64,000 nt of DNA. It comes from Planctomycetota bacterium. GTDB lineage: Bacteria > Planctomycetota > Phycisphaerae > Phycisphaerales > UBA1924. This document shows positions 1 through 64,000 of the stretch, piece after piece. Below the pieces are notes generated by a model. It had not been told where the DNA came from. It was given only the letters and a program-made list of their open reading frames with translations, and ran no database searches. A program made the position numbers and the translations under genes. The stretch is from assembly GCA_039819165.1 (NCBI GenBank), contig JBCBSM010000001.1, positions 2,356,001 through 2,420,000 of the forward strand. Direction: 5' to 3'. How positions within the stretch are numbered: the first letter of the stretch is position 1; each line of letters opens with the position of its first letter.

Positions 1-213
1 TTATCGCAATGCCGGCCGCCGCCGGCCGAACACCGCACGCCGGTGGAGGCGTCGTCGGCCGATCCGCCCTCCGTCTGGACGATTCTGCCGACCCTGGCCG
101 ATAACCGGGCGATGCGCCGGCACGCCGACCTCTATCTCGCGGTGCCATCGTCCATCCGGGCGGCGACCGCCAGGGCGATCGGGCTCGCGGGGCTCCGCGG
201 CCCGGTGGTCCGG

Positions 214-957
214 ATGGCGGCGCTGGTCCTCGCGATCGTGGCCGCCGCGGCGCTACCCGGCTGCGCGCGGAGGGCCGAGCTGCCCGTCACCCTCCAGTTC
301 AACAACGTCCGCTCGGTCGTGCTGCCCGGCTCGGTCGGCGGCGAGACCCGCGGCGAGTGGGACCAGATCTGGCCCACCGTCATCGGGCACCACAAGGTCC
401 GCAACCGGCTGGACCTGCGACCAACGTTCGAATCCACCGATCCCGTGGTCGACCAGATCGCCGGCGTCGAGGTCCGCGATTACACCGCAACCATCGTCGT
501 CGACGGCTTCCAGAGCCTGCCCGCGCTGCACCGCGACCTGGACAAGCTCCAGGGCACCGAGATCGCGCCCGGGCGACGGCTGCAGATCTCGCTGAGCGAC
601 GTGTCGCTGGGCTTCAGCGGCAACTTCATCAGCGCCCGCCGCACCGAAACCGTCCAGGGCCGCTCGCTGCCCGGCGCCACCGTCGTGCTCTACGACCGCG
701 ACGCCGACAGCCCCAGGGTGGTCCGGGCCGATGGCTCGGGGGCCTGGGTGGCTCCGGTCGAGACCTCGCCCGGCCAGCGCGCCATCGTGGGCTACAGCGT
801 GCCCCCCGGGGCCCGCGACCGCCCCGAGACCCGCCGCCACTTCCGCATCGATCTGGCCACCAACATCGCCGAGGACATCAACGAGCGGCGGTTCAACAAC
901 GAGATCGACTCGATGCGGGGCGGCGTGGGCGGCTTCGTGGCCCGCATCACGGGATAG
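214..957 (+). CDS. putative lipoprotein of unknown function
   Basis: I do not recognise the family. The chosen ATG opens a lipoprotein signal peptide: a hydrophobic stretch (MAALVLAIVAAAALPGC) ending in a lipobox with Cys at about residue 20, so export and lipidation are expected. A GTG three codons upstream (205) is an alternative, and the frame stays open to a GTG at 43, but those extra residues would bury the signal. The roughly 225-residue mature part is soluble with no transmembrane segment and has a repetitive beta-like character (LPGATVVLYDRDADSP, then GAWVAPVE). It ends 29 nt before a short-chain dehydrogenase, with a hairpin between them. The gene is probable from codon use and the signal; the function is unknown. 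Confidence 0.6.
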   Translation: MAALVLAIVAAAALPGCARRAELPVTLQFNNVRSVVLPGSVGGETRGEWDQIWPTVIGHHKVRNRLDLRPTFESTDPVVDQIAGVEVRDYTATIVVDGFQSLPALHRDLDKLQGTEIAPGRRLQISLSDVSLGFSGNFISARRTETVQGRSLPGATVVLYDRDADSPRVVRADGSGAWVAPVETSPGQRAIVGYSVPPGARDRPETRRHFRIDLATNIAEDINERRFNNEIDSMRGGVGGFVARITG

Positions 958-960
958 CCT

Positions 961-979
961 GCCCCCTCAGCGAGGGGGC
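961..979 (+). promoter_or_regulatory. hairpin covering the SD of the downstream dehydrogenase
   Basis: GCCCCCTC and GAGGGGGC form a perfect 8-bp stem around the loop AGC. The right arm holds the purine-rich GAGGGG that would be the ribosome binding site for the ATG at 987, so the stem may hide it. Without a real T-run (only TTCCC follows) it is less convincing as a terminator of the lipoprotein gene. Both roles are inferences from position. Confidence 0.45.
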
Positions 980-986
980 TTCCCAA

Positions 987-1796
987 ATGACTACCACGAA
1001 CGCACCGTCCGCCACCGCCGATTGGTTCCGACCGTCCTTCGCCGACCGCGTGGCCGTCGTCACCGGCGCCAGCGCGGGCATCGGCCTGGCGACCGCCCGC
1101 GCGCTGATCGACGGAGGCGCCACGGTCATCGTCAACGCCCGCCGCGCCGGCCGGCTCGACGAGTTGGTCGAGATGGCCCCCGAGCGGGTGCGGCCCATCG
1201 CCGGCGACGCCACCGAGCCCGAGCTGGTGCACCAGATGCTCGACGCGGCGCTGCAGCTCGCCGGTGCGGAGGCCGATCTGGTCGTCGCCAACGCGGGCCG
1301 GGGGCTGAAGGGCTCGCCGCTGGATTCCGACGCCGACGAGTGGGACGAGGTCCTGGACATCAACACCACCGCTGCCGCGAGGCTGATGCGGGCCGCCGTC
1401 CGCCGCATGCTGGCCGACGTGGGCGAGCACAAGGGCCCGCCGGTGCGGCCGCGGGACGTCGTGCTGCTGGGCTCGAGCGTGGGGCGGAACCTGTCGCCGT
1501 TCAGCAGCTTCTACGGCGCCGCCAAGGCCGCCGCCCACATGATCGCCGAGGCCATCCGCCGCGAGGCCGGCCCCCGCGGCATCCGCGTCACGACCATCGA
1601 GCCCGGCGTGGTCGCCACCGAGTTCCAGGACGCCGCGGGCTACGACCGCGCCACCTTCGGCGAGTTCATGGACGAGATCGGCCCGGTGCTCACGCCCGAG
1701 GACGTGGCCCGCACCATCCTGTTCGTGTGCGCGCACCCCGCGGGCGTGCACGTCAACGAGGTCATGGTCCGTCCGACGCGGCAGTCGTATCCGTGA
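987..1796 (+). CDS. short-chain dehydrogenase/reductase (SDR family)
   Basis: NAD(P)-dependent oxidoreductase of the classical SDR type, 269 aa, cytosolic. The cofactor motif TGASAGIG lies at residues 26-33, the NAG motif at 102-104, a serine pair (SS) at 163-164 and the catalytic YGAAK (Tyr176, Lys180), followed by the usual PGVVATEF segment. Length and motif spacing match classical SDRs. The substrate cannot be read from the sequence. The ATG is preceded by GAGGGG inside a hairpin. The gene converges on the PLAAT-like gene with only 6 nt between the stop codons. Confidence 0.9.
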   Translation: MTTTNAPSATADWFRPSFADRVAVVTGASAGIGLATARALIDGGATVIVNARRAGRLDELVEMAPERVRPIAGDATEPELVHQMLDAALQLAGAEADLVVANAGRGLKGSPLDSDADEWDEVLDINTTAAARLMRAAVRRMLADVGEHKGPPVRPRDVVLLGSSVGRNLSPFSSFYGAAKAAAHMIAEAIRREAGPRGIRVTTIEPGVVATEFQDAAGYDRATFGEFMDEIGPVLTPEDVARTILFVCAHPAGVHVNEVMVRPTRQSYP

Positions 1797-1802
1797 CGCG
1801 GT

Positions 1803-2219
1803 CTAGCGAGCCGGTCGTCGATCCGCGAGGGCCGCGAGCCCTACGCATGCCGTGACCAGCGCGAGCGATGCGATGCCGCGTACCTGGTCGCTTCGGCCAC
1901 GGCCCGTCGCGCATTCCGTGGCGAACGTCTCGCAATTCCAGAACAGCAGGTCGTACCCTCGCCGACCGATGGCCGCCAACGCACGCCGGGCGACACAATG
2001 TCCGGGCATCGCGTCGGGCGGAGTGACGACCGCAAACGAGCGGCCGCCGAGGAACTGCGTCCAGGCCACGCGCCGCACTCGGCCCCCTTCGCGGGGCTTG
2101 GCCAGCTCGACGACCCCCGGTGCAACGCCACCGAGCATCCCCACGAAGATGGCGTAGTGCCAGTACCAGCCCGTCCACACGCGGACCACGTCGCCTGTTT
2201 CGGGAAGCTGCCGTCCCAT
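1803..2219 (-). CDS. PLAAT/LRAT-like acyltransferase homologue with C-terminal membrane anchor
   Basis: A 138-aa protein resembling the H-rev107/PLAAT branch of the LRAT family (NlpC/P60-like thiol enzymes that act on phospholipid acyl chains). Visible: PETGDVVRVW at the N-terminus, His21 in WYWHYAIFVG, Cys96 in NCETF, then RSDQVR at 109-114 and a hydrophobic tail (about 116-132) ending in a basic cluster. From memory, vertebrate PLAAT3 has the same order: HWAIYVG, NCEHF, RSDQVR, a transmembrane tail and basic residues. The position of the second PLAAT histidine is Glu38 (VVELAKP against VVHLAPP). ATG 2219 follows a good AGGAGA site. It is divergent from an HTH gene across a 26-bp palindrome. 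Family call fairly firm; substrate unknown. Confidence 0.75.
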   Translation of the reverse strand: MGRQLPETGDVVRVWTGWYWHYAIFVGMLGGVAPGVVELAKPREGGRVRRVAWTQFLGGRSFAVVTPPDAMPGHCVARRALAAIGRRGYDLLFWNCETFATECATGRGRSDQVRGIASLALVTACVGLAALADRRPAR

Positions 2220-2261
2220 GCGCTCTCCTGCACGTCTGCCAGAAGCAGCCCGCGCCACCTG

Positions 2262-2287
2262 GCCGATGTCACAATTGTGACATCGGC
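2262..2287. promoter_or_regulatory. perfect 26-bp palindrome, probable operator
   Basis: Each 13-nt arm reads GCCGATGTCACAA towards the centre, and the two arms are exact reverse complements (core TGTCACAATTGTGACA). It lies in the 71-nt gap between two divergent genes and ends 3 nt before the ATG of the HTH gene, where no SD sequence is visible. That position suits an operator at which the HTH protein represses itself and possibly the PLAAT-like gene. The palindrome is seen directly; its role is inferred. Confidence 0.75.
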
Positions 2288-2290
2288 AGA

Positions 2291-2629
2291 ATGGCCAGTC
2301 AAGTCGAGGCAACGTTGAAGTTCAACGTCTCGGGGTCGCAGATCCGGGCTGTTCGTGGGGCACTCGGCCTGGATGGGGCGCAGTTCGCCGCGGTGCTAGC
2401 GGTGCACCCCGGCACGATCCGGCGATGGGAGGCCCATCACGACCAGCTGGTGGCGGTGGATGGGGTGGCCGCCGAGATCCTGGAACGCCTCATCGAGGAA
2501 GTGGAGTCAGCGAGCGAGCAGCGGGCACGCCGCGTGGGCGAAGAAATCGCCAGGGCTCTGCTGGTCGGGACCGCGGCGGCCGGGTTGTTCGTGCTGCTGA
2601 AGTGGTTGCTCGACGCGCCGGAGGATTGA
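2291..2629 (+). CDS. small HTH DNA-binding protein with C-terminal transmembrane anchor
   Basis: 112 aa. Residues about 15-65 look like an Xre/MqsA-type helix-turn-helix (SQIRAVRGALGLDGAQFAAV, then HPGTIRRWE, where the RRWE is typical of antitoxin-like regulators). A short charged helix (about 66-87) joins it to a hydrophobic segment near 89-106 (ALLVGTAAAGLFVLLKWLL), so the protein may be held at the membrane. The ATG is the first after the palindrome and has no visible SD, so a leaderless message is possible. It diverges from the PLAAT-like gene, whose product also ends in a hydrophobic tail. It converges on gdhA with 12 nt between the stops. Membrane tethering is an inference from hydrophobicity. 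Confidence 0.75.
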   Translation: MASQVEATLKFNVSGSQIRAVRGALGLDGAQFAAVLAVHPGTIRRWEAHHDQLVAVDGVAAEILERLIEEVESASEQRARRVGEEIARALLVGTAAAGLFVLLKWLLDAPED

Positions 2630-2641
2630 GCCAGCACCCTT

Positions 2642-4021
2642 TTACGGGAAGATGCCCCGCGTCTTGTAGACCTTGCCCAGGTGCTCCAGGGCCGCCAGGT
2701 AGCTTGCGGTCCGCATGTCGCACTCGTACCGCTGGCGGGCCAGCAGCGTGCGGCGGGCGGCCATGCACATGACCTTGTTCAGCTCGCGGTCCACCGTCTC
2801 GATGTCCCAGATCTGGCAGGCCTTGTTCTGCACCCACTCGAAGTAGCTCACCGTTACGCCGCCCGAGTTGCACAGGATGGCCGGCAGCACCTCGATGCCC
2901 CGGCGGTTCAGCACGCGGTCGGCCGCGGGCGTACACGGGGCGTTGGCGCCCTCGGCCACCACGCGGCACTGGAGCATCTCGGCCTCCCGCGGGCCGATCA
3001 TCTGCTCGAGGGCGGCGGGGATGAACGCGTCGACCGGGGTGCTGTAGAAGTCCTCCTTGGAGACCGCCTCGGCGCCCTTGCCGCCGCCGCTGCCGGTCGA
3101 TTCGCCGAAGCCCGAGATGCCGCCGTGCTGGTAGCTGTACTCGGCCAGGGCGTGGGCGTCGATGCCCGCGTCGTTGCGCAGCGCCCCGGTATGGTCCATC
3201 GTCGCGACGAGCGTGCCGCCCATGTCCTGCAGGATGCGGGCGCACCACGAGCCCACGTTGCCGAAGCCCAGGATGCTGAACCGCAGCCCCTGGATGGGGA
3301 TCTTGATCTGCGGCAGGATCTCGGCCATCACGTCGGCGATGCCCTGGCCGGTTGCCTTCTCGCGGCCCACCGACCCGCCGACCTCCACGGGCTTGCCCGT
3401 GACCACCCGCAGGCCCTCGTAGGCCGTCCGGCTGTTGGACATCTGGTACGTGTCGGCGATCCAGGCCATCGTCTGGGCGTTGGTGCCCACGTCGGGCGCC
3501 GGGATGTCGTAGTCCGGCCCGATGTCGTTCATGATCGCGCTGGTGAAGCGGCGGGTGACCCGCTCCATCTCCGCGGGCGTCAGCTTGCGGGGGTCGCACT
3601 TCACGCCGCCCTTGGCGCCGCCCAGGGGCAGCCGCGCCAGCGAGCACTTCATCGTCATGAGCAGCGCGAGCGCCTTGACGTCATCCAGGTGGACATCGGG
3701 GTGGAATCGCAGGCCGCCCTTGTAGGGGCCCAGCGCGTTGTTGTGCTGCACCCGATAGCCCTTGAAGAGGTGGTGGTGCCCATCCTCGAGGCGGACGGGG
3801 AAGTGCACCATCAGCTCGTTCTTGGGCTGGGCCAGGATGATCTTGACGCGGTGCTGCTGGTCGAGCATGTCGGCCGCGTGCAGCATGGTGCCCACGGTCT
3901 GGGTGTAGAGGTTGTTGGGGTCCTTGGGAAAGCCCAGTTCCTCGAACACCGGGTTGCGTGGCTCGTCCTCGCGGGCCGGATCGGCCGCGGTCCCCTCCGT
4001 CTGCGTCGCGATCGTCGTCAT
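2642..4021 (-). CDS. gdhA: Glu/Leu/Phe/Val dehydrogenase (glutamate dehydrogenase)
   Basis: Oxidative deamination of glutamate to 2-oxoglutarate and ammonia, or the reverse, cytosolic; 459 aa. The substrate domain has GPYKGGLRFHPDV and the catalytic-lysine segment GGAKGGVKCDPR. The Rossmann domain has LGFGNVGSW. A region rich in Gly and Ser (GFGESTGSGGGKG) sits within the nucleotide-binding half and looks like a lineage-specific insert. ATG 4021 (MTTIATQTEG) was chosen because the frame upstream is low-complexity and Arg-rich. Cofactor preference (NAD or NADP) cannot be decided here. It has no operon partner: upstream is a long gap before rpsA. Confidence 0.9.
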   Translation of the reverse strand: MTTIATQTEGTAADPAREDEPRNPVFEELGFPKDPNNLYTQTVGTMLHAADMLDQQHRVKIILAQPKNELMVHFPVRLEDGHHHLFKGYRVQHNNALGPYKGGLRFHPDVHLDDVKALALLMTMKCSLARLPLGGAKGGVKCDPRKLTPAEMERVTRRFTSAIMNDIGPDYDIPAPDVGTNAQTMAWIADTYQMSNSRTAYEGLRVVTGKPVEVGGSVGREKATGQGIADVMAEILPQIKIPIQGLRFSILGFGNVGSWCARILQDMGGTLVATMDHTGALRNDAGIDAHALAEYSYQHGGISGFGESTGSGGGKGAEAVSKEDFYSTPVDAFIPAALEQMIGPREAEMLQCRVVAEGANAPCTPAADRVLNRRGIEVLPAILCNSGGVTVSYFEWVQNKACQIWDIETVDRELNKVMCMAARRTLLARQRYECDMRTASYLAALEHLGKVYKTRGIFP

Positions 4022-4638
4022 GGCCTGCGTTGCCTCGCTGTCGCTGGGCGGGCGTTGCCCGCCATGCTGCGTCCGTTGTCTGCGTCCGCTCGTGGACGGA
4101 GCCGGCCGGCGACGCTCGCGCGCCCGGCTGGCCCAGGTACGAGCCGGCGGCCCGTCCGTTCGCCGCCGCCTCCACGGCATGTCGGCGGAACGGCCGCCGA
4201 TCTTGCGAACCGCTCGATCCGCGGCGGGTGCCGCGCGCCCGCACGCGCCGTGGTCGTCGGCGACCGCTTCGCCCTCCGGGCCGCCCTCCACGGCACCCAG
4301 AGCGGGAAGACAGCAAGGCTAGCCGGAGCATCCGCGATTAGCGAGGCCGCCGGGCGTCCGTATATCCCGGGCCGGGGGGGCGAAGCCGCACGTCCGGCCG
4401 CGATCCGACGCGGGGCGCCCGATTGGCTTGGTAAGCCGGGCAAGGCCTAGTATCTTCTTCGTATCCGCCGGGCCGGTCTGGGCGTGTGGTGGCGCCCCCG
4501 GACACCGAACATGAACCGCTGCCGCCGAGAGGCGGGCCGATCGCGTCAGGCGTTCGGCACGGCGGCGTGTCGCCCGACCGACGGGGAGCCGGCGGCCCCG
4601 ATCGATCCCGCGAGCACGCCACGACGAGACGCACGCAC
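4022..4638. other. intergenic region between gdhA and rpsA
   Basis: About 617 nt between divergent genes. No open frame here has a start, SD and composition like the real genes. TAGTAT at 4448-4453 could be a -10 box for rpsA, but I see no matching -35 at ideal spacing. The length suggests long leaders for one or both genes. No hairpin followed by a T-run was seen. Confidence 0.4.
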
Positions 4639-6387
4639 ATGGTGGACGAAACGCTGATCGCTTCCCTCGGTCTCGAAGACACCGACATGGACGCGATGAT
4701 CCGAGACGCGCTCGGAGACGAGGTCGCCCAGGGCAACATGGACGGCCTGATCGACGACCAGATCGCCGATCTGGAACCCGGCAAGATCATCAAGGGCCGC
4801 ATCATCGGCATCGCCGGCGACGACGCGGTCGTCGAGGTCGGCCTCAAGAGCGAGGGCCTGGTCCCGCTAGACGAGTTCGAGCAGGAGCCCAAGATCGGCG
4901 ACTCCGTCGACGTTCTGCTCAAGAGCCTCGAGGGCCAGAACGGCGTCGTCGAGGTGTCCAAGCGGCAGGCCGACCGCCAGATCGCCTGGAACCGCATCGT
5001 CGACAGCACCAAGGAGGACGACATCGTCGAGGGCCGGGTGATGAAGCAGATCAAGGGTGGTCTGCTGGTCGACATCGGCGTGCCGGTGTTCCTGCCCGCC
5101 AGCCAGGTCGATGTCCGCCGCCCGCACGACGTGCGGGACTTCGTGGGCCGCTCGATCCGAGCGATGGTGCTCAAGATCGATACCGATCGCCGCAACATCG
5201 TCATCAGCCGCCGCAAGCTGATCGAGAAGGAGCGCGACGCCGCCAAGAAGCGGCTGCTGGAGACCCTCGAGGAGGGCCAGCTCATCAAGGGCGTGGTCAA
5301 GAACATTGCCGACTTCGGCGCCTTCATCGATCTGGGCGGCATCGACGGCCTGCTGCACATCACCGACATGTCCTGGAGCCGCGTCAACCACCCCAGCGAG
5401 ATGGTCAAGGTCGACGACGAGGTCGAGGTCAAGGTGCTGTCGATCGATCTCCAGAAGGAGAAGATCGCGCTGGGCCTCAAGCAGAAGGACGCCAGCCCCT
5501 GGGAGGCCATCGAGGCCAAGTACCCCGTCAACTCCCGCGTCCGCGGCGAGGTCGTCAACATCATGTCCTACGGCGCCTTCGTCCGCCTCGAGGACGGCAT
5601 CGAGGGCCTGGTGCACATCTCCGAGATGAGCTGGACCCGCCGCGTCAACCACCCCTCGGAGGTGGTCAACCCCGGCGACGAGGTCGACGTGGTCATCCTC
5701 GAGATCGACAAGAACAAGCAGGAGATCAGCCTCGGCATGAAGCAGACCGAGGTGAACCCCTGGGAGCTGGTGGCCGAGAAGTACCCCCCCGGCACCGTCA
5801 TCGAGGGCACCGTCCGCAACCTGGCCAACTACGGCGCCTTCGTCGAGATCGAGCCGGGCATCGACGGCCTGCTGCACGTCAGCGACATGAGCTGGACCAA
5901 GAAGGTGACCCACCCCAACGAGGTGGTCGCCAAGGGCGACAACGTGCAATGCGTCGTGCTCGACGTCGACCAGGAGAAGCAGCGGATCAGCCTGGGCGTC
6001 AAGCAGCTCACCGAGGATCCCTGGCTCAGCGCCATCCCGGGCGCCTACCAGCCGGGCATGGTCGTCCGCGGCAAGGTCACCAAGATCACCAACTTCGGTG
6101 TCTTCGTCGAGCTCGAGGACGAGCTCGAGGGACTGCTGCACATCTCCGAACTGGCCGACCACAAGGTCGAGGACCCGCAGGAGGTCGTCAAGGCCGGCGA
6201 CGAGGTGGACGTCAAGATCCTCCGCGTCGACATCAACGATCGCAAGATCGGCCTGAGCCTCAAGCGGGCCCAGTGGGGCGACGCCGGCGACGGGAGCTAC
6301 TCCGCCGACGTCGACATGCCCACCCGCGGCGGCATGGACGACCACGACGCCATGGGGACCAACAAGATCAACCTCGGCGGCAGCTGA
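4639..6387 (+). CDS. rpsA: 30S ribosomal protein S1
   Basis: RNA-binding ribosomal protein that helps load mRNA on the 30S subunit; 582 aa, like the six-domain S1 of E. coli. Six S1 (OB-fold) repeats can be placed at about 46-110, 127-193, 211-283, 297-370, 384-457 and 471-543. The last four carry the FGAFI/YGAFV ... GLLHI signature. An acidic N-terminal helix region precedes them, and a Gly/Asp-rich tail with DDHDAM follows. ATG 4639 (MVDETLIASL) is preferred over upstream frames that lack S1 character; no strong SD is seen. Single-gene unit, probably ended by the hairpin at 6449. Confidence 0.95.
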   Translation: MVDETLIASLGLEDTDMDAMIRDALGDEVAQGNMDGLIDDQIADLEPGKIIKGRIIGIAGDDAVVEVGLKSEGLVPLDEFEQEPKIGDSVDVLLKSLEGQNGVVEVSKRQADRQIAWNRIVDSTKEDDIVEGRVMKQIKGGLLVDIGVPVFLPASQVDVRRPHDVRDFVGRSIRAMVLKIDTDRRNIVISRRKLIEKERDAAKKRLLETLEEGQLIKGVVKNIADFGAFIDLGGIDGLLHITDMSWSRVNHPSEMVKVDDEVEVKVLSIDLQKEKIALGLKQKDASPWEAIEAKYPVNSRVRGEVVNIMSYGAFVRLEDGIEGLVHISEMSWTRRVNHPSEVVNPGDEVDVVILEIDKNKQEISLGMKQTEVNPWELVAEKYPPGTVIEGTVRNLANYGAFVEIEPGIDGLLHVSDMSWTKKVTHPNEVVAKGDNVQCVVLDVDQEKQRISLGVKQLTEDPWLSAIPGAYQPGMVVRGKVTKITNFGVFVELEDELEGLLHISELADHKVEDPQEVVKAGDEVDVKILRVDINDRKIGLSLKRAQWGDAGDGSYSADVDMPTRGGMDDHDAMGTNKINLGGS

Positions 6388-6448
6388 CTCGGCGACGGCT
6401 GAGCGTCCTGCCCGCCCCGTCCGGCCGGACGAAGTCCATGCGAACCAA

Positions 6449-6478
6449 CAGCAGCCCGGGCGCGTGCTCGGGCTGCTG
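6449..6478 (+). terminator. hairpin after rpsA, possible terminator
   Basis: CAGCAGCCCG and CGGGCTGCTG pair perfectly (10 bp) around a 10-nt loop, 62 nt after the rpsA stop. No clean T-run follows (TGCTATTGTG), so intrinsic termination is not certain; it could also be a 3' stabilising stem. Confidence 0.5.
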
Positions 6479-6565
6479 TGCTATTGTGCGACGGCTTCTT
6501 TGGTCGCGGGCGAGCCGGATCGACTACGCCGCCGTGCGGTTCCGCATCGCGAGCGGGGTCGGGGC

Positions 6566-6646
6566 CTACATCAGGGCGATGAAGCTCAGCACGGTGAGGA
6601 AGGCGATCCGCTTGCCGTTCTCGGACACTCGGAGCATGTTCTTCAC
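6566..6646 (-). CDS. putative 26-aa membrane peptide
   Basis: A short open frame from GTG 6646 to TAG encodes a 26-residue peptide beginning MKNMLRVSENGKRI and ending in a hydrophobic half (AFLTVLSFIALM). A good SD (GAGAGGAG) lies about 7 nt upstream of the GTG. The charge pattern, basic N-terminal half then a single hydrophobic helix, fits a small membrane peptide. It sits alone between rpsA and the MarR gene on the opposite strand. No function can be assigned; the support is the SD, the start position and the amphipathic layout only. Confidence 0.4.
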   Translation of the reverse strand: MKNMLRVSENGKRIAFLTVLSFIALM

Positions 6647-6867
6647 GGGGGACTCCTCTCTGTGGATGTGTTGCCGACGAGCGGCACCTCAACAGGTTCA
6701 ACCCCGATGCCAAACCGGCCCGCCACGCCCCTGGGATGCCTCCGGCGGGCTGCCGAATCCGGCCCGGGGGTTATCGACCCCGTGAACGTTGGCTCCGGGC
6801 GACGCCCCCACGCAACACGTTGCGGTCGGGCAACGCATGGGCGAACGAATGCGCCGCGCCGGCGAAT

Positions 6868-6883
6868 ATGCATGCACATGCAT
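6868..6883. promoter_or_regulatory. inverted repeat upstream of the MarR gene
   Basis: ATGCATG and CATGCAT flank CA, giving a near-palindrome about 45 nt before the MarR start. MarR proteins commonly bind such sites at their own promoter. A related inverted repeat lies before the hydrolase gene at 7432. Autoregulation is inferred. Confidence 0.45.
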
Positions 6884-6928
6884 GTGTTTGCCCCTCCGGA
6901 CGAACCCGACTCAGCCATGGAGAGCAGG

Positions 6929-7381
6929 ATGACCACGCAACCCACCACCGACGACCTGGCCCTCGCCGCCGAGTTCGATGGCTGCCTCGCCACGGCGGTG
7001 CGGCTGGTGGACCGGGTGATCGCCTCCACGTTCGACGAGGGCCTCCGCGATCTCGGCCTGCGGTCGACGCAGGTGACGCTCCTGGTGTACCTCGCGGCGC
7101 TCGGCTGGCCGACCCAATCCGAGCTCGCCGAGGCAACGATGACGGACCAGACCACGCTGTCCCGCAACCTGGAGCGGCTCGCCGATCGCGGGCTGGTCCG
7201 CCGCGAGGCCGACGCCGACGACCAGCGGGTCGTTCGCTACGCCCTGAGCGCCGGCGGCCGCACCGTGCTGGGCGATGCGCTCCCGCACTGGAGGCGGGCC
7301 CAGCGGACGATCGCCGCCCGCCTGGGCGAGGACCTGTCCGCGGCGCTGCGGTCCGCGGCCGGAGCACTGAACACGACCTGA
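6929..7381 (+). CDS. MarR family transcriptional regulator
   Basis: 150-aa winged-helix repressor. The HTH region is QSELAEATMTDQTTLSRNLE (recognition helix), followed by the wing (ADADDQRVVRYALSAGGR), which is the typical MarR D-x-R-...-L-T-x-x-G pattern. ATG 6929 is preferred over ATG 6917 because GGAG is then correctly spaced. It lies upstream of the alpha/beta hydrolase in the same orientation, with a short inverted repeat in each promoter region, so it probably controls itself and the hydrolase. The ligand is unknown. Confidence 0.85.
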   Translation: MTTQPTTDDLALAAEFDGCLATAVRLVDRVIASTFDEGLRDLGLRSTQVTLLVYLAALGWPTQSELAEATMTDQTTLSRNLERLADRGLVRREADADDQRVVRYALSAGGRTVLGDALPHWRRAQRTIAARLGEDLSAALRSAAGALNTT

Positions 7382-7431
7382 CCGCCCCCGGAGCAGCCCG
7401 TCTCGGCCGACACGCCGCCGCGGGCATTTAG

Positions 7432-7443
7432 ATGTAGATACAT
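7432..7443. promoter_or_regulatory. inverted repeat upstream of the hydrolase gene
   Basis: ATGTA and TACAT flank GA. The site is AT-rich in a GC-rich gap and lies 58 nt before the hydrolase ATG. Its layout (5-nt arms, 2-nt spacer) resembles the 6868 site before the MarR gene. Candidate MarR operator; inferred only. Confidence 0.4.
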
Positions 7444-7500
7444 GTTATTGAGCCCAACCGAGTGAGTGCTCCACGCACCACGCACGCAGGAGACCGAACG

Positions 7501-8529
7501 ATGATCCGCAACGCACGCACACTGGCCCGCGCTCTTGCGCTTGCCGCCGCCCTCACGCTGGTTGCCGGCACGGCCCGGGCGGGCGATGCCGCTGCCTCGA
7601 CGGGCACCGGCACCTCTGCCGATACGGCATCCGCCGCGACCACCGCCGCCGAGCCGCGCGTCTATCACCGCACGATGCAGATCAACGGGCTGGACATCTT
7701 CTACCGCGAGGCGGGCCCGGCCGACGCGCCCGTCGTGCTGCTGCTGCACGGCTTCCCGACGTCGAGCCACATGTACCGCGACCTGATCCCCAGGCTCGCG
7801 GGCGAATTCCGCGTGATCGCGCCCGACTACCCGGGCTACGGCGAGAGCGCCACGCCCGGCCGCGACGAGTACGACTACACGTTCGCGAACGCCGCGGCCA
7901 TCGTCGAGAAGCTCCTCGAGCAACTCGGCGTCGAGCGATTCAGCGTATACCTCATGGACTACGGCGCGCCCGTGGGATACAGGCTCTTCGAGCGCAACCC
8001 CGAGGCCGTGCAGTCGTTCATCATCCAGAATGGCAACGCCTACGACGAGGGCCTCCGCGACTTCTGGGAGCCGATCAAGGCGTACTGGGCCGATCCGACC
8101 CAGGAGAACCGAGACGCCCTCCGCGGCCTGCTCACGCTCGAGGCCACCAAATGGCAGTTCTACACCGGCGCGCGCACGCCCGAGGTGATCAGCCCCGACA
8201 ACTGGAACCACATCCAGCCCAAGCTCGATCGTCCGGGCAACGACGAGATCCAGCTCGACTACTTCTACGACTACCGCACCAACGTCGAGCGCTACCCCGA
8301 GTGGCAGCGTCTGTTCCGCGAGCACCAGCCGCCCGCGCTGATTACCTGGGGCGAGGGCGATTTCATCTTCCCCGCCGAGGGCGCGTACCCCTACCAGCGC
8401 GACCTCGAGGACGTCGAGCTGCACATCCTCGACACGGGCCACTTCGCCCTCGAGGAGGACGGCGACCTCATCGCCACGCTCATGATCGACTTCCTCCGAA
8501 GGAAGATCGTCGATGCCGACGACGAATGA
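7501..8529 (+). CDS. secreted alpha/beta hydrolase (epoxide hydrolase / haloalkane dehalogenase-like)
   Basis: 342 aa with a Sec signal peptide (hydrophobic stretch ending near TARA, residue 27). The fold markers are the oxyanion segment HGFPTSSHMYRDLIP, a nucleophile elbow with Asp (LMDYGAPVGY) rather than Ser, and the catalytic His in DTGHFALEEDG near the C-terminus. An Asp nucleophile points to the epoxide hydrolase/dehalogenase branch rather than esterases. TWGEGDFIFP is the usual strand before the acid residue. Its neighbour is a MarR regulator. The substrate cannot be predicted; a periplasmic or outer location is expected. Confidence 0.85.
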   Translation: MIRNARTLARALALAAALTLVAGTARAGDAAASTGTGTSADTASAATTAAEPRVYHRTMQINGLDIFYREAGPADAPVVLLLHGFPTSSHMYRDLIPRLAGEFRVIAPDYPGYGESATPGRDEYDYTFANAAAIVEKLLEQLGVERFSVYLMDYGAPVGYRLFERNPEAVQSFIIQNGNAYDEGLRDFWEPIKAYWADPTQENRDALRGLLTLEATKWQFYTGARTPEVISPDNWNHIQPKLDRPGNDEIQLDYFYDYRTNVERYPEWQRLFREHQPPALITWGEGDFIFPAEGAYPYQRDLEDVELHILDTGHFALEEDGDLIATLMIDFLRRKIVDADDE

Positions 8530-8589
8530 TCGCTCGCTCGGACGCAAGCACCGCCGCCGCCCCGCCGCTTGCGGCGGCACCTGCGTGCG

Positions 8590-10659
8590 CTAGCAGCCCG
8601 CGTCGAAGGCGTTCTGGAATGCGAGGAAGTCGAAGAAGGTCAGCAGGCCGTCGCCGTCGAAGTCGGCGATCGGGTCACCGGCATCGAACGCATTCTGGAA
8701 GGCCAGCAAATCGAACAGCGTGAGCTCGCCGTCGCCATCCAGATCGGCCGGGCAGCAGTCCGCCAGATTAAACGTCACGAGCTGGCCGTCCTGCGTCGTG
8801 ATAACGCCGGAGTCGCCCAGGAAGCCCACGCTGCTCGTGCTCTGGATCGCGACGCGACCGACTGGCTTGGGCGCAAACGGATCGTGGATGTCGTACACGC
8901 TGGCGCCGTTGCCCGACGCGAGCAGCACCCCGACCTGGCGACTCAGGTCCAGGAAGCTGCCCGCGGGCTGGTCGATGGTGCCGGCGACGGCCAGCGATTC
9001 CACGTCGGTGGCGTCGATGATCGAGAAGTCGTCCCCCACCGTCGCGAGCACGCCCGGCCCGATGATCTCGAGGTCGTTCACGAAGCCGTTGACGGTCACC
9101 TCGCTCAGCACCGCTGGCGACGCCGGGTCGGACACGTCGACCGCCACGATGCGCGCGTCGTCGAACGAGCTGCCGACCTTCACGTATGCAACGCCGCTTC
9201 CGAGGGCGACGCGATTGGCCGGCCCAACGTCGAGCGTGGCGATCTCAACCAGGGCTCCGGGGTCGGTGGCGTCGTAGACGACCAGTCCCTCGCTGGTGCT
9301 CGGTGCGAACACGAGCCCATCGCGGGCCGCGACCTCCAGGACGGGATCGGCGAGCGGCGTCGTGCCGACCACCCGCGGGTCGGTCGGGTCTGCGACGGAG
9401 ATCGCAACGATCGACGGTGCATCCGCACCAGAAGTGGCAAAGAGCATGGCGCCATCGAGGGCGACTCCGCCGAAGAGATCAGCCAGCGGAAGCGTCGCGA
9501 TGGAGGCGGGCCGGGCCGGATCGGACAGATCGACGACGCGGATGCCGGTATCCTGGACGCCCCCGGTCCGGAACACCGTGTAGCCCGTGTCGCCATCGAT
9601 GGCGATGTCGAACAGCGTGTCGTCGCCGAACCCGGCCGTGCCGAGCACCGGAGTGCCGGCCGGATCACGTGCATCAAGGAGCCGCAGGTCGTTCGCCGAG
9701 TCGGCGATCGTTACGATGCCATCGTCGACGTCGATGGCTCCGATGCCCGACGGCGTGCCGTACCGGCCGACGGTCCGCGGCGCCGCGGGGTCGGCTATGT
9801 CGACCACGTCCACCCGACCCGGTTGCGCGGCGACGTAGAGCGTGCTGCCCTCTATGCGCACATCGATCGCGGTTGCATCCGGGGCGTACGACGCCACGAG
9901 TCCCGGCGCCGACGGATCGCGGACATCGAAGATCTGGACGCCCCCGCCACTCTCGAAGGGCTCGCGGCCATCCGCCACGAATGCGAAGTCCCCGCTCATG
10001 GCGATCCCTCGGGCGAGCCCAGGCGTGTCCACGGTGGCAAGGAGCTCGGGGCTTGCTGGCTCGCGGACGTCGACCACGCTCAGGCCGGCCGCGCCATCCG
10101 CGATGAACGCGAAGCCATCGCGCACGATCACGTCGCGAGCCTCGCCCGGCGTGTTCGCAAGGCCGACGCGGAATGGCCGCGGCAGGTCGAGCTCGACGAT
10201 CTGCAGCCCCGCATTGCCGGCAGCGATGTACGCGAGATCGTCGACCACGTCGACCGCGAAGCCGAAGCCGGCATCGGAGAACGAGCCGATCTCGACGACG
10301 CTGCGCGGATCCTCGATGTCGTAGATCCGCAGCCCGCTTGGTCCGGCTGCGGCGTATAGCGTGGTCCCGCGGATCGCGAATCGCTGCGCCTCGCCCGGCA
10401 CCGAGAACGACGAGATCTCCTCGGGCGCGAGGGGATCGACGACGTCGAAGACCACGATCTGGCTCCTGAAGGGCGAAGAACTCACGAATGCGAAGCCGCC
10501 ATCGCGCTCGACGTGACGCGCGATGAACGAGGAGTCCGCGGACCCCAAGAAGTCGCGATCCGCGCACCGCACGCTCGTCGTCTGGGCCAGCGAGTGGGTG
10601 CACAGGGCCACCGCGATCCCGCAGGCCGTCAGCCGAGTCTTCGTTCGAAGGGCCGTCAT
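8590..10659 (-). CDS. secreted LVIVD-repeat protein with C-terminal GC-type dockerin
   Basis: 689 aa. A signal peptide ([20 protein letters not shown], cleavage near SLAQ) is followed by a long array of about 45-residue beta-propeller-like repeats of the LVIVD type (units such as [20 protein letters not shown] and [11 protein letters not shown]). The protein ends in two dockerin-like calcium repeats ([20 protein letters not shown] and [20 protein letters not shown]) and DAGC. ATG 10659 has a GGGAGG SD. The terminal Gly-Cys dockerin is the type seen in Phycisphaerales surface proteins and probably serves in surface anchoring. Ligand and role are unknown. Confidence 0.85.
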
Positions 10660-10938
10660 CGGTTCCTCCCCGTTCTTCTTGAGCCGGAGCCCGGAGCGTC
10701 CCGCCTTCGGCAGGCGGTCGGCCCGTGTTTCCCGCGATTCGATCACCCGCCACCCGTCCGTGCACCGGCTTTGGCGGCTCAGTCTCATCTAGTCTTGAAC
10801 GTGATAGTCCCCGATCGACTCGGGGTTGCGGGGGATCGCCCGCATGGGCCGGCCGCCGGGGGCCCGCACGCGGCTCGTATAATGGGAATGCCGGCACGGT
10901 GGCTGCGCGCCGGCAGATCTGCCCAGCAGGAGCCGAAC

Positions 10939-12672
10939 ATGACCCCGACCAGCACCAGCGGTACATCCACGTTCACCGGTCCCGGCCTCACCAGCGATGG
11001 CCAGGTGGATCCCGGGGCCGTCACCATCTCGGGCATCGCCCTGGACGCGACCTACGGGCCCGACAACCCGCCGGCGTCGATCCACAACTTCGACCGCGAC
11101 ATCGCCGCCCCGGGCCAGTTCCCCTACACGCGGGGCCTCTACCCGCAGGGCTACCGCAGCCGGCTGTGGACCATGCGGCAGTTCGCGGGCTTCGGGTCGG
11201 CCGACGACACCAACGCCCGCTTCAAGTACCTGCTGCGGGCCGGCAAGACCACCAAGACCAAGGCCAACACCGGGCTGTCCACCGCCTTCGACCTGCCCAC
11301 GCTCATGGGCCGCGACAGCGACGACGCGCTCAGCGTCGGCGAGGTCGGCAAGTGCGGCGTGGCCATCGACACCATCGAGGACATGCACCGCCTCTACGCC
11401 GACATCCCCATCGACGAGGTCACCGTCAGCCAGACCATCAACGGGCCGGCCTGCGTCATCTGGGCCATGTACCTCGCGATGGCCAAGCAGCGCGGCTTCG
11501 CGATCGCCGACCTCGGCGGCACCCTCCAGAACGACATCCTCAAGGAGTTCCACGCCCAGAACGAGTTCATCTATCCCCCCGAGCCAAGCGTGAAGCTGGT
11601 CGTCGACACCATCGAGTTCCAGAGCAAGCACATGCCCAAGTGGAACTCGGTGAGCATCAGCGGCTACCACATCCGCGAGGCCGGCAGCACCGGGCCGCAG
11701 GAGCTCGCCTTCACCCTCCGCGACGGCATGGAGTACGTCGAGGCCTGCCTGCTCCGCGGGCTGGACATCGATCAGTTCGCGCCGCGGCTGTCGTTCTTCT
11801 TCAACAGCCACAACGAGTTCTTCGAGGAGGTCTGCAAGCTCCGCGCCGCCCGCCGCATCTGGGCCCGCATGATGCGCGACCGCTACGGCGCCAAGAACGA
11901 GCGCAGCTGGTTCATGAAGACCCACGTGCAGACCGCCGGCTGCAGCCTCACCGAGCAGCAGCCCCTCAACAACATCGTCCGCGTCGCCTACCAGGCCATG
12001 GCCGGCGTGCTGGGCGGCTGCCAGAGCCTGCACACCGACAGCATGGACGAGACCCTCGGCCTGCCCACCGAGCAGGCCGTCACCGTCGCGCTCCGCACCC
12101 AGCAGATCCTCGCCCACGAGACCGGCGTCACCCGCACCGTCGATCCGCTGGGTGGCAGCTACTTCGTCGAGGCCCTCACCGACGAGGTCGAGAAGGAGGC
12201 CCTGGGCTACATCCAGGAGATCGACGACATGGCCGGCGGCGCCTGGAAGGGCATGGCCGATGGCCAACCCACCGGTGGCTACGGCGGCGTCGTCGAGGGC
12301 ATCCACCAGGGCTACTTCCGACGCAAGATCGCCGAGGCCTCCTACCGCTTCAGCGAGGAGTGCGAGGCCCACGACCGCATCATCGTCGGCGTCAACGAGT
12401 ACGTGGACGAGGAAGAAGACCGCCCGATCGACATCCTCCAGATCGGCCCGGAGGTCGAAGAGACCCAGCTCGAGCGGCTGGCCGCCTTCAAGAAGAACCG
12501 CGACCAGGCCGCCACCGACCGCGCCCTGGACGCCATCCGCACCGCCTGCCAGCAGGGCGAGAACGTGATGCCCCACCTCATCGACGGCGCCCTCGCCAAC
12601 GCCACGCTCGGCGAGATGGTGCAGGCGATGGCGGATATCTACGGGCGGTATGCGGGTGGGCCGGAGTGGTAG
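10939..12672 (+). CDS. acyl-CoA mutase large subunit (methylmalonyl-/isobutyryl-CoA mutase family)
   Basis: 577 aa, matching the substrate-binding TIM-barrel half of B12-dependent acyl-CoA mutases and lacking the B12-binding domain (no DxHxxG motif), so it must pair with a separate small subunit. Motifs: [64 protein letters not shown] and [10 protein letters not shown]. At the residue that is Arg in methylmalonyl-CoA mutases (Arg207, which binds the substrate carboxylate) this protein has Gln207 ([14 protein letters not shown]), as in isobutyryl-CoA mutases. An AGGAG SD precedes ATG 10939. The exact substrate is open. Its stop codon is one base from that of the convergent DUF3800 gene. Confidence 0.85.
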
Positions 12673-12673
12673 G

Positions 12674-13522
12674 CTAGCTAGCCAACTGCTTTTCCGAGTT
12701 GGCTATGCGAACGAGCCCGGTACTTAGCCGCTCGAAGAGGGCGAGTTCGGACTTGGGAATCACCACCCCACGTCCGTTGTACCTGTTCGGCCAGTCTCGT
12801 AGGAGTTGGCAGGCCTCATGGAACGTCGGCTCTGACGTCGCATTCCGTCGACAAGGCAGCGAGATGCAACCCGCCGCCACGTCGACGGCTTGAATGAGCC
12901 GTGATGACTCGACGACCTGGAAGCTGATGCTGCTAGCGAAATTGTTGTCCCGCAACGAACCGGCAAAGCAGATCGCTCCGCTAGGTCCAGTGCCATTGGT
13001 CCACATCGGCGTCATGACGCGCTTGAACGATCTGCGAGCTGCGCCTTCTTTATGTGGCCAGTCAGAAATCAACTCAACACGGTCTGGTGCCTCGTCGCGA
13101 GCATACTGAGCGATGCGCTGCAGCAGATTCTCGAACGCCAACTCCCACGATCCGTCGAAGTGCTCCTCCTTTGCCTTGGACACTACCGACTTGACGCTCA
13201 CGACAAGCTTTGCTTCCGCAGCCCGCATTGCTTGGAGACAACGGAGGTGCGTTACGCGAAGAGCCTCACGCTCACGTGTGCGGGCCTTGAAATCTTCCCA
13301 ATCCAAGCCCAAGGACTGGGCAGCCTCGTAGACCTTTGGATCCGCCATGTTGAACTTGATTGGGAGCCCATGCCCCGTTTGCTCAATGGCTATGCGTTCG
13401 AGGTCATCTTCCAGCTCGGATAAACGCGCGCGTTCGACAACGAGCGCCGCGAGAACAAGGCCCTTCGCTCCGCCCGGCTTGAACGTGAACTCGCTGTGAT
13501 CGAGCCCAACCACCCACTCCAT
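12674..13522 (-). CDS. DUF3800-like protein
   Basis: 282 aa. It resembles DUF3800 proteins (predicted RNase H-like fold): an N-terminal acidic strand (VVGLDHSEF), a central acidic strand (RVELISDWPHKEGAARRSF) and the C-terminal SRLIQAVDVAAGCI helix, the counterpart of the common LQLADLVAGAI. ATG 13522 follows GGAGG. Base composition is visibly more AT-rich than its neighbours, with codons such as TTT, AAA and GAA that are rare elsewhere here, so transfer is likely. It converges on the mutase with a 1-nt gap. A second, diverged DUF3800 gene is at 45.1-45.9 kb. Biological role unknown. Confidence 0.65.
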   Translation of the reverse strand: MEWVVGLDHSEFTFKPGGAKGLVLAALVVERARLSELEDDLERIAIEQTGHGLPIKFNMADPKVYEAAQSLGLDWEDFKARTREREALRVTHLRCLQAMRAAEAKLVVSVKSVVSKAKEEHFDGSWELAFENLLQRIAQYARDEAPDRVELISDWPHKEGAARRSFKRVMTPMWTNGTGPSGAICFAGSLRDNNFASSISFQVVESSRLIQAVDVAAGCISLPCRRNATSEPTFHEACQLLRDWPNRYNGRGVVIPKSELALFERLSTGLVRIANSEKQLAS

Positions 13523-13666
13523 GAGTTGCCTCCGCCTGCGTTCCCTGCAGGCTTGTTCCACCACGGGTTCCACCGCGCGACTGTAGCATCAAAACTGCCG
13601 TGCGCGCGACTGTCGGATCCGTCGCTTGGAATCGACAAGCTCAATTTGTACGTGGTTAGTTAGGAA

Positions 13667-15280
13667 TTAGTCCCTTCCCGGCCACTCATCCAACCCCCGC
13701 CGCTCCTCCTCCGCCTGCCGTTTCTCTACCTCGTCGGCACTCGCCAGCTCGCCCTCGGTGCCGCCGACGACGGCCGCCACCATCGCATCGCCCGTGACGT
13801 TGCAGCTCGTGCGGCACATGTCCAGCAGGCGGTCGACGCCCAGGATGGCGGCGATGCCCTCCAGCGGCACGCCCACGCTCTGCAGCACGATCACCAGCAT
13901 GATGGTGCCCGCCCCGGGGACGGCCGCCGTCCCGATGGAGGCCAGCGTCGTGGTGCCCACGATGGTGAGCTGCTGGCCCAGGTCCAGGTTCATGTTGAAC
14001 AGCTGGGCGATGAACAGCGCCGCCACGCCCTGGTAGAGGGCGGTGCCGTCCATGTTGATCGTGGCGCCCAGCGGCACCACGAAGCTGGTGACCTCCTCGC
14101 TCACGCCCAGCCGCTTCTCGACGCACTCCATCGTCACCGGCAGCGTGGCGCCCGAGCTGGCGCTGCTGAACGCCAGCAGCTGCGCGGGCGCGATGGCCCG
14201 GTAGAACCGCCCGGGGTTCACGCCCGTGAAGATCTTGAGCACCAGCGGGTACACGCCCAGCGCCATCACCAGCAGCCCGCCGACGACGCAGATGCTGTAG
14301 ACGATGAGGGCGCCCAGCACGTCGAGCCCCAGGTCGGCCACGACCTTCACGATGAGCGCGAAGACGGCGTAGGGCGCGGTCTTCATCAGCAGCTCGACCA
14401 GCTTGATGATGGTGTCGGTCATGCCCTCGCTGAAGCGGATGACCGGGCCGGCCCGCGCCTCGGGGATCATGCTCAGCGCGATGCCGATGAGCAGCGCGAG
14501 CACCACGACCTGGAGCATCCTGCCCTCCGATAGCGCGGCGAACGGATTGGTCGGGATCAGGTTGAGGAGCTGGCCCCAGGCGGTGATGCCCTCCCGCCGC
14601 TCCTGGGCCGTCGCCACCCGGCCCTCGGCGTTGGCCTCGTAGTCCGCGACGAGGCGATCACGCGTGTCCTGATTCACGAACGTGCCGGGCCGAACGACGT
14701 TGGCGACCACGAGGCCCACGGTGATGGCCAGCGCCGTCGTCGCCAGGTAGATGCCGATGGTCTTGCCGCCGATGCGGCTGAGCTTGGCGATGTCGTTCAG
14801 GCTGCTGGCGCCGACGATGAGGCTGAAGAGCACGATGGGCACCGCGATGAACCGCAGGCACCGCATGAACAGGTCGCCGATGAAGCCGTTGAAGTTGCGC
14901 ACGAAGCGCGCGAGGTTGGCGCCGAAGCCCGCGTCGTGGTTGACGAAGCGCAGGTCGATCGACTCGGCCTCGCTCTTGGTGAGATCCGACGCCGGCCGGC
15001 CCTGGAGGCTCTCGCGCAGCTCGCCCTCGGGGAGCGCCGCCACGATGCCCTCGATCGTCTGCCCGTCGGGCAGGACGAGCGACTTCTCCTTCGCCAGGAA
15101 CGCCCCGGGGTCCTCCACGCCCAGGCCGTTCCACGCGCCGGGCCCCCACGCCAAGTTGACGATCACGCCGACGACGATGCCCAGGCCCAGGCCGATGAGG
15201 ATCTGCCAGTGCAGCGCCAGGCCCCGCGTCTTCCGCGGCGTGGGCGTGGGACCGGGCGAGGTGGGCGGGGCGTCGGCCAT
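13667..15280 (-). CDS. dicarboxylate/amino acid:cation symporter (DAACS family)
   Basis: 537-aa inner-membrane secondary transporter of the GltP/DctA family. Family marks are the serine-rich hairpin SSASSGATLPVTMECVEK, the PLGATINMDGTALYQGVAA segment and the late helical hairpin (VPGAGTIMLVIVLQSVGVP) with RLLDMCRTSCNVTGDAM. Between the first membrane helix and about residue 115 there is an extra polar segment (around residues 55-115) not present in the short bacterial members, probably periplasmic. ATG 15280 follows a perfect AGGAGGT SD. Glutamate, aspartate or C4-dicarboxylates are the likely substrates. Divergent from the ABC exporter gene with a 99-nt gap. Confidence 0.9.
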   Translation of the reverse strand: MADAPPTSPGPTPTPRKTRGLALHWQILIGLGLGIVVGVIVNLAWGPGAWNGLGVEDPGAFLAKEKSLVLPDGQTIEGIVAALPEGELRESLQGRPASDLTKSEAESIDLRFVNHDAGFGANLARFVRNFNGFIGDLFMRCLRFIAVPIVLFSLIVGASSLNDIAKLSRIGGKTIGIYLATTALAITVGLVVANVVRPGTFVNQDTRDRLVADYEANAEGRVATAQERREGITAWGQLLNLIPTNPFAALSEGRMLQVVVLALLIGIALSMIPEARAGPVIRFSEGMTDTIIKLVELLMKTAPYAVFALIVKVVADLGLDVLGALIVYSICVVGGLLVMALGVYPLVLKIFTGVNPGRFYRAIAPAQLLAFSSASSGATLPVTMECVEKRLGVSEEVTSFVVPLGATINMDGTALYQGVAALFIAQLFNMNLDLGQQLTIVGTTTLASIGTAAVPGAGTIMLVIVLQSVGVPLEGIAAILGVDRLLDMCRTSCNVTGDAMVAAVVGGTEGELASADEVEKRQAEEERRGLDEWPGRD

Positions 15281-15379
15281 GGCGACCTCCTGGGCCGCAT
15301 TGCGGCGGCCGGATGGTGATTCCGCCAACAGTACGCGGCCTGTTCGGTCGGTTTGCGAGCCGGCCCGTTACCATTGCGG

Positions 15380-17395
15380 GTGGCGAGGCAGCGCGACGTC
15401 AGCAGCCGGCGATACCAGCGATACCTCGCGCGCGAGAAGGAACGCCGCCGCGAGAAGCTGCCGAGCAGGGACGATCCGCACGCCGACCCGCTGGCCAAGA
15501 AGACCGCACGCAGCCGGGGCTTCGGCGAGCTGGCGGGTTCGTTCTGGCGATTGCTCCGCGGCAAGCGGGCGATCGTCGCCGCCTCGCTGGTCACGCTGAC
15601 CATCGCGACGGGGCTGGGCCTGCTGCTGCCCATCAGCACCAAGATCGCGCTGGACAACATCCTGAGCACCGACCCCGGGCTCGCGGGCCTGGCGCCGGCC
15701 AGCCTGCGGGATGCCGCGCAGTCGGCGATCGATCGACTGGCTCCGGAGGACCTGGCCGCCCTCCGCTGGCGGGCGCTGCTCGCGCTGTCGCTGGGCATGA
15801 TGGCCATCAGCGTGCTCGCCGTCGCCTTCGGCCTGTGGGGCCGCTGGCAGATGACCAAGCTGACCAAGCAGCTCCAGGCCAACCTGCGGCGGCGGGTGTT
15901 CGAGCACGCCGCCCGCCTGCCGCTGCACCGCGTGCAGGCGATGCGCAGCGGCGGCGTGTCCAGCATCCTCCGCGAGGACGCCGGCGCCGCGGCCGAGCTG
16001 CTGTTTGGCATGATCTACAACCCCTGGCGGGCGATCATCTCGCTGTTCGGCGCGCTGCTCGCGATGGCGATCGTCGACTGGCGGATGCTCGCCGGCTCGC
16101 TGGCGATCCTGCCCGTCGTCTGGGTGACGCACCGCGCCTGGATCAGCCGCATCCGCCCCATCTACCGCGACGTCCGCAAGACCCGCAGCGACATCGATGC
16201 CCACGCCACCGAGAGCTTCGGCGGCGTCCGCGTGGTCCGCGGCTTCCACCGCGAGCAGCAGGAGGCCGGCCGCTTTACCGCCAGCGTGCACCTCATGGCC
16301 CGCCAGGAGCTGCGGGCCTGGTGGTGGTCGCGGGTGCTTGAGGTCGTGTGGGCCGTGATGATCCCCGCGGCCTCCGCCGGCGTGTTGCTCTACGGCGGCT
16401 CCCGCGTCCTCGCGAGCGACATGACCATCGGCGACGTCATGATGTTCTCGGTGTACGTGCTCTACCTGCTCGGGCCCATCGAGGCCCTCGCCGCCAGCGC
16501 GACGCAGATCCAGAACGCGCTCTCCGGACTGGACCGCACGCTCGACCTGCTCGACGAGGACCGCGAGTTCGACGACTCCCGCGCAACCGGTGTCATGCCG
16601 CCCGAGCCCGTCCAGGGCCGTGTGTCCATCGAGGACCTGTGGTTCGCCTACCCCTCGAGGAGGTCCGAGGCGACCGAGGAGACCGACTGGGTGCTGCGGG
16701 GCGTCACGCTCGACGTGCCCGCGGGCTCGACCGTGGCGCTCGTCGGCCGCAGCGGCGCGGGCAAGACCACGCTGTGCAACCTCGTCGCCCGCTTCTACGA
16801 CCCCACGCGGGGCCGCATCACGCTCGACGGCATGGACCTGCGGGACCTCGACGTCGACCGCTACCGCGCGCTGCTGGGCGTCGTCGAGCAGGAGGTGTTC
16901 CTCTTCGATGGGCCGGTGCGGGACAACATCGCCTACGCCCGCCGGTGGGCGAGCGAGGACGACATCCGCCGCGCCGCCCGCATCGCCTACGCCGACGAGT
17001 TCATCGAGACCCTGCCCAAGGGCTACGACACAATCGTCGGCGAGCGGGGCGTGCGGCTCAGCGGCGGGCAGAAGCAGCGGATCGCGATCGCCCGCGCCGT
17101 GCTCGCCGACCCGACCGTGCTCATCCTCGACGAGGCCACGAGCAACCTCGACACCGAGAGCGAGCGGTTCATCCAGCGGGCCCTGCGGGAGCTGACCCAC
17201 GAGCGAACGACCTTCGTCATCGCACACCGGCTGAGCACCATCCGCCACGCCGACACCATCGTGGTGCTGCAGGGCGGCGGCATCCTAGAGATGGGTAGCC
17301 ACGACGAACTGATCGCCCGAGAGGGCCGATACGCCGAGTTGCTCCGCGCCCAGGTCGAGGATCCGGACGAGCAGCCGTCCGCGGCAACCAGCTAG
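15380..17395 (+). CDS. ABC exporter, fused membrane and ATPase domains
   Basis: 671-aa half-transporter of the MsbA/LmrA kind. It has a basic N-terminal leader, a six-helix exporter domain (about 60-370) and a nucleotide-binding domain with Walker [10 protein letters not shown] (about 456), a Q-loop region ([20 protein letters not shown]), signature LSGGQKQR (about 560), Walker [13 protein letters not shown] and the H-loop [17 protein letters not shown] 15380 was chosen; a TTG nine codons upstream is possible. The cargo (lipid, peptide or drug) cannot be told. It would work as a homodimer unless a partner lies elsewhere. It converges on the AAA ATPase gene with one base between stops. Confidence 0.9.
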
Positions 17396-17396
17396 C

Positions 17397-18893
17397 TCAC
17401 CCCGCCGGCATACATCGTCCCTGCGCCCACCGGCGCAGCTCGGCAATGCGTTCGGCCATCGTCACGCTCAGCGGCGGGCTCGCCTCCAGGATGGTCGCCA
17501 GCGAATCCGTGGTCACCTCGCGCTGGTGCGCAAAGGCCTCATGCCGAGCGCTGATGATGCCCTGCTCGATCTCGGCACCGCTGTAGCCCTCGGTGATCTC
17601 GATCAATCGATCGAGGTCGAAGTCCGCCGGGTCGAGCCGGCGCTTTCGCAGGTGGATCCGCAGGATCGCCTCCCGGGCGTCGACACCCGGCAGATCAACG
17701 AAGAAGATCTCGTCGAAGCGGCCCTTGCGCATCAGCTCGGGCGGCAGGCTCTCGATGTCGTTGGCCGTCGCGACGATGAACACCGGCTCGCTGTGCTCCT
17801 GCATCCACGTCAGCAGGCTGCCGAACATCCGGCGGCTCAGGCCTCCGTCCGAGCCCGTCGATCCCGCCGACGCGAAGCCCTTCTCGATCTCGTCGATCCA
17901 CAGGATGATCGGCGCCATCAGTTCGGCCTGGTGCAGCGCCTTGCGGAGCCGGTGCTCGCTCTCGCCGATGAAGCGGTCGTAGAGCACCGTCGGGTCCAGC
18001 CGCAGCAGCGGCCGCTTCCACGCGGCACTGATGGCCTTGGCGCACAGGCTCTTGCCCGCGCCCTGCACCCCCAGCATGAGCACGCCGCGGGGTGCCTCCA
18101 GCCCGTGCGCCTCTGCCTCGGCCTCGCTGGTGAGCACCCGGCTCGCCAGCCACGTCTTCAGGTTGGCCAGCCCGCCGATGTCGTCGAGGGTCGTGGGTGC
18201 CTCGACGAACTCGAGCAGCCCGTCGGCCCGCACATACTCCCGCTTGCTGGCGATGACGTGCGGCAGGTCGTCGGCATCGAAGCGGCGGTCGGCGCGGATG
18301 ATCTCGGCCGCGATGTTGCGGATCTGCCGCCGCGTCAGCCCGCGGAGGTTGCGGACCATCGCCTCCCACTCGCTCCGCTTCACGTCGATCTCGATGGGCG
18401 TATTCAGATGGTGCGCCCGAAGCTCGCCGCGCACCAGCCGCTCGATCTCGTCGAGGTCCGGCGGGTGCAGCTCGAAGGGAGCCGCGTAGGGGCGCACCGC
18501 GGCCGACGCGATGGGCTGGTGATCGATCAGCACGAGCTTCTGCACGCGCTGGGCTGCGCGGAAGAGCGCCTCCCGCATGGCCCGAGCGGTCTTGGCGTCC
18601 TCCAGGTGCGGGCCCAGATCCAGGAACACGTGCACCCCGCCCAGGTGCTCGCTGGCGACCTTCCGAAGGGCGTGCTCGGCCCGCTCGGTGTCCACCGCCA
18701 CGGGGAGGTCCTCGACGTCCGCGTCCTGCAGGCCAGTCGTGGCCGACCAGCGATGGCAGGGCATGCCCAGGTCGGCGGCGGCGTCGCGGACTAGCTCGAG
18801 CGCGTGGGCCTCCTCGTCGGTCACGATCGTGATCGCGGGCTGCGCGGTGACCCTTAGGAGTTCCCTAAGCCTGTCCTGGTTGGTCTGCGTCAT
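17397..18893 (-). CDS. AAA-family ATPase, Ycf46-like
   Basis: 498 aa. The N-terminal half (1-230) is the Ycf46-type sensor region (TDEEAHALELVRDAA, then LDLGPHLED). The AAA domain starts near 235 with TTLDDIGGLANLKTWL. Walker A is GVQGAGKS (275-282), Walker B IILWIDEIEKGF (about 329-340), and the sensor/second-region-of-homology segment is ELMRKGRFDEIFFVDLP. Members occur in cyanobacteria, plastids and several other bacteria, and the role is poorly known. ATG 18893 (MTQTNQDRLRELL) was chosen because upstream residues are low-complexity. Stand-alone gene. Confidence 0.85.
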   Translation of the reverse strand: MTQTNQDRLRELLRVTAQPAITIVTDEEAHALELVRDAAADLGMPCHRWSATTGLQDADVEDLPVAVDTERAEHALRKVASEHLGGVHVFLDLGPHLEDAKTARAMREALFRAAQRVQKLVLIDHQPIASAAVRPYAAPFELHPPDLDEIERLVRGELRAHHLNTPIEIDVKRSEWEAMVRNLRGLTRRQIRNIAAEIIRADRRFDADDLPHVIASKREYVRADGLLEFVEAPTTLDDIGGLANLKTWLASRVLTSEAEAEAHGLEAPRGVLMLGVQGAGKSLCAKAISAAWKRPLLRLDPTVLYDRFIGESEHRLRKALHQAELMAPIILWIDEIEKGFASAGSTGSDGGLSRRMFGSLLTWMQEHSEPVFIVATANDIESLPPELMRKGRFDEIFFVDLPGVDAREAILRIHLRKRRLDPADFDLDRLIEITEGYSGAEIEQGIISARHEAFAHQREVTTDSLATILEASPPLSVTMAERIAELRRWAQGRCMPAG

Positions 18894-19161
18894 GCACGCC
18901 AGCGTATCGCTTATAGGACGCCTCTCGTGGCGTGCATCCCCTTCTCGTGCCCCGACGAAGGACATGGGGTTGTGCCGCGGTCGCGGCGCGGTACATTGGG
19001 CCCGCGGGACGAGCCGTAACGGCCCGGATCCCGCCGACCTAGCCATCCCGGACAGAGTCTCGGTGCCGCTGCCTCGGCACGGATTCGTACGGGTCACGCT
19101 AGGGCCGGCGAATCACACCATCCGGGCGGCCCGCCGCCCAAGACCTGGGGAGGTCGACGCC

Positions 19162-20973
19162 ATGCTTTCACGTTCCCTCGTACGCGGCCTGGCCGCGGGG
19201 CTCGCCGTTGCCGCCGCCGCGGCGTTCGCGCAGCCCCTGCTGGCACAGGACGGCCCGCAATCGCCCATCGTGTTCGACGACCTGGTGTCCCACACCATCG
19301 AGCGGCTGGACGTGGTCCGCGGCCAGGACGGCTCGCTGCGCACCACCGTCATGCTCGGCGCCGAGCCGGCCACGCTCATCCTCACCCCGCACTCGGTCCG
19401 CACGCCGGACTTCGAGGTGCTCATCCCCCAGCCCGACGGCTCGCTCAAGCGGGTCGTCGCGCCCGCGCCCACGACCTACCGCGGCCGCGTGGTCGGCATG
19501 GAGTCCAGCACCGTCGTCGCCGGCTTCTTCCGCGACGGGCTGACCGCCGAGATCTACACGGGCGAGGGCGAGGACAACGACTGGATCGTCCAGCCGCTCC
19601 GCGAGCGCGTCGATGGCGCCGCCGACGACCTGCACGTCGTGCACCGCCGCGTGGACGACATCTCGCTCGATCTCATCGGCGGCGTGTGCGGCACGCCCGA
19701 TGATCCCTTCGCGGCGCTGCAGCACATGGGCCAGCCCGATGCGCCGGGCGTCGACGAGACCCTCGTGCTCGACCTCGCCGTCGACACCGACTTCGAGTTC
19801 TACCAGCTGCTCGGCTCGTCCGAGCCGGCGGTCATCGCCGCCATCGAGAACCAGGTCAATGCCGTCTCGAGGATCTACGAGCGGGACGTCGACACCGTCA
19901 TCCAGCTGGGCACGGTGATCGTCCGCGATAGCTCGTCCGACCCCTACACCACCAGCGATGGCGGCGGCCTGCTGGGCCAGATGCGCAACCACTGGCGGTC
20001 GACCAAGGGCAGCATCGTCCGCGATACCGCCTCGCTGATGAGCGGCCGGGACTTCGCCGGCGGCGTGCTGGGCGTGGCCTATCTCAGCGGCCTGTGCAGC
20101 ACCACCAACGGCTACAACGTCAACCAGTACCGCAACCTGAGCGTCGCGGCCCGCGTCGCGGTGCACGCCCACGAGATCGGCCACAACTGCAGCGCCCCGC
20201 ACTGCTCGGGCGGCGACTGCAGAATCATGTGCGCCGGCATCGGCGGCTGCTCGGGCGACATCTTCCGCTTCGGCAACGCCTCGAAGGCCACCATTCGCAG
20301 CTTCCTCGAGCGGGTGCCCTGCATCGATCCGCTCGTCGTGATCCCAGATCCGCTCGCGCTGCCCTTCGAGGACGGCTTCGACGCCTCGGACGACCTCGAC
20401 CCCATGCTCTGGACCGACGCCTCCGAGGTCTTCGTCTCCTCGGCCGTCGTGAACCCGATCTCCTCGCCCAATGCGCTGGGCTTCCGGCCCGACGGCACGC
20501 TGTCGACCGTGGACCTGGACGTGCCCGCGCCCGGCGTCGCGCCCACCTACGTCAAGTTCTGGACGCAGGCCCGCTTCGTCGAGGCCGGCAAGTCGCTCCG
20601 CGTCGAGTACTTCTCCACCTTCTCGGGCACCTGGGAGGAGTTCGGCTCGATCGTCTCGGACGGCACGACCCAGGACCAGTACGTGCAGCACGAGTTCGAG
20701 GTGCCGCTCACCGGCGTGGGCAACCAGTTCCGCCTGCGGCTGACCGCCGTCGGCACCGACATCGCCGACGTGTGGTTCGTCGATAGCGTCGTCATCGACG
20801 AGTTCTGCCGCGCCGATCTCAACAGCGACGGCGCGCTGAACATCTTCGACTTCCTGGGCTTCCAGACCTTCTTCGACCTGGGCGACCCCCGGGCCGACTT
20901 CAACAGCGACACTCGCTTCGACGTCTTCGACTTCCTGGCCTACCAGAACGCATTTACGGCCGGCTGCTACTAG
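19162..20973 (+). CDS. secreted reprolysin-like zinc metalloprotease with GC-type dockerin
   Basis: 603 aa. Signal peptide to about residue 29 (FAQPLLAQ). A propeptide-like region precedes the catalytic domain with HEIGHNCSAPHC: zinc ligands His337, His341 and His347, catalytic Glu338, the HExxHxxxxxH form of metzincins; RIMCAG just after can serve as the Met-turn. It fits the M12B/reprolysin-like group with several nearby cysteines. A beta-sandwich-like region (about 395-545) follows, then two dockerin repeats (DLNSDGALNIFDFLGFQTFF, DFNSDTRFDVFDFLAYQNAF) ending in AGCY. GGGGAGG precedes ATG 19162. Expected to be a surface or extracellular protease. Confidence 0.9.
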   Translation: MLSRSLVRGLAAGLAVAAAAAFAQPLLAQDGPQSPIVFDDLVSHTIERLDVVRGQDGSLRTTVMLGAEPATLILTPHSVRTPDFEVLIPQPDGSLKRVVAPAPTTYRGRVVGMESSTVVAGFFRDGLTAEIYTGEGEDNDWIVQPLRERVDGAADDLHVVHRRVDDISLDLIGGVCGTPDDPFAALQHMGQPDAPGVDETLVLDLAVDTDFEFYQLLGSSEPAVIAAIENQVNAVSRIYERDVDTVIQLGTVIVRDSSSDPYTTSDGGGLLGQMRNHWRSTKGSIVRDTASLMSGRDFAGGVLGVAYLSGLCSTTNGYNVNQYRNLSVAARVAVHAHEIGHNCSAPHCSGGDCRIMCAGIGGCSGDIFRFGNASKATIRSFLERVPCIDPLVVIPDPLALPFEDGFDASDDLDPMLWTDASEVFVSSAVVNPISSPNALGFRPDGTLSTVDLDVPAPGVAPTYVKFWTQARFVEAGKSLRVEYFSTFSGTWEEFGSIVSDGTTQDQYVQHEFEVPLTGVGNQFRLRLTAVGTDIADVWFVDSVVIDEFCRADLNSDGALNIFDFLGFQTFFDLGDPRADFNSDTRFDVFDFLAYQNAFTAGCY

Positions 20974-21022
20974 CGGCCAGACGCCGCCCCCGAGACGGCG
21001 GCACAATGCCTGACACATGCAC

Positions 21023-21055
21023 GCACGCGAGCCCCGCCCGGGGCTCGCGTGCTTT
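21023..21055 (+). terminator. intrinsic terminator after the metalloprotease gene
   Basis: GCACGCGAGCCCC and GGGGCTCGCGTGC pair over 13 bp around the loop GCCC and are followed by TTTCC. This very stable stem lies 50 nt after the protease stop and 65 nt before the prenyltransferase start. Confidence 0.7.
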
Positions 21056-21119
21056 CCTGCGCGCCTCCGGCAACCCCCCGAGAGCCGGCGTCAGCCATCG
21101 GCCGTGCTATCAATTGGGC

Positions 21120-22064
21120 ATGGAGGCCGCACCGCTCCAACCCGCCGGTGGCATGCAGGCCGCGCGGCTGCTCGCCGGCGACATCAAGATCGCCCACTCG
21201 GTGTTCGCGCTGCCCTTCGCGCTGCTCGCGGCCGTCCTGGCGGCCGGCGCGTCCGCGGGCGGCATCCGCTGGCAGACGTTCGCCGGCCAGCTCGCGCTGA
21301 TCCTCGCGTGCATGGTGGCCGCCCGCACCTGGGCCATGCTCGCCAACCGACTCGCAGACCGCACGCTGGACGCCGCCAACCCCAGGACCCGGGGCCGCCC
21401 GCTCGCCTCGGGGCGGGTGTCGCTCCGCGCCGGCGGCGTTGCCCTGTTCGCGTCGGCGGGCGTGTTCCTGGCGGCCTGCGGCCTCTTCGGCGTGCTCTTC
21501 GCGAACTGGTGGCCCCTCGCGCTCGGCGTGCCGGTACTGCTGTGGATCGCCTTCTACGCGTATACCAAACGCTTCACCTGGCTGTGCCACGCGTTCCTCG
21601 GCGGGGCGCTTGCCGCCAGCCCGCTTGCCGCCGCCATCGCCATCGGCGGCATCGGGTCCCTCGCCATGCCCGCGCTCTGGGCCATCGCGAGCATGGTCGT
21701 GCTGTGGGTCGGCGGCTTCGACGTCATCTACGCCCTGCAGGACCTCGAGCACGACCGACGCGCGGGCCTCAACAGCATCCCTGCCCGGTTCGGCTGGCGA
21801 GGGGCGGCCTGGATCAGCCGCGGCATGCACGCCGCCGCCGTCGCGTGCCTGGTGATCGCCCTAGCGATCGAGCCCCGCTTCGGCGTGCTCTTCCTGCTCG
21901 GCGTGCTCGCGACCGTCGCGTTGCTCGCCTGGGAGCACGCCGTCCTCGTCCGGCGGGGGCAAGCCGGCATCCCCATGGCCTTCTTCACGCTCAACGGCGT
22001 CATCAGCGTGCTGCTGGGCGGCCTGGGGATATCGGATGTCCTGCTGACGCCCCTCGCGGCCTAG
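21120..22064 (+). CDS. UbiA family prenyltransferase (MqnP-like)
   Basis: 314-aa integral membrane enzyme that attaches a polyprenyl chain to an aromatic acid. The two Asp-rich motifs are both present: NRLADRTLDAANPRT (NxxxDxxxD) and DVIYALQDLEHDRRAG (DxxxxxxDxxxD), with GRPLASGRV after the first. About eight or nine hydrophobic segments follow the usual UbiA layout. The LEHDRRAGLNSIPARFG pattern resembles the futalosine-pathway enzyme MqnP and 4-hydroxybenzoate prenyltransferases, which would suit menaquinone synthesis in planctomycetes; no other mqn genes are in the window to confirm this. Confidence 0.85.
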   Translation: MEAAPLQPAGGMQAARLLAGDIKIAHSVFALPFALLAAVLAAGASAGGIRWQTFAGQLALILACMVAARTWAMLANRLADRTLDAANPRTRGRPLASGRVSLRAGGVALFASAGVFLAACGLFGVLFANWWPLALGVPVLLWIAFYAYTKRFTWLCHAFLGGALAASPLAAAIAIGGIGSLAMPALWAIASMVVLWVGGFDVIYALQDLEHDRRAGLNSIPARFGWRGAAWISRGMHAAAVACLVIALAIEPRFGVLFLLGVLATVALLAWEHAVLVRRGQAGIPMAFFTLNGVISVLLGGLGISDVLLTPLAA

Positions 22065-22106
22065 GGGCCCGCCCGACCGCACCGGCGGTGTTCGGAATCA
22101 GAATTT

Positions 22107-22133
22107 TCAAACAATACTGAAAGTATTGCTTGA
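22107..22133. promoter_or_regulatory. inverted-repeat operator upstream of the GbsR-type regulator
   Basis: Two 12-nt arms (TCAAACAATACT and AGTATTGCTTGA) flank GAA, with one mismatch; the inner 7 bp (CAATACT/AGTATTG) are perfect. The site is strongly AT-rich and lies 31 nt before the regulator ATG, overlapping where a promoter should be. A GbsR/MarR dimer site is the natural reading. Seen directly; binding is inferred. Confidence 0.65.
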
Positions 22134-22164
22134 ATCCGGGCCGCCGGCTCGCGATACTCACGGC

Positions 22165-22704
22165 ATGAAGGTGGACACCCGCGACCACGCCCCGACCGGG
22201 GGCGCCCAGGACGAATTCATCGCCGCCTGGGGGCAGATGAGCAGCGCCTGGGGCATCAGCCGCACCATGGCCGAGGTGCATGCCCTGCTCTACATCACCG
22301 GCGAGGCGCTGTGCACCGACGACGTGATGGATCGGCTCCAGATCTCGCGGGGCAACGCCAGCATGTCGCTGCGGGCGTTGCTCGAGTGGGGCATCGTCAG
22401 CAAGGCCCACAAGCGCGGCGATCGCAAGGAGTACTTCCTGGCGGAGCAGGACATCTGGGCCATGTTCCGCGCCATCGTGCGCGAACGGCTCAAGCGCGAG
22501 GTCGAGCCCCTCATCGCGCAGCTCAACGACATCCGCGATCGCAACGACGAGACCGGCGACGCGCAGACCACCGCCGACTACCAGGGCCGCATCGACGCGC
22601 TGGTCGACTTCTTCGGCACGGTCGACCGCCTGGGCCAGCGGTTCGCGAGCCCATCGGGCCAGGGCCTCCGCGCGGCCGCCACCCTCCTGGCGAAGGTGTC
22701 CTGA
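22165..22704 (+). CDS. GbsR/MarR-type transcriptional regulator
   Basis: 179 aa. It resembles the GbsR subgroup of MarR-like regulators: ISRTMAEVHALLYITGEALC, the HTH MDRLQISRGNASMSLRALLE (recognition helix), then GIVSKAHKRGDRKEYFLAEQ as the wing and a long C-terminal helical dimer region. The start is ATG 22165, just downstream of a 27-bp inverted repeat. Its TGA overlaps the ATG of the next gene (ATGA), so the two are translationally coupled. In other bacteria GbsR-type proteins control osmolyte or membrane genes; here the target beyond itself is unknown. Confidence 0.85.
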   Translation: MKVDTRDHAPTGGAQDEFIAAWGQMSSAWGISRTMAEVHALLYITGEALCTDDVMDRLQISRGNASMSLRALLEWGIVSKAHKRGDRKEYFLAEQDIWAMFRAIVRERLKREVEPLIAQLNDIRDRNDETGDAQTTADYQGRIDALVDFFGTVDRLGQRFASPSGQGLRAAATLLAKVS

Positions 22705-23195
22705 TGTCGACCGCCAGCGTGCCCATCCCCGGAGTCGCGTCCGCCGAGACCTGGAGGGCGGCCGATGCCCGCGCCGTGCTGGTGCGGTGGAGCGTGGCGT
22801 CCGATGCGCTGCCGTCCGCCCTGCGGTCGCTGCTCGCCGAGTCCGTCGCGGGCCTGGACCCGGTGGTCGAGATGTGCTTCGAGGTCCACCGCGGCGCAAC
22901 GGCCCGCCTGACGATTGCGGGCATCGAGGTGCCCTACGAGAATCCCTCGGGCGAACAACCGGACGCCGACTTCGTGGCGGAGCGTTGCACCCGCGGTCCG
23001 GCCCGGGGCGTCATCGCGTGCGATGGGCCATCGCTGTCGGTCGTCGTGCGCCCCGCGACCGCGAACGACCCCGCCGGCTCGTACGAGCCCGGTTCGCGAA
23101 CACGCAACAGGCTGCTGTACGCGCGGTGCGACGTTCCGCGACGCCTCGGGCTCGCCGGTGGTCGATACCAGCTCGTCGGCTGCGAACTCGCCTAG
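22704..23195 (+). CDS. unknown protein coupled to the GbsR-type regulator
   Basis: 163 aa, no recognised family. It is soluble in character, with no signal peptide or membrane helix; the first 100 residues are mixed alpha/beta (GLDPVVEMCFEVHRGATARL) and there are several scattered Cys. The ATG overlaps the preceding TGA, so expression is tied to the regulator, and both stand under the operator at 22107. It may modulate or depend on that regulator, but nothing in the sequence shows how. It converges on the HAF-repeat dockerin gene with a 24-nt gap. Confidence 0.6.
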   Translation: MSTASVPIPGVASAETWRAADARAVLVRWSVASDALPSALRSLLAESVAGLDPVVEMCFEVHRGATARLTIAGIEVPYENPSGEQPDADFVAERCTRGPARGVIACDGPSLSVVVRPATANDPAGSYEPGSRTRNRLLYARCDVPRRLGLAGGRYQLVGCELA

Positions 23196-23219
23196 GTATT
23201 GCGGTGCGGCGTGCTGCCG

Positions 23220-24413
23220 CTACGGGCAGCCCGCGTCGAACAGGTTCTGGAACGCCAGGAAATCGAACAGCGTGAGCGAGCCGTCGCCGTCGAGGTCGGC
23301 CGCCGCCGCCCCCGCGTCGAAGAGATTCTGGAACGCCAGGAAGTCGAAGATCGTCAACTCGCCGTCGCCGTCGAGATCCGCCGGACAGCCCTCGGCGATC
23401 GGGATGAGCAGGAAGCCGCGGCTGCCCCCGGCCGGGCTGCGGCCATTGCCGCAGATCCAGCCCCGTTCGTTGATGGACAGCGCGTTGGTCAGCTCCCACC
23501 CATCGCCCGAGGTATCGACGAGATCCAGCAGCGGCACCGCGCCATTCACGCCATCCCAGCGGATCGCGCCAACGGCGCTCCGGCCGACGGCTACGCCCGA
23601 TTCGTTCGCGTCGAGCAGCGCCGACGACACGCCGTCGCCCAGTCCCGCGCCGGCGTCCAGGACCGTTCCGGCGCCATCCCAGATGGCCGCCCTCGTGATG
23701 GAACCAACCGAGGCGAGCCCCACGTAGAGCCCCGCGTCTGTCCTTGCGTGCACCGTGTCGGCGCCCGGTGCCGCGTCATCGAGCCGCGGAAACACCCGCG
23801 TCGTGCCGTCGGCCCGCCACTCGACGGCGCGGATCACGATGCCGCCCAGCGGGTGCCGCCCCGCGCCGCCAACCACCCCGCCGTCGGGCAGCACACGCGA
23901 GGTGGATACGGCCCCGCCCCAGGTCTCCAGCGGCCGTGGCGCACCGGCGCCGCCCGGCTCGGGCCAGACGAACGCTTCGCGCGACGGACCAACCTTGACG
24001 AGCGTCTGGCCGGCCGCGTTGATGCTCTCGGCGCGGCTGAACGTGCAGCCCTCCGGGCCCACGGCGACCATGCCGCCCGACGCCGTCCACACGAAGCCGC
24101 TGGTCTCGCCGCACGCCGCCGTGCTCTGGCCCGCGACCATGCCGTCCACGATCGCAAAGCCGCTGCTCGAGACCCCGCCCGGCAGCGTGCCGAGCACCAT
24201 CGGCACGCCGCTCTCGTCCCAGATGGCCGCACGCAGGCCATCGGCGCCCGAGACCTGGCCCGCGACGATGCCGCCGTCGTCGACCTGCAGCGCGAGGGAT
24301 TGGTTCGCACCGCCGGGCAGATCGGCGAGCTCGACCAGTGCGTATTCGGCCTGTCCGGCCGCGGGGGCGGCGAACGAACAACACGCCAGCAGGACGGCAC
24401 GCACGCGCAGCAT
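23220..24413 (-). CDS. secreted HAF-repeat protein with GC-type dockerin
   Basis: 397 aa. Signal peptide (MLRVRAVLLACCSFAAPAAG) followed by repeats of the HAF extracellular type: short units where a conserved G-x-A follows hydrophobic strands (AIWDESGVPMVLGTLPGG, then ESINAAGQTLV and LDANESGVAVGRSAVG), folding as a beta-propeller-like array. The C-terminus has two dockerin repeats ([20 protein letters not shown] and [20 protein letters not shown]) and DAGCP. ATG 24413 is chosen because the signal starts there; its SD is weak and the frame is open 25 codons further. Surface location expected, function unknown. Confidence 0.8.
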   Translation of the reverse strand: MLRVRAVLLACCSFAAPAAGQAEYALVELADLPGGANQSLALQVDDGGIVAGQVSGADGLRAAIWDESGVPMVLGTLPGGVSSSGFAIVDGMVAGQSTAACGETSGFVWTASGGMVAVGPEGCTFSRAESINAAGQTLVKVGPSREAFVWPEPGGAGAPRPLETWGGAVSTSRVLPDGGVVGGAGRHPLGGIVIRAVEWRADGTTRVFPRLDDAAPGADTVHARTDAGLYVGLASVGSITRAAIWDGAGTVLDAGAGLGDGVSSALLDANESGVAVGRSAVGAIRWDGVNGAVPLLDLVDTSGDGWELTNALSINERGWICGNGRSPAGGSRGFLLIPIAEGCPADLDGDGELTIFDFLAFQNLFDAGAAAADLDGDGSLTLFDFLAFQNLFDAGCP

Positions 24414-24501
24414 GATCCGAGCATACCCCGCTTCCGGGGATCCGGCAGTGCGCGTCCGCGCCAGTCTATGGTCCGATAATAGTTCCAAACGCCGAGCAAT
24501 A

Positions 24502-24528
24502 AGCCCCCGCCTGGATCGGGCGGGGGCT
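24502..24528 (-). terminator. hairpin terminator downstream of atpA
   Basis: AGCCCCCGCC and GGCGGGGGCT pair perfectly (10 bp) around TGGATCG, 33 nt past the atpA stop. On the minus strand it is followed by TATTG, a weak T-tract. It separates atpA from the dockerin gene downstream. Confidence 0.6.
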
Positions 24529-24560
24529 GGTCCTGTGCGTGCCGATCCCAGGAATCGCCG

Positions 24561-26156
<1,596 letters not shown>

Positions 26157-26473
26157 CGGAGTGTCCTTCCAGGCCGGGCCCGGAGCCGGGCCGACGCGTC
26201 CAAGAGTCGTGATCGGTGCCGAGGCCGCCACCCGCTGCCATCGGCTGCCGCCCGTGCTCGCCGAAGAGAGCTGCGGCGGGTGCCAAGGGTAGGAGGAAGG
26301 CCCGCGGATATCCGCCGCCAGGGCCCGCGATTCCTCCTCCGCCAGCCCGCCGGATCACGCCGGGCGTGGCTCCAGATAGGGATTGCGGCAGCGGGCATCG
26401 CCGGTATACTCGGCCCGTTCGCACCCCCTCGGCCCCGCGTACCGGGGCCGGGCCCGCGCGACGGGAGGCCGCG
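26157..26473. other. divergent intergenic region atpA / lipoprotein
   Basis: About 317 nt between two divergent genes, so it should hold both promoters. A possible -10-like GTATACT is near 26402-26408 for the plus-strand gene. The rest is GC-rich with no convincing reading frame or hairpin. Confidence 0.35.
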
Positions 26474-27313
26474 ATGCACGCCCCGGGACAGGCCGCCCTC
26501 CAAGCCCTCGCCACGCGTCTGTCCCTCGCCGCGCCGGGCGTCGCGGTCCTGCTCGCCCTCGCCGCCCTGGCCGGCTGCGCCAGCAACGACAAGGCGGCCT
26601 GGTACATCGCCGACCCGATCACCACCACCGAGCGGGCCGACCGCGTGCGGGGCGGCAAGATCAACCCCGAGACCTACGCGGTGAAGCTGCACGGCGCGGA
26701 CGATCCCGTCGTGCTGTTCGCCTTCGCCGCCGACTTCACGATGGACGACAGCCAGGACGACGCCCGCAAGGAGGCCCGCAACCTGCTGCAGTCCAAGCTC
26801 ATGGCGCTCTCGGAGGAATCCGTCGAGCGGCACTTCAACGACGTCTTCCAGACCCAGGACACCGTGAATTCGGCCCTGGGCCTCACGGCCATCGGCTTCA
26901 CGACGGCCGGCGCCATCGTGACCAACGCGACCAGCCAGATCTTCAGCGCCATCGCCACCGGCGTGCTCGGCGCCAAGTCACTGGTGGCCGAGGAGATCTA
27001 CGCCGACAACCTGCCCGAGGTCATGATCAGCCGCGTGCGGGCCGAACGCGAAGTGCAGGCGGCGCTCATCGCCAAGAAGCAGCGCCTCGCCATCGACCAG
27101 TACTCGGCGGCGCAGGCCGTCGACGACGCGCTGAAGTACCACAGCCTCGGCTCGTTCCAGACCGCGCTGGCGCTCGTCGTCCAGGATGCCCAGGACGTGG
27201 CGAAGGACAAGGCCGACGAAGCCAGAGAGAACGAAGAAGACCAAGTCGATGAGATGCTGGACGAGGACGGCGAGTCCGCACGGGACCAGCAGCCTCTAGC
27301 CCAGCCGGACTGA
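26474..27313 (+). CDS. lipoprotein of unknown function with helical C-terminus
   Basis: 279 aa. A long lipoprotein signal ends in LALAALAGC. The mature protein begins ASNDKAAWYIADPITTTERA. A glycine/alanine-rich hydrophobic stretch in the middle (GLTAIGFTTAGAIVTNATSQ and following) could be a membrane hairpin. The C-terminal third is charged helix with a run of Glu/Asp/Lys (KADEARENEEDQVDEMLDED), probably coiled coil. SD GGGAGG is upstream of ATG 26474. Family not recognised. It converges on cdaR with 28 nt between. Confidence 0.65.
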   Translation: MHAPGQAALQALATRLSLAAPGVAVLLALAALAGCASNDKAAWYIADPITTTERADRVRGGKINPETYAVKLHGADDPVVLFAFAADFTMDDSQDDARKEARNLLQSKLMALSEESVERHFNDVFQTQDTVNSALGLTAIGFTTAGAIVTNATSQIFSAIATGVLGAKSLVAEEIYADNLPEVMISRVRAEREVQAALIAKKQRLAIDQYSAAQAVDDALKYHSLGSFQTALALVVQDAQDVAKDKADEARENEEDQVDEMLDEDGESARDQQPLAQPD

Positions 27314-27341
27314 CTCGCCATCGGAGAGAATCCGCGTTGCG

Positions 27342-28397
27342 CTACGCCCCGGGCTCGGGATCGGGTGCCGTCCGGGGCGCCGGCTCGACCACCACCGGCA
27401 CCGTCCAGTCGTCGGTGAGGAACTCCAGGTCGGAGCCCCGGCCGCGGGTCCAGTCGTCGAAGCGGGCCGTGAACTCCGCCGGCCCCTCCACCAGTTCGAC
27501 CTGTTCGAGCGGCAGGTAGGCCGCCACCGGCAGCTGGCCCTCGCGGACCGCCGCCACCAGTTCGCTGGGGCCGCGGATGGTCACGTTCCGCAGGTACGCG
27601 TCGGCGGGCTCGATCCGCACCGCCCACTGCTCGAGCTGCGAGGACGACAGCCGCACCAGCACCGGCACGCTGGGGATCTCGTAGGACTCGATGGTGTCCC
27701 GCAGCGTCAGCGTGGCATCGATGGCCGTCGGCTCGATCGAGATCAGCTCGCTCTGCCACTGCGAGGGGATCTGCAACGGCAGCTCGGCCAGCTCGACCCG
27801 CCCGCCGCCGCGGATCGAGCCGACGCGGCCGCCCTCGACCTGCGTCGTAATCGTCGCCACGCCCGGGCCGGCCAGCCGGGATCGCGGCCCGCGGACCCGC
27901 ACAACCGATGGCGTCGCCGCCGGCGGCACCGCCAGCTCGACGTCGCTCACCAGCACCTCCACGGGCAGCGTCCGCTCCTCGATCTCGTCGACCTCGACCT
28001 CCAGGGACGGCGGCGTCACCTCGAGCACGCCCACCGCCGACCGAGCAAACACGGCGTGGTCGCGGAGCACGTCGCGGAGCACCAGCGGGTTGCGGCCCAC
28101 GTCGGCCACCAGATCGTCGCCGACGACCAGCTCGATGGGCTCGCCCAGCCGCTGCGCCATGCGACCCAGCGCCGCGCGGGAGCCCTCCATCCGCAGCGTC
28201 ACCGTGGCCGTCCGCGAGTCGTTCTCGGGCACCCACGCGTCCAGCGCCGAGCCGGGCGGGGCGGCGAGCCGCAGCGTGACCGTGCGCGACACCGTCGTCA
28301 GGCTCCGCGCCTCGGCGAAGGTCCACAGCACCACCGAGAGACCCACCACGATGATCGCCCGGATGATCGATGCGCGGCTAGGCCGTGCCCTGGACAT
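27342..28397 (-). CDS. cdaR: YbbR-domain protein (CdaR-like regulator of diadenylate cyclase)
   Basis: 351 aa. One N-terminal transmembrane helix (IIRAIIVVGLSVVLWTFAEA) is followed by an exported part with repeated YbbR-type beta domains; recurring units are VRVRGPRSRLAGPGVATITT and VTIRGPSELVAAVREGQLPV. YbbR/CdaR proteins bind CdaA and tune its c-di-AMP output. The ATG overlaps the 3' end of cdaA by 20 nt and has its own GGAGG site, so the pair is co-translated. This gene order (cdaA then cdaR) is the common bacterial one, usually followed by glmM, which is absent here. Confidence 0.85.
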   Translation of the reverse strand: MSRARPSRASIIRAIIVVGLSVVLWTFAEARSLTTVSRTVTLRLAAPPGSALDAWVPENDSRTATVTLRMEGSRAALGRMAQRLGEPIELVVGDDLVADVGRNPLVLRDVLRDHAVFARSAVGVLEVTPPSLEVEVDEIEERTLPVEVLVSDVELAVPPAATPSVVRVRGPRSRLAGPGVATITTQVEGGRVGSIRGGGRVELAELPLQIPSQWQSELISIEPTAIDATLTLRDTIESYEIPSVPVLVRLSSSQLEQWAVRIEPADAYLRNVTIRGPSELVAAVREGQLPVAAYLPLEQVELVEGPAEFTARFDDWTRGRGSDLEFLTDDWTVPVVVEPAPRTAPDPEPGA

Positions 28398-29280
28398 CGT
28401 CGGCCTCCACTGGCTGCGCGGCCAGCGGCCGCTCGCTGCGTTCCTCTTCGGCCGACTTGGGCCGCTCGGGCGGCTCGCGGGTCAGGCCGCGGAACAGCGC
28501 CTCCCGCAGCTCGTCGGGCGTCATCGGTTCGGTCAGCCGGCCCCGCTCGGCGATGCGGATGCCGCCGCTCTCCTCGCTGACGATGACCACCAGCGCGTCG
28601 CAGTCTCGGCTGATGCCCACCGCCGCGCGGTGCCGCGCACCAAAGCCGGGGTCGGGCATCTCGGCCGCGCTGGCCAGGGGTAGCTGCACGCCCGCCGCGT
28701 GCACGATGGGCCCCTTGATGATGACCGCCAGATCGTGCAGCGCCGTGCCCGGAAAGAAGATCGTCTGCAGCAGCCGCGCCGATGCCGCCGCCCCCAGCCG
28801 CGTGCCGCCCTCCGCCAGGCCGCCCAGGGGCGTCCGCCGCTCGACGACGATGAGCGCCCCGAACTTGGCCTTCTGGAAGTAGGTGCACGCATCGACGATG
28901 GCCGAGATCACCTGCGCAATCTCGCCCGGCGTCGACCGGAAGATGGGCGCCTCGCCCAGCCGCGTCAGCGCCCGCCGCAGCTCGGGCTGGAACACGACCA
29001 CCAGCGCGATGGCGACGACCACGCCCGCGCGGTCCAGCAGGTAGCCCAGCCGCTCGAAGGTCTCCTCGCGGCCCACCAGCGTGAGGAACAGCCGCGCCGC
29101 CATGCCCAGGAGCACCAGCGCGAGCAGGCCCTTGAGCACGCCCGCCGCGCGGGTGCCCTCCACGAAGCGGAGCACCACCCACACCACCATCGCGATGATC
29201 GCGATCTCGGCGAAGACCTCCCACCACTCGTAGCCGCCCATGCGGTCCAGAGCGTCCTGGATGGCCTGCATCAATTCCAC
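28378..29280 (-). CDS. cdaA: diadenylate cyclase CdaA (c-di-AMP synthase) with variant catalytic motif
   Basis: 300-aa membrane enzyme that makes c-di-AMP from two ATP. It has three N-terminal hydrophobic helices (about 25-95) and a DAC domain: FGALIVVERRTPLG at 140-153, then ALHDLAVIIKGP at 180-191 and ARHRAAVGIS at 215-224. The usual DGA nucleotide motif (HDGAVII) reads Asp183-Leu184-Ala185, a Gly-to-Leu change, while the RHR motif (216-218) is intact. GTG 29280 is used; ATG 29271 three codons in is possible. It overlaps cdaR. Whether the enzyme is active is open because Gly is normally invariant. Confidence 0.85.
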   Translation of the reverse strand: MELMQAIQDALDRMGGYEWWEVFAEIAIIAMVVWVVLRFVEGTRAAGVLKGLLALVLLGMAARLFLTLVGREETFERLGYLLDRAGVVVAIALVVVFQPELRRALTRLGEAPIFRSTPGEIAQVISAIVDACTYFQKAKFGALIVVERRTPLGGLAEGGTRLGAAASARLLQTIFFPGTALHDLAVIIKGPIVHAAGVQLPLASAAEMPDPGFGARHRAAVGISRDCDALVVIVSEESGGIRIAERGRLTEPMTPDELREALFRGLTREPPERPKSAEEERSERPLAAQPVEADDVQGTA

Positions 29281-29394
29281 GCGGCGGGACCCCGTTGCGG
29301 GCCGAGGGTGCTCGATCCATGGGCCGCAAGAACACCCGACCCCTGCGACACCGACGCCACTCTACGCGAGCGGTCCACCTAGCCTCGCAGCGGC

Positions 29395-29703
29395 ATGGTC
29401 CGCGTCATCGGCTTCGAGTCCACCCCGAATCCAAACGCCATCAAGATCGTGCTCGAGGGCGCGATCCCCGCCGCGCCCAGGTCCTACCGCCACCCGCCGA
29501 CCGGCGCCGGCCTCGCGAGCGCCGACCCCCTCGCCGCCGCCCTGTTCGCCATCGATGGCGTGCGGGTGGTGCTGATCCACGAGGAATTCGTGAGCCTGTG
29601 CAAGGCGCCCGCCGCGGCCTGGAAGGCGATCAAGCCCCGGGCCCGGGCGGCCATCGAGGCCCACGCGGGAGCGGCCGGCGAGCCCGCCGATCGCGATGCC
29701 TAG
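29395..29703 (+). CDS. Nfu/NifU N-terminal domain protein
   Basis: 102 aa, consisting of only the Nfu_N domain: the N-terminal FESTPNPNAIKIVLEG motif is diagnostic, followed by DPLAAALFAIDGVRVVLIHEEFVSLCK. The C-terminal CxxC NifU domain that binds the Fe-S cluster in full-length Nfu is absent. Single-domain forms are thought to aid Fe-S assembly or delivery. The last 8 nt overlap the start of mutY, whose product holds a 4Fe-4S cluster, so a helper role for MutY maturation is plausible but inferred. Confidence 0.8.
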   Translation: MVRVIGFESTPNPNAIKIVLEGAIPAAPRSYRHPPTGAGLASADPLAAALFAIDGVRVVLIHEEFVSLCKAPAAAWKAIKPRARAAIEAHAGAAGEPADRDA

Positions 29704-30832
29704 CGCTCCTCCCGCCCGCGGGCCCCACACCGGCATGCCCCCCACGAGCACACCCAGCGATCGCGCCGTGGCAGACGCGGTGGAGCGCTGGTTCGCGTCG
29801 TCGGCCCGCGCGCTGCCCTGGCGGACCACGCCCCGCGATCCCTGGCTCTCGCTCATGAGCGAACTGCTGCTCCAGCAGACCCAGGTCGCCCGCGTGGCGC
29901 CCCGCTTCGCCCAATTCGTCGCGGCCTTCCCCACGCCCGCGGCCATGGCAGCCGCGCCGGTGGATCGCGTGCTGGAGCTCTGGGCGGGCCTGGGCTACTA
30001 CCGCCGCGCGAGGCTGCTGCATGCCTGCGCGACATCCATCGTCGAGCGGCACGCCGGCCGCGTGCCCGACACGCTCGACGAGTTGCTCGCGCTGCCCGGC
30101 GTCGGCCGCTACACCGGCGGCGCCGTCGCGTCGATCGTGTTTGGCCAGCGCGAGCCCATCGTCGACGGCAACATCACGCGGGTGCTCCTCCGGCTGCACG
30201 GCGTCCGCACGCACGCCGCCGACGCCGAGGGCATCGCGTGGGCGTGGGATCGCGCGGCGGCGCTCGCCAACGCGGCCCGAGACGCCGGTCGATTCAACGA
30301 GGGGCTGATGGAGGCCGGCGCGACGCGTTGCACGCCCAAGTCGCCCGGCTGCGACGGCTGCCCGCTCCGCCGCTGGTGCGTCGCCCATCGCGATGGTCTC
30401 GCCGATGCCATCCCGCTGCCCAAGCCCAGGCCCGCCCGCCGAGACGTGGCCATGACCGCGCTGCTCGTCCGCGACCGCCGGGGCCGGGTGCTGCTCGAGC
30501 CCAGGCCCGACCGCGGCCTGTGGGCCGGGCTCTGGCAGCCGCCCGCGGTGGAGCGCTCCGGCCGTCGCCCGCCGGCGGTCGCCGCGACGCTGCGAGCGCT
30601 GGGCCTCGAGGGCCTCGTCGACGTGTCGACGCGGTCGAGGGCGGTGGACATCGAGACGAGCCACCGAGCGGTGCGGGCGGCCGTGTGGGAGGCCCGACCC
30701 GTGCACGCCGGCCGCGTCCGAGCGGCCCGCCGCCGCCACGGCGTGACCGCGCAGTGGGCCGACGAGCGCACGCTCGCCACGCTACCGATGGGCAACGCCC
30801 AGCGCCGGCTGCTCGATAGGGATATCCTGTAG
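29696..30832 (+). CDS. mutY: A/G-specific adenine glycosylase
   Basis: 378-aa DNA repair enzyme that removes adenine opposite 8-oxoguanine. The HhH-GPD domain shows LMSELLLQQTQVARV (catalytic Glu), LPGVGRYTGGAVASI (HhH) and VDGNITRVL (catalytic Asp). The Fe-S loop CTPKSPGCDGCPLRRWC has the C-x6-C-x2-C-x5-C spacing of MutY. A C-terminal NUDIX-like recognition domain (VLLEPRPDRGLWAGLWQPPA) is present. The start at 29696 overlaps the Nfu-N gene; an internal ATG at 29735 is an alternative. Confidence 0.93.
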   Translation: MPSAPPARGPHTGMPPTSTPSDRAVADAVERWFASSARALPWRTTPRDPWLSLMSELLLQQTQVARVAPRFAQFVAAFPTPAAMAAAPVDRVLELWAGLGYYRRARLLHACATSIVERHAGRVPDTLDELLALPGVGRYTGGAVASIVFGQREPIVDGNITRVLLRLHGVRTHAADAEGIAWAWDRAAALANAARDAGRFNEGLMEAGATRCTPKSPGCDGCPLRRWCVAHRDGLADAIPLPKPRPARRDVAMTALLVRDRRGRVLLEPRPDRGLWAGLWQPPAVERSGRRPPAVAATLRALGLEGLVDVSTRSRAVDIETSHRAVRAAVWEARPVHAGRVRAARRRHGVTAQWADERTLATLPMGNAQRRLLDRDIL

Positions 30833-30957
30833 ATTGCCGGAGCGTTCGCGGGCCGAGCGCCATGCACAACCGCTGATATGGGCGTGAACGCCGACGCGAA
30901 GTCTGGCTGGATCAATCGCTTACGAGGCCAGATCGATCAGCGGGCGTTGTGGACAAA

Positions 30958-31028
30958 CTGGGGATCCGGGATTCGAACCTGGACTAGATGAACCAGAATC
31001 ACCTGTGCTGCCATTACACTAATCCCCA
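30958..31028 (-). tRNA. tRNA-Gln(CUG)
   Basis: The minus strand folds as a 71-nt cloverleaf: acceptor TGGGGAT/ATCCCCA, D-stem GTGT/GCAC, anticodon stem GGTGA/TCATC with loop TTCTGGT (anticodon CUG), T-loop TTCGAAT and discriminator G73, all as expected for tRNA-Gln. The variable loop has four bases (TAGT). The T-stem CCAGG/CCCGG has an A-C mismatch in its middle pair. CCA is not encoded; TTTGTCC follows. Recognised from the acceptor start, the anticodon and the T-loop. Confidence 0.9.
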
Positions 31029-31241
31029 AGCACAGCAAATTGTACGCGGGCACCATCCGCCTTCCAGCGCTCGTAGCCGTGCCGCGGAGCCCGCGCGGAA
31101 CCGGCCGGTGTGAATCCGGGTAAATTTACTCGGTCGCCAACGCCGGCCGCTGTAGAATTTGCGAGAGGACCCAACCCGTGCGCGGGGCAAGCCGCAGCGC
31201 GGACCCGCCCGACGCACCTCGGGGAAGAGGAGATACATCAG

Positions 31242-32291
31242 ATGAAGACCCACGCCCTCACCGCGACGATCGTCGCCGCCGCAGCCGCGACGACCACGGC
31301 CCAGCTGTCCGACATCGTGTACACCAACGAGCGGGACGCCACCATCGATTCGTTCATCGGCGGTAGCGGCGGCACCCTGGCCGCCTCGGCCAACCCCGGC
31401 GCTCGGCTGGCCGGCATCGTGCTCGTCGGCGGCGACTTCTTCTTCGCCGACGGAGCAGCGAACGCCGACCCCACGCTCACCAGCGGCTTCTTCCGCCTGA
31501 GCGATCCCTTCGGCGCCGCGACGATCGCGCCCGTCTCGACGGGCCTGCCCATCGAGAACCCCATCGGCGTGCAGTGGGACGCCGGCCGCGGCAACTTCAT
31601 CACCATCAACAACCCGGTATCCCCCGGCGCCACGAGCGTCGACGGCATCCTGGGCATCACCCCGGGCGGCACCGTCAGCACCATCTTCGAAGAGGACCTG
31701 TCGATCCCCAGGCCCCGCTACCAGGGCGCCGCGCGGCTCGCGCCCGATCCCGCCGGCACCGGCTACCTCGTGCCCAGCCCCAACGGCAGCGGCGCGGTCG
31801 TCGGCCCGGGTGAGCTCGGCACCGCGTCGGCCCTCTTCCGCATCGACATCGACGGCTCGCTGTCCGGCAGCCAGTCGCTGATCGTCGATCTCGGCGATAC
31901 CGCTGTCACCGGCCTGGCCGACCCGCTGCTCGACACCGCGGGCGTGACGGTCAATCCCAGCACCGGCCTCGTGTACCTCACCGATCGCGACGCGGGCGCC
32001 ATCTACGAGCTCACCCTCGACGGCGCCGGCGCGTTCGATTCCATCCGCGTGCTGGTCGACGGCCTCGACGAGCCCGAGGAGATCCAGTACGACCCATTCA
32101 ACGATCGCCTCGTCTTCGACGAGAACCGCGGCAGCGACCTCGGCCGCATCAGCCAGGTTGAGCTCGACGGCACGGGCCTGACGCTGCTGGTCGACGACGT
32201 CGACACCCGCGGCATCGCCATCGTGCCCGCGCCCGCCACGCTGGCGCTGCTGGGTCTCGGCGGCCTCGCCGCCGCCCGCCGGCGTCGCTGA
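31242..32291 (+). CDS. PEP-CTERM sorted exported protein
   Basis: 349 aa. Signal peptide (MKTHALTATIVAAAAATTTA) and a C-terminal PEP-CTERM tag (VPAPATLALLGLGGLAAARR): the Pro-rich start, a hydrophobic helix and an Arg cluster, the sorting signal cut by an exosortase. The body looks like a beta-propeller, with LYxTDR-like repeats (GLVYLTDRDAGAIYELTLDG, DRLVFDENRGSDLGRISQVE). SD GAGGAG is 11 nt upstream. It is likely an extracellular or matrix protein. No exosortase is in the window. Confidence 0.85.
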   Translation: MKTHALTATIVAAAAATTTAQLSDIVYTNERDATIDSFIGGSGGTLAASANPGARLAGIVLVGGDFFFADGAANADPTLTSGFFRLSDPFGAATIAPVSTGLPIENPIGVQWDAGRGNFITINNPVSPGATSVDGILGITPGGTVSTIFEEDLSIPRPRYQGAARLAPDPAGTGYLVPSPNGSGAVVGPGELGTASALFRIDIDGSLSGSQSLIVDLGDTAVTGLADPLLDTAGVTVNPSTGLVYLTDRDAGAIYELTLDGAGAFDSIRVLVDGLDEPEEIQYDPFNDRLVFDENRGSDLGRISQVELDGTGLTLLVDDVDTRGIAIVPAPATLALLGLGGLAAARRRR

Positions 32292-32331
32292 GCGACAACT
32301 CGATCGCACAAAACCCAATGACTCATGTGAG

Positions 32332-32355
32332 CGCCCCGCCAGCCGCGGGGCGTTC
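32332..32355 (+). terminator. intrinsic terminator after the PEP-CTERM gene
   Basis: CGCCCCGC and GCGGGGCG form an 8-bp stem with loop CAGCC, followed by TTCT. It lies 40 nt after the PEP-CTERM gene and 40 nt before the TM2 gene. Confidence 0.6.
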
Positions 32356-32394
32356 TCATGCCATGTACGAGAGTTCCACGATGGGGGAATGCAC

Positions 32395-32601
32395 GTGACC
32401 AACATCAACCTGGCCTACCTGCTGTGGGCCGCCAGCTTCTTCGGGTTCGCGGGACTCCATCGCATGTACATGGGCAGGTGGATCACGGGCATCATCTGGT
32501 TCCTGACGGCGGGCCTCTTCCTCATCGGCACCATCGTCGATGCGTTCCTGATCCCCGGCATGGTCCGCGAGGCCAACGCGCGACCGGCGAGGATCGCGTA
32601 G
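32395..32601 (+). CDS. TM2 domain protein
   Basis: 68-aa membrane protein. TM2 signature: first helix (LAYLLWAASFFGFAGLHRMY) with the conserved G-x-H-R-x-Y, then MGRWITGIIWFLTAGLFLIG and the DAF segment. The start is uncertain: GTG 32395 has a GGGGGA SD at the proper distance, whereas ATG 32389, two codons upstream, directly abuts it. Stop TAG at 32601, two nt from the convergent reductase. Function of bacterial TM2 proteins is not established. Confidence 0.85.
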   Translation: MTNINLAYLLWAASFFGFAGLHRMYMGRWITGIIWFLTAGLFLIGTIVDAFLIPGMVREANARPARIA

Positions 32602-32603
32602 CC

Positions 32604-33695
32604 CTACCACCGCTCCTCATCGTCCTTGGGCGCGAGCGGCCACGGCTCGCTCTGGACGCCGTTGACCGTCGTGCCGTTCTGGATCGCCGGCGCCAGGTTG
32701 TCCAGGAAGAAGTGCGGGAAGACCGGCGAGGGCGCGCTCAGCTCGTCGAGCCGCGCAGTCTGGTCGTCGGTCAGCTCGACGTCGAGGGCCTTGAGGTTGT
32801 CCTCGAGCTGCTCCATCTTGCGGGCGCCGATGATGGTCGAGGCCACCCCCGCGCGGTCCTGCGCCCACTTGAGCGCCACCTGTGCGGGCGACGCGTGATG
32901 GGCCGCCGCGATCTCCCGGAGCGCATCGACGATCGCAAACGTCCGCTCGTTGAGGTGCTTGCTCTTCTCGTCGTAGCGGCCCTCGCCCTGCTCGGGGATG
33001 TCCTCGCGCGTGTACTTGCCCGTCAGGATGCCGCCCTTCAGCGGGCTCCACGGCGTGACGCCAAGGCCCATCTCGCGGGCCATCGGCATCAAGTCGTGCT
33101 CGACCGTCCGCTCGAGCAGCGAGTACTCGATCTGCAGCGCGATGGCCGGGCTCCAGCCGCGGAAGATCGCCTCGAACTGGCCCTGCACGGCCTTCCACGC
33201 CGGCGTATCCGAGAAGCCGACGTACCGAACCTTGCCGGCCCGCACCAGGTCGTCGAGCGCCCGCATCGTCTCGTCGATGGGCGTGTGCTTGTCCCAGAAG
33301 TGCATCCAGTACAGGTCGATGTAGTCGGTCTGCAGCCGCCGCAAGCTCTGCTCGCAGCTCTCGTAGATCGTCTTCCGGCTGGCGCCACCGCCATTGGGGT
33401 CGCCCGGATAGGCGTTGCCCAGGAACTTCGTCGCGAGGACGGCGCGGTCCCGCCGGCCCTTGCCGGGTCCGGTTGCGAAGTAGTCGCCGATGATGACCTC
33501 GCTGTGGCCCTTGGTGTACATGTTGGCGGTATCGAGGAAGTTGCCGCCCCGCTCGATGTAGCGATCGATGATCTTCACCGACGTCTCGACGTCGCAGCCC
33601 CAGCCCCATTCCTCGCCGAAGGTCATCGTGCCCAGGCAGAGCGGGCTGACCCTCAGGCCGCTGCGGCCGAGCGTGACGTAGCGATCGAGTCCCAT
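32604..33695 (-). CDS. aldo/keto reductase
   Basis: 363-aa NADPH-dependent oxidoreductase of the AKR superfamily (YhdN/Tas-like). It shows LGTMTFGEEWGWG, the catalytic Asp and Tyr in DTANMY, Lys in TKFLGN, and His in YWMHFWD; the NADPH-binding end is STIIGARKMEQLEDNL. ATG 33695 follows AGGAGG. Soluble, no signal peptide. Substrate unknown. It is followed by the TM2 gene on the other strand. Confidence 0.9.
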   Translation of the reverse strand: MGLDRYVTLGRSGLRVSPLCLGTMTFGEEWGWGCDVETSVKIIDRYIERGGNFLDTANMYTKGHSEVIIGDYFATGPGKGRRDRAVLATKFLGNAYPGDPNGGGASRKTIYESCEQSLRRLQTDYIDLYWMHFWDKHTPIDETMRALDDLVRAGKVRYVGFSDTPAWKAVQGQFEAIFRGWSPAIALQIEYSLLERTVEHDLMPMAREMGLGVTPWSPLKGGILTGKYTREDIPEQGEGRYDEKSKHLNERTFAIVDALREIAAAHHASPAQVALKWAQDRAGVASTIIGARKMEQLEDNLKALDVELTDDQTARLDELSAPSPVFPHFFLDNLAPAIQNGTTVNGVQSEPWPLAPKDDEERW

Positions 33696-33771
33696 GCGTG
33701 ATCCTCCTTCGTGCGGCATCGGCGCTGCGGATGCGTGAGGCCCCGGCTTCACGGGACGCGTCGTCCGCAGG

Positions 33772-34668
33772 CTAGAGCCACTGCCGCTCGAACGCCGCCG
33801 CGGCGCGCTTCATGAGGGAGTACGCCACGATGGGGCCCTCGAGCACGCCCGGCGGGCTGTGCGGCGTCGGATTGACGTCGATGGCGTAGATCCGGCCGCT
33901 GGTGCGATCGCGAAGCACGTCGATCTCGCCCAGATCGAGCCCCATCGCCCCCGCGAAGGCGAGGACCTGCGACTGCTCCGCGTCGTCGAGCAGCTCGCCG
34001 ACCTCATGCCAGCTCGCGTGCTCGTTGGTGTTGAGGAAGCGCTCCGACTCCAGCCGGTACTTGCGGAAGCCCACCGGCAGCTCGTCGCCCACCACCATCA
34101 CCCGCATATCGACCACCATCGGCTCGCGGACGGGCCGGCCGTCGATGGCGTCCGCCCGGTTGTCGATCTCGACCTGGTAGACGCTGCCGGGCTTCGGATC
34201 CTGGATCGGGCCTTGCAGCACGCGACCGTCGTGGGCGGCGTTCTCGTCGCCCTTCTCGACCATCGCGCCCTCGTGCGTCCGCGGATCCACCGCCATGCCG
34301 TAGCCGAACGCTTCGGAGTGCGCCGCCTCCACGCGGACCTTGCTGACGTCGAGGCACCGCTCGTTGAGCACGCGGACCCCCGCGGGCAGATCCGGCTGCG
34401 GCGGGAGCTCGAACTGCGTGTGGCTGCAGAAGGCCTGGGCGATCCGCGTCGCCGACGATGGCCGGTTGGTGAGCCGCAATCCGCACAGCCGCGCCAGCTT
34501 CCAGCCCAGGTGCGGCCGCTCGGGAACCATCGGGTAGCAGCAGTACTCGCCGCGGGACGCCGCGAGCTTCGAGTGCGCGTAGAACCGCCCGTAGAACAGC
34601 GTCTTCCGCGGCTCGGTGATCGTCTTCAACCAGACCGGGCGATCGGCGGCGGGCATGGGGCCAAGCAT
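33772..34668 (-). CDS. ATP-grasp-like protein
   Basis: 298 aa. The central-to-C-terminal part looks like an ATP-grasp fold: MVVDMRVMVVGDELPVGFRK, then LDLGEIDVLRDRTSGRIYAI and DVNPTPHSPPG, the last being the metal-binding Asn/Asp segment at the end of ATP-grasp enzymes. The N-terminal third (TEPRKTLFYGRFYAHSKL) is unfamiliar. No SD is visible before ATG 34668 or the next ATG, 34656 (MPAADRPV); either may start the protein. The frame is open upstream but low complexity. Ligand unknown; it may act on an amino acid or peptide. Confidence 0.6.
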   Translation of the reverse strand: MLGPMPAADRPVWLKTITEPRKTLFYGRFYAHSKLAASRGEYCCYPMVPERPHLGWKLARLCGLRLTNRPSSATRIAQAFCSHTQFELPPQPDLPAGVRVLNERCLDVSKVRVEAAHSEAFGYGMAVDPRTHEGAMVEKGDENAAHDGRVLQGPIQDPKPGSVYQVEIDNRADAIDGRPVREPMVVDMRVMVVGDELPVGFRKYRLESERFLNTNEHASWHEVGELLDDAEQSQVLAFAGAMGLDLGEIDVLRDRTSGRIYAIDVNPTPHSPPGVLEGPIVAYSLMKRAAAAFERQWL

Positions 34669-34852
34669 AGCAAACGCCCACGCCAACGCCCGGTCATGGA
34701 CGTGCGCCGGCCACGCCCGGACCGGCGTACTAGAGCAGACTCGATCCAGGTATCGCGTGTGCGTGCGTTGAGGCCCGTCGGATTCACTCCGGAGAGGCCG
34801 TACGAGAGCGAGTGCGCGGCCGGGGGGCCGCGACGGAGCGCTCAAACATCCC

Positions 34853-37351
34853 CTAGAACGGCACCTCGACCGTGAACGTGAACAGCCGCTCGTCGTCCTC
34901 GGGTTCGTCCCGGATGGGGAAGCCGAAGTCGAAGGCCAGCGGCACGGGCGTCAGCTGCGGGATGATCACCCGGAAGCCGAAGCCCACCGAAACGCGGTAG
35001 TCCTGGAGCCCGGGCTCCTCCAGGATGGTGCCGCTGTCGACGAAGGCGACCAGCCGCAGGTTCTCGTTGATGAACGGTTGCTGGATCTCGACTCCGAAGA
35101 ACAGCTCCCAGTTGCCGCCCACCTGGTCGCCGCCGAGCTCGCCCGTGTCGTTCTGGATGCCCACCGGCCCGATGCCCCGCACGTCGAAGCCGCGGAAGGC
35201 CGCCCCGCCCGTGTTGAACCGCTCGAAGACCGGCACCGCGCTGGTGCTCTGGGGGATGTAGCCCAGCCGGCTCGAGAAGTTGGCCACCGTCGCTCGCCCC
35301 AGGAAGTCCTCGCGGATGGGCACGTAGACCACGCCCCGCGCCGTCAGCCGCGTGAACTCCCAGTCGCCGCCCAGAGCGCCCGCCTGGTCGGCTCCCAGCG
35401 AGATCCGCGTGCCCCGCGTCGGCAGGAATGGATCGTTCAGCGTCGATCGGCTCACCGACACGCCGATCGAATCCAGCACCGACGTGCCGCCCGCCTCGAA
35501 GATGTCCACCGGCCGATCGGGCGGGATGTCGTTGATCGTGACCTGCTCGCCGCTGAGCGACAACGTCCCCTGCCACCGCTGGCCGAATCGCCGGCCCACG
35601 CCTACGCCCGCGCCGATCCGCTGGCGGTCGAAGTCGTCGAAGTCCCGCGTGCGGATGAACGTCTCGGCCGAGAAGCTCGTGTTGGTCTCCAGCAGGAAGG
35701 GCTCCGTGAACCGCAGCGAATACTCCTGCCGCTCGTTGCCGGGCTCGACCCGCAGCGCGAGCGTCTGCCCCCCGCCGCGGAAGGCCCGCCGCGCCAGCAA
35801 CTCGTCCACCGACTCGGGCACGTCGGTGATGTCGAAGTTGGTCTCCACCAGGCTGATCTGGCCGAACACGCCCGTATCCGAGCTCACCGCGGCGCCAAAA
35901 TTGAACTGGCCCGTCCGCGTCTCCTGCACCGAGATCAGCACGTCGCGGTACGGATCGCCCGGCACCCGCTCGGGCTGGAGCACGACGCGGACGTCGGGCC
36001 GGCCCAGCGGGCCAAAGAAACGCGAGCGCTCCAGCTGCTGCTGGGTTCGGTCGCCGTCGGAGTCCTCGATCCGCCGCCGCTCGTGGATGTCGGCGGGCGT
36101 GTCGGGCTCCAGCTCCACGAAGCGAAGCACCACGCGGGTCTTGGTGATGTCGTTGCCGATCACCGTGACCAGCCCCACCCGCGAGGGCGTGCCCTGCCGG
36201 ATCGCCACCCGCAGGTCCACGACGCTCCGCTGCGCGTCGCTCAGGTCCTCGACGGCGACCTCGGTCAGCGTGTAGCCCAGCTTCGCCAGCGCCGCGTACA
36301 GGTCCTCCACGCTCTCGGTGATGAGCGAGGCGTTGTACACGTCGCCCGTCTTGATCGACATCAGCCCACGCACCTGGTCGGGGCTCAGCCGCGGCGCAAA
36401 CTCCGGGTCGGCCGCGTCGGCGTAGTCCACGAGGATGTCGCGGACGGTGTACCGCTCGCCCTCGGCGATCTGGAAGACGACGATCACCTCGCGGTTATTG
36501 GGCGCGTCGATCCGCTGCCAGTCGGCCCGCACGTCCACGTAGCCGCGATCCCGGTAGAACGCCAGCAACGCCTGCACGTCGGCCTCGACGCGGGCCTCGT
36601 CGAAGCGGCCGCGGTCCAGGATCGGCGAGTACACGCTCGTCTCGATCTGTGAGCGCAGCTTGCGATCGCTGAACACGGCGTTGCCGTTGAAGCGCACGCC
36701 CGTGACCCGCAGCCGATCGCCCTCGCGGATGCGGAAGTAGAGGATGCCGGTCTCCTCGACCTCGCCGAAGTCGGGCGTGACCTGGGCCTGGAAGTAGCCT
36801 AGCAGCTCGTAGGCCTTCTCGATGTCGCGGGCGACGTTCTGGATCTGCACGGGGTCAATCGGGTTGAGCAGCAGCTTGGACGCCAGCCGCCCGATGTCCT
36901 GCTCGCTCAGCTGCCGGTTGCCGATGGGCTGCACCGCCTGCACCAGCGGCTGGGGATCCAGCGTGAAGATGACCACGATCGAGCCGTCGCCCTGGGGCAG
37001 CGCCTCGACCACGATCCGCTCGAATCGCCCGAGCCGGTCCAGCGTCCGCCGATCTCGCAGCAGCGTCGCGGGATCCAGCGCCGTGCCCGTCCGCGTGCGG
37101 ATCTGGTTGAGCACCGTCCGCTCGAGCACCGGATCCAGCGCGGTGAAGCCGTCGCCCTCGGGCCGCCGCAGCACGACGCCGCTCACCGGCCGATCCGCGA
37201 ACGCGACGATCGGCCCGGTCACGTCCTCGTCCTGCGTGGGATCCAACTGCCCCAGCGCCGCGGCCGGCGCGGCTAGCACGCATGCGAGGGCGCACACCAC
37301 CGAGCCGGCCAGGGCCGATCGGCCGATGCACGACACGCAATGGGCGGCCAC
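34853..37351 (-). CDS. bamA: BamA-type outer membrane assembly protein (Omp85)
   Basis: About 832 aa if started at GTG 37351, which opens a signal peptide ending near APAAALGQ. POTRA domains occupy roughly residues 50-460: recurring units such as TGVRFNGNAVFSDRKLRSQI, YTVRDILVDYADA and GLVTVIGNDITKTRVVLRFV. The C-terminal half is a 16-strand barrel, ending in TFTVEVPF with the terminal Phe recognised for barrel insertion. No ATG is available and no strong SD is seen, so the start is uncertain. It inserts beta-barrel proteins into the outer membrane. Confidence 0.9.
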   Translation of the reverse strand: MAAHCVSCIGRSALAGSVVCALACVLAAPAAALGQLDPTQDEDVTGPIVAFADRPVSGVVLRRPEGDGFTALDPVLERTVLNQIRTRTGTALDPATLLRDRRTLDRLGRFERIVVEALPQGDGSIVVIFTLDPQPLVQAVQPIGNRQLSEQDIGRLASKLLLNPIDPVQIQNVARDIEKAYELLGYFQAQVTPDFGEVEETGILYFRIREGDRLRVTGVRFNGNAVFSDRKLRSQIETSVYSPILDRGRFDEARVEADVQALLAFYRDRGYVDVRADWQRIDAPNNREVIVVFQIAEGERYTVRDILVDYADAADPEFAPRLSPDQVRGLMSIKTGDVYNASLITESVEDLYAALAKLGYTLTEVAVEDLSDAQRSVVDLRVAIRQGTPSRVGLVTVIGNDITKTRVVLRFVELEPDTPADIHERRRIEDSDGDRTQQQLERSRFFGPLGRPDVRVVLQPERVPGDPYRDVLISVQETRTGQFNFGAAVSSDTGVFGQISLVETNFDITDVPESVDELLARRAFRGGGQTLALRVEPGNERQEYSLRFTEPFLLETNTSFSAETFIRTRDFDDFDRQRIGAGVGVGRRFGQRWQGTLSLSGEQVTINDIPPDRPVDIFEAGGTSVLDSIGVSVSRSTLNDPFLPTRGTRISLGADQAGALGGDWEFTRLTARGVVYVPIREDFLGRATVANFSSRLGYIPQSTSAVPVFERFNTGGAAFRGFDVRGIGPVGIQNDTGELGGDQVGGNWELFFGVEIQQPFINENLRLVAFVDSGTILEEPGLQDYRVSVGFGFRVIIPQLTPVPLAFDFGFPIRDEPEDDERLFTFTVEVPF

Positions 37352-37547
37352 TCGACGCAAGGCCGGTGACAGTACCTTGCCTAGCAGCCGCAAACAAATC
37401 CGCCCCCCGGGCCCGCCCAGGAGGCCCGCAGGGCCGTTCGCGTGGGGGACATCCTCGACACCCCGAGCCCGGGGTTCTACGTTGATCGCCCCGCGTGCGC
37501 GACCCGACGGATCGGGCCGCCCGCCGCCGAGATGCGAGGGAGCGAGC

Positions 37548-37778
37548 GTGCCCCAAGCCGGTAGGCCCCGGCCTCGATGGAACAGCCCAACGGTCCGCAC
37601 GGCCCGCCTAGGCGGGCTGTGCGTCGTGTCGGCCATCGGGTTGATTGGTGCGGGCGCAATCGCGGCGGCCAGCCCGACCAGGCCCGCGCTGCTGCTGGCC
37701 GCCGGCCTGCTCGCACTGCCCGCCCTGGGCTTGGCCGCCCTCGCGGCCGACCGTTGGCTGCGGACCCGCCTGGGCTAA
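37548..37778 (+). CDS. small membrane protein, two transmembrane segments
   Basis: 76 aa. GTG 37548 has GAGGGAG at good distance. A basic, Pro-rich leader (MPQAGRPRPRWNSPTV) is followed by two hydrophobic segments (about 24-41 and 48-66) separated by SPTRP and a short basic end (DRWLRTRLG). Divergent from bamA, 196 nt apart. Family unknown. The SD and two clean hydrophobic segments support it being real, since random shadows here are Arg-rich. Confidence 0.55.
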   Translation: MPQAGRPRPRWNSPTVRTARLGGLCVVSAIGLIGAGAIAAASPTRPALLLAAGLLALPALGLAALAADRWLRTRLG

Positions 37779-37831
37779 GGGCCCCGGTGAGCCGGTCCGC
37801 AAGCCGGGTGCCCCGCGGCCGAAAGTGGACG

Positions 37832-38380
37832 TCAGGCGCCCGCGGTCGCCTCGACGGGCTGGGCGGCCGGGAAGTCCACGTCGGTCTGGTTCACGTGGTT
37901 GAAGTAGTTGGTGTAGAAGTTCAGGGCGACGGCGCCGATGACCTCGACAACCGCGCCGTCGTCGTAGCCCGCGCCGCGGAAGGCGGCCAGGTCCGAGTCG
38001 TCGACGAAGCCCTTCTTCTCGACGATCGCGTGCGCGAAGGTGGCCAGGGCGCTGAGCTTGGCGTCGTCCAGGTCGCCCCGGCGGGCGCCCAGCGTCTGCT
38101 CCTCGCTCAGCCCCGCGCCCTTGCCCAGGGCGGTGTGGGCCGCCAGGCAATAGTCGCAGCTGTTCCGCTGGCCCACGACGAGGGCAACGATCTCTCGCTC
38201 GCCGGCCGACAGCGAGCCCTCGCCCAGAGCCCCCGACATGTTCATGTAGGCTTTCAGGCCCGCGGCCGAGTTGGCCATGCCCTTGATGATGTTGATGTGC
38301 ATGCTCTTGAGCGGCCCATCGAGCAGGTCCTTGACCTCTCCGGTGGCGCTCGCGGGATCGACGACGTTCAGGCGTGGCAT
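37832..38380 (-). CDS. carboxymuconolactone decarboxylase / AhpD-like protein
   Basis: 182 aa. The AhpD-like fold carries the redox motif SCDYCLAAHTALGKGAG with Cys-x-x-Cys and the nearby His, as in alkylhydroperoxidase AhpD and related CMD proteins. AEREIVALVVGQRNSC-like (SAGEREIVALVVGQRNSCDY) helix precedes it. AAGGAG SD is before ATG 38380. Likely a thiol-dependent peroxidase or antioxidant; no AhpC partner lies nearby. 53 nt after the convergent small membrane gene. Confidence 0.85.
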   Translation of the reverse strand: MPRLNVVDPASATGEVKDLLDGPLKSMHINIIKGMANSAAGLKAYMNMSGALGEGSLSAGEREIVALVVGQRNSCDYCLAAHTALGKGAGLSEEQTLGARRGDLDDAKLSALATFAHAIVEKKGFVDDSDLAAFRGAGYDDGAVVEVIGAVALNFYTNYFNHVNQTDVDFPAAQPVEATAGA

Positions 38381-38487
38381 GGTGCGCTCCTTTCTCGTGC
38401 CGCACGCGGTTCGTATCGGAATTCGTGCGGCGGGAGTTAGCGGAACCGCCGCCCCGCCGCATCTATTCGCCCGGCCGCCGACAAACG

Positions 38488-38512
38488 AAAAAACCGGCCT
38501 TCCGTGGCCGGT
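38488..38512 (-). terminator. intrinsic terminator of the histone-like gene
   Basis: ACCGGCC and GGCCGGT form a 7-bp stem around TTCCGT. On the minus strand it is followed by six T, so it is a proper rho-independent terminator, 42 nt past the histone-like gene's stop. Confidence 0.8.
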
Positions 38513-38553
38513 CCTCGATCGAAGCGATCGTGCGAAGCTCGGGGGAATCGGGG

Positions 38554-39492
38554 CTAGGCGGCCCGGCGGGTCGAGCGGCGGACGCTGGTCCGGGCCGTGC
38601 TGCGGCCAGTGGTGCCGCGACCGGTCGAGCGGCTGCGGGTGCCCGCCAGCCGCAGGCCACGCGAGGTGGTGCGACGGGCCGTCGAACGCTTCGCCGTGCT
38701 CCGCGCGGTCGTAGCCCGGCGGGCCGGCGACTTGCGGGCGGTGCTGCGGGCCGTGGTCGTCCGGCGAGTCGCCGGCTTGCGGGCGGTCGTGCTCCGGCGA
38801 GTCGCCGGCTTGCGGCTGGTGCTCCGGCCGGTGCTCCGGCTGCGAGCCGTGGTGGCCTTGCGGGCCGTGCTCCGCGCGGTCGTGCGGCGGGCGGTCGACT
38901 TGCGGGCGGTCGTCCGGCTGCGAGTCGTCGTCGCCTTGCGCGCCGTCGTGCTGCGGCGGGTCGCGGGCTTACGCGTCGTCGTCCGGCTGCGAGCCGTCGT
39001 CGCCTTGCGGGCGGTCGTGCTGCGGCGAGTCGCCGGCTTGCGGGCCGTGCTCCGCGCCGTGGTTGTCCGCCGGGTGGCCGGCTTGCGGTTGGTGGTCCGG
39101 CTCGTGGTCCGGCTGCGGGCCGTGGTCGCCTTGCGGGTCGTCGCCCGGCCGGTGGTCTTGCGGGCCGTGGTCGCCCGCCGGGTGGCGGGCTTGCGGCTCG
39201 TGCTGCGGCTGCGGGTCGTGCTCGCCGTGCTCCGGCCGGTGGTCTTGCGGCCGGTGGTCTTCCGCGCCGTCGTCCGGCTAGTCGTCTTGCGGGCGGTGCT
39301 GCGACCGGTGGTCTTGCGAGCCGTCGGCCTGCCGGTGGTCTTGCGGGCGGTCGTCTTGCGGCCGCTGGTGGTCCGGCTGGTGGTCTTGCGGCTGCGGCTC
39401 GGGCTGCTCTTCACGCGGCGGCTCGAGGTCGTGCGGGCCGCGTGCGTGCGGCCGCCCGACGCGCGTCGGCGGGTGGTCGTGGTCCTGGCCAT
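38554..39492 (-). CDS. hyperbasic histone-H1-like repeat protein
   Basis: 312 aa built almost wholly of Arg, Thr, Ala, Ser, Lys, Pro and a few Gly. Recurring units are RKPATRRSTTARKATTARS and TARKTTGRSTARKTTSRTTA; the variants share the ATRR or ARKT core. It has no predicted fold and a very high positive charge, like eukaryotic H1 tails or the bacterial Hc2/AlgP-type DNA-binding repeats. SD GGAG precedes ATG 39492 and a clear terminator follows. The proposed role is DNA compaction; phosphorylation of Thr/Ser could modulate it. Codon repetition suggests expansion by slippage or recombination. Confidence 0.75.
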   Translation of the reverse strand: MARTTTTRRRASGGRTHAARTTSSRRVKSSPSRSRKTTSRTTSGRKTTARKTTGRPTARKTTGRSTARKTTSRTTARKTTGRKTTGRSTASTTRSRSTSRKPATRRATTARKTTGRATTRKATTARSRTTSRTTNRKPATRRTTTARSTARKPATRRSTTARKATTARSRTTTRKPATRRSTTARKATTTRSRTTARKSTARRTTARSTARKATTARSRSTGRSTSRKPATRRSTTARKPATRRTTTARSTARKSPARRATTARSTAKRSTARRTTSRGLRLAGTRSRSTGRGTTGRSTARTSVRRSTRRAA

Positions 39493-39725
39493 CACAACAT
39501 CTCCATCAAGGGCCGCGGCCAGTTGGCTCCCCCGGGCACCCGGCCCATCCGTGGGCGGAGGCGTGCGCGCGACCGTGCATTCCGTGCGTTCGGCCACCCA
39601 CGACGGGTGGACCTCCCGTATCGGCCCAACCATCGACCGAGCGGCGCAGCTGCATAAGCAGAAGCCACGAGCCGATCGAAGAAATACCATCAGTCCGGCA
39701 GTTTTTGCTTCACTCAGGAGACGCC

Positions 39726-41135
39726 GTGCACGCACGCCACGCGATCGACAAACCCGCCGCGCAGCATCCGCCCCCTGCCGGCTGGACGCACGATTCCTGG
39801 CGAGACAGGCCGCACGCGCACGGCGTCGCCTACGCCGACGCGACGCACCTCGCCCGCGTCACCGAACGCCTGTCCCAGCTGCCCCCACTGGTGACCTCCT
39901 GGGAGATCGAGCGGCTCAAGGACCAACTCGCCCAGGTGCAGCGCGGCGAGCGGCTGGTCATCCAGGGCGGCGATTGCGCCGAGACCCTGGCCGATTGCCG
40001 CCCGCGCGTCATCACCAGCACCCTCAAGATCCTGCTGCAGATGAGCCTGGTCGTCATCCACGGCTCGCGTCGGCCGGTCGTCCGCGTCGGCCGCTTCGCC
40101 GGCCAATACGCCAAGCCCCGCAGCGCCCCCACCGAGACCCGCGAGATCGACGGCACGCCCTGCACGCTGCCCAGCTACTTCGGCGACCTCGTCAACCACG
40201 TGGACTTCGACGAGCGCGCACGCGAGCCCGACCCAGAGATGCTGCTGGCCGGCTACCACCACGCCGCGATGACACTCAACTTCATCCGCTCGCTCGCCGG
40301 CGGCGGCTTCGCCGACCTGCACCACGCCGATACCTGGAACCTCAAGTTTCTCACCAACGCCGGCCTGCCCGAGCACCTCCGAGGCCAGTACCAGCAGACC
40401 GTCAAGGAGGTCCAGGATGCCATCCGCTTCGCCGAGTCCATCGGCGAGGGCCACCTCGGCGAGCTCGGCCGCGTCGAGTTCTTCGCCAGCCACGAGGGCC
40501 TCAACCTCGAGTACGAGAGCGCCCAGACCCGCACCGTGCCCCGCCGCGAGGGCCACTACTGCCTCACCACGCACCTGCCCTGGATCGGCGAGCGCACGCG
40601 GGACATCGCCGGCGCGCACGTCGAGTTCTTCCGCGGCATCCGCAACCCCGTGGGCGTGAAGCTCGGCCCCAAGACCGCCCCCGAGGACGCCACCGAGCTG
40701 ATTCGAACACTGAATCCGTCGCGCGAGCCCGGCAAGATCGTGCTCATCACCCGCATGGGCGCGACCAACCTCGACGCCCTGCCCGCGCTCCTCGCCGCCG
40801 TCGAGCGCTCGGGCCAGCCCGTCGCCTGGCTGTGCGACCCCATGCACGGCAACGGCGAGCGCTCGCCCGACGGCATCAAGACCCGCCGCTTCGACGCCAT
40901 CGTGCGCGAGCTGGAGGCCACCATCGACGCCCACCGCCGCGCGGGCACCCACCTCGGCGGCGTCCACGTCGAGCTCACCGGCGACGACGTGACCGAGGTC
41001 GTCGGCGGCGCCTCGGGCGTGACCCACGAGACCCTGTCCGAGAACTACGCCACCGCCTGCGACCCCCGCCTCAACTACGCCCAGGCCCTCGAGCTGGCGT
41101 TCATCCTGGCGCGGGCGCTGGGCCAGAACGGCTAG
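39726..41135 (+). CDS. aroF: 3-deoxy-7-phosphoheptulonate synthase, class II
   Basis: 469 aa, first step of the shikimate pathway (phosphoenolpyruvate plus erythrose 4-phosphate to DAHP). Class II (plant/mycobacterial) marks: LVIQGGDCAETLADC, VRVGRFAGQYAKPRS, RTVPRREGHYCLTTHLPWIG, IRNPVGVKLGP, IVLITRMGATNLDALPALL and WLCDPMHGNGE. GTG 39726 fits because AGGAG lies 7 nt upstream; a TTG at 39705 is possible but would put the SD inside the gene. The symbol is a family-level label only. It is divergent from the histone-like gene by 233 nt; a short FmdB-like gene follows by 24 nt. Confidence 0.93.
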   Translation: MHARHAIDKPAAQHPPPAGWTHDSWRDRPHAHGVAYADATHLARVTERLSQLPPLVTSWEIERLKDQLAQVQRGERLVIQGGDCAETLADCRPRVITSTLKILLQMSLVVIHGSRRPVVRVGRFAGQYAKPRSAPTETREIDGTPCTLPSYFGDLVNHVDFDERAREPDPEMLLAGYHHAAMTLNFIRSLAGGGFADLHHADTWNLKFLTNAGLPEHLRGQYQQTVKEVQDAIRFAESIGEGHLGELGRVEFFASHEGLNLEYESAQTRTVPRREGHYCLTTHLPWIGERTRDIAGAHVEFFRGIRNPVGVKLGPKTAPEDATELIRTLNPSREPGKIVLITRMGATNLDALPALLAAVERSGQPVAWLCDPMHGNGERSPDGIKTRRFDAIVRELEATIDAHRRAGTHLGGVHVELTGDDVTEVVGGASGVTHETLSENYATACDPRLNYAQALELAFILARALGQNG

Positions 41136-41159
41136 CCGCCCCGCAACGTAGGATTCACC

Positions 41160-41459
41160 ATGCCCACGTACGACTACGAGCTGCTGGACACCGACGGCGA
41201 GCCCACCGGCGAGACCTTCGAATGGGTCCAGCCCATGAAGGACGACGCCCTCACCAAGCACCCCGAGACCGGCCAGCCCTGCCGCCGGGCGATCTCGGCC
41301 CCCGCCATCGCCGGCAAGTGGAGCGACCTCAACAAGACCCAGATGAGCAACAAGCGGCTGGGCGAGCTGGGCTTCACCAAGTTCGAGAAGAAGGGCGACG
41401 GCTACTACGAACGTACCGCCGGCAACCAGGGGCCCAAGTCGATCGTCCGCGAGGACTAG
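41160..41459 (+). CDS. FmdB-like protein lacking zinc ligands
   Basis: 99 aa. The N-terminal MPTYDYELLDTDGE...FEWVQPMKDDALTK pattern matches FmdB zinc-ribbon proteins (MPTYEYRCxxCG...). The Cys pairs are gone, with only Cys at about residue 41 (GQPCRRAIS) left. The C-terminal half is basic and unlike the usual short ribbon. It follows the DAHP synthase gene by 24 nt in the same direction, and its stop overlaps the stop of the convergent PIG-L gene by 3 nt. A role in binding without zinc is possible; function unknown. Confidence 0.65.
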   Translation: MPTYDYELLDTDGEPTGETFEWVQPMKDDALTKHPETGQPCRRAISAPAIAGKWSDLNKTQMSNKRLGELGFTKFEKKGDGYYERTAGNQGPKSIVRED

Positions 41460-42196
41460 GCCACGAGTCCGTCGAGGCCGCTCAGCCCCACAGGCTCCTT
41501 CGTAAAGAACGGCTCCCCCGCCGCCGTGCCGATGCGGCTGCCGAAGTACAGCGCCGCCGCCTCCACCCAGTCCAGGATCTTGCGGTTCTTCTCGGGCAGC
41601 ACGAACTGCGTGTGGTACGCCCGGGCCGACGCGACCTTCCGCTCGACGTAGCCGCTCACGTCGATCACGAAGTTCGGGTCGGCCACCCACCGCAGGTGCG
41701 TCGCGTAGTAGTAGAACAGCCACCGGGGGTAGATCGGCGGGCCGATCTGGTCGTACCCCGGCGGCACGGGCATGTCGATCTTGGTCAGCTTGGCGTCGAA
41801 GCGCGCATCCTCCACGATCCGCGTGACGGCGCGATGATCCGGGTGCGCGTCCTGGAAGTAGGGCGTGAACACGATCTGCGCCTGGTGGGCCCGGATCACC
41901 CCCGCCATCGCGTGCCGCGTTGCGAGGGTGTGCTCGACCATGCGGTTGGGCAGCCCTAGCAGGCACCGCCGCACGGGCTTCGCATCCGGGAACGCGGCCG
42001 GATCGGGCGAGAGGATGGCCGCCGCGTCCGCCGCCTCCTTCGCCCGCGTCTCGGGGTCGCCGTAGGGCGTGGGCTCGCCGTTGGTGACGTCCAGCAGCAG
42101 CACGTCGTGCCCCTGCTCGGCGAGCCTGGCGATCGTGCCGCCCATGCCCAGCTCTTGGTCATCGGGGTGTGGTCCTACGACGAGGATGTTGGCCAT
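41456..42196 (-). CDS. PIG-L family deacetylase (BshB-like)
   Basis: 246 aa. Zinc-dependent N-acetylglucosaminyl deacetylase of the LmbE/PIG-L family: PHPDDQELGMGGTIARL and DAHPDHRA hold the metal-binding His/Asp residues. Length and the motif GLPNRMVEHTLATRHAM are close to BshB1, which deacetylates GlcNAc-malate in bacillithiol synthesis. A BshC-like gene is at 57-58.5 kb in the same window. The ATG 42196 follows a short non-coding leader. BshB identity is probable, not proven. Confidence 0.8.
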   Translation of the reverse strand: MANILVVGPHPDDQELGMGGTIARLAEQGHDVLLLDVTNGEPTPYGDPETRAKEAADAAAILSPDPAAFPDAKPVRRCLLGLPNRMVEHTLATRHAMAGVIRAHQAQIVFTPYFQDAHPDHRAVTRIVEDARFDAKLTKIDMPVPPGYDQIGPPIYPRWLFYYYATHLRWVADPNFVIDVSGYVERKVASARAYHTQFVLPEKNRKILDWVEAAALYFGSRIGTAAGEPFFTKEPVGLSGLDGLVA

Positions 42197-42282
42197 GCCG
42201 CCAGCGTAGAGCGCTAGCCTCCCATGCACGTGGCACGCCGCCACGATCGTGCGATCTCGCACGCAACGCAAAGGAGCACGCC

Positions 42283-42714
42283 ATGACCCGCCGCACCAGC
42301 CTCCGGTCGGCCCTCCCCCTCCTCGCCGCCGTCGCCGCGACCTCGATGCTCGCGGCCTGCGGCTCGTCGAGTTCGACCATGGTCGAGGGGGCCGTTGCCG
42401 GCCAGACCGTGGCGACCGGCAGCTTCTCGGGCCGCAACGACCACATCGTCACCGGCAGCGTGTCGATCATCCGCGACGGAAGCGACCACTTCGTCGTCCT
42501 GGCCGACGACTTCTCGCTCGACGGCGCGCCGGATCCGAAGATCGGCTTCGGCACCAGCGGCGCCTACGACGACGCCACCACCTTCACCGCACTGCGCAAC
42601 AAGACCGGGGCCCAGACCTACGCCGTGCCCGCCGGCATCGACCCGACCCAGTACAACGAGGTCTACATCTGGTGCGAGCAGTTCGCGGTGGCGCTCGGGG
42701 TGGCGCCCATCTGA
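42283..42714 (+). CDS. DM13-domain lipoprotein
   Basis: 143 aa. Lipoprotein signal with lipobox LAAC (about residue 26), then a Ser-rich linker and a DM13 domain (about 40-140) ending in the diagnostic NEVYIWCEQFAVALGVAP; GSVSIIRDGSDHFVVLADDF is its first strand pair. DM13 is a predicted electron-transfer or redox domain with a conserved Cys in the WC motif. AAAGGAG SD precedes ATG 42283. The convergent lipoprotein gene begins 13 nt away. Confidence 0.85.
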   Translation: MTRRTSLRSALPLLAAVAATSMLAACGSSSSTMVEGAVAGQTVATGSFSGRNDHIVTGSVSIIRDGSDHFVVLADDFSLDGAPDPKIGFGTSGAYDDATTFTALRNKTGAQTYAVPAGIDPTQYNEVYIWCEQFAVALGVAPI

Positions 42715-42727
42715 CGGGCGGCCGACG

Positions 42728-43156
42728 CTACCGCCGATCGCCCACCGCGATGAAGCCGTACTTCAGCGATCGCCCGCCCCCGGCCTCGGGCGTCACCATC
42801 TCCACCAGCGCGATCAGCTCGGGTGCCTCGGCCGCGAAGAAGCCGCCCGCGCGGAACCGCCGCCCCTGCTCGTCGATGAAACGGCCCAGCGGGATCTCGA
42901 GCGTCTGGCCGATGTCCAGCCCCTCGATGTCGTAGCCGTAGCGGCCGTTGAGCCACAGCGTGCCGGGGCCGAAGGAGTAGGGCGTCGTGTTGGTCAGCCG
43001 CAGCCGGGTGCCCTCGCGGAAGGCGTGGATGTCCAGCGTCTCGACGGGCGGCAGCGCCTCGGGGTAGCGCGGGCCGCTGTCCAGCTCGCCGCCCGTCCGG
43101 CAGCCGGCGAGCGCAAGATAGAGTCCGAGAACGAGCGCGGCGGGCCTGGCAGACAT
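42728..43156 (-). CDS. small lipoprotein of unknown function
   Basis: 142 aa. Lipoprotein signal (MSARPAALVLGLYLALAGC). The mature part is beta-rich (TRLRLTNTTPYSFGPGTLWL, LNGRYGYDIEGLDIGQTLEI), resembling a small Ig-like or immunoglobulin-type domain. GAGG before ATG 43156. Convergent with the DM13 lipoprotein gene. Family unknown. Confidence 0.65.
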   Translation of the reverse strand: MSARPAALVLGLYLALAGCRTGGELDSGPRYPEALPPVETLDIHAFREGTRLRLTNTTPYSFGPGTLWLNGRYGYDIEGLDIGQTLEIPLGRFIDEQGRRFRAGGFFAAEAPELIALVEMVTPEAGGGRSLKYGFIAVGDRR

Positions 43157-43216
43157 GGCCAATCCTCGCCGCCCCGACGCCGCCGATCCACCGCCGGCCT
43201 CCACTACCCTTGCCCA

Positions 43217-44515
43217 GTGAGCTGCGAGACGGCATCCCGCAACGCCACCGCGCCCGAGCCGGGCATCGCCCCCGGCGGCGAATCGCTGGACCCCCGCGCC
43301 AGCGCGCGGGCCATCGGCCGCAACGGCGTCGATCCACGGCTGCCGGCGGCCATCCCCGGCTTCGACGCGCCCTTCTTCCAGGCGGGCCTCGCCGGCTACT
43401 CCGACGCCGCCATGCGGCTGATCGCACGCCGCCACGGCTGCCCGCTGTGCGTCACCGAGGCCCTGCTCGACCGAACCCTGCTCGCCGGCGGCCGCGGATT
43501 CGCCAAGGCCGACCTGGGCGAGCTGCACGACAACGTGCCCGGCGGCGACGAGGACCATCCCCTCGCCGGCCAGATCATGGGCAGCGACCCCGGCGAGATG
43601 GCCGCCGCCGCAATCAAGATGGTCGAGCAGGGCAGCCGGACGCCCAGGGCGTACCGCAAGCTGGCCACGGATCGGGCAATGGGCAATGGGCAACGGACAA
43701 TGGCTTCGCATGCGGGGCCATCTTCGGAATCCGACCCCATTGCCCGTTGCCCATTGCCCATTGCCTTCTTCCAGGCCATCGACATCAACCTCGCCTGCCC
43801 CGTCCGCAAGATCGCCAAGAAGGCGCGGGGCGGCCACTGGCTGGCCGAGCCCGAGGGCGCCATCGCCATCCTGCGGGCCGTCCGCGAGGCCGTGCCCGAC
43901 GCGATCCCCGTCACCGTCAAGATGCGCCGCAGCTTCGACGACACCCCCGAGATGGCCCGCAGCTTCCTGCGGATCTTCGACGCTTCCTACGACCTGGGCT
44001 GCGCCTGGGTCACCGTGCACGGCCGAACCGTGCAGCAGAAGTACGTCGGCCCCAGCCGCTGGGACCTGCTCCGTGGCATCGTCCGCAGCAGGCCCGGCCG
44101 AGTCGTCTTCGGCTCGGGCGACATCTGGAACGCCGCCGACATCTTCCGCATGATCGAGTACACCGGCGTCGCGGGCGCGAGCGTGGCCCGCGGCTGCATC
44201 GGCAATCCCTGGATCTTCCGCCAGGCCCGCGACATGATGGCCGGCGCCGAGCCCCGCCCGCCCACAATCGCCGAGCAGCGGCAAGTGCTGGAGGACCACT
44301 TCGACCTGGCCCTCCGCGTCAACGCCGACAAACGCGACCCCGAGCTGCACACCGGCAAGACCATGCGCAAGTTCGCCATCCGCTTCGCGGCCCACCATCC
44401 GGATGCCGCCGCCGTCCGCACGCGGTTCATCGCCGTCAAGAGCACCAGCGACTGGCGGAACGTGCTCGACGCCTTCTACCAGCCCGCGGCCGCGCCGGCG
44501 GGAGCACCGGCGTGA
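43217..44515 (+). CDS. dus: tRNA-dihydrouridine synthase with in-frame insertion
   Basis: 432-aa FMN enzyme that reduces uridine in tRNA D-loops. Motifs: QAGLAGYSDAAMRLIARRHG, AGQIMGSDPGEMAAAAIKM, AIDINLACPVRKIAKKARGG (catalytic Cys in LACP), PVTVKMRRSF, WVTVHGRTVQQKYVG and NPWIFRQARDMM. Between MVEQG and FQAIDIN there are about 45 extra residues encoded by a palindromic, heptamer-rich stretch (43634-43768) that E. coli Dus lacks at this point. GTG 43217 (MSCETASRN) opens the frame; the N-terminal about 50 residues are extra too. The last base group overlaps the DinB gene by GTGA. Confidence 0.85.
   Translation: MSCETASRNATAPEPGIAPGGESLDPRASARAIGRNGVDPRLPAAIPGFDAPFFQAGLAGYSDAAMRLIARRHGCPLCVTEALLDRTLLAGGRGFAKADLGELHDNVPGGDEDHPLAGQIMGSDPGEMAAAAIKMVEQGSRTPRAYRKLATDRAMGNGQRTMASHAGPSSESDPIARCPLPIAFFQAIDINLACPVRKIAKKARGGHWLAEPEGAIAILRAVREAVPDAIPVTVKMRRSFDDTPEMARSFLRIFDASYDLGCAWVTVHGRTVQQKYVGPSRWDLLRGIVRSRPGRVVFGSGDIWNAADIFRMIEYTGVAGASVARGCIGNPWIFRQARDMMAGAEPRPPTIAEQRQVLEDHFDLALRVNADKRDPELHTGKTMRKFAIRFAAHHPDAAAVRTRFIAVKSTSDWRNVLDAFYQPAAAPAGAPA
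43675..43765. repeat. palindromic heptamer-repeat element inside dus
   Basis: Arms of 29 nt (43675-43703 and 43737-43765) are reverse complements with one mismatch, around a 33-nt loop. Each arm is a tandem array of GGGCAAT-type heptamers. The length stays a multiple of three, so dus remains open; 7-nt periodicity makes the reading frame rotate, giving mixed residues. It lies where a four-residue loop is expected in Dus, so it is an insertion. Heptamer tandem repeats of this kind are known as dispersed elements in some bacteria. Confidence 0.85.
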
Positions 44516-45096
44516 CCAGCGCCCGCTACACCGAAGGCCTCACCGGCGATCTGGTCCAGGGCTGGATCGCCGTGTTCGGCCGCCAGAAGGCCTTCGCCGA
44601 GCACGCCTTCGAGCAGCTCGACGACGCCGGCTTCTTCTGGTCGCCGGGCGAGGGCCTCAACAGCGTGGCCGTCATCGCCCGGCACCTGGCCGGCAACCTC
44701 CAGAGCCGCTGGAGCGACTTCCTCACCACAGACGGCGAGAAGCCCTGGCGCGACCGCGACGCCGAGTTCGCCCCGCCCGAGCCCACCGCCGAGGGCCGCG
44801 CGGCCGTCATGCACGAGTGGGAGGCCGGCTGGCGGACGCTCGTCGACGCCCTCGAGCCGCTCACGCCGGCGGACATCGACAAGACGGTCCCGATCCGCGG
44901 CGCGCCCCACGCCGTGCACGCCGCCGTCGCCCGCCAGCTGGACCATTACGGCTTCCACGTCGGCCAGATCAACGCCATCGCCCGCCTGCGCGTCGGCTCG
45001 GCCAGCTGGCGCTGGTTCACCATCCCGCCGGGCGGAACGCGGGCGTTCAACGAAGAGATGGCGAGAGCTATGGGGCGGTCGTCGCGAAACGCTTGA
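44512..45096 (+). CDS. DinB-like protein (DUF1572 type)
   Basis: 194 aa. A four-helix DinB/YfiT-like fold: GLNSVAVIARHLAGNLQSRW holds the first metal-binding His, and VARQLDHYGFHVGQINAIAR the second pair, the pattern of DUF1572. GTG 44512 overlaps the dus stop (GTGA), so it is coupled to dus. The C-terminus overlaps the end of the convergent DUF3800 gene by 29 nt; the tail may have been reshaped by insertion of that AT-rich patch. Likely a metal-dependent enzyme or thiol transferase-like protein; substrate unknown. Confidence 0.8.
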   Translation: MTSARYTEGLTGDLVQGWIAVFGRQKAFAEHAFEQLDDAGFFWSPGEGLNSVAVIARHLAGNLQSRWSDFLTTDGEKPWRDRDAEFAPPEPTAEGRAAVMHEWEAGWRTLVDALEPLTPADIDKTVPIRGAPHAVHAAVARQLDHYGFHVGQINAIARLRVGSASWRWFTIPPGGTRAFNEEMARAMGRSSRNA

Positions 45097-45922
45097 AGAG
45101 ACTTGCTGCGCCTGTCTTGGTAACCGGGTTGCTAACGACTATTCCATGAATGGGCGTGCGATTCGTTGACGGCAATCGCAATTGCAGCGACTGTAGGGTC
45201 GCGGTGTATCGCTCGGCCAGGCGGTGGTACTTTCCATGCACATGCGAGTTCGGTACGGTTTCGTACAAGAAGTGATACACGCAGATTGGAAACAGCAGTC
45301 CAGAGCACAGAATATCGGATAGCTGCAAGCCAGAGTGATTGATGCTGTGCCCAAACACGGGTGGTTCCATAAGCCTGGGAAATGCATCGCCCTTCGCACG
45401 ATACTTCATTGTGAACACACTGTGGGAGACTGTGTTGTTCGGGTTTTGCGATCGGCTGTCGGCGATCATGAGGCCGCGTTGGTTCGTGTTGGCCAAGTGT
45501 GCCTCGAATGTACTGCACAGCTGTTGAATCGCGCTGGTGTATACGGCATCTGCGCCAAACGGACCTCCTGGCTCTTTGATATACACCTTGGCTAATAGGT
45601 GGGCATTGTGTGATTTCAGGAGCGATGATGTCTTGTCAATGAAGCCAATGGTCTGACGGGCTTCGCGAGCCTTCCCTGATCGAATGGTGCGACGAAGATC
45701 AGATCCCTTGATTTCCAGACGATGCCAGTCCCACCTCTTGAAATCCGGTCCTAGTCGCCCCGGGAAGAATTTCTGCTTCAGATCAATCCAACCGCGAGTC
45801 AGCGACTCAATGACGTCGACATCAACGATGATGCCTCCAAGTACAAATGCGGGCTGGATTTTGCATCGCTGGGCCGGCAGTGCACCAAGACATCCTGATT
45901 CGTCGACGTAGAACACTTGCAC
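45068..45922 (-). CDS. DUF3800 family protein in AT-rich patch
   Basis: 284 aa. It has the defining FYVDESG at the N-terminus (Asp and Glu of the predicted RNase H-like active site), a middle acidic strand (GLMIADSRSQNPNN) and SGLQLSDILCSGLLFP near the C-terminus with the conserved Asp. Codon use is far more AT-rich than any neighbour, pointing to recent transfer. GTG 45922 is used, without a visible SD; GTG 45916 is an alternative. It converges on the DinB gene with 29-nt overlap. DUF3800 genes often sit in genomic islands; role unknown. Confidence 0.85.
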   Translation of the reverse strand: MQVFYVDESGCLGALPAQRCKIQPAFVLGGIIVDVDVIESLTRGWIDLKQKFFPGRLGPDFKRWDWHRLEIKGSDLRRTIRSGKAREARQTIGFIDKTSSLLKSHNAHLLAKVYIKEPGGPFGADAVYTSAIQQLCSTFEAHLANTNQRGLMIADSRSQNPNNTVSHSVFTMKYRAKGDAFPRLMEPPVFGHSINHSGLQLSDILCSGLLFPICVYHFLYETVPNSHVHGKYHRLAERYTATLQSLQLRLPSTNRTPIHGIVVSNPVTKTGAASLFKRFATTAP

Positions 45923-45948
45923 AGCTAAAGCTAGGTACCAAAAGACAA

Positions 45949-45970
45949 CCGCGGCCCAAGAGGGCCGCGG
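45949..45970 (-). terminator. intrinsic terminator of the phoH-pgpH operon
   Basis: CCGCGGCCC and GGGCCGCGG pair over 9 bp with a four-base loop (AAGA on the plus strand). On the minus strand TTGTCTTTTGG follows, a T-rich tail. It is about 145 nt past the pgpH stop and upstream of the DUF3800 start. Confidence 0.65.
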
Positions 45971-46066
45971 GACTTGCTGCCTAGCCCGGAAGGCTAGTTC
46001 AGCTGGTACATTGTGTATCTGTAGTATCGTTCATGAGTGGTGGTTGTTCCAGACAGAAATCGACAA

Positions 46067-46105
46067 TATCGAGAAAAAGACTTTGTCGAGATTTTATTCT
46101 CGATA
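46067..46105. repeat. AT-rich inverted repeats next to the pgpH stop
   Basis: TATCGAGAA (46067-46075) and TTCTCGATA (46097-46105) are exact inverted repeats. Between and beside them are more TCGA-containing copies (ATCGACAA at 46060, TTTGTCGAGAT at 46083-46093) that can form alternative stems. The AT-rich stretch, unlike the flanks, lies at the edge of the DUF3800 patch. It may be a remnant end of a mobile piece or a regulatory stem; not resolved. Confidence 0.4.
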
Positions 46106-46114
46106 AAGCCAGCC

Positions 46115-48484
46115 CTAACCCGCCTTCTCCCCGCCCCCCGGGTACACGATCCGCCCGTGGTAGATGCTCGCCACGCTCTTGGCGATGCTGTCGCCCACGG
46201 CGTCCAGCTCCCGCAGCGTCAGGTCGCAGTCGTCGAACTGGCCGTCCGCCAGCCGCGCCTGCGCCAGCTGCCGCACCAGCGCCTCGATCCGCGACGGCGT
46301 GGGGTCGGCCATCGTCCGCGTGGCGCTCTCCACCGCATCGGCCAGCATCAGGATCGCGCACTCCTTGGTCCTGGGCTTCGGTCCCGGGTAGCGGTACTCG
46401 ATCTCCTCGGGCTCACTGACGGCCTCGGCCTCCGTGCCCGCGCTCGCGGCCCGGTCGGCCTCGCTCTGGGCCTCCTCGGCCGCCCTCTTCTTGGCGCGGT
46501 GGTAGAAGTACTCCACCAGCGTCGTGCCGTGGTGCGCCTCGATGTAGTGGTGCAGCGAACGCGGCAGGTTGAACCGCCGCGCCATCTCCATGCCGTCCTT
46601 CACGTGGCCCACGATCACCAGCAGGCTCATCGCCGGGCTCAGCTTGTCGTGCTTGTTGGGCCCGCCCGACTGGTTCTCCACGAAGTACTCGGGCTTGTTC
46701 ATCTTGCCCACGTCGTGGTACAGCGCCCCGACGTAGGTCTGCAGCGCGTCCGCGCCGATCGCGTCCGCGGCGGCCTCCGCGATCGACGCCACGTTCATCG
46801 CGTGGTTGTACGTGCCCGGCGCCCGCCGCTGCAATTCCCGCAGCAGCGGCTGCTTGGGGTCCCGCAGCTCGATGAGCTTCATGCCCGTGGTGATGTCGAA
46901 CGCACGCTCGATGGTGGGCAGCATGAACAGCACCAGCCCCGCGGTGACAAGCCCACCGCTGGCCGCGAAGCCCGTGTCCCACGCCAGCTCCAGCAGCCCG
47001 CGGGGCGACAGCGGCCGCCCCAGCAGCCCGCCGCACACGCACGCGACGGCCAGCACCGCCCCCGTTACCACGCCCGTGCGGACCAGCGCCCGCCGATCGC
47101 GGATGTCGCTGAGCTGCCAGGCGACGGCCATCAGCCCCGCGAGCGGCATCGCCAGGAACCACGCCGGCCGATCGAGCACCATCAGCAGCAGCACCGCCAG
47201 CGATGACCCGATCGTCAGCGCCACCCGCGTGTCGTACGCGATCGTCAGCAGCATGCCCAGCAGCAGCACCGGCGCGACGGCCGTGAACGACATCAGCCGC
47301 GGCTCGATCACCGCGCCCCACACCGCGATCGAGAAGCACGCCACGTACAGCCCGGCGAGCCCGACCATCCGCTCGGGCCGCTGGGCGATCCGCGGCACGA
47401 AGCGCGCCACGTAGATCGACAGCCCCATCGCCAGCAGCGCCGCCACCCCCGCGATGCCCGCCGAGTCGATCAGCAGCGAGCCCGCGCCCCGCTCGGCCCC
47501 GCCCGCGGCCCGCTCGGCCCGCACCAGCTTGATGGTCTCCAGGCCCACCGCCTCGCCCCGCTCGACGATCACCTGGCCCTGCTGCACCTCCACGAAGCGG
47601 TCGGCCACCATGTCGACCGCCGCCGCCTGCTGCTCCGCCGTCCGCTCTTCGTCCAGGCGGTAGGTCGGGTCGGCCTGCCGCGCCAGCCGACCCTGCACCA
47701 GCGACCGCAGCGCGATGTCGGACAGCCCGGCCTGGTTCGCCAGGCTCTCGGCCGCCGCACTCCGCTGCTCGTCGCTGCCCAGGTTGATCAGGCTCCCCGC
47801 CGTCGTGCGGACCGGCCTCGGCTCGTCCTCCGCGCTCGCGCCCCCCGGCCGGATGAGCATGACCGTCGCGGCCTCGCCCTCCTCCGAGCCGCCAAGCTGC
47901 GCCGAGCGCTGCCGCTCGGTCTGCCAAACCTCCGCCTCGACGAACGGGCGCCTGCGGATCGCCTCGGCCAGCCGGCCGATCGCCTGCGTCCACGCCGGGC
48001 TGGTGCCCTCTTCGGTGGTGAGGGCCTGCACCGCCAGCAACTCGTCGGCGCTCAGCCCGAATCGATCGCGGATCTCCTGGGCGACCTGGCCGATGCCCTC
48101 CGCGTCCCGCAGCGTCGCGGGCAGCTGCTCCAGCCCGTCCAGCAGGCTCTGCAGCTCATTGGTCGGCACGAAGACCCGCGGCGCACGCTCCGAGGCCAGC
48201 TGCCGCGCCTCGGCCGTCCGCGCTGGGTCGGCCACACGGAACGTCGACCGCGCGACAACGGTCTCGCCCGACAGCCGCCCGAGCGCCAGCAGCGGCTGCG
48301 TCGACGCCCAGCCGCCCACGATCGTGATGACCAGCACCGCACCCAGGCCAATCAGCGCCGCGTAGCCCGTCCGGGGAGACGACAGCGCCATCCGCACCCG
48401 CTCGGCGGCCGACAGGTCCTCACGCCGCACGCTGACCCGCCGCCCGCGCTCGGGGGCGCCCCGTCTGCCCGGCCAGCGGATCAC
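46115..48484 (-). CDS. pgpH: PgpH-like c-di-AMP phosphodiesterase (7TM-HD protein)
   Basis: 789 aa. An N-terminal helix (TGYAALIGLGAVLVITIVGG), a large extracellular region (about 60-320), seven membrane helices (about 335-545) and a cytosolic HD domain with PGTYNHAMNVASIAEAAADA and GALYHDVGKMNKPEYFVENQ (metal-binding HD). This is the 7TMR-HD layout of PgpH, which hydrolyses c-di-AMP. GTG 48484 overlaps the phoH stop (GTGA), a coupled pair. PhoH-YqfF(PgpH) is normally followed by ybeY, which is not present here. With cdaA and cdaR it forms a split c-di-AMP system. Confidence 0.9.
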   Translation of the reverse strand: MIRWPGRRGAPERGRRVSVRREDLSAAERVRMALSSPRTGYAALIGLGAVLVITIVGGWASTQPLLALGRLSGETVVARSTFRVADPARTAEARQLASERAPRVFVPTNELQSLLDGLEQLPATLRDAEGIGQVAQEIRDRFGLSADELLAVQALTTEEGTSPAWTQAIGRLAEAIRRRPFVEAEVWQTERQRSAQLGGSEEGEAATVMLIRPGGASAEDEPRPVRTTAGSLINLGSDEQRSAAAESLANQAGLSDIALRSLVQGRLARQADPTYRLDEERTAEQQAAAVDMVADRFVEVQQGQVIVERGEAVGLETIKLVRAERAAGGAERGAGSLLIDSAGIAGVAALLAMGLSIYVARFVPRIAQRPERMVGLAGLYVACFSIAVWGAVIEPRLMSFTAVAPVLLLGMLLTIAYDTRVALTIGSSLAVLLLMVLDRPAWFLAMPLAGLMAVAWQLSDIRDRRALVRTGVVTGAVLAVACVCGGLLGRPLSPRGLLELAWDTGFAASGGLVTAGLVLFMLPTIERAFDITTGMKLIELRDPKQPLLRELQRRAPGTYNHAMNVASIAEAAADAIGADALQTYVGALYHDVGKMNKPEYFVENQSGGPNKHDKLSPAMSLLVIVGHVKDGMEMARRFNLPRSLHHYIEAHHGTTLVEYFYHRAKKRAAEEAQSEADRAASAGTEAEAVSEPEEIEYRYPGPKPRTKECAILMLADAVESATRTMADPTPSRIEALVRQLAQARLADGQFDDCDLTLRELDAVGDSIAKSVASIYHGRIVYPGGGEKAG

Positions 48485-49530
48485 GCGTCCCCCGATCGCG
48501 GCGCTTCGCCGCCCTGCTCGCGCTCGCCGCCGTACGCCTCGATGATCCGCTGCACCAGCGGGTGCCGCACGACGTCCTGGCGGCCCAGCGTCACAAAGAC
48601 GACCCCCGGGATCCGCTGCAGCCGCCGGGCCGCGTCGATGAGCCCGCTGGCGGTCGGGTCGGGCAGGTCGATCTGGGTCGGGTCGCCGGTGACGATCACG
48701 CGGGAGTCCTCCCCCATCCGGGTGAGCAGCATCTGCATCTGCCCGATGGTGGCGTTCTGCGCTTCATCGAGCAGGATGGCCGCCTGGTTGAGCGTTCTGC
48801 CCCGCATGAAGGCAAGCGGAGCGATCTCGATGACCCCGCTCTCGATGAAACGCTCCATCGTCCCCACGTCCATCATGTCGTACAGGGCGTCCAGCAGCGG
48901 CCTTAGGTATGGATGCACCTTCTCCTGCATGTCGCCCGGCAGGAAGCCCAGCCGCTCGCCCGCCTCCACCGCCGGCCGCACCAGCACCAGCTTCCGCACC
49001 CGGTCGGTCCGCAGCATGTGCACCGCCGCCGCCACCGCCAGGTACGTCTTGCCCGTGCCCGCCGGCCCCACGCCGAAGGCCAGCTCGTGCGTGCGGATCG
49101 CCTCGAGGTAGTCGCCCTGCCCGGGCGTCCGCGGGCGGATCGGCCGCCCCGCGCTATACACCGACAGCGGCCCGCTCCACGCCTCGCCCGCCCGCGTCGG
49201 CCGGCCGTTGCCGCGGTCGCCGACGCGTTCCTCGCGGGAGCCTCCGCCGCTCCCGATGGGGCTCGATCCGCGCTCGTCCGACGACGCGTCGGCGAGCATC
49301 TGCAGCACCTCGCCCCGCGTCCGCGCCTCGCGGCTCCGCGCCAGCGCGCGGAGCACCCGTTCCGCCGCTCGGACCTGGCCCTCGGGGCCGCCGACGCGGA
49401 GCACATCGCCCCGCGGCGTGACGCTGACGCCCAGCCCCTCGCGCAGCAGGCGTACATTGCGGTCGTGGATGCCCAGCACCTTCACCGGGTCGGGCCCCAC
49501 GACGAACTCGATCGTTCGTTCCAACACCAC
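48481..49530 (-). CDS. phoH: PhoH-like ATPase
   Basis: 349 aa. N-terminal KH-like part, then the PhoH P-loop ATPase: AFGVGPAGTGKTYLAVAAAV (Walker A), LVLVRPAVEAGERLGFLPGD, LLDEAQNATIGQMQMLLTRM (Walker B region) and VIVTGDPTQIDLP. The start is unclear: a run of GTG GTG TTG follows GGAG directly, so GTG 49530, GTG 49527 or TTG 49524 may be used. Role in RNA or phosphate metabolism is not established. First gene of phoH-pgpH. Confidence 0.9.
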   Translation of the reverse strand: MVLERTIEFVVGPDPVKVLGIHDRNVRLLREGLGVSVTPRGDVLRVGGPEGQVRAAERVLRALARSREARTRGEVLQMLADASSDERGSSPIGSGGGSREERVGDRGNGRPTRAGEAWSGPLSVYSAGRPIRPRTPGQGDYLEAIRTHELAFGVGPAGTGKTYLAVAAAVHMLRTDRVRKLVLVRPAVEAGERLGFLPGDMQEKVHPYLRPLLDALYDMMDVGTMERFIESGVIEIAPLAFMRGRTLNQAAILLDEAQNATIGQMQMLLTRMGEDSRVIVTGDPTQIDLPDPTASGLIDAARRLQRIPGVVFVTLGRQDVVRHPLVQRIIEAYGGEREQGGEAPRSGDA

Positions 49531-49612
49531 CTCCGTGCGGCCACCCTCCCCGGCCGCGGAAGACGAATCGTACCAGCCGCCCGACCCAACCCAACGCAGC
49601 CCAACGCAGCCC

Positions 49613-50032
49613 GTGAGCCCAACCCGAACATCACGTGTACTGCCCCGGGGGGCCCTCGCCGGCCTCGTCCCCGCGATGCTCGCCGGCTGCGCGGGCTACG
49701 CCCCGTCGCCCATCGAGCCCACCGACGGCCCGAGTTCGGTCGCCACCACCCGTGGCGATTGGGACGACGTGCCCCGCGCGCTGGCGGTCGCCCTCGCGGC
49801 CGGCGAGGCCGCCCTGCTCGACGCCGACCGGACGCCCGACCGCTACGCCGCCAGCCTGCTGGTCATCGAAGACCGCCGCGGCACCGCGACCGCCCGGCGC
49901 AACGCCGACGGCTCCATCGAATTGCGGGTCTTCGTCGAGCCCGCGGGCGACCGCGTGGCCCAGGCCCGGCTGCTGCGGGCCTGGCGTCGCCGGCTCGACC
50001 AGCTCTACGGCGTCGAGTTCGCGCCGCGGTAG
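49613..50032 (+). CDS. small lipoprotein of unknown function
   Basis: 139 aa. Lipoprotein signal with lipobox LAGC (about residue 25, sequence VPAMLAGCAGYAPS). The mature part is alpha/beta (DDVPRALAVALAAGEAALLD, ASLLVIEDRRGTATARRNAD) with repeated Asp/Arg, and ends DQLYGVEFAPR. GTG 49613 was chosen for the signal; two copies of the octanucleotide CCAACGCA precede it and no SD is clear. It overlaps the histidine kinase gene's end by 28 nt on the other strand. Confidence 0.6.
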   Translation: MSPTRTSRVLPRGALAGLVPAMLAGCAGYAPSPIEPTDGPSSVATTRGDWDDVPRALAVALAAGEAALLDADRTPDRYAASLLVIEDRRGTATARRNADGSIELRVFVEPAGDRVAQARLLRAWRRRLDQLYGVEFAPR

Positions 50033-51516
50033 CCCCCGTCGCCGTCGGCCGCGTCCTCCGACGGGGCCGCGTCTCCGGACGAGTCCGCGAGCCCCAGTTC
50101 CGAGGCGTTGACGGCGGCCTTCAGCTCCACCGTCATCGTCGTGCCCTGCTGCCAGATGCTCTTGACCAGGATGCGGCCATCCAGCGACCGCACGGCATGG
50201 TTCACGATCGCCAGCCCGAGCCCGGTGCCCCGCGCGTCCTTGGCCCCGTCCCGCGAGCCGTCGGCCTGGTAGAACCGCTCGAAGATCCGCTGCTGCATCG
50301 GCAGCGGGATGCCCTGCCCGTGGTCGATCACTTCGAAGATCGCGTCCAGCGTGCCGTCGGACTGGTCGTCGTACACCGCCGACCCCCGCACCACCACCTC
50401 CTGGCCCGACTCGCTGAACTTGATGGCGTTCTCGATCAGGTTCCGCAGGATGATTGTCAGCAGGTTGCGATCCGTGCGGAGCCGCTCGAGCGCCTTATCG
50501 AAGGCGAAACGCAGCGACACCCCCGTCCGCTCGCAGTCCGCCTCGAAGGCCGGCCGCAGCACCCGCTCGATCTCGCTGGCGGGCACGAGCGAGATCCGCG
50601 TTGCGCCGTCGGCGGCCTCCAGCCGCGAGAGATCCAGCAGGTCCCGGATCAGGTCCTCCAGTCTCGTAACGTTCTCGTCGAGCATGCCCAGGAAGCGATC
50701 CCGGGCCGCCGGATCGCCCGCGGCCCCCGCCGCAAGCGTGTCCACCGCACCGCGGACCGCCGCGATGGGCGTCCGAAGCTCGTGCGAGGCATTGGCCGCA
50801 AAGTCGGTCCGCACCTGCAGCGCCCGAGCCAGCTCGCTCACGTCCCGCAGCACGAGCAGCACCCCGCTGCGGTCGGCGTCATCCGCGCCGGCCACCGGCA
50901 CGGGCACCGCCGATACCGCCGCCACGCGATTGCCGTTCTCGCCCGCGATGGTCACCCGTCGCTTGCACAACTCGCCACGGCTGGCGCGAGCGTGCAGCGA
51001 CAGGATTTCCGCGTTGGTGAACACCTCGTCGATGCCGCGGCCCAGCACCGTGTCGGCCTCCAGCCCCAGCATCTCTTGCGCGGCCGCGTTCAGCAGGATG
51101 ACCACCTGGTGCTCGTCGCACACGAGCACCGGCTCGTCGATGACCTGCAAGAAGGTGCTCAACTCGCCATACGCCGCTTCGAGCGACGCCATCACCTGCT
51201 GCACGCGGCCGGCGCACCCCCGCAGGTGGTCCGCCCAGGCCGCCGCCGCCGAGGAGGCGTCCCGCCCCGTTGCCTTGGGCATCGCGTCGGGCGGCTCGTC
51301 TAGCACCACCGCCAACGCCTCGTGCGCCGGTCGCAGAGTTGCGTCGAGCGTCCGCGCGACCGACCGCTTCGACACGTGCAGCCCCGCGATCGCCAGCCCC
51401 GCGGCCGACAGCAGCAGCCCCGCCGACGCCGCCCAATGCGAGCCGTTGGCGGCCAGCACCGCGGCCAGCGTCGCGGCCACCGCAGCGCCTCCCAACCAAA
51501 CCAGCTCCACGCGCAT
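50005..51516 (-). CDS. PhoR-like sensor histidine kinase
   Basis: 503 aa. Two N-terminal hydrophobic segments (about 8-24, 30-46), a PAS domain (about 118-228) and a HisKA domain with FAANASHELRTP (phosphorylated His245). The HATPase part has NLIENAIKFS, DHGQGIPLPMQQRIFERFYQ and GTGLGLAIVNHAVR. The layout without a large periplasmic sensor is as in PhoR. The gene is followed 21 nt later by the response regulator in the unusual order kinase downstream (51538-52260 is upstream in transcription), giving one operon: regulator then kinase. Confidence 0.88.
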   Translation of the reverse strand: MRVELVWLGGAAVAATLAAVLAANGSHWAASAGLLLSAAGLAIAGLHVSKRSVARTLDATLRPAHEALAVVLDEPPDAMPKATGRDASSAAAAWADHLRGCAGRVQQVMASLEAAYGELSTFLQVIDEPVLVCDEHQVVILLNAAAQEMLGLEADTVLGRGIDEVFTNAEILSLHARASRGELCKRRVTIAGENGNRVAAVSAVPVPVAGADDADRSGVLLVLRDVSELARALQVRTDFAANASHELRTPIAAVRGAVDTLAAGAAGDPAARDRFLGMLDENVTRLEDLIRDLLDLSRLEAADGATRISLVPASEIERVLRPAFEADCERTGVSLRFAFDKALERLRTDRNLLTIILRNLIENAIKFSESGQEVVVRGSAVYDDQSDGTLDAIFEVIDHGQGIPLPMQQRIFERFYQADGSRDGAKDARGTGLGLAIVNHAVRSLDGRILVKSIWQQGTTMTVELKAAVNASELGLADSSGDAAPSEDAADGDGGYRGANSTP

Positions 51517-51537
51517 GCGTGCCCCCGCCGGGACCGC

Positions 51538-52260
51538 CTACTGATCCTTCAGGTCCCGCAGCGCACGGTAGCCCACGCCGCGGACCGTCTTGATGTGCGT
51601 GCCCCACGCGCCCATCTTGCGACGGATGCTCGTGATGTGCACGTCGATGGTCCGCTCGGTCACCTGCACGCCCGGGCCCATCGCCTGGGACATCAGCGAG
51701 CCGCGGGTCAGCACCCGCCCGTCGGCCTCGATCAGCGCCGACAGCAGCCGGAACTCCGTGAGCGTCAGCGGCAGCGATTCACCGTCGATGGTCGCCTCGT
51801 GCGTGCCGGGGTCCAGCACCACACCGCCGATCCGCAGCAGCGGGTCGCTCGTCCCGGGCCGCTGGCTCATCCGCCGGAAGATCGCCTCGATCCGCGCCAG
51901 CAGCACCTTCATCGAGAAGGGCTTGGTCACGTAGTCGTCCGCCCCGAGCGTCAATCCCACGACCTGGTCGATCTCGTCGGCCTTGGCGGTCAGCATGATG
52001 ATCGGCACCCGCGACAGCTCGGCATCGGCCCGCAGCTGCCGGGCCACCTCGGTGCCGGGCAGCTCGGGCAGCATCAGGTCGAGCAGCACCAGGTCGGGCC
52101 GGCTGGCCCGCGCCCGCACCAGCGCCTCCTGCCCCGTGCGGGCCGACACGGTGGCGTAGCCCGCCTCCTTGAGGTTGTACTCGAGCAGATCCGCGAGGTC
52201 CCGCTCGTCCTCGACGATCAGGATGGTCCGCGTCTCGGTGGTCGCGCTGGCCGTCGCCAT
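51538..52260 (-). CDS. PhoB-like response regulator
   Basis: 240 aa. Receiver domain: VEDERDLAD acidic pair, phosphoacceptor Asp61 (LVLLDLMLPELPG), Thr91 and Lys113 (YVTKPFS). Output is an OmpR/PhoB winged helix (about 140-238) with LTLTEFRLLSALIEADGRVL and TVRGVGYRA at the end. Together with the kinase it forms a two-component pair. The porin gene faces away across a 632-nt region, so phosphate-dependent control of that porin is a reasonable inference. ATG 52260 was chosen; upstream residues in frame look non-coding. Confidence 0.9.
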   Translation of the reverse strand: MATASATTETRTILIVEDERDLADLLEYNLKEAGYATVSARTGQEALVRARASRPDLVLLDLMLPELPGTEVARQLRADAELSRVPIIMLTAKADEIDQVVGLTLGADDYVTKPFSMKVLLARIEAIFRRMSQRPGTSDPLLRIGGVVLDPGTHEATIDGESLPLTLTEFRLLSALIEADGRVLTRGSLMSQAMGPGVQVTERTIDVHITSIRRKMGAWGTHIKTVRGVGYRALRDLKDQ

Positions 52261-52892
52261 GGGCTTGATCCTGGCTTCAGGGTGCGAGCGTCGGGGGACA
52301 AGAACCGGGCCTGCAGCCCAGCTGACGGCGGTCCTAGCCGGACCCCGACGGCATGCCGCGCGGGACGTCCGGTTCGCGAGCCGTAAATGTAGTCGCACGC
52401 CCCGCCGACCCCCGGTCGCCGGCCACTCGGACTTGAGCAGATCTGGGGGAAATGGCACTTGTTTCTGGCGGGCAAGGTCCGGTCACGCCGAAAAACGCCC
52501 GGAGCTGGTGGTTGGCAATGGCTAAGTTGCTGCTACCATTCCGGCTCTCCGCCCTATAACGGCGGCGCCCGCGGGTCGGTCGACCCGGGATCCAGTGGCC
52601 CCACGCGGGGGAGACCCCGCCGCAGAGGGTTCTAGCTTTTCGGACCCGTCCCGGTTATACGGTGGCGAGTTCGCCCGCTCGGTGGTGCTCGTTGGACCGC
52701 CCGCGGGGAGTGGTTGGGGGCTCGTGGGAGCCCGATCGGTGGATCAGACCGGACGTGCCGGCCGGATCCGCAGGCTTGGCGCCAGGAGCAGGATTGGGCC
52801 TGCCGGCGACGCAGTCAGAATGGGCGGCGACCGCGCCGCCGGCACCTCTGTAAGGTATCAATCAAGGTACCCGAGAGTAAGGAGTCTGGTAG
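52261..52892. other. intergenic region between the two-component system and porin
   Basis: 632 nt between divergent genes. No convincing reading frame. AAGGTA occurs twice at 12-nt spacing (52852-52857 and 52864-52869), 24 to 41 nt before the porin ATG, possibly a response-regulator site, though it is not the E. coli Pho box. The length suggests long leaders or further control sites. Confidence 0.35.
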
Positions 52893-54140
52893 ATGAGTCA
52901 CACGAAGGCCACCGTGCTGCTCGCGGGCCTCACCATGGGCCTGAGTGGCGCTGCACTCGCACAGTCCACCATGGATGAGGCCCGGGCGCTGGCGTCCGAG
53001 CGCAGGGGCGACGCATATCGCGCCACCCTCGCCCAGGGTGCCCAGACCGGCCCCGAGTTCTACGGCCTGCTGCAGTTCCAGTACAACTGGGTCATCCTCG
53101 GTGACGGCGGCATGGGCGGCGAGGACTTCGCCAACGGCTTCCAGAACAACCGCACCCAGCTCGGCGCCCGCGGCACCGTGGCCGACGGCTGGGAGTACAA
53201 CATCCTGGGCGACTTCTCCAACAGCTCGCCCGAGTCCGGCACCGCCGCCGGCGTCTTCAACCTCCTGGACTACTACGTCACCATCCCCGTGCCGGGCTTC
53301 AACGATAAGGCCAAGCTCACCATCGGCCAGTTCAAGCTGCCCTTCCTCTACGAGGAGAACGTCGCGGCCCAGAACCAGCTGCTCGGCGAGCGCTCGCCCG
53401 CCAACGAGTTCTTCAACCAGGGCCGCTCCGAGGGCATCCTGCTCACCTACGCCGGCGAGGAGGACGACGCCTACCGCTTCCAGGCCGCCTTCGCCGACGG
53501 CTTCCGCACCGGCGCCACGCCCATCGGCTCGCCCATCGAGGCCGACTTCCAGGTCGGCGGCCGCTTCGATTACAAGTTCTACGGCAGCTGGGAGCAGTTC
53601 GAGGACTTCACCGCCGACCCGAGCACGCCCGAGACCGCGCTCCGCATCGGTGGTGCCATCTACTACCAGGAGGGCGGCGATACCTCCTCGGGCCTGGGCG
53701 CCACAACCTTCGATAACGACATTCTCGGCGTCACCGGCGACATCCAGTGGGAGTACAACCAGTGGAGCGCCTTCGGCGCCTTCCAGCTGCAGGACTCCGA
53801 CGGCATGATGTCCCTCGGCGGCACCGATGTCGGCTTCGTCGCCCAGGGCGGCTACCGGCACGATGAGAACCACGAGGGCTTCGCCCGCTTCAGCATCATC
53901 ATCGCCGACAGCATGACTCCCGGCACCACGATGGATGCCGACGACCTGCCCGAGTTCGCCTTCGGCTACAACTACTACGTCTTCGGCGACCAGAGCGCCA
54001 AGTTCACCGCCGACATCGTCTTCATCTTCGATACCGTCAGCACCAGCCTGCTGCCGGCCGGCCAGAGCAACATCTCGCTCTTCCCGGACATCGACGACCC
54101 GCAGGTCGCCCTCCGCTCGCAGTTCCAGGTCACCTTCTGA
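52893..54140 (+). CDS. porin (phosphate-selective porin-like)
   Basis: 415 aa. Signal peptide (MSHTKATVLLAGLTMGLSGA, cleavage near ALAQ) followed by a short charged helix, then beta-strands of alternating residues (FYGLLQFQYNWVILGDGG, ADGWEYNILGDFS, AKLTIGQFKLPFLYEENVAA). The GQFKLPFxxE and final QFQVTF are typical of OprP/OprO-type porins with a terminal Phe. AAGGAG lies before ATG 52893. A PhoR/PhoB-like pair upstream supports an anion or phosphate role. The terminator at 54178 closes the unit. Confidence 0.85.
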   Translation: MSHTKATVLLAGLTMGLSGAALAQSTMDEARALASERRGDAYRATLAQGAQTGPEFYGLLQFQYNWVILGDGGMGGEDFANGFQNNRTQLGARGTVADGWEYNILGDFSNSSPESGTAAGVFNLLDYYVTIPVPGFNDKAKLTIGQFKLPFLYEENVAAQNQLLGERSPANEFFNQGRSEGILLTYAGEEDDAYRFQAAFADGFRTGATPIGSPIEADFQVGGRFDYKFYGSWEQFEDFTADPSTPETALRIGGAIYYQEGGDTSSGLGATTFDNDILGVTGDIQWEYNQWSAFGAFQLQDSDGMMSLGGTDVGFVAQGGYRHDENHEGFARFSIIIADSMTPGTTMDADDLPEFAFGYNYYVFGDQSAKFTADIVFIFDTVSTSLLPAGQSNISLFPDIDDPQVALRSQFQVTF

Positions 54141-54177
54141 TCCGCGAACCGCTTCCGATCGACAGCTGAAAGCAACG

Positions 54178-54199
54178 AACGGCCTCCGGGCCGTTTTTT
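54178..54199 (+). terminator. intrinsic terminator after the porin gene
   Basis: AACGGCC and GGCCGTT pair over 7 bp with loop TCCG, followed by TTTT. A clear rho-independent terminator 38 nt after the porin stop. Confidence 0.85.
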
Positions 54200-54245
54200 C
54201 GTGCGCCGTCCGAATGGCAATGCGCCGTGCGAGGACTACCCGCCG

Positions 54246-56138
54246 CTACATCCGCTCCAGCGTCGGGATGCCCAGCATGCCCAGTCCGTCCTCGAGCACC
54301 GAGGCCGTCAGGTCGCACAGCCGCAGCCGCGCGTCCCGCGTGGCGGCGTCCTCGGCGCCCAGCACCTTGCACGCCGTGTAGAAGCCGCTGAATCGCGTGG
54401 CGATCTCCAGCATGTGCTGGCACAGCCGATGCGGCTCGAGGTGCTGCACCACGTCCCGCACCACCGTGGGATAGCGGAGCAGCGCGAGCGCCAGCTGCTT
54501 CTCGGCCTCGTGCCCGATGGCGTACGCCGCCGATCGCCAGCCCCCATCCGCCCCACGCTGCTGCGCCTCGCGGAACATGCTGCGGATCCGCACGATGGCG
54601 TAGAGCAGGTAGGGACCCGTGTCGCCCTCGAACGCCAGGATGCGGTCGAAGTCGAACACGTAGTCCCGCATCCGGTCGTTGGCCAGGTCGGCGAAACGCA
54701 GCGCCGCGATCGCGATCGTCTCGGCCGTCGCATCCCGCGTGGCCGCATCCAGGTCGCTGCCCCGCTCGGCGAGGGCCGAGGCGGCCCGCTCGCGCGCCTC
54801 GTCCAGCAGGTCGCTGAGCTTGACGCTCTCGCCCGATCGCGTCTTGAACGGCCGGCCGTCCTTGCCCAGGATCGTGCCGAAGGCCGCGTGCTCCAGCGAC
54901 GCCGGCGTGCCGTCGGGCTGCGCCGCGTATCCCGCCCGCCGCGCCGCGGCGAACACCTGCCGGAAGTGCAGCGCCTGCCGCACGTCGACGCAGTAGACCA
55001 CGCGGCTGGCGCCGAAGTCCTGCACCCTCCGCCGCACCGCCGCCACGTCGGTCGTGGCGTAGAGGTAGCCACCGTCCCGCTTGCGGACCAGCGCGGGCTG
55101 CTCGATCTCCTCGAGCCGCACGACGAGCGCGCCGCCGTCCTCGGTCGCCACGCCGCGCTCGATCAGGTCCTCGACCATCGGCGTCAGCTCGTCGCGGTAG
55201 CTCGATTCGCCCGCGCTGTGCTCGTCGGTCACGTTCGCGTTGAGCCGCGCGCAGGCCGCCAGGCACGCCGCCATCGTCACCTCGCGGACCCGCTCCCAGA
55301 TCGCCACGGCCCCGGCATCGCCCGACTGCAACGCCACCAGCGTCGACTTGGCCTCGTCGAGGGCCTCGTCAGCATCGGCGACCTCGGCCTCCAGCTCGGC
55401 CAGGATCTTGGGCCCCATAGACCACTTCTGCGCGACCTGCAGCCCCACGCGGCCCGCCGACGTCCGCCGCTGCTCTGCCCGATAGATCCGATCCAGTTCG
55501 TCGAGCGTGATCGAGCCCAGGTCGATCTCGCCCGCCTCGGAGGCGCGCGCAAGGTGGTGCACCACCATCGCGATGGGCAGCCCCCAGTCGCCCACGTGGT
55601 TCTGGCGGACGACATCGTGCCCCAGCCGCTCGAATACCCGCGCCAGCGCATCGCCGATGACGATCGCCCGCACGTGCCCCACGTGCATCTGCTTGGCGAG
55701 GTTCACGCCGCACAGGTCCACCACGATCCGCATCGGCTCGTCGGCGGGCGGCAAGCCCAGGCTCGGCGCATCCATCTCGCCCAGCAGGCCGGCGATCGCC
55801 TCGGGCCGCAGCTTCACGTTGATGAACCCCGGGCCCGCGATCGACGACGCGTCCAGCGGCTCGGCCAGCCCCTCCAGATCCACCGCCTCGACGATCGCGG
55901 CGGCGATGTCCCGAGGCTTGCTCCCCAGAGCCTTGCCCAGCGGCATCGCCGCGTTGCACTGGAAGTCGCCGAGCTCGGCCCGCTTGCTCGGCGCGATCAT
56001 CGCCGCCGCGTCCGCCGGCGCATCCGACACGCCCGCGCGGATCGCCGCACGGAACCGGTCGGCCAGCAGCTCCACCGGGTCGAGCGCGGGCGTGCTCCGC
56101 TCGGACAGGACGGTCGCGTCTTCGGCGTTCTCGGGCAT
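54246..56138 (-). CDS. argS: arginyl-tRNA synthetase
   Basis: 630-aa class I enzyme that charges tRNA-Arg. HIGH motif as HVGH in KQMHVGHVRAIVIGDALARV; the class-specific KFKTRSG-like segment is GKDGRPFKTRSGESVKL; the C-terminal anticodon-binding DALR-type helices include LLRYPTVVRDVVQHLEPHRL. The N-terminal ADD domain (about 20-110) is present. ATG 56138 gives the normal length. Last gene of a six-gene minus-strand run; 35 nt after the substrate-binding protein. Confidence 0.95.
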   Translation of the reverse strand: MPENAEDATVLSERSTPALDPVELLADRFRAAIRAGVSDAPADAAAMIAPSKRAELGDFQCNAAMPLGKALGSKPRDIAAAIVEAVDLEGLAEPLDASSIAGPGFINVKLRPEAIAGLLGEMDAPSLGLPPADEPMRIVVDLCGVNLAKQMHVGHVRAIVIGDALARVFERLGHDVVRQNHVGDWGLPIAMVVHHLARASEAGEIDLGSITLDELDRIYRAEQRRTSAGRVGLQVAQKWSMGPKILAELEAEVADADEALDEAKSTLVALQSGDAGAVAIWERVREVTMAACLAACARLNANVTDEHSAGESSYRDELTPMVEDLIERGVATEDGGALVVRLEEIEQPALVRKRDGGYLYATTDVAAVRRRVQDFGASRVVYCVDVRQALHFRQVFAAARRAGYAAQPDGTPASLEHAAFGTILGKDGRPFKTRSGESVKLSDLLDEARERAASALAERGSDLDAATRDATAETIAIAALRFADLANDRMRDYVFDFDRILAFEGDTGPYLLYAIVRIRSMFREAQQRGADGGWRSAAYAIGHEAEKQLALALLRYPTVVRDVVQHLEPHRLCQHMLEIATRFSGFYTACKVLGAEDAATRDARLRLCDLTASVLEDGLGMLGIPTLERM

Positions 56139-56173
56139 GAGCAGATCGTAGCTCGCGGCATTCGCTGGCCGGC

Positions 56174-57100
56174 CTATGGCGGCGGCTCGCCTGCGCCCCA
56201 CAGCCGCTCGTCGCGCCACCGCTCCAGCTGCGCGCGCAGCTCCCGCGCATACCGCAGCGTCGACGTCGACGCCATGAGCACCTCGGGGTCATCGACGAGC
56301 GCTACGCGGCCGTCCTCGATCGCGGTGATCGGCAACCGCGCGAGGATCCCCAGCGCCGCCTCCAGCCGGGTGCCGTCCCCGGCCGCCGCCGACGGATCGC
56401 CCCGCTCCCGCGGATCGAGCAGCACGATCGCGTCGGGGTCGATCGCCAGCACGTCCTCGGCGTCGAGCGGCAGGTACGCCCGGCCCTCGGGCAGCGCCGC
56501 CACGCCGCCGATCCGCTCGAGCACCTCCTGGTGCACCGAGCCCGGCCCCAGCGCCGCCGGCGGCGTGCCCGCCATGAGCACCAGCACGCGACCCGCGCCG
56601 GCCAGCGACGCATCCGGCCGCAACGCCTCGGCGAAGCGGGCCGACGGCGGCTCCCCCGCATCGCGGTCCCGCGACACCAACGCGTGCACGTCGTCGGCGA
56701 TCGCGATCAGGTCGTCCAGCCCCACTAGCGGGAACGTGCGGATCTCGAAGCCCGCACGATCGGCCAGCCGCGCTGCCGCCTCGGGCGGCCCGCCCGAGCT
56801 CTCTATGTACAGGTGCGTCGGCTGCGCCGCCAGCAGCGATTCGAGGTCGACGCCCGCGGCATCGCCGACGACCGCGACATCCGACGGCAACGCGACGTCC
56901 CAGCCCGACCGTCCCACCGCCAGGTCGCTCGCGCCGAAGTCCCGCAGCAGCACGCCTACCGCCGGGCTCGTCGTGGCGATCCGCAGGGCGGCGGATTGCG
57001 TCGCGGACGGCGTCGAGGCCGCTCGCTCGCACCCTGCGATCGTCAGGCCAAGGAGCACGGCGATGCACCACGCCGCAAGAGCCGTCCACGCCCGCATCAC
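56174..57100 (-). CDS. periplasmic substrate-binding lipoprotein (BtuF-like)
   Basis: 308 aa. Lipoprotein signal with lipobox IAGC (near residue 24), then a fold like class III substrate-binding proteins of ABC importers for iron-siderophore or cobalamin: LRIATTSPAVGVLLRDFGAS, VVGDAAGVDLESLLAAQPTH and IDPDAIVLLDPRERG. No ABC permease or ATPase lies next to it. The start is GTG 57100 or ATG 57097, overlapping the stop of the BshC-like gene (coupled). Cobalamin binding would suit the B12-dependent mutase in this window; inferred only. Confidence 0.75.
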   Translation of the reverse strand: MMRAWTALAAWCIAVLLGLTIAGCERAASTPSATQSAALRIATTSPAVGVLLRDFGASDLAVGRSGWDVALPSDVAVVGDAAGVDLESLLAAQPTHLYIESSGGPPEAAARLADRAGFEIRTFPLVGLDDLIAIADDVHALVSRDRDAGEPPSARFAEALRPDASLAGAGRVLVLMAGTPPAALGPGSVHQEVLERIGGVAALPEGRAYLPLDAEDVLAIDPDAIVLLDPRERGDPSAAAGDGTRLEAALGILARLPITAIEDGRVALVDDPEVLMASTSTLRYARELRAQLERWRDERLWGAGEPPP

Positions 57101-58479
57101 AGCGCACCAACCGCATCGCGGATCCGCTCCGCGAGCGACCGCAGCGTGCCGGGGTCATGCAGCGGGAAGGGCCAGGTCCGATCCAGCTCGACCCGCTCGT
57201 CTCGCAGCCGCTCCTTCAGCGCGGCACGCTCGCGCTCCAGCTCGGCCAGCTGCTGGGCGCCGGCGTCCCGCGCGTCCCGCACGACGCCCCGCATGGCGGC
57301 GAACAGCCGCGACCGCTCGGCCGACCCGTGCGGCGCATCGTCTATCTGCGACACTAGCTCATCCCGTTGCGCGCCCAGCGAATCCAGCCCCAGCTCCTCG
57401 GGGTGGTTCGCGGCGTGGTGCAGCCGCCAGGCGGCACGCTCAGCGCCCGCGGGGTCGGGCCGGGGGCCCTCGCGGAGGGGCAGATAGGCCGTCGCCGTCG
57501 CGAGCACCGCGGGCGCCAGCGGCGTCTCGCCCAGCCATCCATCGAGCCAGGTGCGCGTGGCGGCGTCGTACCGCGCGCCGCCCGCGCCGGTGACCCACAC
57601 GTCGCACAGCAGCCGGCGGACGTGCCCGGTCAGCAGCAACGCCCGCGGCAGCAGACGGCCCTCGGCATCATCGCCGATGCGCACCCGCCGCCGCGGGGCG
57701 CCGTCCACGATCGACCACAGCGGCAGCTCATCGTCCTCGAGTGGCCGCAGCCCGGCGTCGGGGTGCGCGCCCACCGCCGCGTTGTACGCGCGCACGCACG
57801 CCGCACCATCCTTGCGCACCCGCGCCGCGACCATCTCGAAGGCGTGGCCCCGCGACAGCTCGCTTGCGTGCAGCCGATCCACGCCCCGCACGCCCGTCGA
57901 TTCCTCCGCGAGCTCGAGCGCCGCAGCGGTGAACTGCGCCGCGGCATTCCCGGCAGATGCGTGCCGCGCGAGCGCGCTCCGCATCGACTCCAGCCCGCAT
58001 TCGGCCCGCGCGTGGGGCCACTCCGTCCGCGCCCGCCGGGGCGTCGCCGCGGGCTCGATCGCCGGCCGCGCGCACGTCGCCGTGCCCGGCCGCACGAACT
58101 GGTCGGGCGCGGCGATCCACTCCCGCCGCCGCAGCCGCCCCTCGTGCGTCTCGGCCGGATACGGGATGACCGTCGGCTCGTGCGCGTCCTGGTCGGGCAC
58201 CAGCCACACCAGCGCCGCGTCCAATCGCTCGGCCAGCGCGGCCGCGGCGATCAGCTTCGCGAGGATGCCCGCGTGCCAGAGTTCGGCCTGGTGCCCCGAC
58301 ATGACGATCGGGCGGTCCGTCGGCAACCCCACCTCGGCCCGCGCCGCCGCGAGCGCGGCCCGCGGCGGCTCCAGCATCGCTGGCAGAGGCTCGATGGCCG
58401 ACACCTCGATCGAGGCGACGTCGCCAGCGGCGCCCTCGGCGTGCAACTCCGTCATGCCCTCGGTCGCATCCGGTAGCAT
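57097..58479 (-). CDS. BshC-like protein (bacillithiol cysteine ligase)
   Basis: 460 aa. Its N-terminal part has PIVMSGHQAELWHAGILAK, the counterpart of the BshC TGQQxGLxxGPLYT motif, and LVWLVPDQDAHEPTVIPYP, the counterpart of the conserved V-x-E/D-D-H segment. The C-terminus has a coiled-coil region (ELERERAALKERLRDERVEL). BshC joins cysteine to GlcN-malate in bacillithiol synthesis; a BshB-like deacetylase is in the window at 41.5 kb. ATG 58479 with GGAG at 8 nt. The call is by motif and is a divergent member. Confidence 0.65.
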   Translation of the reverse strand: MLPDATEGMTELHAEGAAGDVASIEVSAIEPLPAMLEPPRAALAAARAEVGLPTDRPIVMSGHQAELWHAGILAKLIAAAALAERLDAALVWLVPDQDAHEPTVIPYPAETHEGRLRRREWIAAPDQFVRPGTATCARPAIEPAATPRRARTEWPHARAECGLESMRSALARHASAGNAAAQFTAAALELAEESTGVRGVDRLHASELSRGHAFEMVAARVRKDGAACVRAYNAAVGAHPDAGLRPLEDDELPLWSIVDGAPRRRVRIGDDAEGRLLPRALLLTGHVRRLLCDVWVTGAGGARYDAATRTWLDGWLGETPLAPAVLATATAYLPLREGPRPDPAGAERAAWRLHHAANHPEELGLDSLGAQRDELVSQIDDAPHGSAERSRLFAAMRGVVRDARDAGAQQLAELERERAALKERLRDERVELDRTWPFPLHDPGTLRSLAERIRDAVGAL

Positions 58480-58522
58480 GGGCCGCTCCGTCCCTCGATC
58501 CGCGTGTGGATCAGCGCCGGGC

Positions 58523-59251
58523 TCACGCCGAACACGAGCAGCCCTGTGGCAGGCGATCCGCGCACCGCTCCAGCTCGGCGTGCAGCACCTCGCGGTAGTG
58601 CGCCAGCCGGTGGTCGCGATCGTCCAGCGGGCCGCCGAAGGACCGCGTCGCGTCGTTGTAGATCAGCCGCACCGGCACCTCGCCGATCCGCAGCCCCGCC
58701 GCCACCGCCTGCACCCAGAACTGCATCGGAAAGGCGTACCCGCTGACGTCCAGCGTGAGCCGTTGCAACGCCGACACGCGGTAGGCCTTGAAGCCGCAGA
58801 AGGCATCGGTCAGCGACAGGCCCAGCCGCCGGTTCAGTTCCTCGGTGATCGTCAGGTTGATGGCCCGGCGATCCGCCGGCGGCGCGTCGTTCTCGGGGTG
58901 CGCATCGAGGTACCGCGAGCCGCTGATCACGTCCAGATCGTCCCGCTCGATGGCCCGCAGGAAGTCCGGGATCGCCGCCGGCTCGTGCTGCTCGTCGCAG
59001 TCCATCGTGATGACCCAGTCGAAGCCGTCGACCGCCGCCCACCGGAAGGCATCCAGCAGCGAGTTGCCGTAACCCCGGTTGTGCGCGTGCCGGATGACCT
59101 CGACGGGATGCTCGGCCAGCATCGTCGGCGTCGCGTCCTGCGAGCCGTCGTCGATCACCAGCACGTCGGGCACCCGCTCCAGCACCCGCGAGAGCACCCG
59201 CCGCAGGTACTTCTCTTCGTTGTACACGGGGATTGCAAGCAGCGTGCGCAC
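58523..59251 (-). CDS. glycosyltransferase family 2
   Basis: 242 aa. GT-A fold: RTLLAIPVYNEEKYLRRVLS, VLVIDDGSQDATPTML, RGYGNSLLDAFRWA and the acidic metal-site segment ITMDCDEQHEPAAIP (DxD-like). GTG 59251 has a GAGGAGG SD; the ATG at 59269 lies upstream of that SD. No C-terminal membrane helices, so it is a soluble or peripheral enzyme, likely like DPM/Dol-P-Man-type synthases or a cell-wall polysaccharide enzyme. Substrate unknown. Confidence 0.88.
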   Translation of the reverse strand: MRTLLAIPVYNEEKYLRRVLSRVLERVPDVLVIDDGSQDATPTMLAEHPVEVIRHAHNRGYGNSLLDAFRWAAVDGFDWVITMDCDEQHEPAAIPDFLRAIERDDLDVISGSRYLDAHPENDAPPADRRAINLTITEELNRRLGLSLTDAFCGFKAYRVSALQRLTLDVSGYAFPMQFWVQAVAAGLRIGEVPVRLIYNDATRSFGGPLDDRDHRLAHYREVLHAELERCADRLPQGCSCSA

Positions 59252-59322
59252 GTCTTCGCCTCCTCGCATCCGGCGTCCGTGCACCGATCGTCGCCGCGGG
59301 CCGCACACCGTCGATCGCGCCG

Positions 59323-59973
59323 CTAGGGCGACGCGGGGTAGTACGGGTCCTCGCTCTCCTGCCGCTCCCGCTCGTTGCGGGCCAGCGAGGTGTAGGCCTC
59401 GAAGCCGAACGGCAGATCGTCCTTGCTCTCGGTCGAGCCGCTCGGCCGACGCCGCGCCTGCTGCTGTGCGCGGCCCGCCGCCTCGATCTGCGCCATCAGC
59501 TCGGGCGTCAGCGCGTGGAACGCGCGGATCTCCGACACCGGCAGCGTGTACAGCTCGCCCGGCGGCGTGCGGATCTGGAAGATGCTGCACTCCACCGCCT
59601 GCGAGATCGCCCGCGCCGTCGGATCGCTGTTGATGCCGCACGCCAGCATCGGGTACACCTGGCCGATGGGGATCCGCTCGCCCCCGTGCGTCAGGATCGC
59701 CATCCGGCCGTCGAACAGCTCCGGCGCGGGCGGCGCCGCAGTGCCCACCGACGTCACGATCTGCTGGCCCGAGGGCAGCGTGTTGTTCGCCGCTTCCGCC
59801 CGACGCAGCCCCTCGATCGACAGCGTCGTCAGGATCTCGCGGCAGATGTCGTGCCAGAACGCATCACGCAGCAGCGAGGCACGCTCGAGCGACGGCGGAC
59901 CCGGCCGAGGCCGGGGTGCCTCCGCCGGCGCGGGGGCGTTCGTGGGCGGCGCTGCTGGGGTCTCCGGCGACAT
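59323..59973 (-). CDS. conserved-looking protein of unknown function
   Basis: 216 aa, family not recognised. A Pro/Ala-rich start (PETPAAPPTNAPAPAEAPRP) precedes a globular alpha/beta region (about 30-150; LRDAFWHDICREILTTLSIE, GERIPIGQVYPMLACGINSD) and a charged tail with ESEDPYYPASP. No signal peptide or membrane helix. It sits in the same run as the glycosyltransferase and the ClpP-like gene, 71 and 86 nt away. ATG 59973 is the natural start; no clear SD. Confidence 0.6.
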   Translation of the reverse strand: MSPETPAAPPTNAPAPAEAPRPRPGPPSLERASLLRDAFWHDICREILTTLSIEGLRRAEAANNTLPSGQQIVTSVGTAAPPAPELFDGRMAILTHGGERIPIGQVYPMLACGINSDPTARAISQAVECSIFQIRTPPGELYTLPVSEIRAFHALTPELMAQIEAAGRAQQQARRRPSGSTESKDDLPFGFEAYTSLARNERERQESEDPYYPASP

Positions 59974-60059
59974 AAGCGCAGCGTAGCGACCTGTCGCTTC
60001 GCGGGCCCGCCCGGTCGAGCATCCCCGATAGTCCCAAGTTCTTGGTTCGGCGGCGGGTC

Positions 60060-61238
60060 CTACAGGTCCGCCTCGGCCCGGGCCCGCGCATCGGCCAGCG
60101 ATCGCCGCAGCGACTCGATCGCTCGCCGCCACGCGTCCCCTGCGTCGGCCTCCACGCCCGGTAGGTCGGCCTGATCGGGCGCCCGCGTCCGCAGCAACTC
60201 GGGCGTCCGCCTCGCGAGTTCCTCGAGCGCCCGCACCGCCGCCTCGCCCTCGGCGATGGGCCCCAGCGCCCGCCGCGCCCGCTCCACCCGCGCCCGCCGG
60301 TACGCGGCATCGCCCAGCCCGCTTCCAAGCCGCCGGCGGAGCGCCGCCGCCGCCCCCGCCTCCGCCGCCCGGGCCGACCCCAGCAGCGCACGACCGCGAT
60401 CGAGGGCGTCCGCCAGCCCGTTCTCGATCGTGATCCGCCGAGTCCGCCGGGCGCGATCGACGTCGCCGGCGAGCGCCTGCCGGATGGCGTCGCGGGCGTG
60501 CCGCGCCTCGCCGTCGACGAGCTTCAGCGCGATCGCCATCTCGCAATCCACCCGGCCCGCAGACCCGCCGCCCGCCAGCGGCTCGATGAGCGTCACCATC
60601 ACCTCGGCGTCCTGCGGCGCCACCGGCCCGACCACCAGCCTCGACGAACCGCCCAGCACGCGGGTCGCCCGGATCGTGCCCGAGGGCCTCAGCAGCGCAT
60701 TGGCGGCCTGCTCGTCGGCCCCCCGCCGCTGCAGCGCCACCCACAGCCCCGAGTAGCGCTCCCGCAGCACCCGCTCGCCGTCCAGGTCCGCCGGCGCCAG
60801 CGGCTCGCACGCCGCCGGCCCCTCCCAGGCGGCGGCGACCGCGCCGGCCATCCACGCGGCGTCGGCACGCACCGCCAGCTCGAGCTGGCCCGCGCCCACC
60901 TCGTTATCGCCCCCGCCGGCCAGGAACACCCACACCGGCACGTCGGCCTCGTCCATCGACGAGCCCAGCCGCCACGCCAGATCCGACCGCACCGCGTTGC
61001 CCGAGAGCTCCAGCAGCACGCCGGCGGCGTGCTCCCCGCCCGCAACGCGGATCGCCTCCTCGATGCCCTCGGCCATCGCCGTCGTCTCGATGTCGTCCGC
61101 CACCCGGACGTGCACCACCAGACCCCGGCCCGGGCCCGGGTCTCGGCTTGTCCCTGCCCCACCCAGCACGGCCACCAGCGCGAGGGCTCCGAGAACCAAA
61201 ACCGCTAACGCCTTGCTGCGTATGGACTTCTCGGACAT
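60060..61238 (-). CDS. membrane-anchored protein with degenerate ClpP/SppA-like domain
   Basis: 392 aa. One N-terminal helix (ALAVLVLGALALVAVLGGAG), then a domain resembling ClpP-class (SppA/NfeD) folds: DDIETTAMAEGIEEAIRVAG, AAGVLLELSGNAVRSDLAWRL and VPVWVFLAGGGDNEVGAGQL, in the usual order. The catalytic Ser segment is not clear, so it is likely inactive. The C-terminal half is a long Arg/Ala-rich helical region (about 260-390), probably coiled coil. ATG 61238 was used; a GTG at 61259 with GAGAGG before it is a good alternative start. Confidence 0.55.
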   Translation of the reverse strand: MSEKSIRSKALAVLVLGALALVAVLGGAGTSRDPGPGRGLVVHVRVADDIETTAMAEGIEEAIRVAGGEHAAGVLLELSGNAVRSDLAWRLGSSMDEADVPVWVFLAGGGDNEVGAGQLELAVRADAAWMAGAVAAAWEGPAACEPLAPADLDGERVLRERYSGLWVALQRRGADEQAANALLRPSGTIRATRVLGGSSRLVVGPVAPQDAEVMVTLIEPLAGGGSAGRVDCEMAIALKLVDGEARHARDAIRQALAGDVDRARRTRRITIENGLADALDRGRALLGSARAAEAGAAAALRRRLGSGLGDAAYRRARVERARRALGPIAEGEAAVRALEELARRTPELLRTRAPDQADLPGVEADAGDAWRRAIESLRRSLADARARAEADL

Positions 61239-61451
61239 GCTGGCACCGTCGTCCACGGGGAGGCCCTCTCGCCGGCGACCAGCATACCGGACGCGGCATG
61301 GTTCTGCGCGCGTTTTGCTCCGCGGCGGGTTGGCCCATGCCCTCACAACCCGGAGCGGTCCGCACGCGTCCACGCGAAATCGCGCCCACGAGCGAAGTCC
61401 GCCCCGTCGTCGGCCGATGCTACCGGCGGTGTGGAAGCCGGAGGTGTGGCC

Positions 61452-61691
61452 ATGGCTGGCAACGAGCAGGGATTCGAGGATCTACGCCAGATCCTCCACA
61501 AGCTGGATCGATCGCTCGACGAGGCGCAACGCAAGCGGACCCATGGCCCGGGCGACGAGCCCGAGCCCCGCACCGCCCCCGAACCCACACCCGCCCTGAC
61601 CGAGGATGCGCAGTCCGGCGCCTCCAACGGACGGCTCAAGGCCCGCCCGCTCCGCCGCGCCCGCCCGGAGAACTCCGGTTGGGTGCGATAG
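61452..61691 (+). CDS. small protein of unknown function
   Basis: 79 aa. Helical start (FEDLRQILHKLDRSLDEAQR) and a Pro/Glu-rich then basic tail (RLKARPLRRARPENS). No signal or membrane helix. GGAGG lies 7 nt before ATG 61452. It is 32 nt before the STAS gene in the same direction, so they may be co-transcribed. Family unknown. Confidence 0.55.
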   Translation: MAGNEQGFEDLRQILHKLDRSLDEAQRKRTHGPGDEPEPRTAPEPTPALTEDAQSGASNGRLKARPLRRARPENSGWVR

Positions 61692-61722
61692 GGCGGCCAA
61701 CCTCCCCGCCGGAGAGTCCACC

Positions 61723-62181
61723 ATGCTGTCCCGCCTGTTTCGCAAGGATCCCAACGCCAAGAGGTCAAGCATGGACGCCGCGGATCTCGAAGCACTCGCC
61801 GCGCAGGTGGACCCCAACGACGGGCTCGCCTCCTTCGACCGCTTCGGCTCCACCATCGTCGCCACGCTCAAGGCCCGCACGCTCTCGGGCCAGGAAGCCG
61901 CCGCCCTCGTCGTTGCGCTCACCGACCGCATCACCGACGCCGACCCGCCCTGCCACCACGTCGTGCTCGACCTGCAGAACGTCGACTACATGGACTCGGC
62001 CTGCATCGGCGTGCTCGTCGAGTTGCTGACGCGCCTCCAGAAGGCCGGCGGCCGCGTCGCACTGGTCAACGCCGCCACCAACGTCGAGTGCCTCTTCAAG
62101 CTCACCCGCCTCGACCGCCTCTTCCCCATCTGCCGCGACGTCATGCGCGCCATCGAGGCCGTCGAACGCCACGCCGCCTGA
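61723..62181 (+). CDS. STAS-domain protein (anti-sigma factor antagonist-like)
   Basis: 152 aa. The STAS fold (about 35-150) shows TIVATLKARTLSGQEAAAL, HHVVLDLQNVDYMDSACIGV (the Asp-Ser site of SpoIIAA/RsbV-type proteins) and GGRVALVNAATNVECLFKLT. The N-terminal extension before it is basic. SD GGAGAG before ATG 61723. It probably acts in a partner-switching pathway, but no anti-sigma kinase or sigma gene is in the window. Closed by a strong hairpin at 62203. Confidence 0.85.
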   Translation: MLSRLFRKDPNAKRSSMDAADLEALAAQVDPNDGLASFDRFGSTIVATLKARTLSGQEAAALVVALTDRITDADPPCHHVVLDLQNVDYMDSACIGVLVELLTRLQKAGGRVALVNAATNVECLFKLTRLDRLFPICRDVMRAIEAVERHAA

Positions 62182-62202
62182 GGACCTGGGTCGCGCAACG
62201 AA

Positions 62203-62228
62203 CGTGGCCGGGCGAGCGCCCGGCCACG
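62203..62228. terminator. hairpin between convergent STAS and dockerin genes
   Basis: A 12-bp stem (CGTGGCCGGGCG with CGCCCGGCCACG, loop AG) lies between two converging genes and could stop transcription from both sides. No T-run on either side, so it is only a probable terminator. Confidence 0.5.
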
Positions 62229-62266
62229 AGTACGATCTTCGAATCGTGCGCTCCGGGGGCGAACGC

Positions 62267-63418
62267 TCAGCGGCTGTCGGTCCAACCGGTGCCACCGGAC
62301 TGCGTCGGTTTGCGGCTGCCGTCGCGGCCCGCGTACGTGACCGAGCCCTTTATGGCCCGCACGAGCTTCACGCCCAAGTCGGACTTGATGCAGTCCACGA
62401 GCTGCTGCCCGGCAGCCCCGTCGCCGACGTTGCACCCGATGATGCAGATTTCGGTGTTCGAGTCGACCTTGCCCTGGTCCTTCAGCCCATCGATGAAGTC
62501 CATGTAGTCGCCCAGCTTGGCGCCGGTCGCCGACTTGCCGATGGCCTTCTCGCCGTCGAATCCGTCGCCGTGGTTGCCGTTGCCGACCGAGATCAGCCCG
62601 TCAGCGCCGTGATTGGCAATGATGATCTTCTTGAGCGGCTTCGGATCGACGTCGCAGATCTCCTGGATCGCGTCGGCGACGTCGTCAACCTCAACAATGT
62701 TCTGGCCGGCCGATTCGTAGTAGTTCCAGCGCTGCCGCCAGGTCGAGTCCTTGTCTGAGATCACGATGTCGGCCTCGTGGATGTCGAAGGTACGCGTAGT
62801 CCCCGTGTCGGCGGCGTCATCGCCCTTCTTGAATTCTTCGATCTCGACGCCCGCCAGCACGGCCTTGATGCCCGGGCCGGTGGCCGTGTCCTCGAAGATG
62901 TGGTAAATGCCCGGGAAGTTGATCTCGACGACCCACTCGCCGGTGTCGTTGCAGAAGAAGATCGAGTAGTCGCTGCCGTACTGGTATGGATCGTCGTCGT
63001 CGATCGGCGACTGGATCTGCACGAAGAACGAATCGAGCGCGAACTGGACGGGCAGCTCGGGCAGTTCGATTCGGGGGTACTCATTCAGCGGGATCTCCGG
63101 GAAGTAGCGAGCTTCAAACTCGTCGATCAGCTGGAGGTCCGAGCACAGCGGTGGTTCGCAACCCGCGAGAAAGTCATTCTGGAAGGCCAAGAAATCGAAG
63201 ATGTTGAGCGTGCCGTCGCCGTCCCAATCGGCCAGCGGGTCGCCCAGGTCGAAGAGCGATTGGAACTGCAGGAAGTCGAAGATGGTCAGCACGCCGTCGC
63301 CATCGAGGTCGGCGCGGCAGCCGGTTGGCTGGGCCTGGGCGGTCGTCGCAGCCGCCATGACGGCGCCCGCGATGCCCGCGAGCGCGAGCCGTCCCCACGA
63401 GTTCGTTCTACCCAGCAT
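62267..63418 (-). CDS. secreted caspase-like protein with N-terminal dockerin
   Basis: 383 aa. Signal peptide ends near AQAQ (residue 30). Two dockerin repeats come first (about 34-87: [40 protein letters not shown]), unlike other proteins here where they are C-terminal. The rest resembles a caspase-fold/DUF4347-like domain: LKKIIIANHGADGLISVGNG with His270 and TEICIIGCNVGDGAAGQQLV with Cys329, a His-Cys dyad. Several acidic residues may bind calcium. It could be an extracellular cysteine peptidase; activity unproven. Confidence 0.75.
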   Translation of the reverse strand: MLGRTNSWGRLALAGIAGAVMAAATTAQAQPTGCRADLDGDGVLTIFDFLQFQSLFDLGDPLADWDGDGTLNIFDFLAFQNDFLAGCEPPLCSDLQLIDEFEARYFPEIPLNEYPRIELPELPVQFALDSFFVQIQSPIDDDDPYQYGSDYSIFFCNDTGEWVVEINFPGIYHIFEDTATGPGIKAVLAGVEIEEFKKGDDAADTGTTRTFDIHEADIVISDKDSTWRQRWNYYESAGQNIVEVDDVADAIQEICDVDPKPLKKIIIANHGADGLISVGNGNHGDGFDGEKAIGKSATGAKLGDYMDFIDGLKDQGKVDSNTEICIIGCNVGDGAAGQQLVDCIKSDLGVKLVRAIKGSVTYAGRDGSRKPTQSGGTGWTDSR

Positions 63419-63553
63419 GACTTGCTCCTTCCGAATGTGAAGCTGGATCCAGCCTGCGGGTGGCCCATGCGGTGCATGCACTCTCCCGGGACCTCTGTTA
63501 GGAGGAGCGGGCTTGGCGGCGCCTACTCACGCCGAATCGAGTCGAAAATAAGG

Positions 63554-63577
63554 AAAAACCCGGCTTCGGCGCCGGGC
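63554..63577 (-). terminator. intrinsic terminator of the last dockerin gene
   Basis: CCCGGC and GCCGGG pair around TTCGGC. On the minus strand a run of five T follows directly. It lies 54 nt after the stop codon at 63631. Confidence 0.8.
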
Positions 63578-63630
63578 TTCTCGATGATCATGCGTGGTGG
63601 GTCGCCAGCGCCCCGGCGGGGCGGGCCAGC

Positions 63631-64000
63631 TCAGGACTCGAATAGGTTCTGGAACTCGAGGAAGTCGAACAGCGTGAACGCGCCGTCGCCGTCCAGGTCG
63701 GCCCTCGGGTCGCCGTCCTCCCACAGGTTCTGGAACAGCAGGAAGTCGAACAGCGTCAACTCCCCGTCGAGGTCCAGGTCGGCCGGGTGCGGCGTGCAGC
63801 CCTCGATCTCGATCGAAACGTCGTCGACGCCCGCCTCGACCAGCGAGCCCGTCCGCGTGTCGTACGCGATCACCAGCAGCCGCATCTGGTCGGTCGGAGC
63901 AACGAAGTCGGCGATGCGGTACCGCTTCTGCTCCCATCCGACGGTCGGGCCGCGCAGGCGATCGATCTGCTCGAAGGTCGTGCCGTCGTCGTTGCTCAGG
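63631..64000 (-). CDS. dockerin-domain protein, C-terminal part (truncated by window end)
   Basis: The frame is open from the window edge (about 122 codons here) and stops at 63631. The visible part has a beta-rich stretch (VGWEQKRYRIADFVAPTDQM, LVIAYDTRTGSLVEAGVDDV) resembling a MAM- or jelly-roll-like module, then two dockerin repeats ([40 protein letters not shown]). It ends in ES, without the Gly-Cys found in the others. A terminator follows. The N-terminal part lies outside the window. Confidence 0.85.
   Translation of the reverse strand, partial: LSNDDGTTFEQIDRLRGPTVGWEQKRYRIADFVAPTDQMRLLVIAYDTRTGSLVEAGVDDVSIEIEGCTPHPADLDLDGELTLFDFLLFQNLWEDGDPRADLDGDGAFTLFDFLEFQNLFES

What the first reader, a model, noticed from the sequence alone, without database searches (positions are those of the whole stretch)
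1803..2629. Candidate two-gene system: lipid enzyme plus membrane-tethered repressor
Both products end in a hydrophobic segment: the PLAAT-like protein (about 116-132) and the HTH protein (89-106). They are divergent and share one operator. A membrane-held HTH protein facing an enzyme that may alter membrane lipids suggests a sensor loop, or a toxin-antitoxin-like or defence unit, in which membrane state controls DNA binding. I know of no described system of this kind.
Basis: inference. Interest (0 to 1): 0.7.

Follow-up and report, generated by a model that had tools for sequence, protein, structure and literature searches.

The report
Membrane-tailed repressor paired with lipid enzyme
Two small neighbouring bacterial genes, one for a membrane-anchored relative of lipid-cutting enzymes and one for a DNA-binding protein that also seems to carry a membrane anchor, stay together in unrelated places of several genomes and look like a self-controlled, possibly anti-virus, module for which no earlier description was found.

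Summary
Window 1803-2219(-) encodes an LRAT/PLAAT-type protein (Pfam LRAT 47.3 bits, cut-off 24.3; closest solved: human PLAAT3). 2315-2629(+) encodes an XRE/HigA-like HTH protein with a hydrophobic C-terminal helix. A perfect 26-bp palindrome (2262-2287) separates them. Searches from the HTH side gave eight further relatives that include the tail; six have a clear LRAT gene divergently next door, two (PLA3, G553) a co-directional LRAT-like gene below Pfam's cut-off. The tail is conserved in sequence (mean identity 0.48, shuffled 0.18; HTH domain 0.53). Two operator types recur and follow the recognition helix. The module is sporadic (7 of 163 family genomes), at unrelated loci, some beside restriction, CBASS or E1-E2-JAB genes. 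Distant tail-HTH proteins adjoin other tail-anchored partners (kinase; unknown protein). Best reading: a mobile repressor-effector module at the membrane, probably anti-phage or toxin-type. Module real about 0.95; membrane tail 0.85; defence/toxin role 0.45. Binding, insertion, activity and toxicity are untested.

The parts
1803..2219 (-). LRAT/PLAAT-like gene, 138 aa (P0001), stop included
   Evidence: ORF; Pfam LRAT 47.3 bits, cut-off 24.3; human PLAAT3 best solved relative by profile of the nine paired proteins (E 6e-14) and by fold (4dot: Foldseek E 2e-6, TM 0.61 by query and 0.80 by target length)
2157..2159 (-). His21, putative catalytic base, invariant in 9 of 9 paired proteins
   Evidence: alignment A6; catalytic role from knowledge of the family
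1932..1934 (-). Cys96 of the NCE motif, putative nucleophile, invariant in 9 of 9 paired proteins
   Evidence: alignment A6; catalytic role from knowledge of the family
1821..1889 (-). C-terminal hydrophobic helix of the LRAT protein (residues 111-133)
   Evidence: Kyte-Doolittle 1.95; helix in AF2 model, mean pLDDT 90.6
2262..2287 (.). perfect 26-bp palindrome, putative shared operator; its core resembles sites upstream of relatives
2274..2302 (-). sigma-70-like promoter match for the LRAT gene; its -10 lies inside the palindrome
   Evidence: consensus match only, 9 of 12
2315..2629 (+). HTH gene, 104 aa from TTG (alternative start ATG 2291, 112 aa), stop included
   Evidence: GAGG 5 nt upstream and agreement with starts of relatives
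2333..2434 (+). XRE/HigA-like helix-turn-helix (residues 7-40)
   Evidence: AF2 model mean pLDDT 89.7; HigA2, P22 C2, Aca3 in profile search; Xre-like/HTH_3 hits below cut-off
2552..2608 (+). hydrophobic helix of the HTH protein (residues 80-98), putative membrane anchor
   Evidence: hydropathy; mean identity 0.48 against 0.18 shuffled, 0 of 2000 shuffles as high

Best explanation
A mobile regulator-effector module that works at the cytoplasmic membrane. The HTH protein, anchored by its C-terminal helix, binds the palindrome between the genes and represses its own gene and the LRAT gene. The LRAT/PLAAT protein, also tail-anchored with its catalytic domain in the cytosol, hydrolyses or transfers acyl chains of membrane lipids or lipidated proteins. 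In the resting cell it is kept low by the repressor and perhaps held through tail-tail contact. When infection or another insult changes the membrane or removes the HTH protein, repression is lifted and the enzyme damages or remodels the membrane, stopping the cell or the invader. Shown: the protein families, the conserved pairing, the conserved tail sequence, and recurrent operator-like sites that match the recognition helix. Inferred: membrane insertion, DNA binding, repression, enzymatic activity, trigger, anti-phage role.
For: Pairing: of 8 HTH-found relatives with the tail, 6 have an LRAT neighbour above Pfam's cut-off, PLA3 one at E 3e-12 by the session's profile (16.2 Pfam bits) and G553 a weak one (session profiles E 6e-4 and 1e-5, 13.8 Pfam bits, His and NCE kept); the 10 partial HTH-only hits have none. 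Orientation: 7 of 9 divergent, 2 of 9 co-directional with gaps of 28 and 5 bp. Flanking genes of the nine loci share almost nothing besides the pair, and module GC is below the flank mean in 9 of 9: transfer as a unit. HTH tail identity 0.48 against 0.18 shuffled. Gly85 is invariant, and residues 86 and 90 are small (G/S/T and G/A) in 9 of 9. Blind 12-mer comparison of upstream regions: 7 of 36 real pairs reach 11 or 12 matches, 1 of 150 shuffled pairs does; the three 12s are TAGCGTATGCTA-type sites (G220, G264, G289), the four 11s CACAATTGTGA-type sites (window, G161, G254, G248). The second group has HPGT[IV][RH]RWE, the first HP[TV]T[VL][SN]RWE. Context: type I RM plus CBASS cyclase and SAVED-HNH effector at G161, HsdS/HsdR at G553; E2-E1-JAB at G289; integrase beside PLA3. 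Distant tail-HTH proteins: G361 adjoins a kinase with a hydrophobic C-terminus (Mad6/PD-T4-6-like) and a SIR2-HerA pair; G426 adjoins HmaA. A permuted NlpC/P60 relative, Tox-Act1, is a phospholipase toxin with a membrane-associated immunity protein (PMC12994826, passages).
Against: No activity, toxicity or phage assay exists. Membrane insertion rests on hydropathy and a predicted helix; no dedicated topology predictor was at hand. The window's own copy lies between a short-chain dehydrogenase and a glutamate-dehydrogenase-family gene, and three window neighbours match no PADLOC model. Hand-picked neighbours at G254 (2), G248 (2), G220 (2) gave no PADLOC match; at G264 the DUF4062 gene gave none, and a transposase-like ORF (Pfam HTH_Tnp_1) matched the DrmC model, which I take for a transposase. 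No background rate of defence neighbours was measured. Neither window protein matches any PADLOC model at E 0.01. Palindromes are individually convincing only for the window (0 of 500), weakly for G289 (21 of 500) and G264 (50 of 500); in the other six, 91 to 454 of 500 shuffles do as well. No shared operator was found for PLA3 or G553, the two whose LRAT assignment is weakest. 11 of 18 LRAT-bearing family genomes show no partner. The Mantel correlation (r 0.48, p 0.003) does not separate co-evolution from shared descent.
Confidence: 0.55

Rival explanations
1. A toxin-antitoxin pair in the strict sense: the HTH protein neutralises the LRAT enzyme by direct binding (tail to tail in the bilayer) as well as autorepressing, and loss of the labile HTH protein frees the toxin.
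For: HTH closest to HigA2 and the NatRT complex among solved structures; HTH-first co-directional order with 28 and 5 bp gaps in PLA3 and G553; both proteins small with hydrophobic tails; small residues in the HTH tail.
Against: Seven of nine are divergent, unusual for type II TA (recalled); LRATs without a recognised HTH partner are common (11 of 18), so the enzyme need not be lethal; the LRAT tail is less conserved than the HTH tail (0.24 against 0.12 shuffled).
Confidence: 0.25
2. A membrane-stress or lipid-homeostasis circuit without defence role: the tethered repressor reads bilayer state and sets the level of a lipid-remodelling or lipoprotein-acylating enzyme.
For: The window copy has metabolic neighbours; a bacterial permuted NlpC/P60 enzyme, LnsA, acts in lipoprotein N-acylation (PMC7387801, passages); at 5 of 9 loci (window, G254, G248, G220, G264) no clear defence gene was recognised among the few neighbours scanned.
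Against: Sporadic presence (7 of 163 family genomes; 2 of 7 genus genomes), low relative GC and different loci suit a mobile accessory gene better than homeostasis; distant tail-HTH proteins sit beside defence genes.
Confidence: 0.25
3. The hydrophobic helix of the HTH protein is not a membrane anchor but a buried oligomerisation helix, and the pair is an ordinary autoregulated operon.
For: The whole 68-100 stretch is one continuous helix in the model; small residues at 85, 86 and 90 in 9 of 9 also suit helix packing.
Against: 19-residue hydropathy 2.02-2.52 in 9 of 9, ending 3-7 residues from the C-terminus; partners in the distant cases (kinase, unknown protein) have hydrophobic C-termini too.
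Confidence: 0.12
4. Chance neighbourhood of two mobile genes.
For: Both genes are sporadic.
Against: At least 6 and probably 8 of 8 adjacency in unrelated loci, in two gene orders.
Confidence: 0.02

Closest known systems
Human PLAAT/HRASLS family (PLAAT3, H-REV107) and LRAT, Pfam PF04970
   Same: Same Pfam family, same fold (TM 0.80 by target length to 4dot), conserved His and NCE-Cys, C-terminal membrane tail (the human tail is recalled).
   Different: Bacterial; the residue aligned with PLAAT3's His in VVHLAPPSE is Glu here and varies among relatives; paired with an HTH gene.
HigBA / Xre-antitoxin type II toxin-antitoxin systems
   Same: HigA2-like HTH in a small two-gene unit with an operator-like palindrome.
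   Different: Effector is a likely lipid enzyme, not an RNase (HigB recalled); the HTH protein has a hydrophobic tail; mostly divergent.
Tox-Act1 (T6SS effector, PMC12994826, passages)
   Same: Permuted NlpC/P60 phospholipase acting on membranes, with a membrane-associated immunity protein.
   Different: Secreted, different clade (Tox-Act1, not LRAT); no HTH partner in the passages read.
ToxR/CadC-type membrane-bound one-component regulators (recalled)
   Same: DNA-binding domain held at the membrane by a single helix.
   Different: Here an XRE-type HTH, and only 3-7 residues follow the hydrophobic window, so no periplasmic sensor.
CapH, RM C-proteins and other defence-island repressors
   Same: Small XRE-type DNA-binding proteins; CapH and C-protein structures appear in the fold list, none below E 0.001.
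   Different: Those are soluble and belong to named systems (recalled); no PADLOC match for the window pair.

Membership tests
LRAT/PLAAT enzymes (PF04970) | Profile match above the curated cut-off | tested here: met
   Window protein 47.3 bits, cut-off 24.3; 7 of 9 paired proteins pass, PLA3 (16.2) and G553 (13.8) do not
LRAT/PLAAT enzymes (PF04970) | Permuted NlpC/P60 fold with catalytic His before Cys (H...NCE) | tested here: met
   fold match to human PLAAT2/3/4; H21 and C96 invariant in 9 of 9
LRAT/PLAAT enzymes (PF04970) | Third polar catalytic residue | tested here: inconclusive
   Glu in the window where PLAAT3 has His (alignment); E, H, D or other residues in other rows
LRAT/PLAAT enzymes (PF04970) | Phospholipase or acyltransferase activity | not testable with these tools
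   needs biochemistry
Type II toxin-antitoxin | Adjacent conserved pair, one partner a DNA-binding protein with an operator-like site | tested here: met
   conserved adjacency; operator-like sites; actual binding and autoregulation not tested
Type II toxin-antitoxin | Effector toxic alone and neutralised by the partner | not testable with these tools
   needs expression assays
ToxR/CadC membrane regulators | Winged HTH plus transmembrane helix plus periplasmic sensor | tested here: not met
   XRE-type HTH; 3-7 residues after the hydrophobic window
Known anti-phage systems (PADLOC-DB 2.0.0) | Match of either protein to a system model | tested here: not met
   0 families at E 0.01 for both window proteins

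The most novel reading that the evidence does not exclude
A class of membrane-tethered XRE switches with interchangeable tail-anchored effectors (LRAT lipid enzyme, Ser/Thr kinase, an unknown small protein) forms a previously undescribed layer of bacterial immunity. The tethered repressor senses disturbance of the inner membrane directly through its conserved small-residue helix and releases the operator, so that membrane state controls effector production without a soluble signal.
Probability: 0.25. Interest if true: 0.85.

Novelty: new variant of a known kind. Interest (0 to 1): 0.62.

Why it matters
If right, it would be a repressor-effector unit in which both partners are membrane-anchored and the effector is a relative of human PLAAT phospholipases. 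It would give a testable case of a bacterial transcription switch that reads the membrane through a bare tail helix, and the same tail-HTH proteins could serve as bait for finding new effectors. Bacterial permuted NlpC/P60 enzymes are called poorly understood in a passage of PMC7387801, and this ties one group to a regulator.

Tried and rejected
Relatives on phages and plasmids: P0001 has no match in phages and one in plasmids (Acinetobacter, beside a viperin gene; the gene upstream is not an HTH protein by eye); P0002 has none in either. Viral contigs: 18 LRAT loci, 0 of 18 with the HTH partner by profile; the HTH profile confirmed no relative there.

Other phyla: the single genome-contig scan used one degenerate pattern and gave 7 loci, all from Planctomycetota by title. 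Six of these carry the same proteins as family genomes already found, so absence elsewhere is not shown.

Single origin of paired LRATs: the tree (30 rows) puts 7 of 9 in one poorly resolved group with 2 unpaired ones, while G220 and G553 fall elsewhere on very long branches; undecided. LRAT tail as a mark of the pair: rejected, several unpaired LRATs have one too. Tail-HTH as unique to the pair: rejected, 10 of 28 small non-LRAT HTH hits also have a hydrophobic segment of 1.9 or more (G634's, at 1.87, is not among the ten). Seven of the ten are one subfamily of family f50 without one constant partner. Second partner family (A7): 6 of 392 genomes, 2 of 6 with a tail-HTH neighbour, the two it was built from. 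Empty site: in six other genus genomes the gene after the short-chain dehydrogenase is FKBP-like (read by eye), and the glutamate dehydrogenase is not in the 1.5 kb held, so the right border was not traced.

Papers: seven answered searches. None listed a paper whose title or abstract start tells of a tail-anchored HTH paired with an LRAT; some returned no paper. The library lacks most subscription papers and preprints.

Full report
What is there. The window lies in an assembly of 35 contigs. Relatives in its family include records titled Phycisphaeraceae and Phycisphaerales, so it is taken as Planctomycetota. Between a short-chain dehydrogenase gene (stop at 1796) and a Glu/Leu/Phe/Val dehydrogenase gene lie two divergent small genes. 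The left one, 1803-2219 on the minus strand, encodes 138 aa matching Pfam LRAT over 6-107. Its AF2 model (mean pLDDT 90.6, nine-row alignment) matches human HRASLS3/PLAAT3 first (Foldseek E 2.2e-6, TM 0.61 by query and 0.80 by target length). A sequence profile of the nine paired proteins finds the same human enzymes (E 6e-14) and picornavirus-type 2A proteins. The right one encodes an XRE-type HTH with a long C-terminal helix (model mean pLDDT 89.7). Its profile finds HigA2 antitoxin (E 3e-4), P22 C2 repressor and Aca3; the NatRT complex, C-proteins and CapH are in the fold list, where no match is below E 0.001.

Start codon. TTG 2315 has GAGG five bases upstream and lines up with the starts of relatives, so the protein is probably 104 aa and the palindrome lies 28-53 bp upstream of it.

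Operator. GCCGATGTCACAATTGTGACATCGGC is a perfect 26-bp palindrome. None of 500 shuffles equals it, and its inner 20-mer is found once in the assembly with up to three mismatches. It covers the -10 of a sigma-70-like match reading into the LRAT gene. A blind comparison of the 80 bp upstream of nine HTH genes ranks the same kind of site first. The three best pairs (12 of 12) are TAGCGTATGCTA-type sites in G220, G264 and G289. The next four (11 of 12) are CACAATTGTGA-type sites in the window, G161, G254 and G248. Seven of 36 real pairs reached 11 or 12; of 150 shuffled pairs one reached 11 and none 12. G248 also carries a TATCGTATGCGATA site, so it resembles both classes. The recognition helix differs between the groups: HPGT[IV][RH]RWE against HP[TV]T[VL][SN]RWE. 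As simple palindromes, six of the nine are not better than chance, and no common site was found for PLA3 and G553.

Conserved pair. P0002 alone found one relative in 200 other genomes of the order, G161. A two-sequence HTH profile against 163 genomes of the family gave 17 genomes: seven matches that span the protein including the tail (the two founders among them), and ten that cover only the HTH. All seven have an LRAT gene next door; none of the ten loci (about 1.5 kb each side) has one. With a profile of these seven, a genome-contig scan gave seven loci, six being the family cases and one new, PLA3; all seven have an LRAT or LRAT-like neighbour. With the same profile a search of 392 genomes of the phylum gave 90 genomes with a match; the 30 loci held were examined, and only the window and G553 have an LRAT-like neighbour. 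So there are nine pairs, eight of eight from the HTH side. Seven of the nine partner proteins pass Pfam's LRAT cut-off; PLA3 (16.2 bits; session profile E 3e-12) and G553 (13.8 bits; session profiles E 6e-4 and 1e-5) do not, so G553 in particular is LRAT-like by motif and weak profile only. A repeat with a nine-row profile over 301 genomes of the order and 23 of G553's order added no tail-bearing case, one partial hit aside (G015). In the reverse direction, LRAT is present in 18 of 163 family genomes; in 7 the partner is there and in 11 it was not seen, four of these loci being cut by contig ends, G232's 174 bases from the gene. Seven pairs are divergent with 69-118 bp between the genes; PLA3 and G553 are co-directional, HTH first, gaps 28 and 5 bp.

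Mobility. Comparison of the flanking genes (called by a simple script, 100 aa or more) finds nothing shared besides HTH and LRAT, except an HsdS pair (G161, G553) and one 79% identical protein (G254 and window 10360). The module's GC is below the flank mean in nine of nine (z from -0.4 to -3.1). Within the genus, seven of seven genomes keep the neighbouring short-chain dehydrogenase gene, but only the window's and G248 have the HTH protein, and in G248 it lies on another contig than that gene. G161's copy lies near a large serine recombinase and PLA3's next to a tyrosine integrase.

The tail. By Kyte-Doolittle (19 residues) the HTH tail scores 2.02-2.52 in nine of nine and ends 3-7 residues from the C-terminus; the LRAT tail scores 1.45-2.37 in nine of nine. 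In the HTH protein the tail (80-98) has mean pairwise identity 0.48 against 0.18 for shuffles of the same residues, the HTH domain 0.53, the linker between them 0.18, and the last residues 0.11. Gly85 is invariant; position 86 is G, S or T and position 90 G or A in nine of nine. This is more than hydrophobicity requires and suggests specific helix contacts or a sensing surface. The LRAT tail is less conserved (0.24 against 0.12). HTH and LRAT distances correlate (Mantel r 0.48, p 0.003, n 9), which shared descent alone could give.

Wider class. More distant HTH proteins with a hydrophobic tail exist: 10 of 28 small non-LRAT HTH hits examined. G361's is followed by a protein kinase with a hydrophobic C-terminus that matches PADLOC Mad6 (E 9e-53), PD-T4-6 (E 1e-39) and other kinase models (34 in all), and it is divergent from a SIR2-HerA pair. 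G426's is divergent from an HmaA helicase (E 2e-194). G634 and G519 share a second pair: HTH proteins 56% identical over 89 residues and an unknown partner with hydrophobic C-terminus, 39% over 79 residues. That partner occurs in 6 of 392 genomes, with a tail-HTH neighbour in only those two.

Defence context. PADLOC and Pfam on hand-picked neighbours: G161 has HsdM, HsdS, HsdR, a CBASS cyclase and a SAVED-HNH effector within about 10 kb; G553 has HsdR and HsdS adjacent; G289 has an E2-E1-JAB protein about 2 kb away; PLA3 has a weak restriction-like gene. Nothing matched at G254, G248 and G220 (two proteins each) or for three window neighbours. At G264 a transposase-like ORF matched the DrmC model and the DUF4062 gene nothing. 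Proteins were chosen by eye and no background rate was measured, so this is a lead and not a test.

Mechanism. Committed reading: autorepressed, tail-anchored repressor plus tail-anchored lipid enzyme, mobile, most likely stopping the cell or the invader when the membrane is disturbed or the repressor is lost. Enzymatic action on acyl chains follows from the family: PLAATs are phospholipases/acyltransferases, LnsA acts in lipoprotein N-acylation (PMC7387801, passages), and the permuted relative Tox-Act1 is a membrane-damaging phospholipase (PMC12994826, passages). YiiX, a permuted bacterial relative, was found with a fatty acid in its active site (PMC3142127, passages). A Vibrio pangenome study lists an LRAT family gene in a cluster associated with defence genes (PMC12409351, one passage). 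Which of defence, toxin-antitoxin or homeostasis applies cannot be settled from sequence.

Novelty. No paper on a tail-anchored HTH paired with an LRAT appeared in the listings. Parts are known kinds (PLAAT enzymes, XRE repressors); the combination, with a conserved membrane-type tail on the repressor, is a new variant, and possibly a class.

Noticed in passing
L097 (NZ_CP114603.1, Acinetobacter towneri plasmid) 3989-5640: An LRAT-family gene directly precedes a viperin-family antiviral gene, with an upstream hypothetical gene in the same direction.
   Followed up: no
L124 (G361) 1359-5789: SIR2-HerA pair divergent from a tail-HTH gene followed by a Mad6/PD-T4-6-like kinase with hydrophobic C-terminus.
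   Followed up: partly
L123 (G426) 5751-9769: Tail-HTH gene divergent from an HmaA-like helicase, with a recombinase-like gene (by eye) on the other side.
   Followed up: partly
L043, L046, L048, L052, L056, L057, L058 (seven genomes of family f50): A different XRE protein subfamily with a long hydrophobic C-terminal part, well conserved (58-95% identity among the six compared by BLAST), in differing surroundings; four loci have a related neighbouring gene.
   Followed up: partly
L116 (G161) 2-13181: Compact island: type I RM genes interrupted by a CBASS cyclase and SAVED-HNH effector, then the HTH-LRAT pair, then a large serine recombinase.
   Followed up: partly
window 987-4021: In six other genomes of the genus the gene downstream of the short-chain dehydrogenase is FKBP-like (by eye), not glutamate dehydrogenase, so local order is rearranged here.
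   Followed up: partly
L139, L140 (G296, G465): Second unknown partner family (DGSRLHxHE..HxDxxDP) occurs without a recognised tail-HTH neighbour.
   Followed up: no
L120 (G264) 8721-8996: A transposase-like ORF (Pfam HTH_Tnp_1) matches the PADLOC DrmC model at E 5e-16; the model may be contaminated.
   Followed up: no
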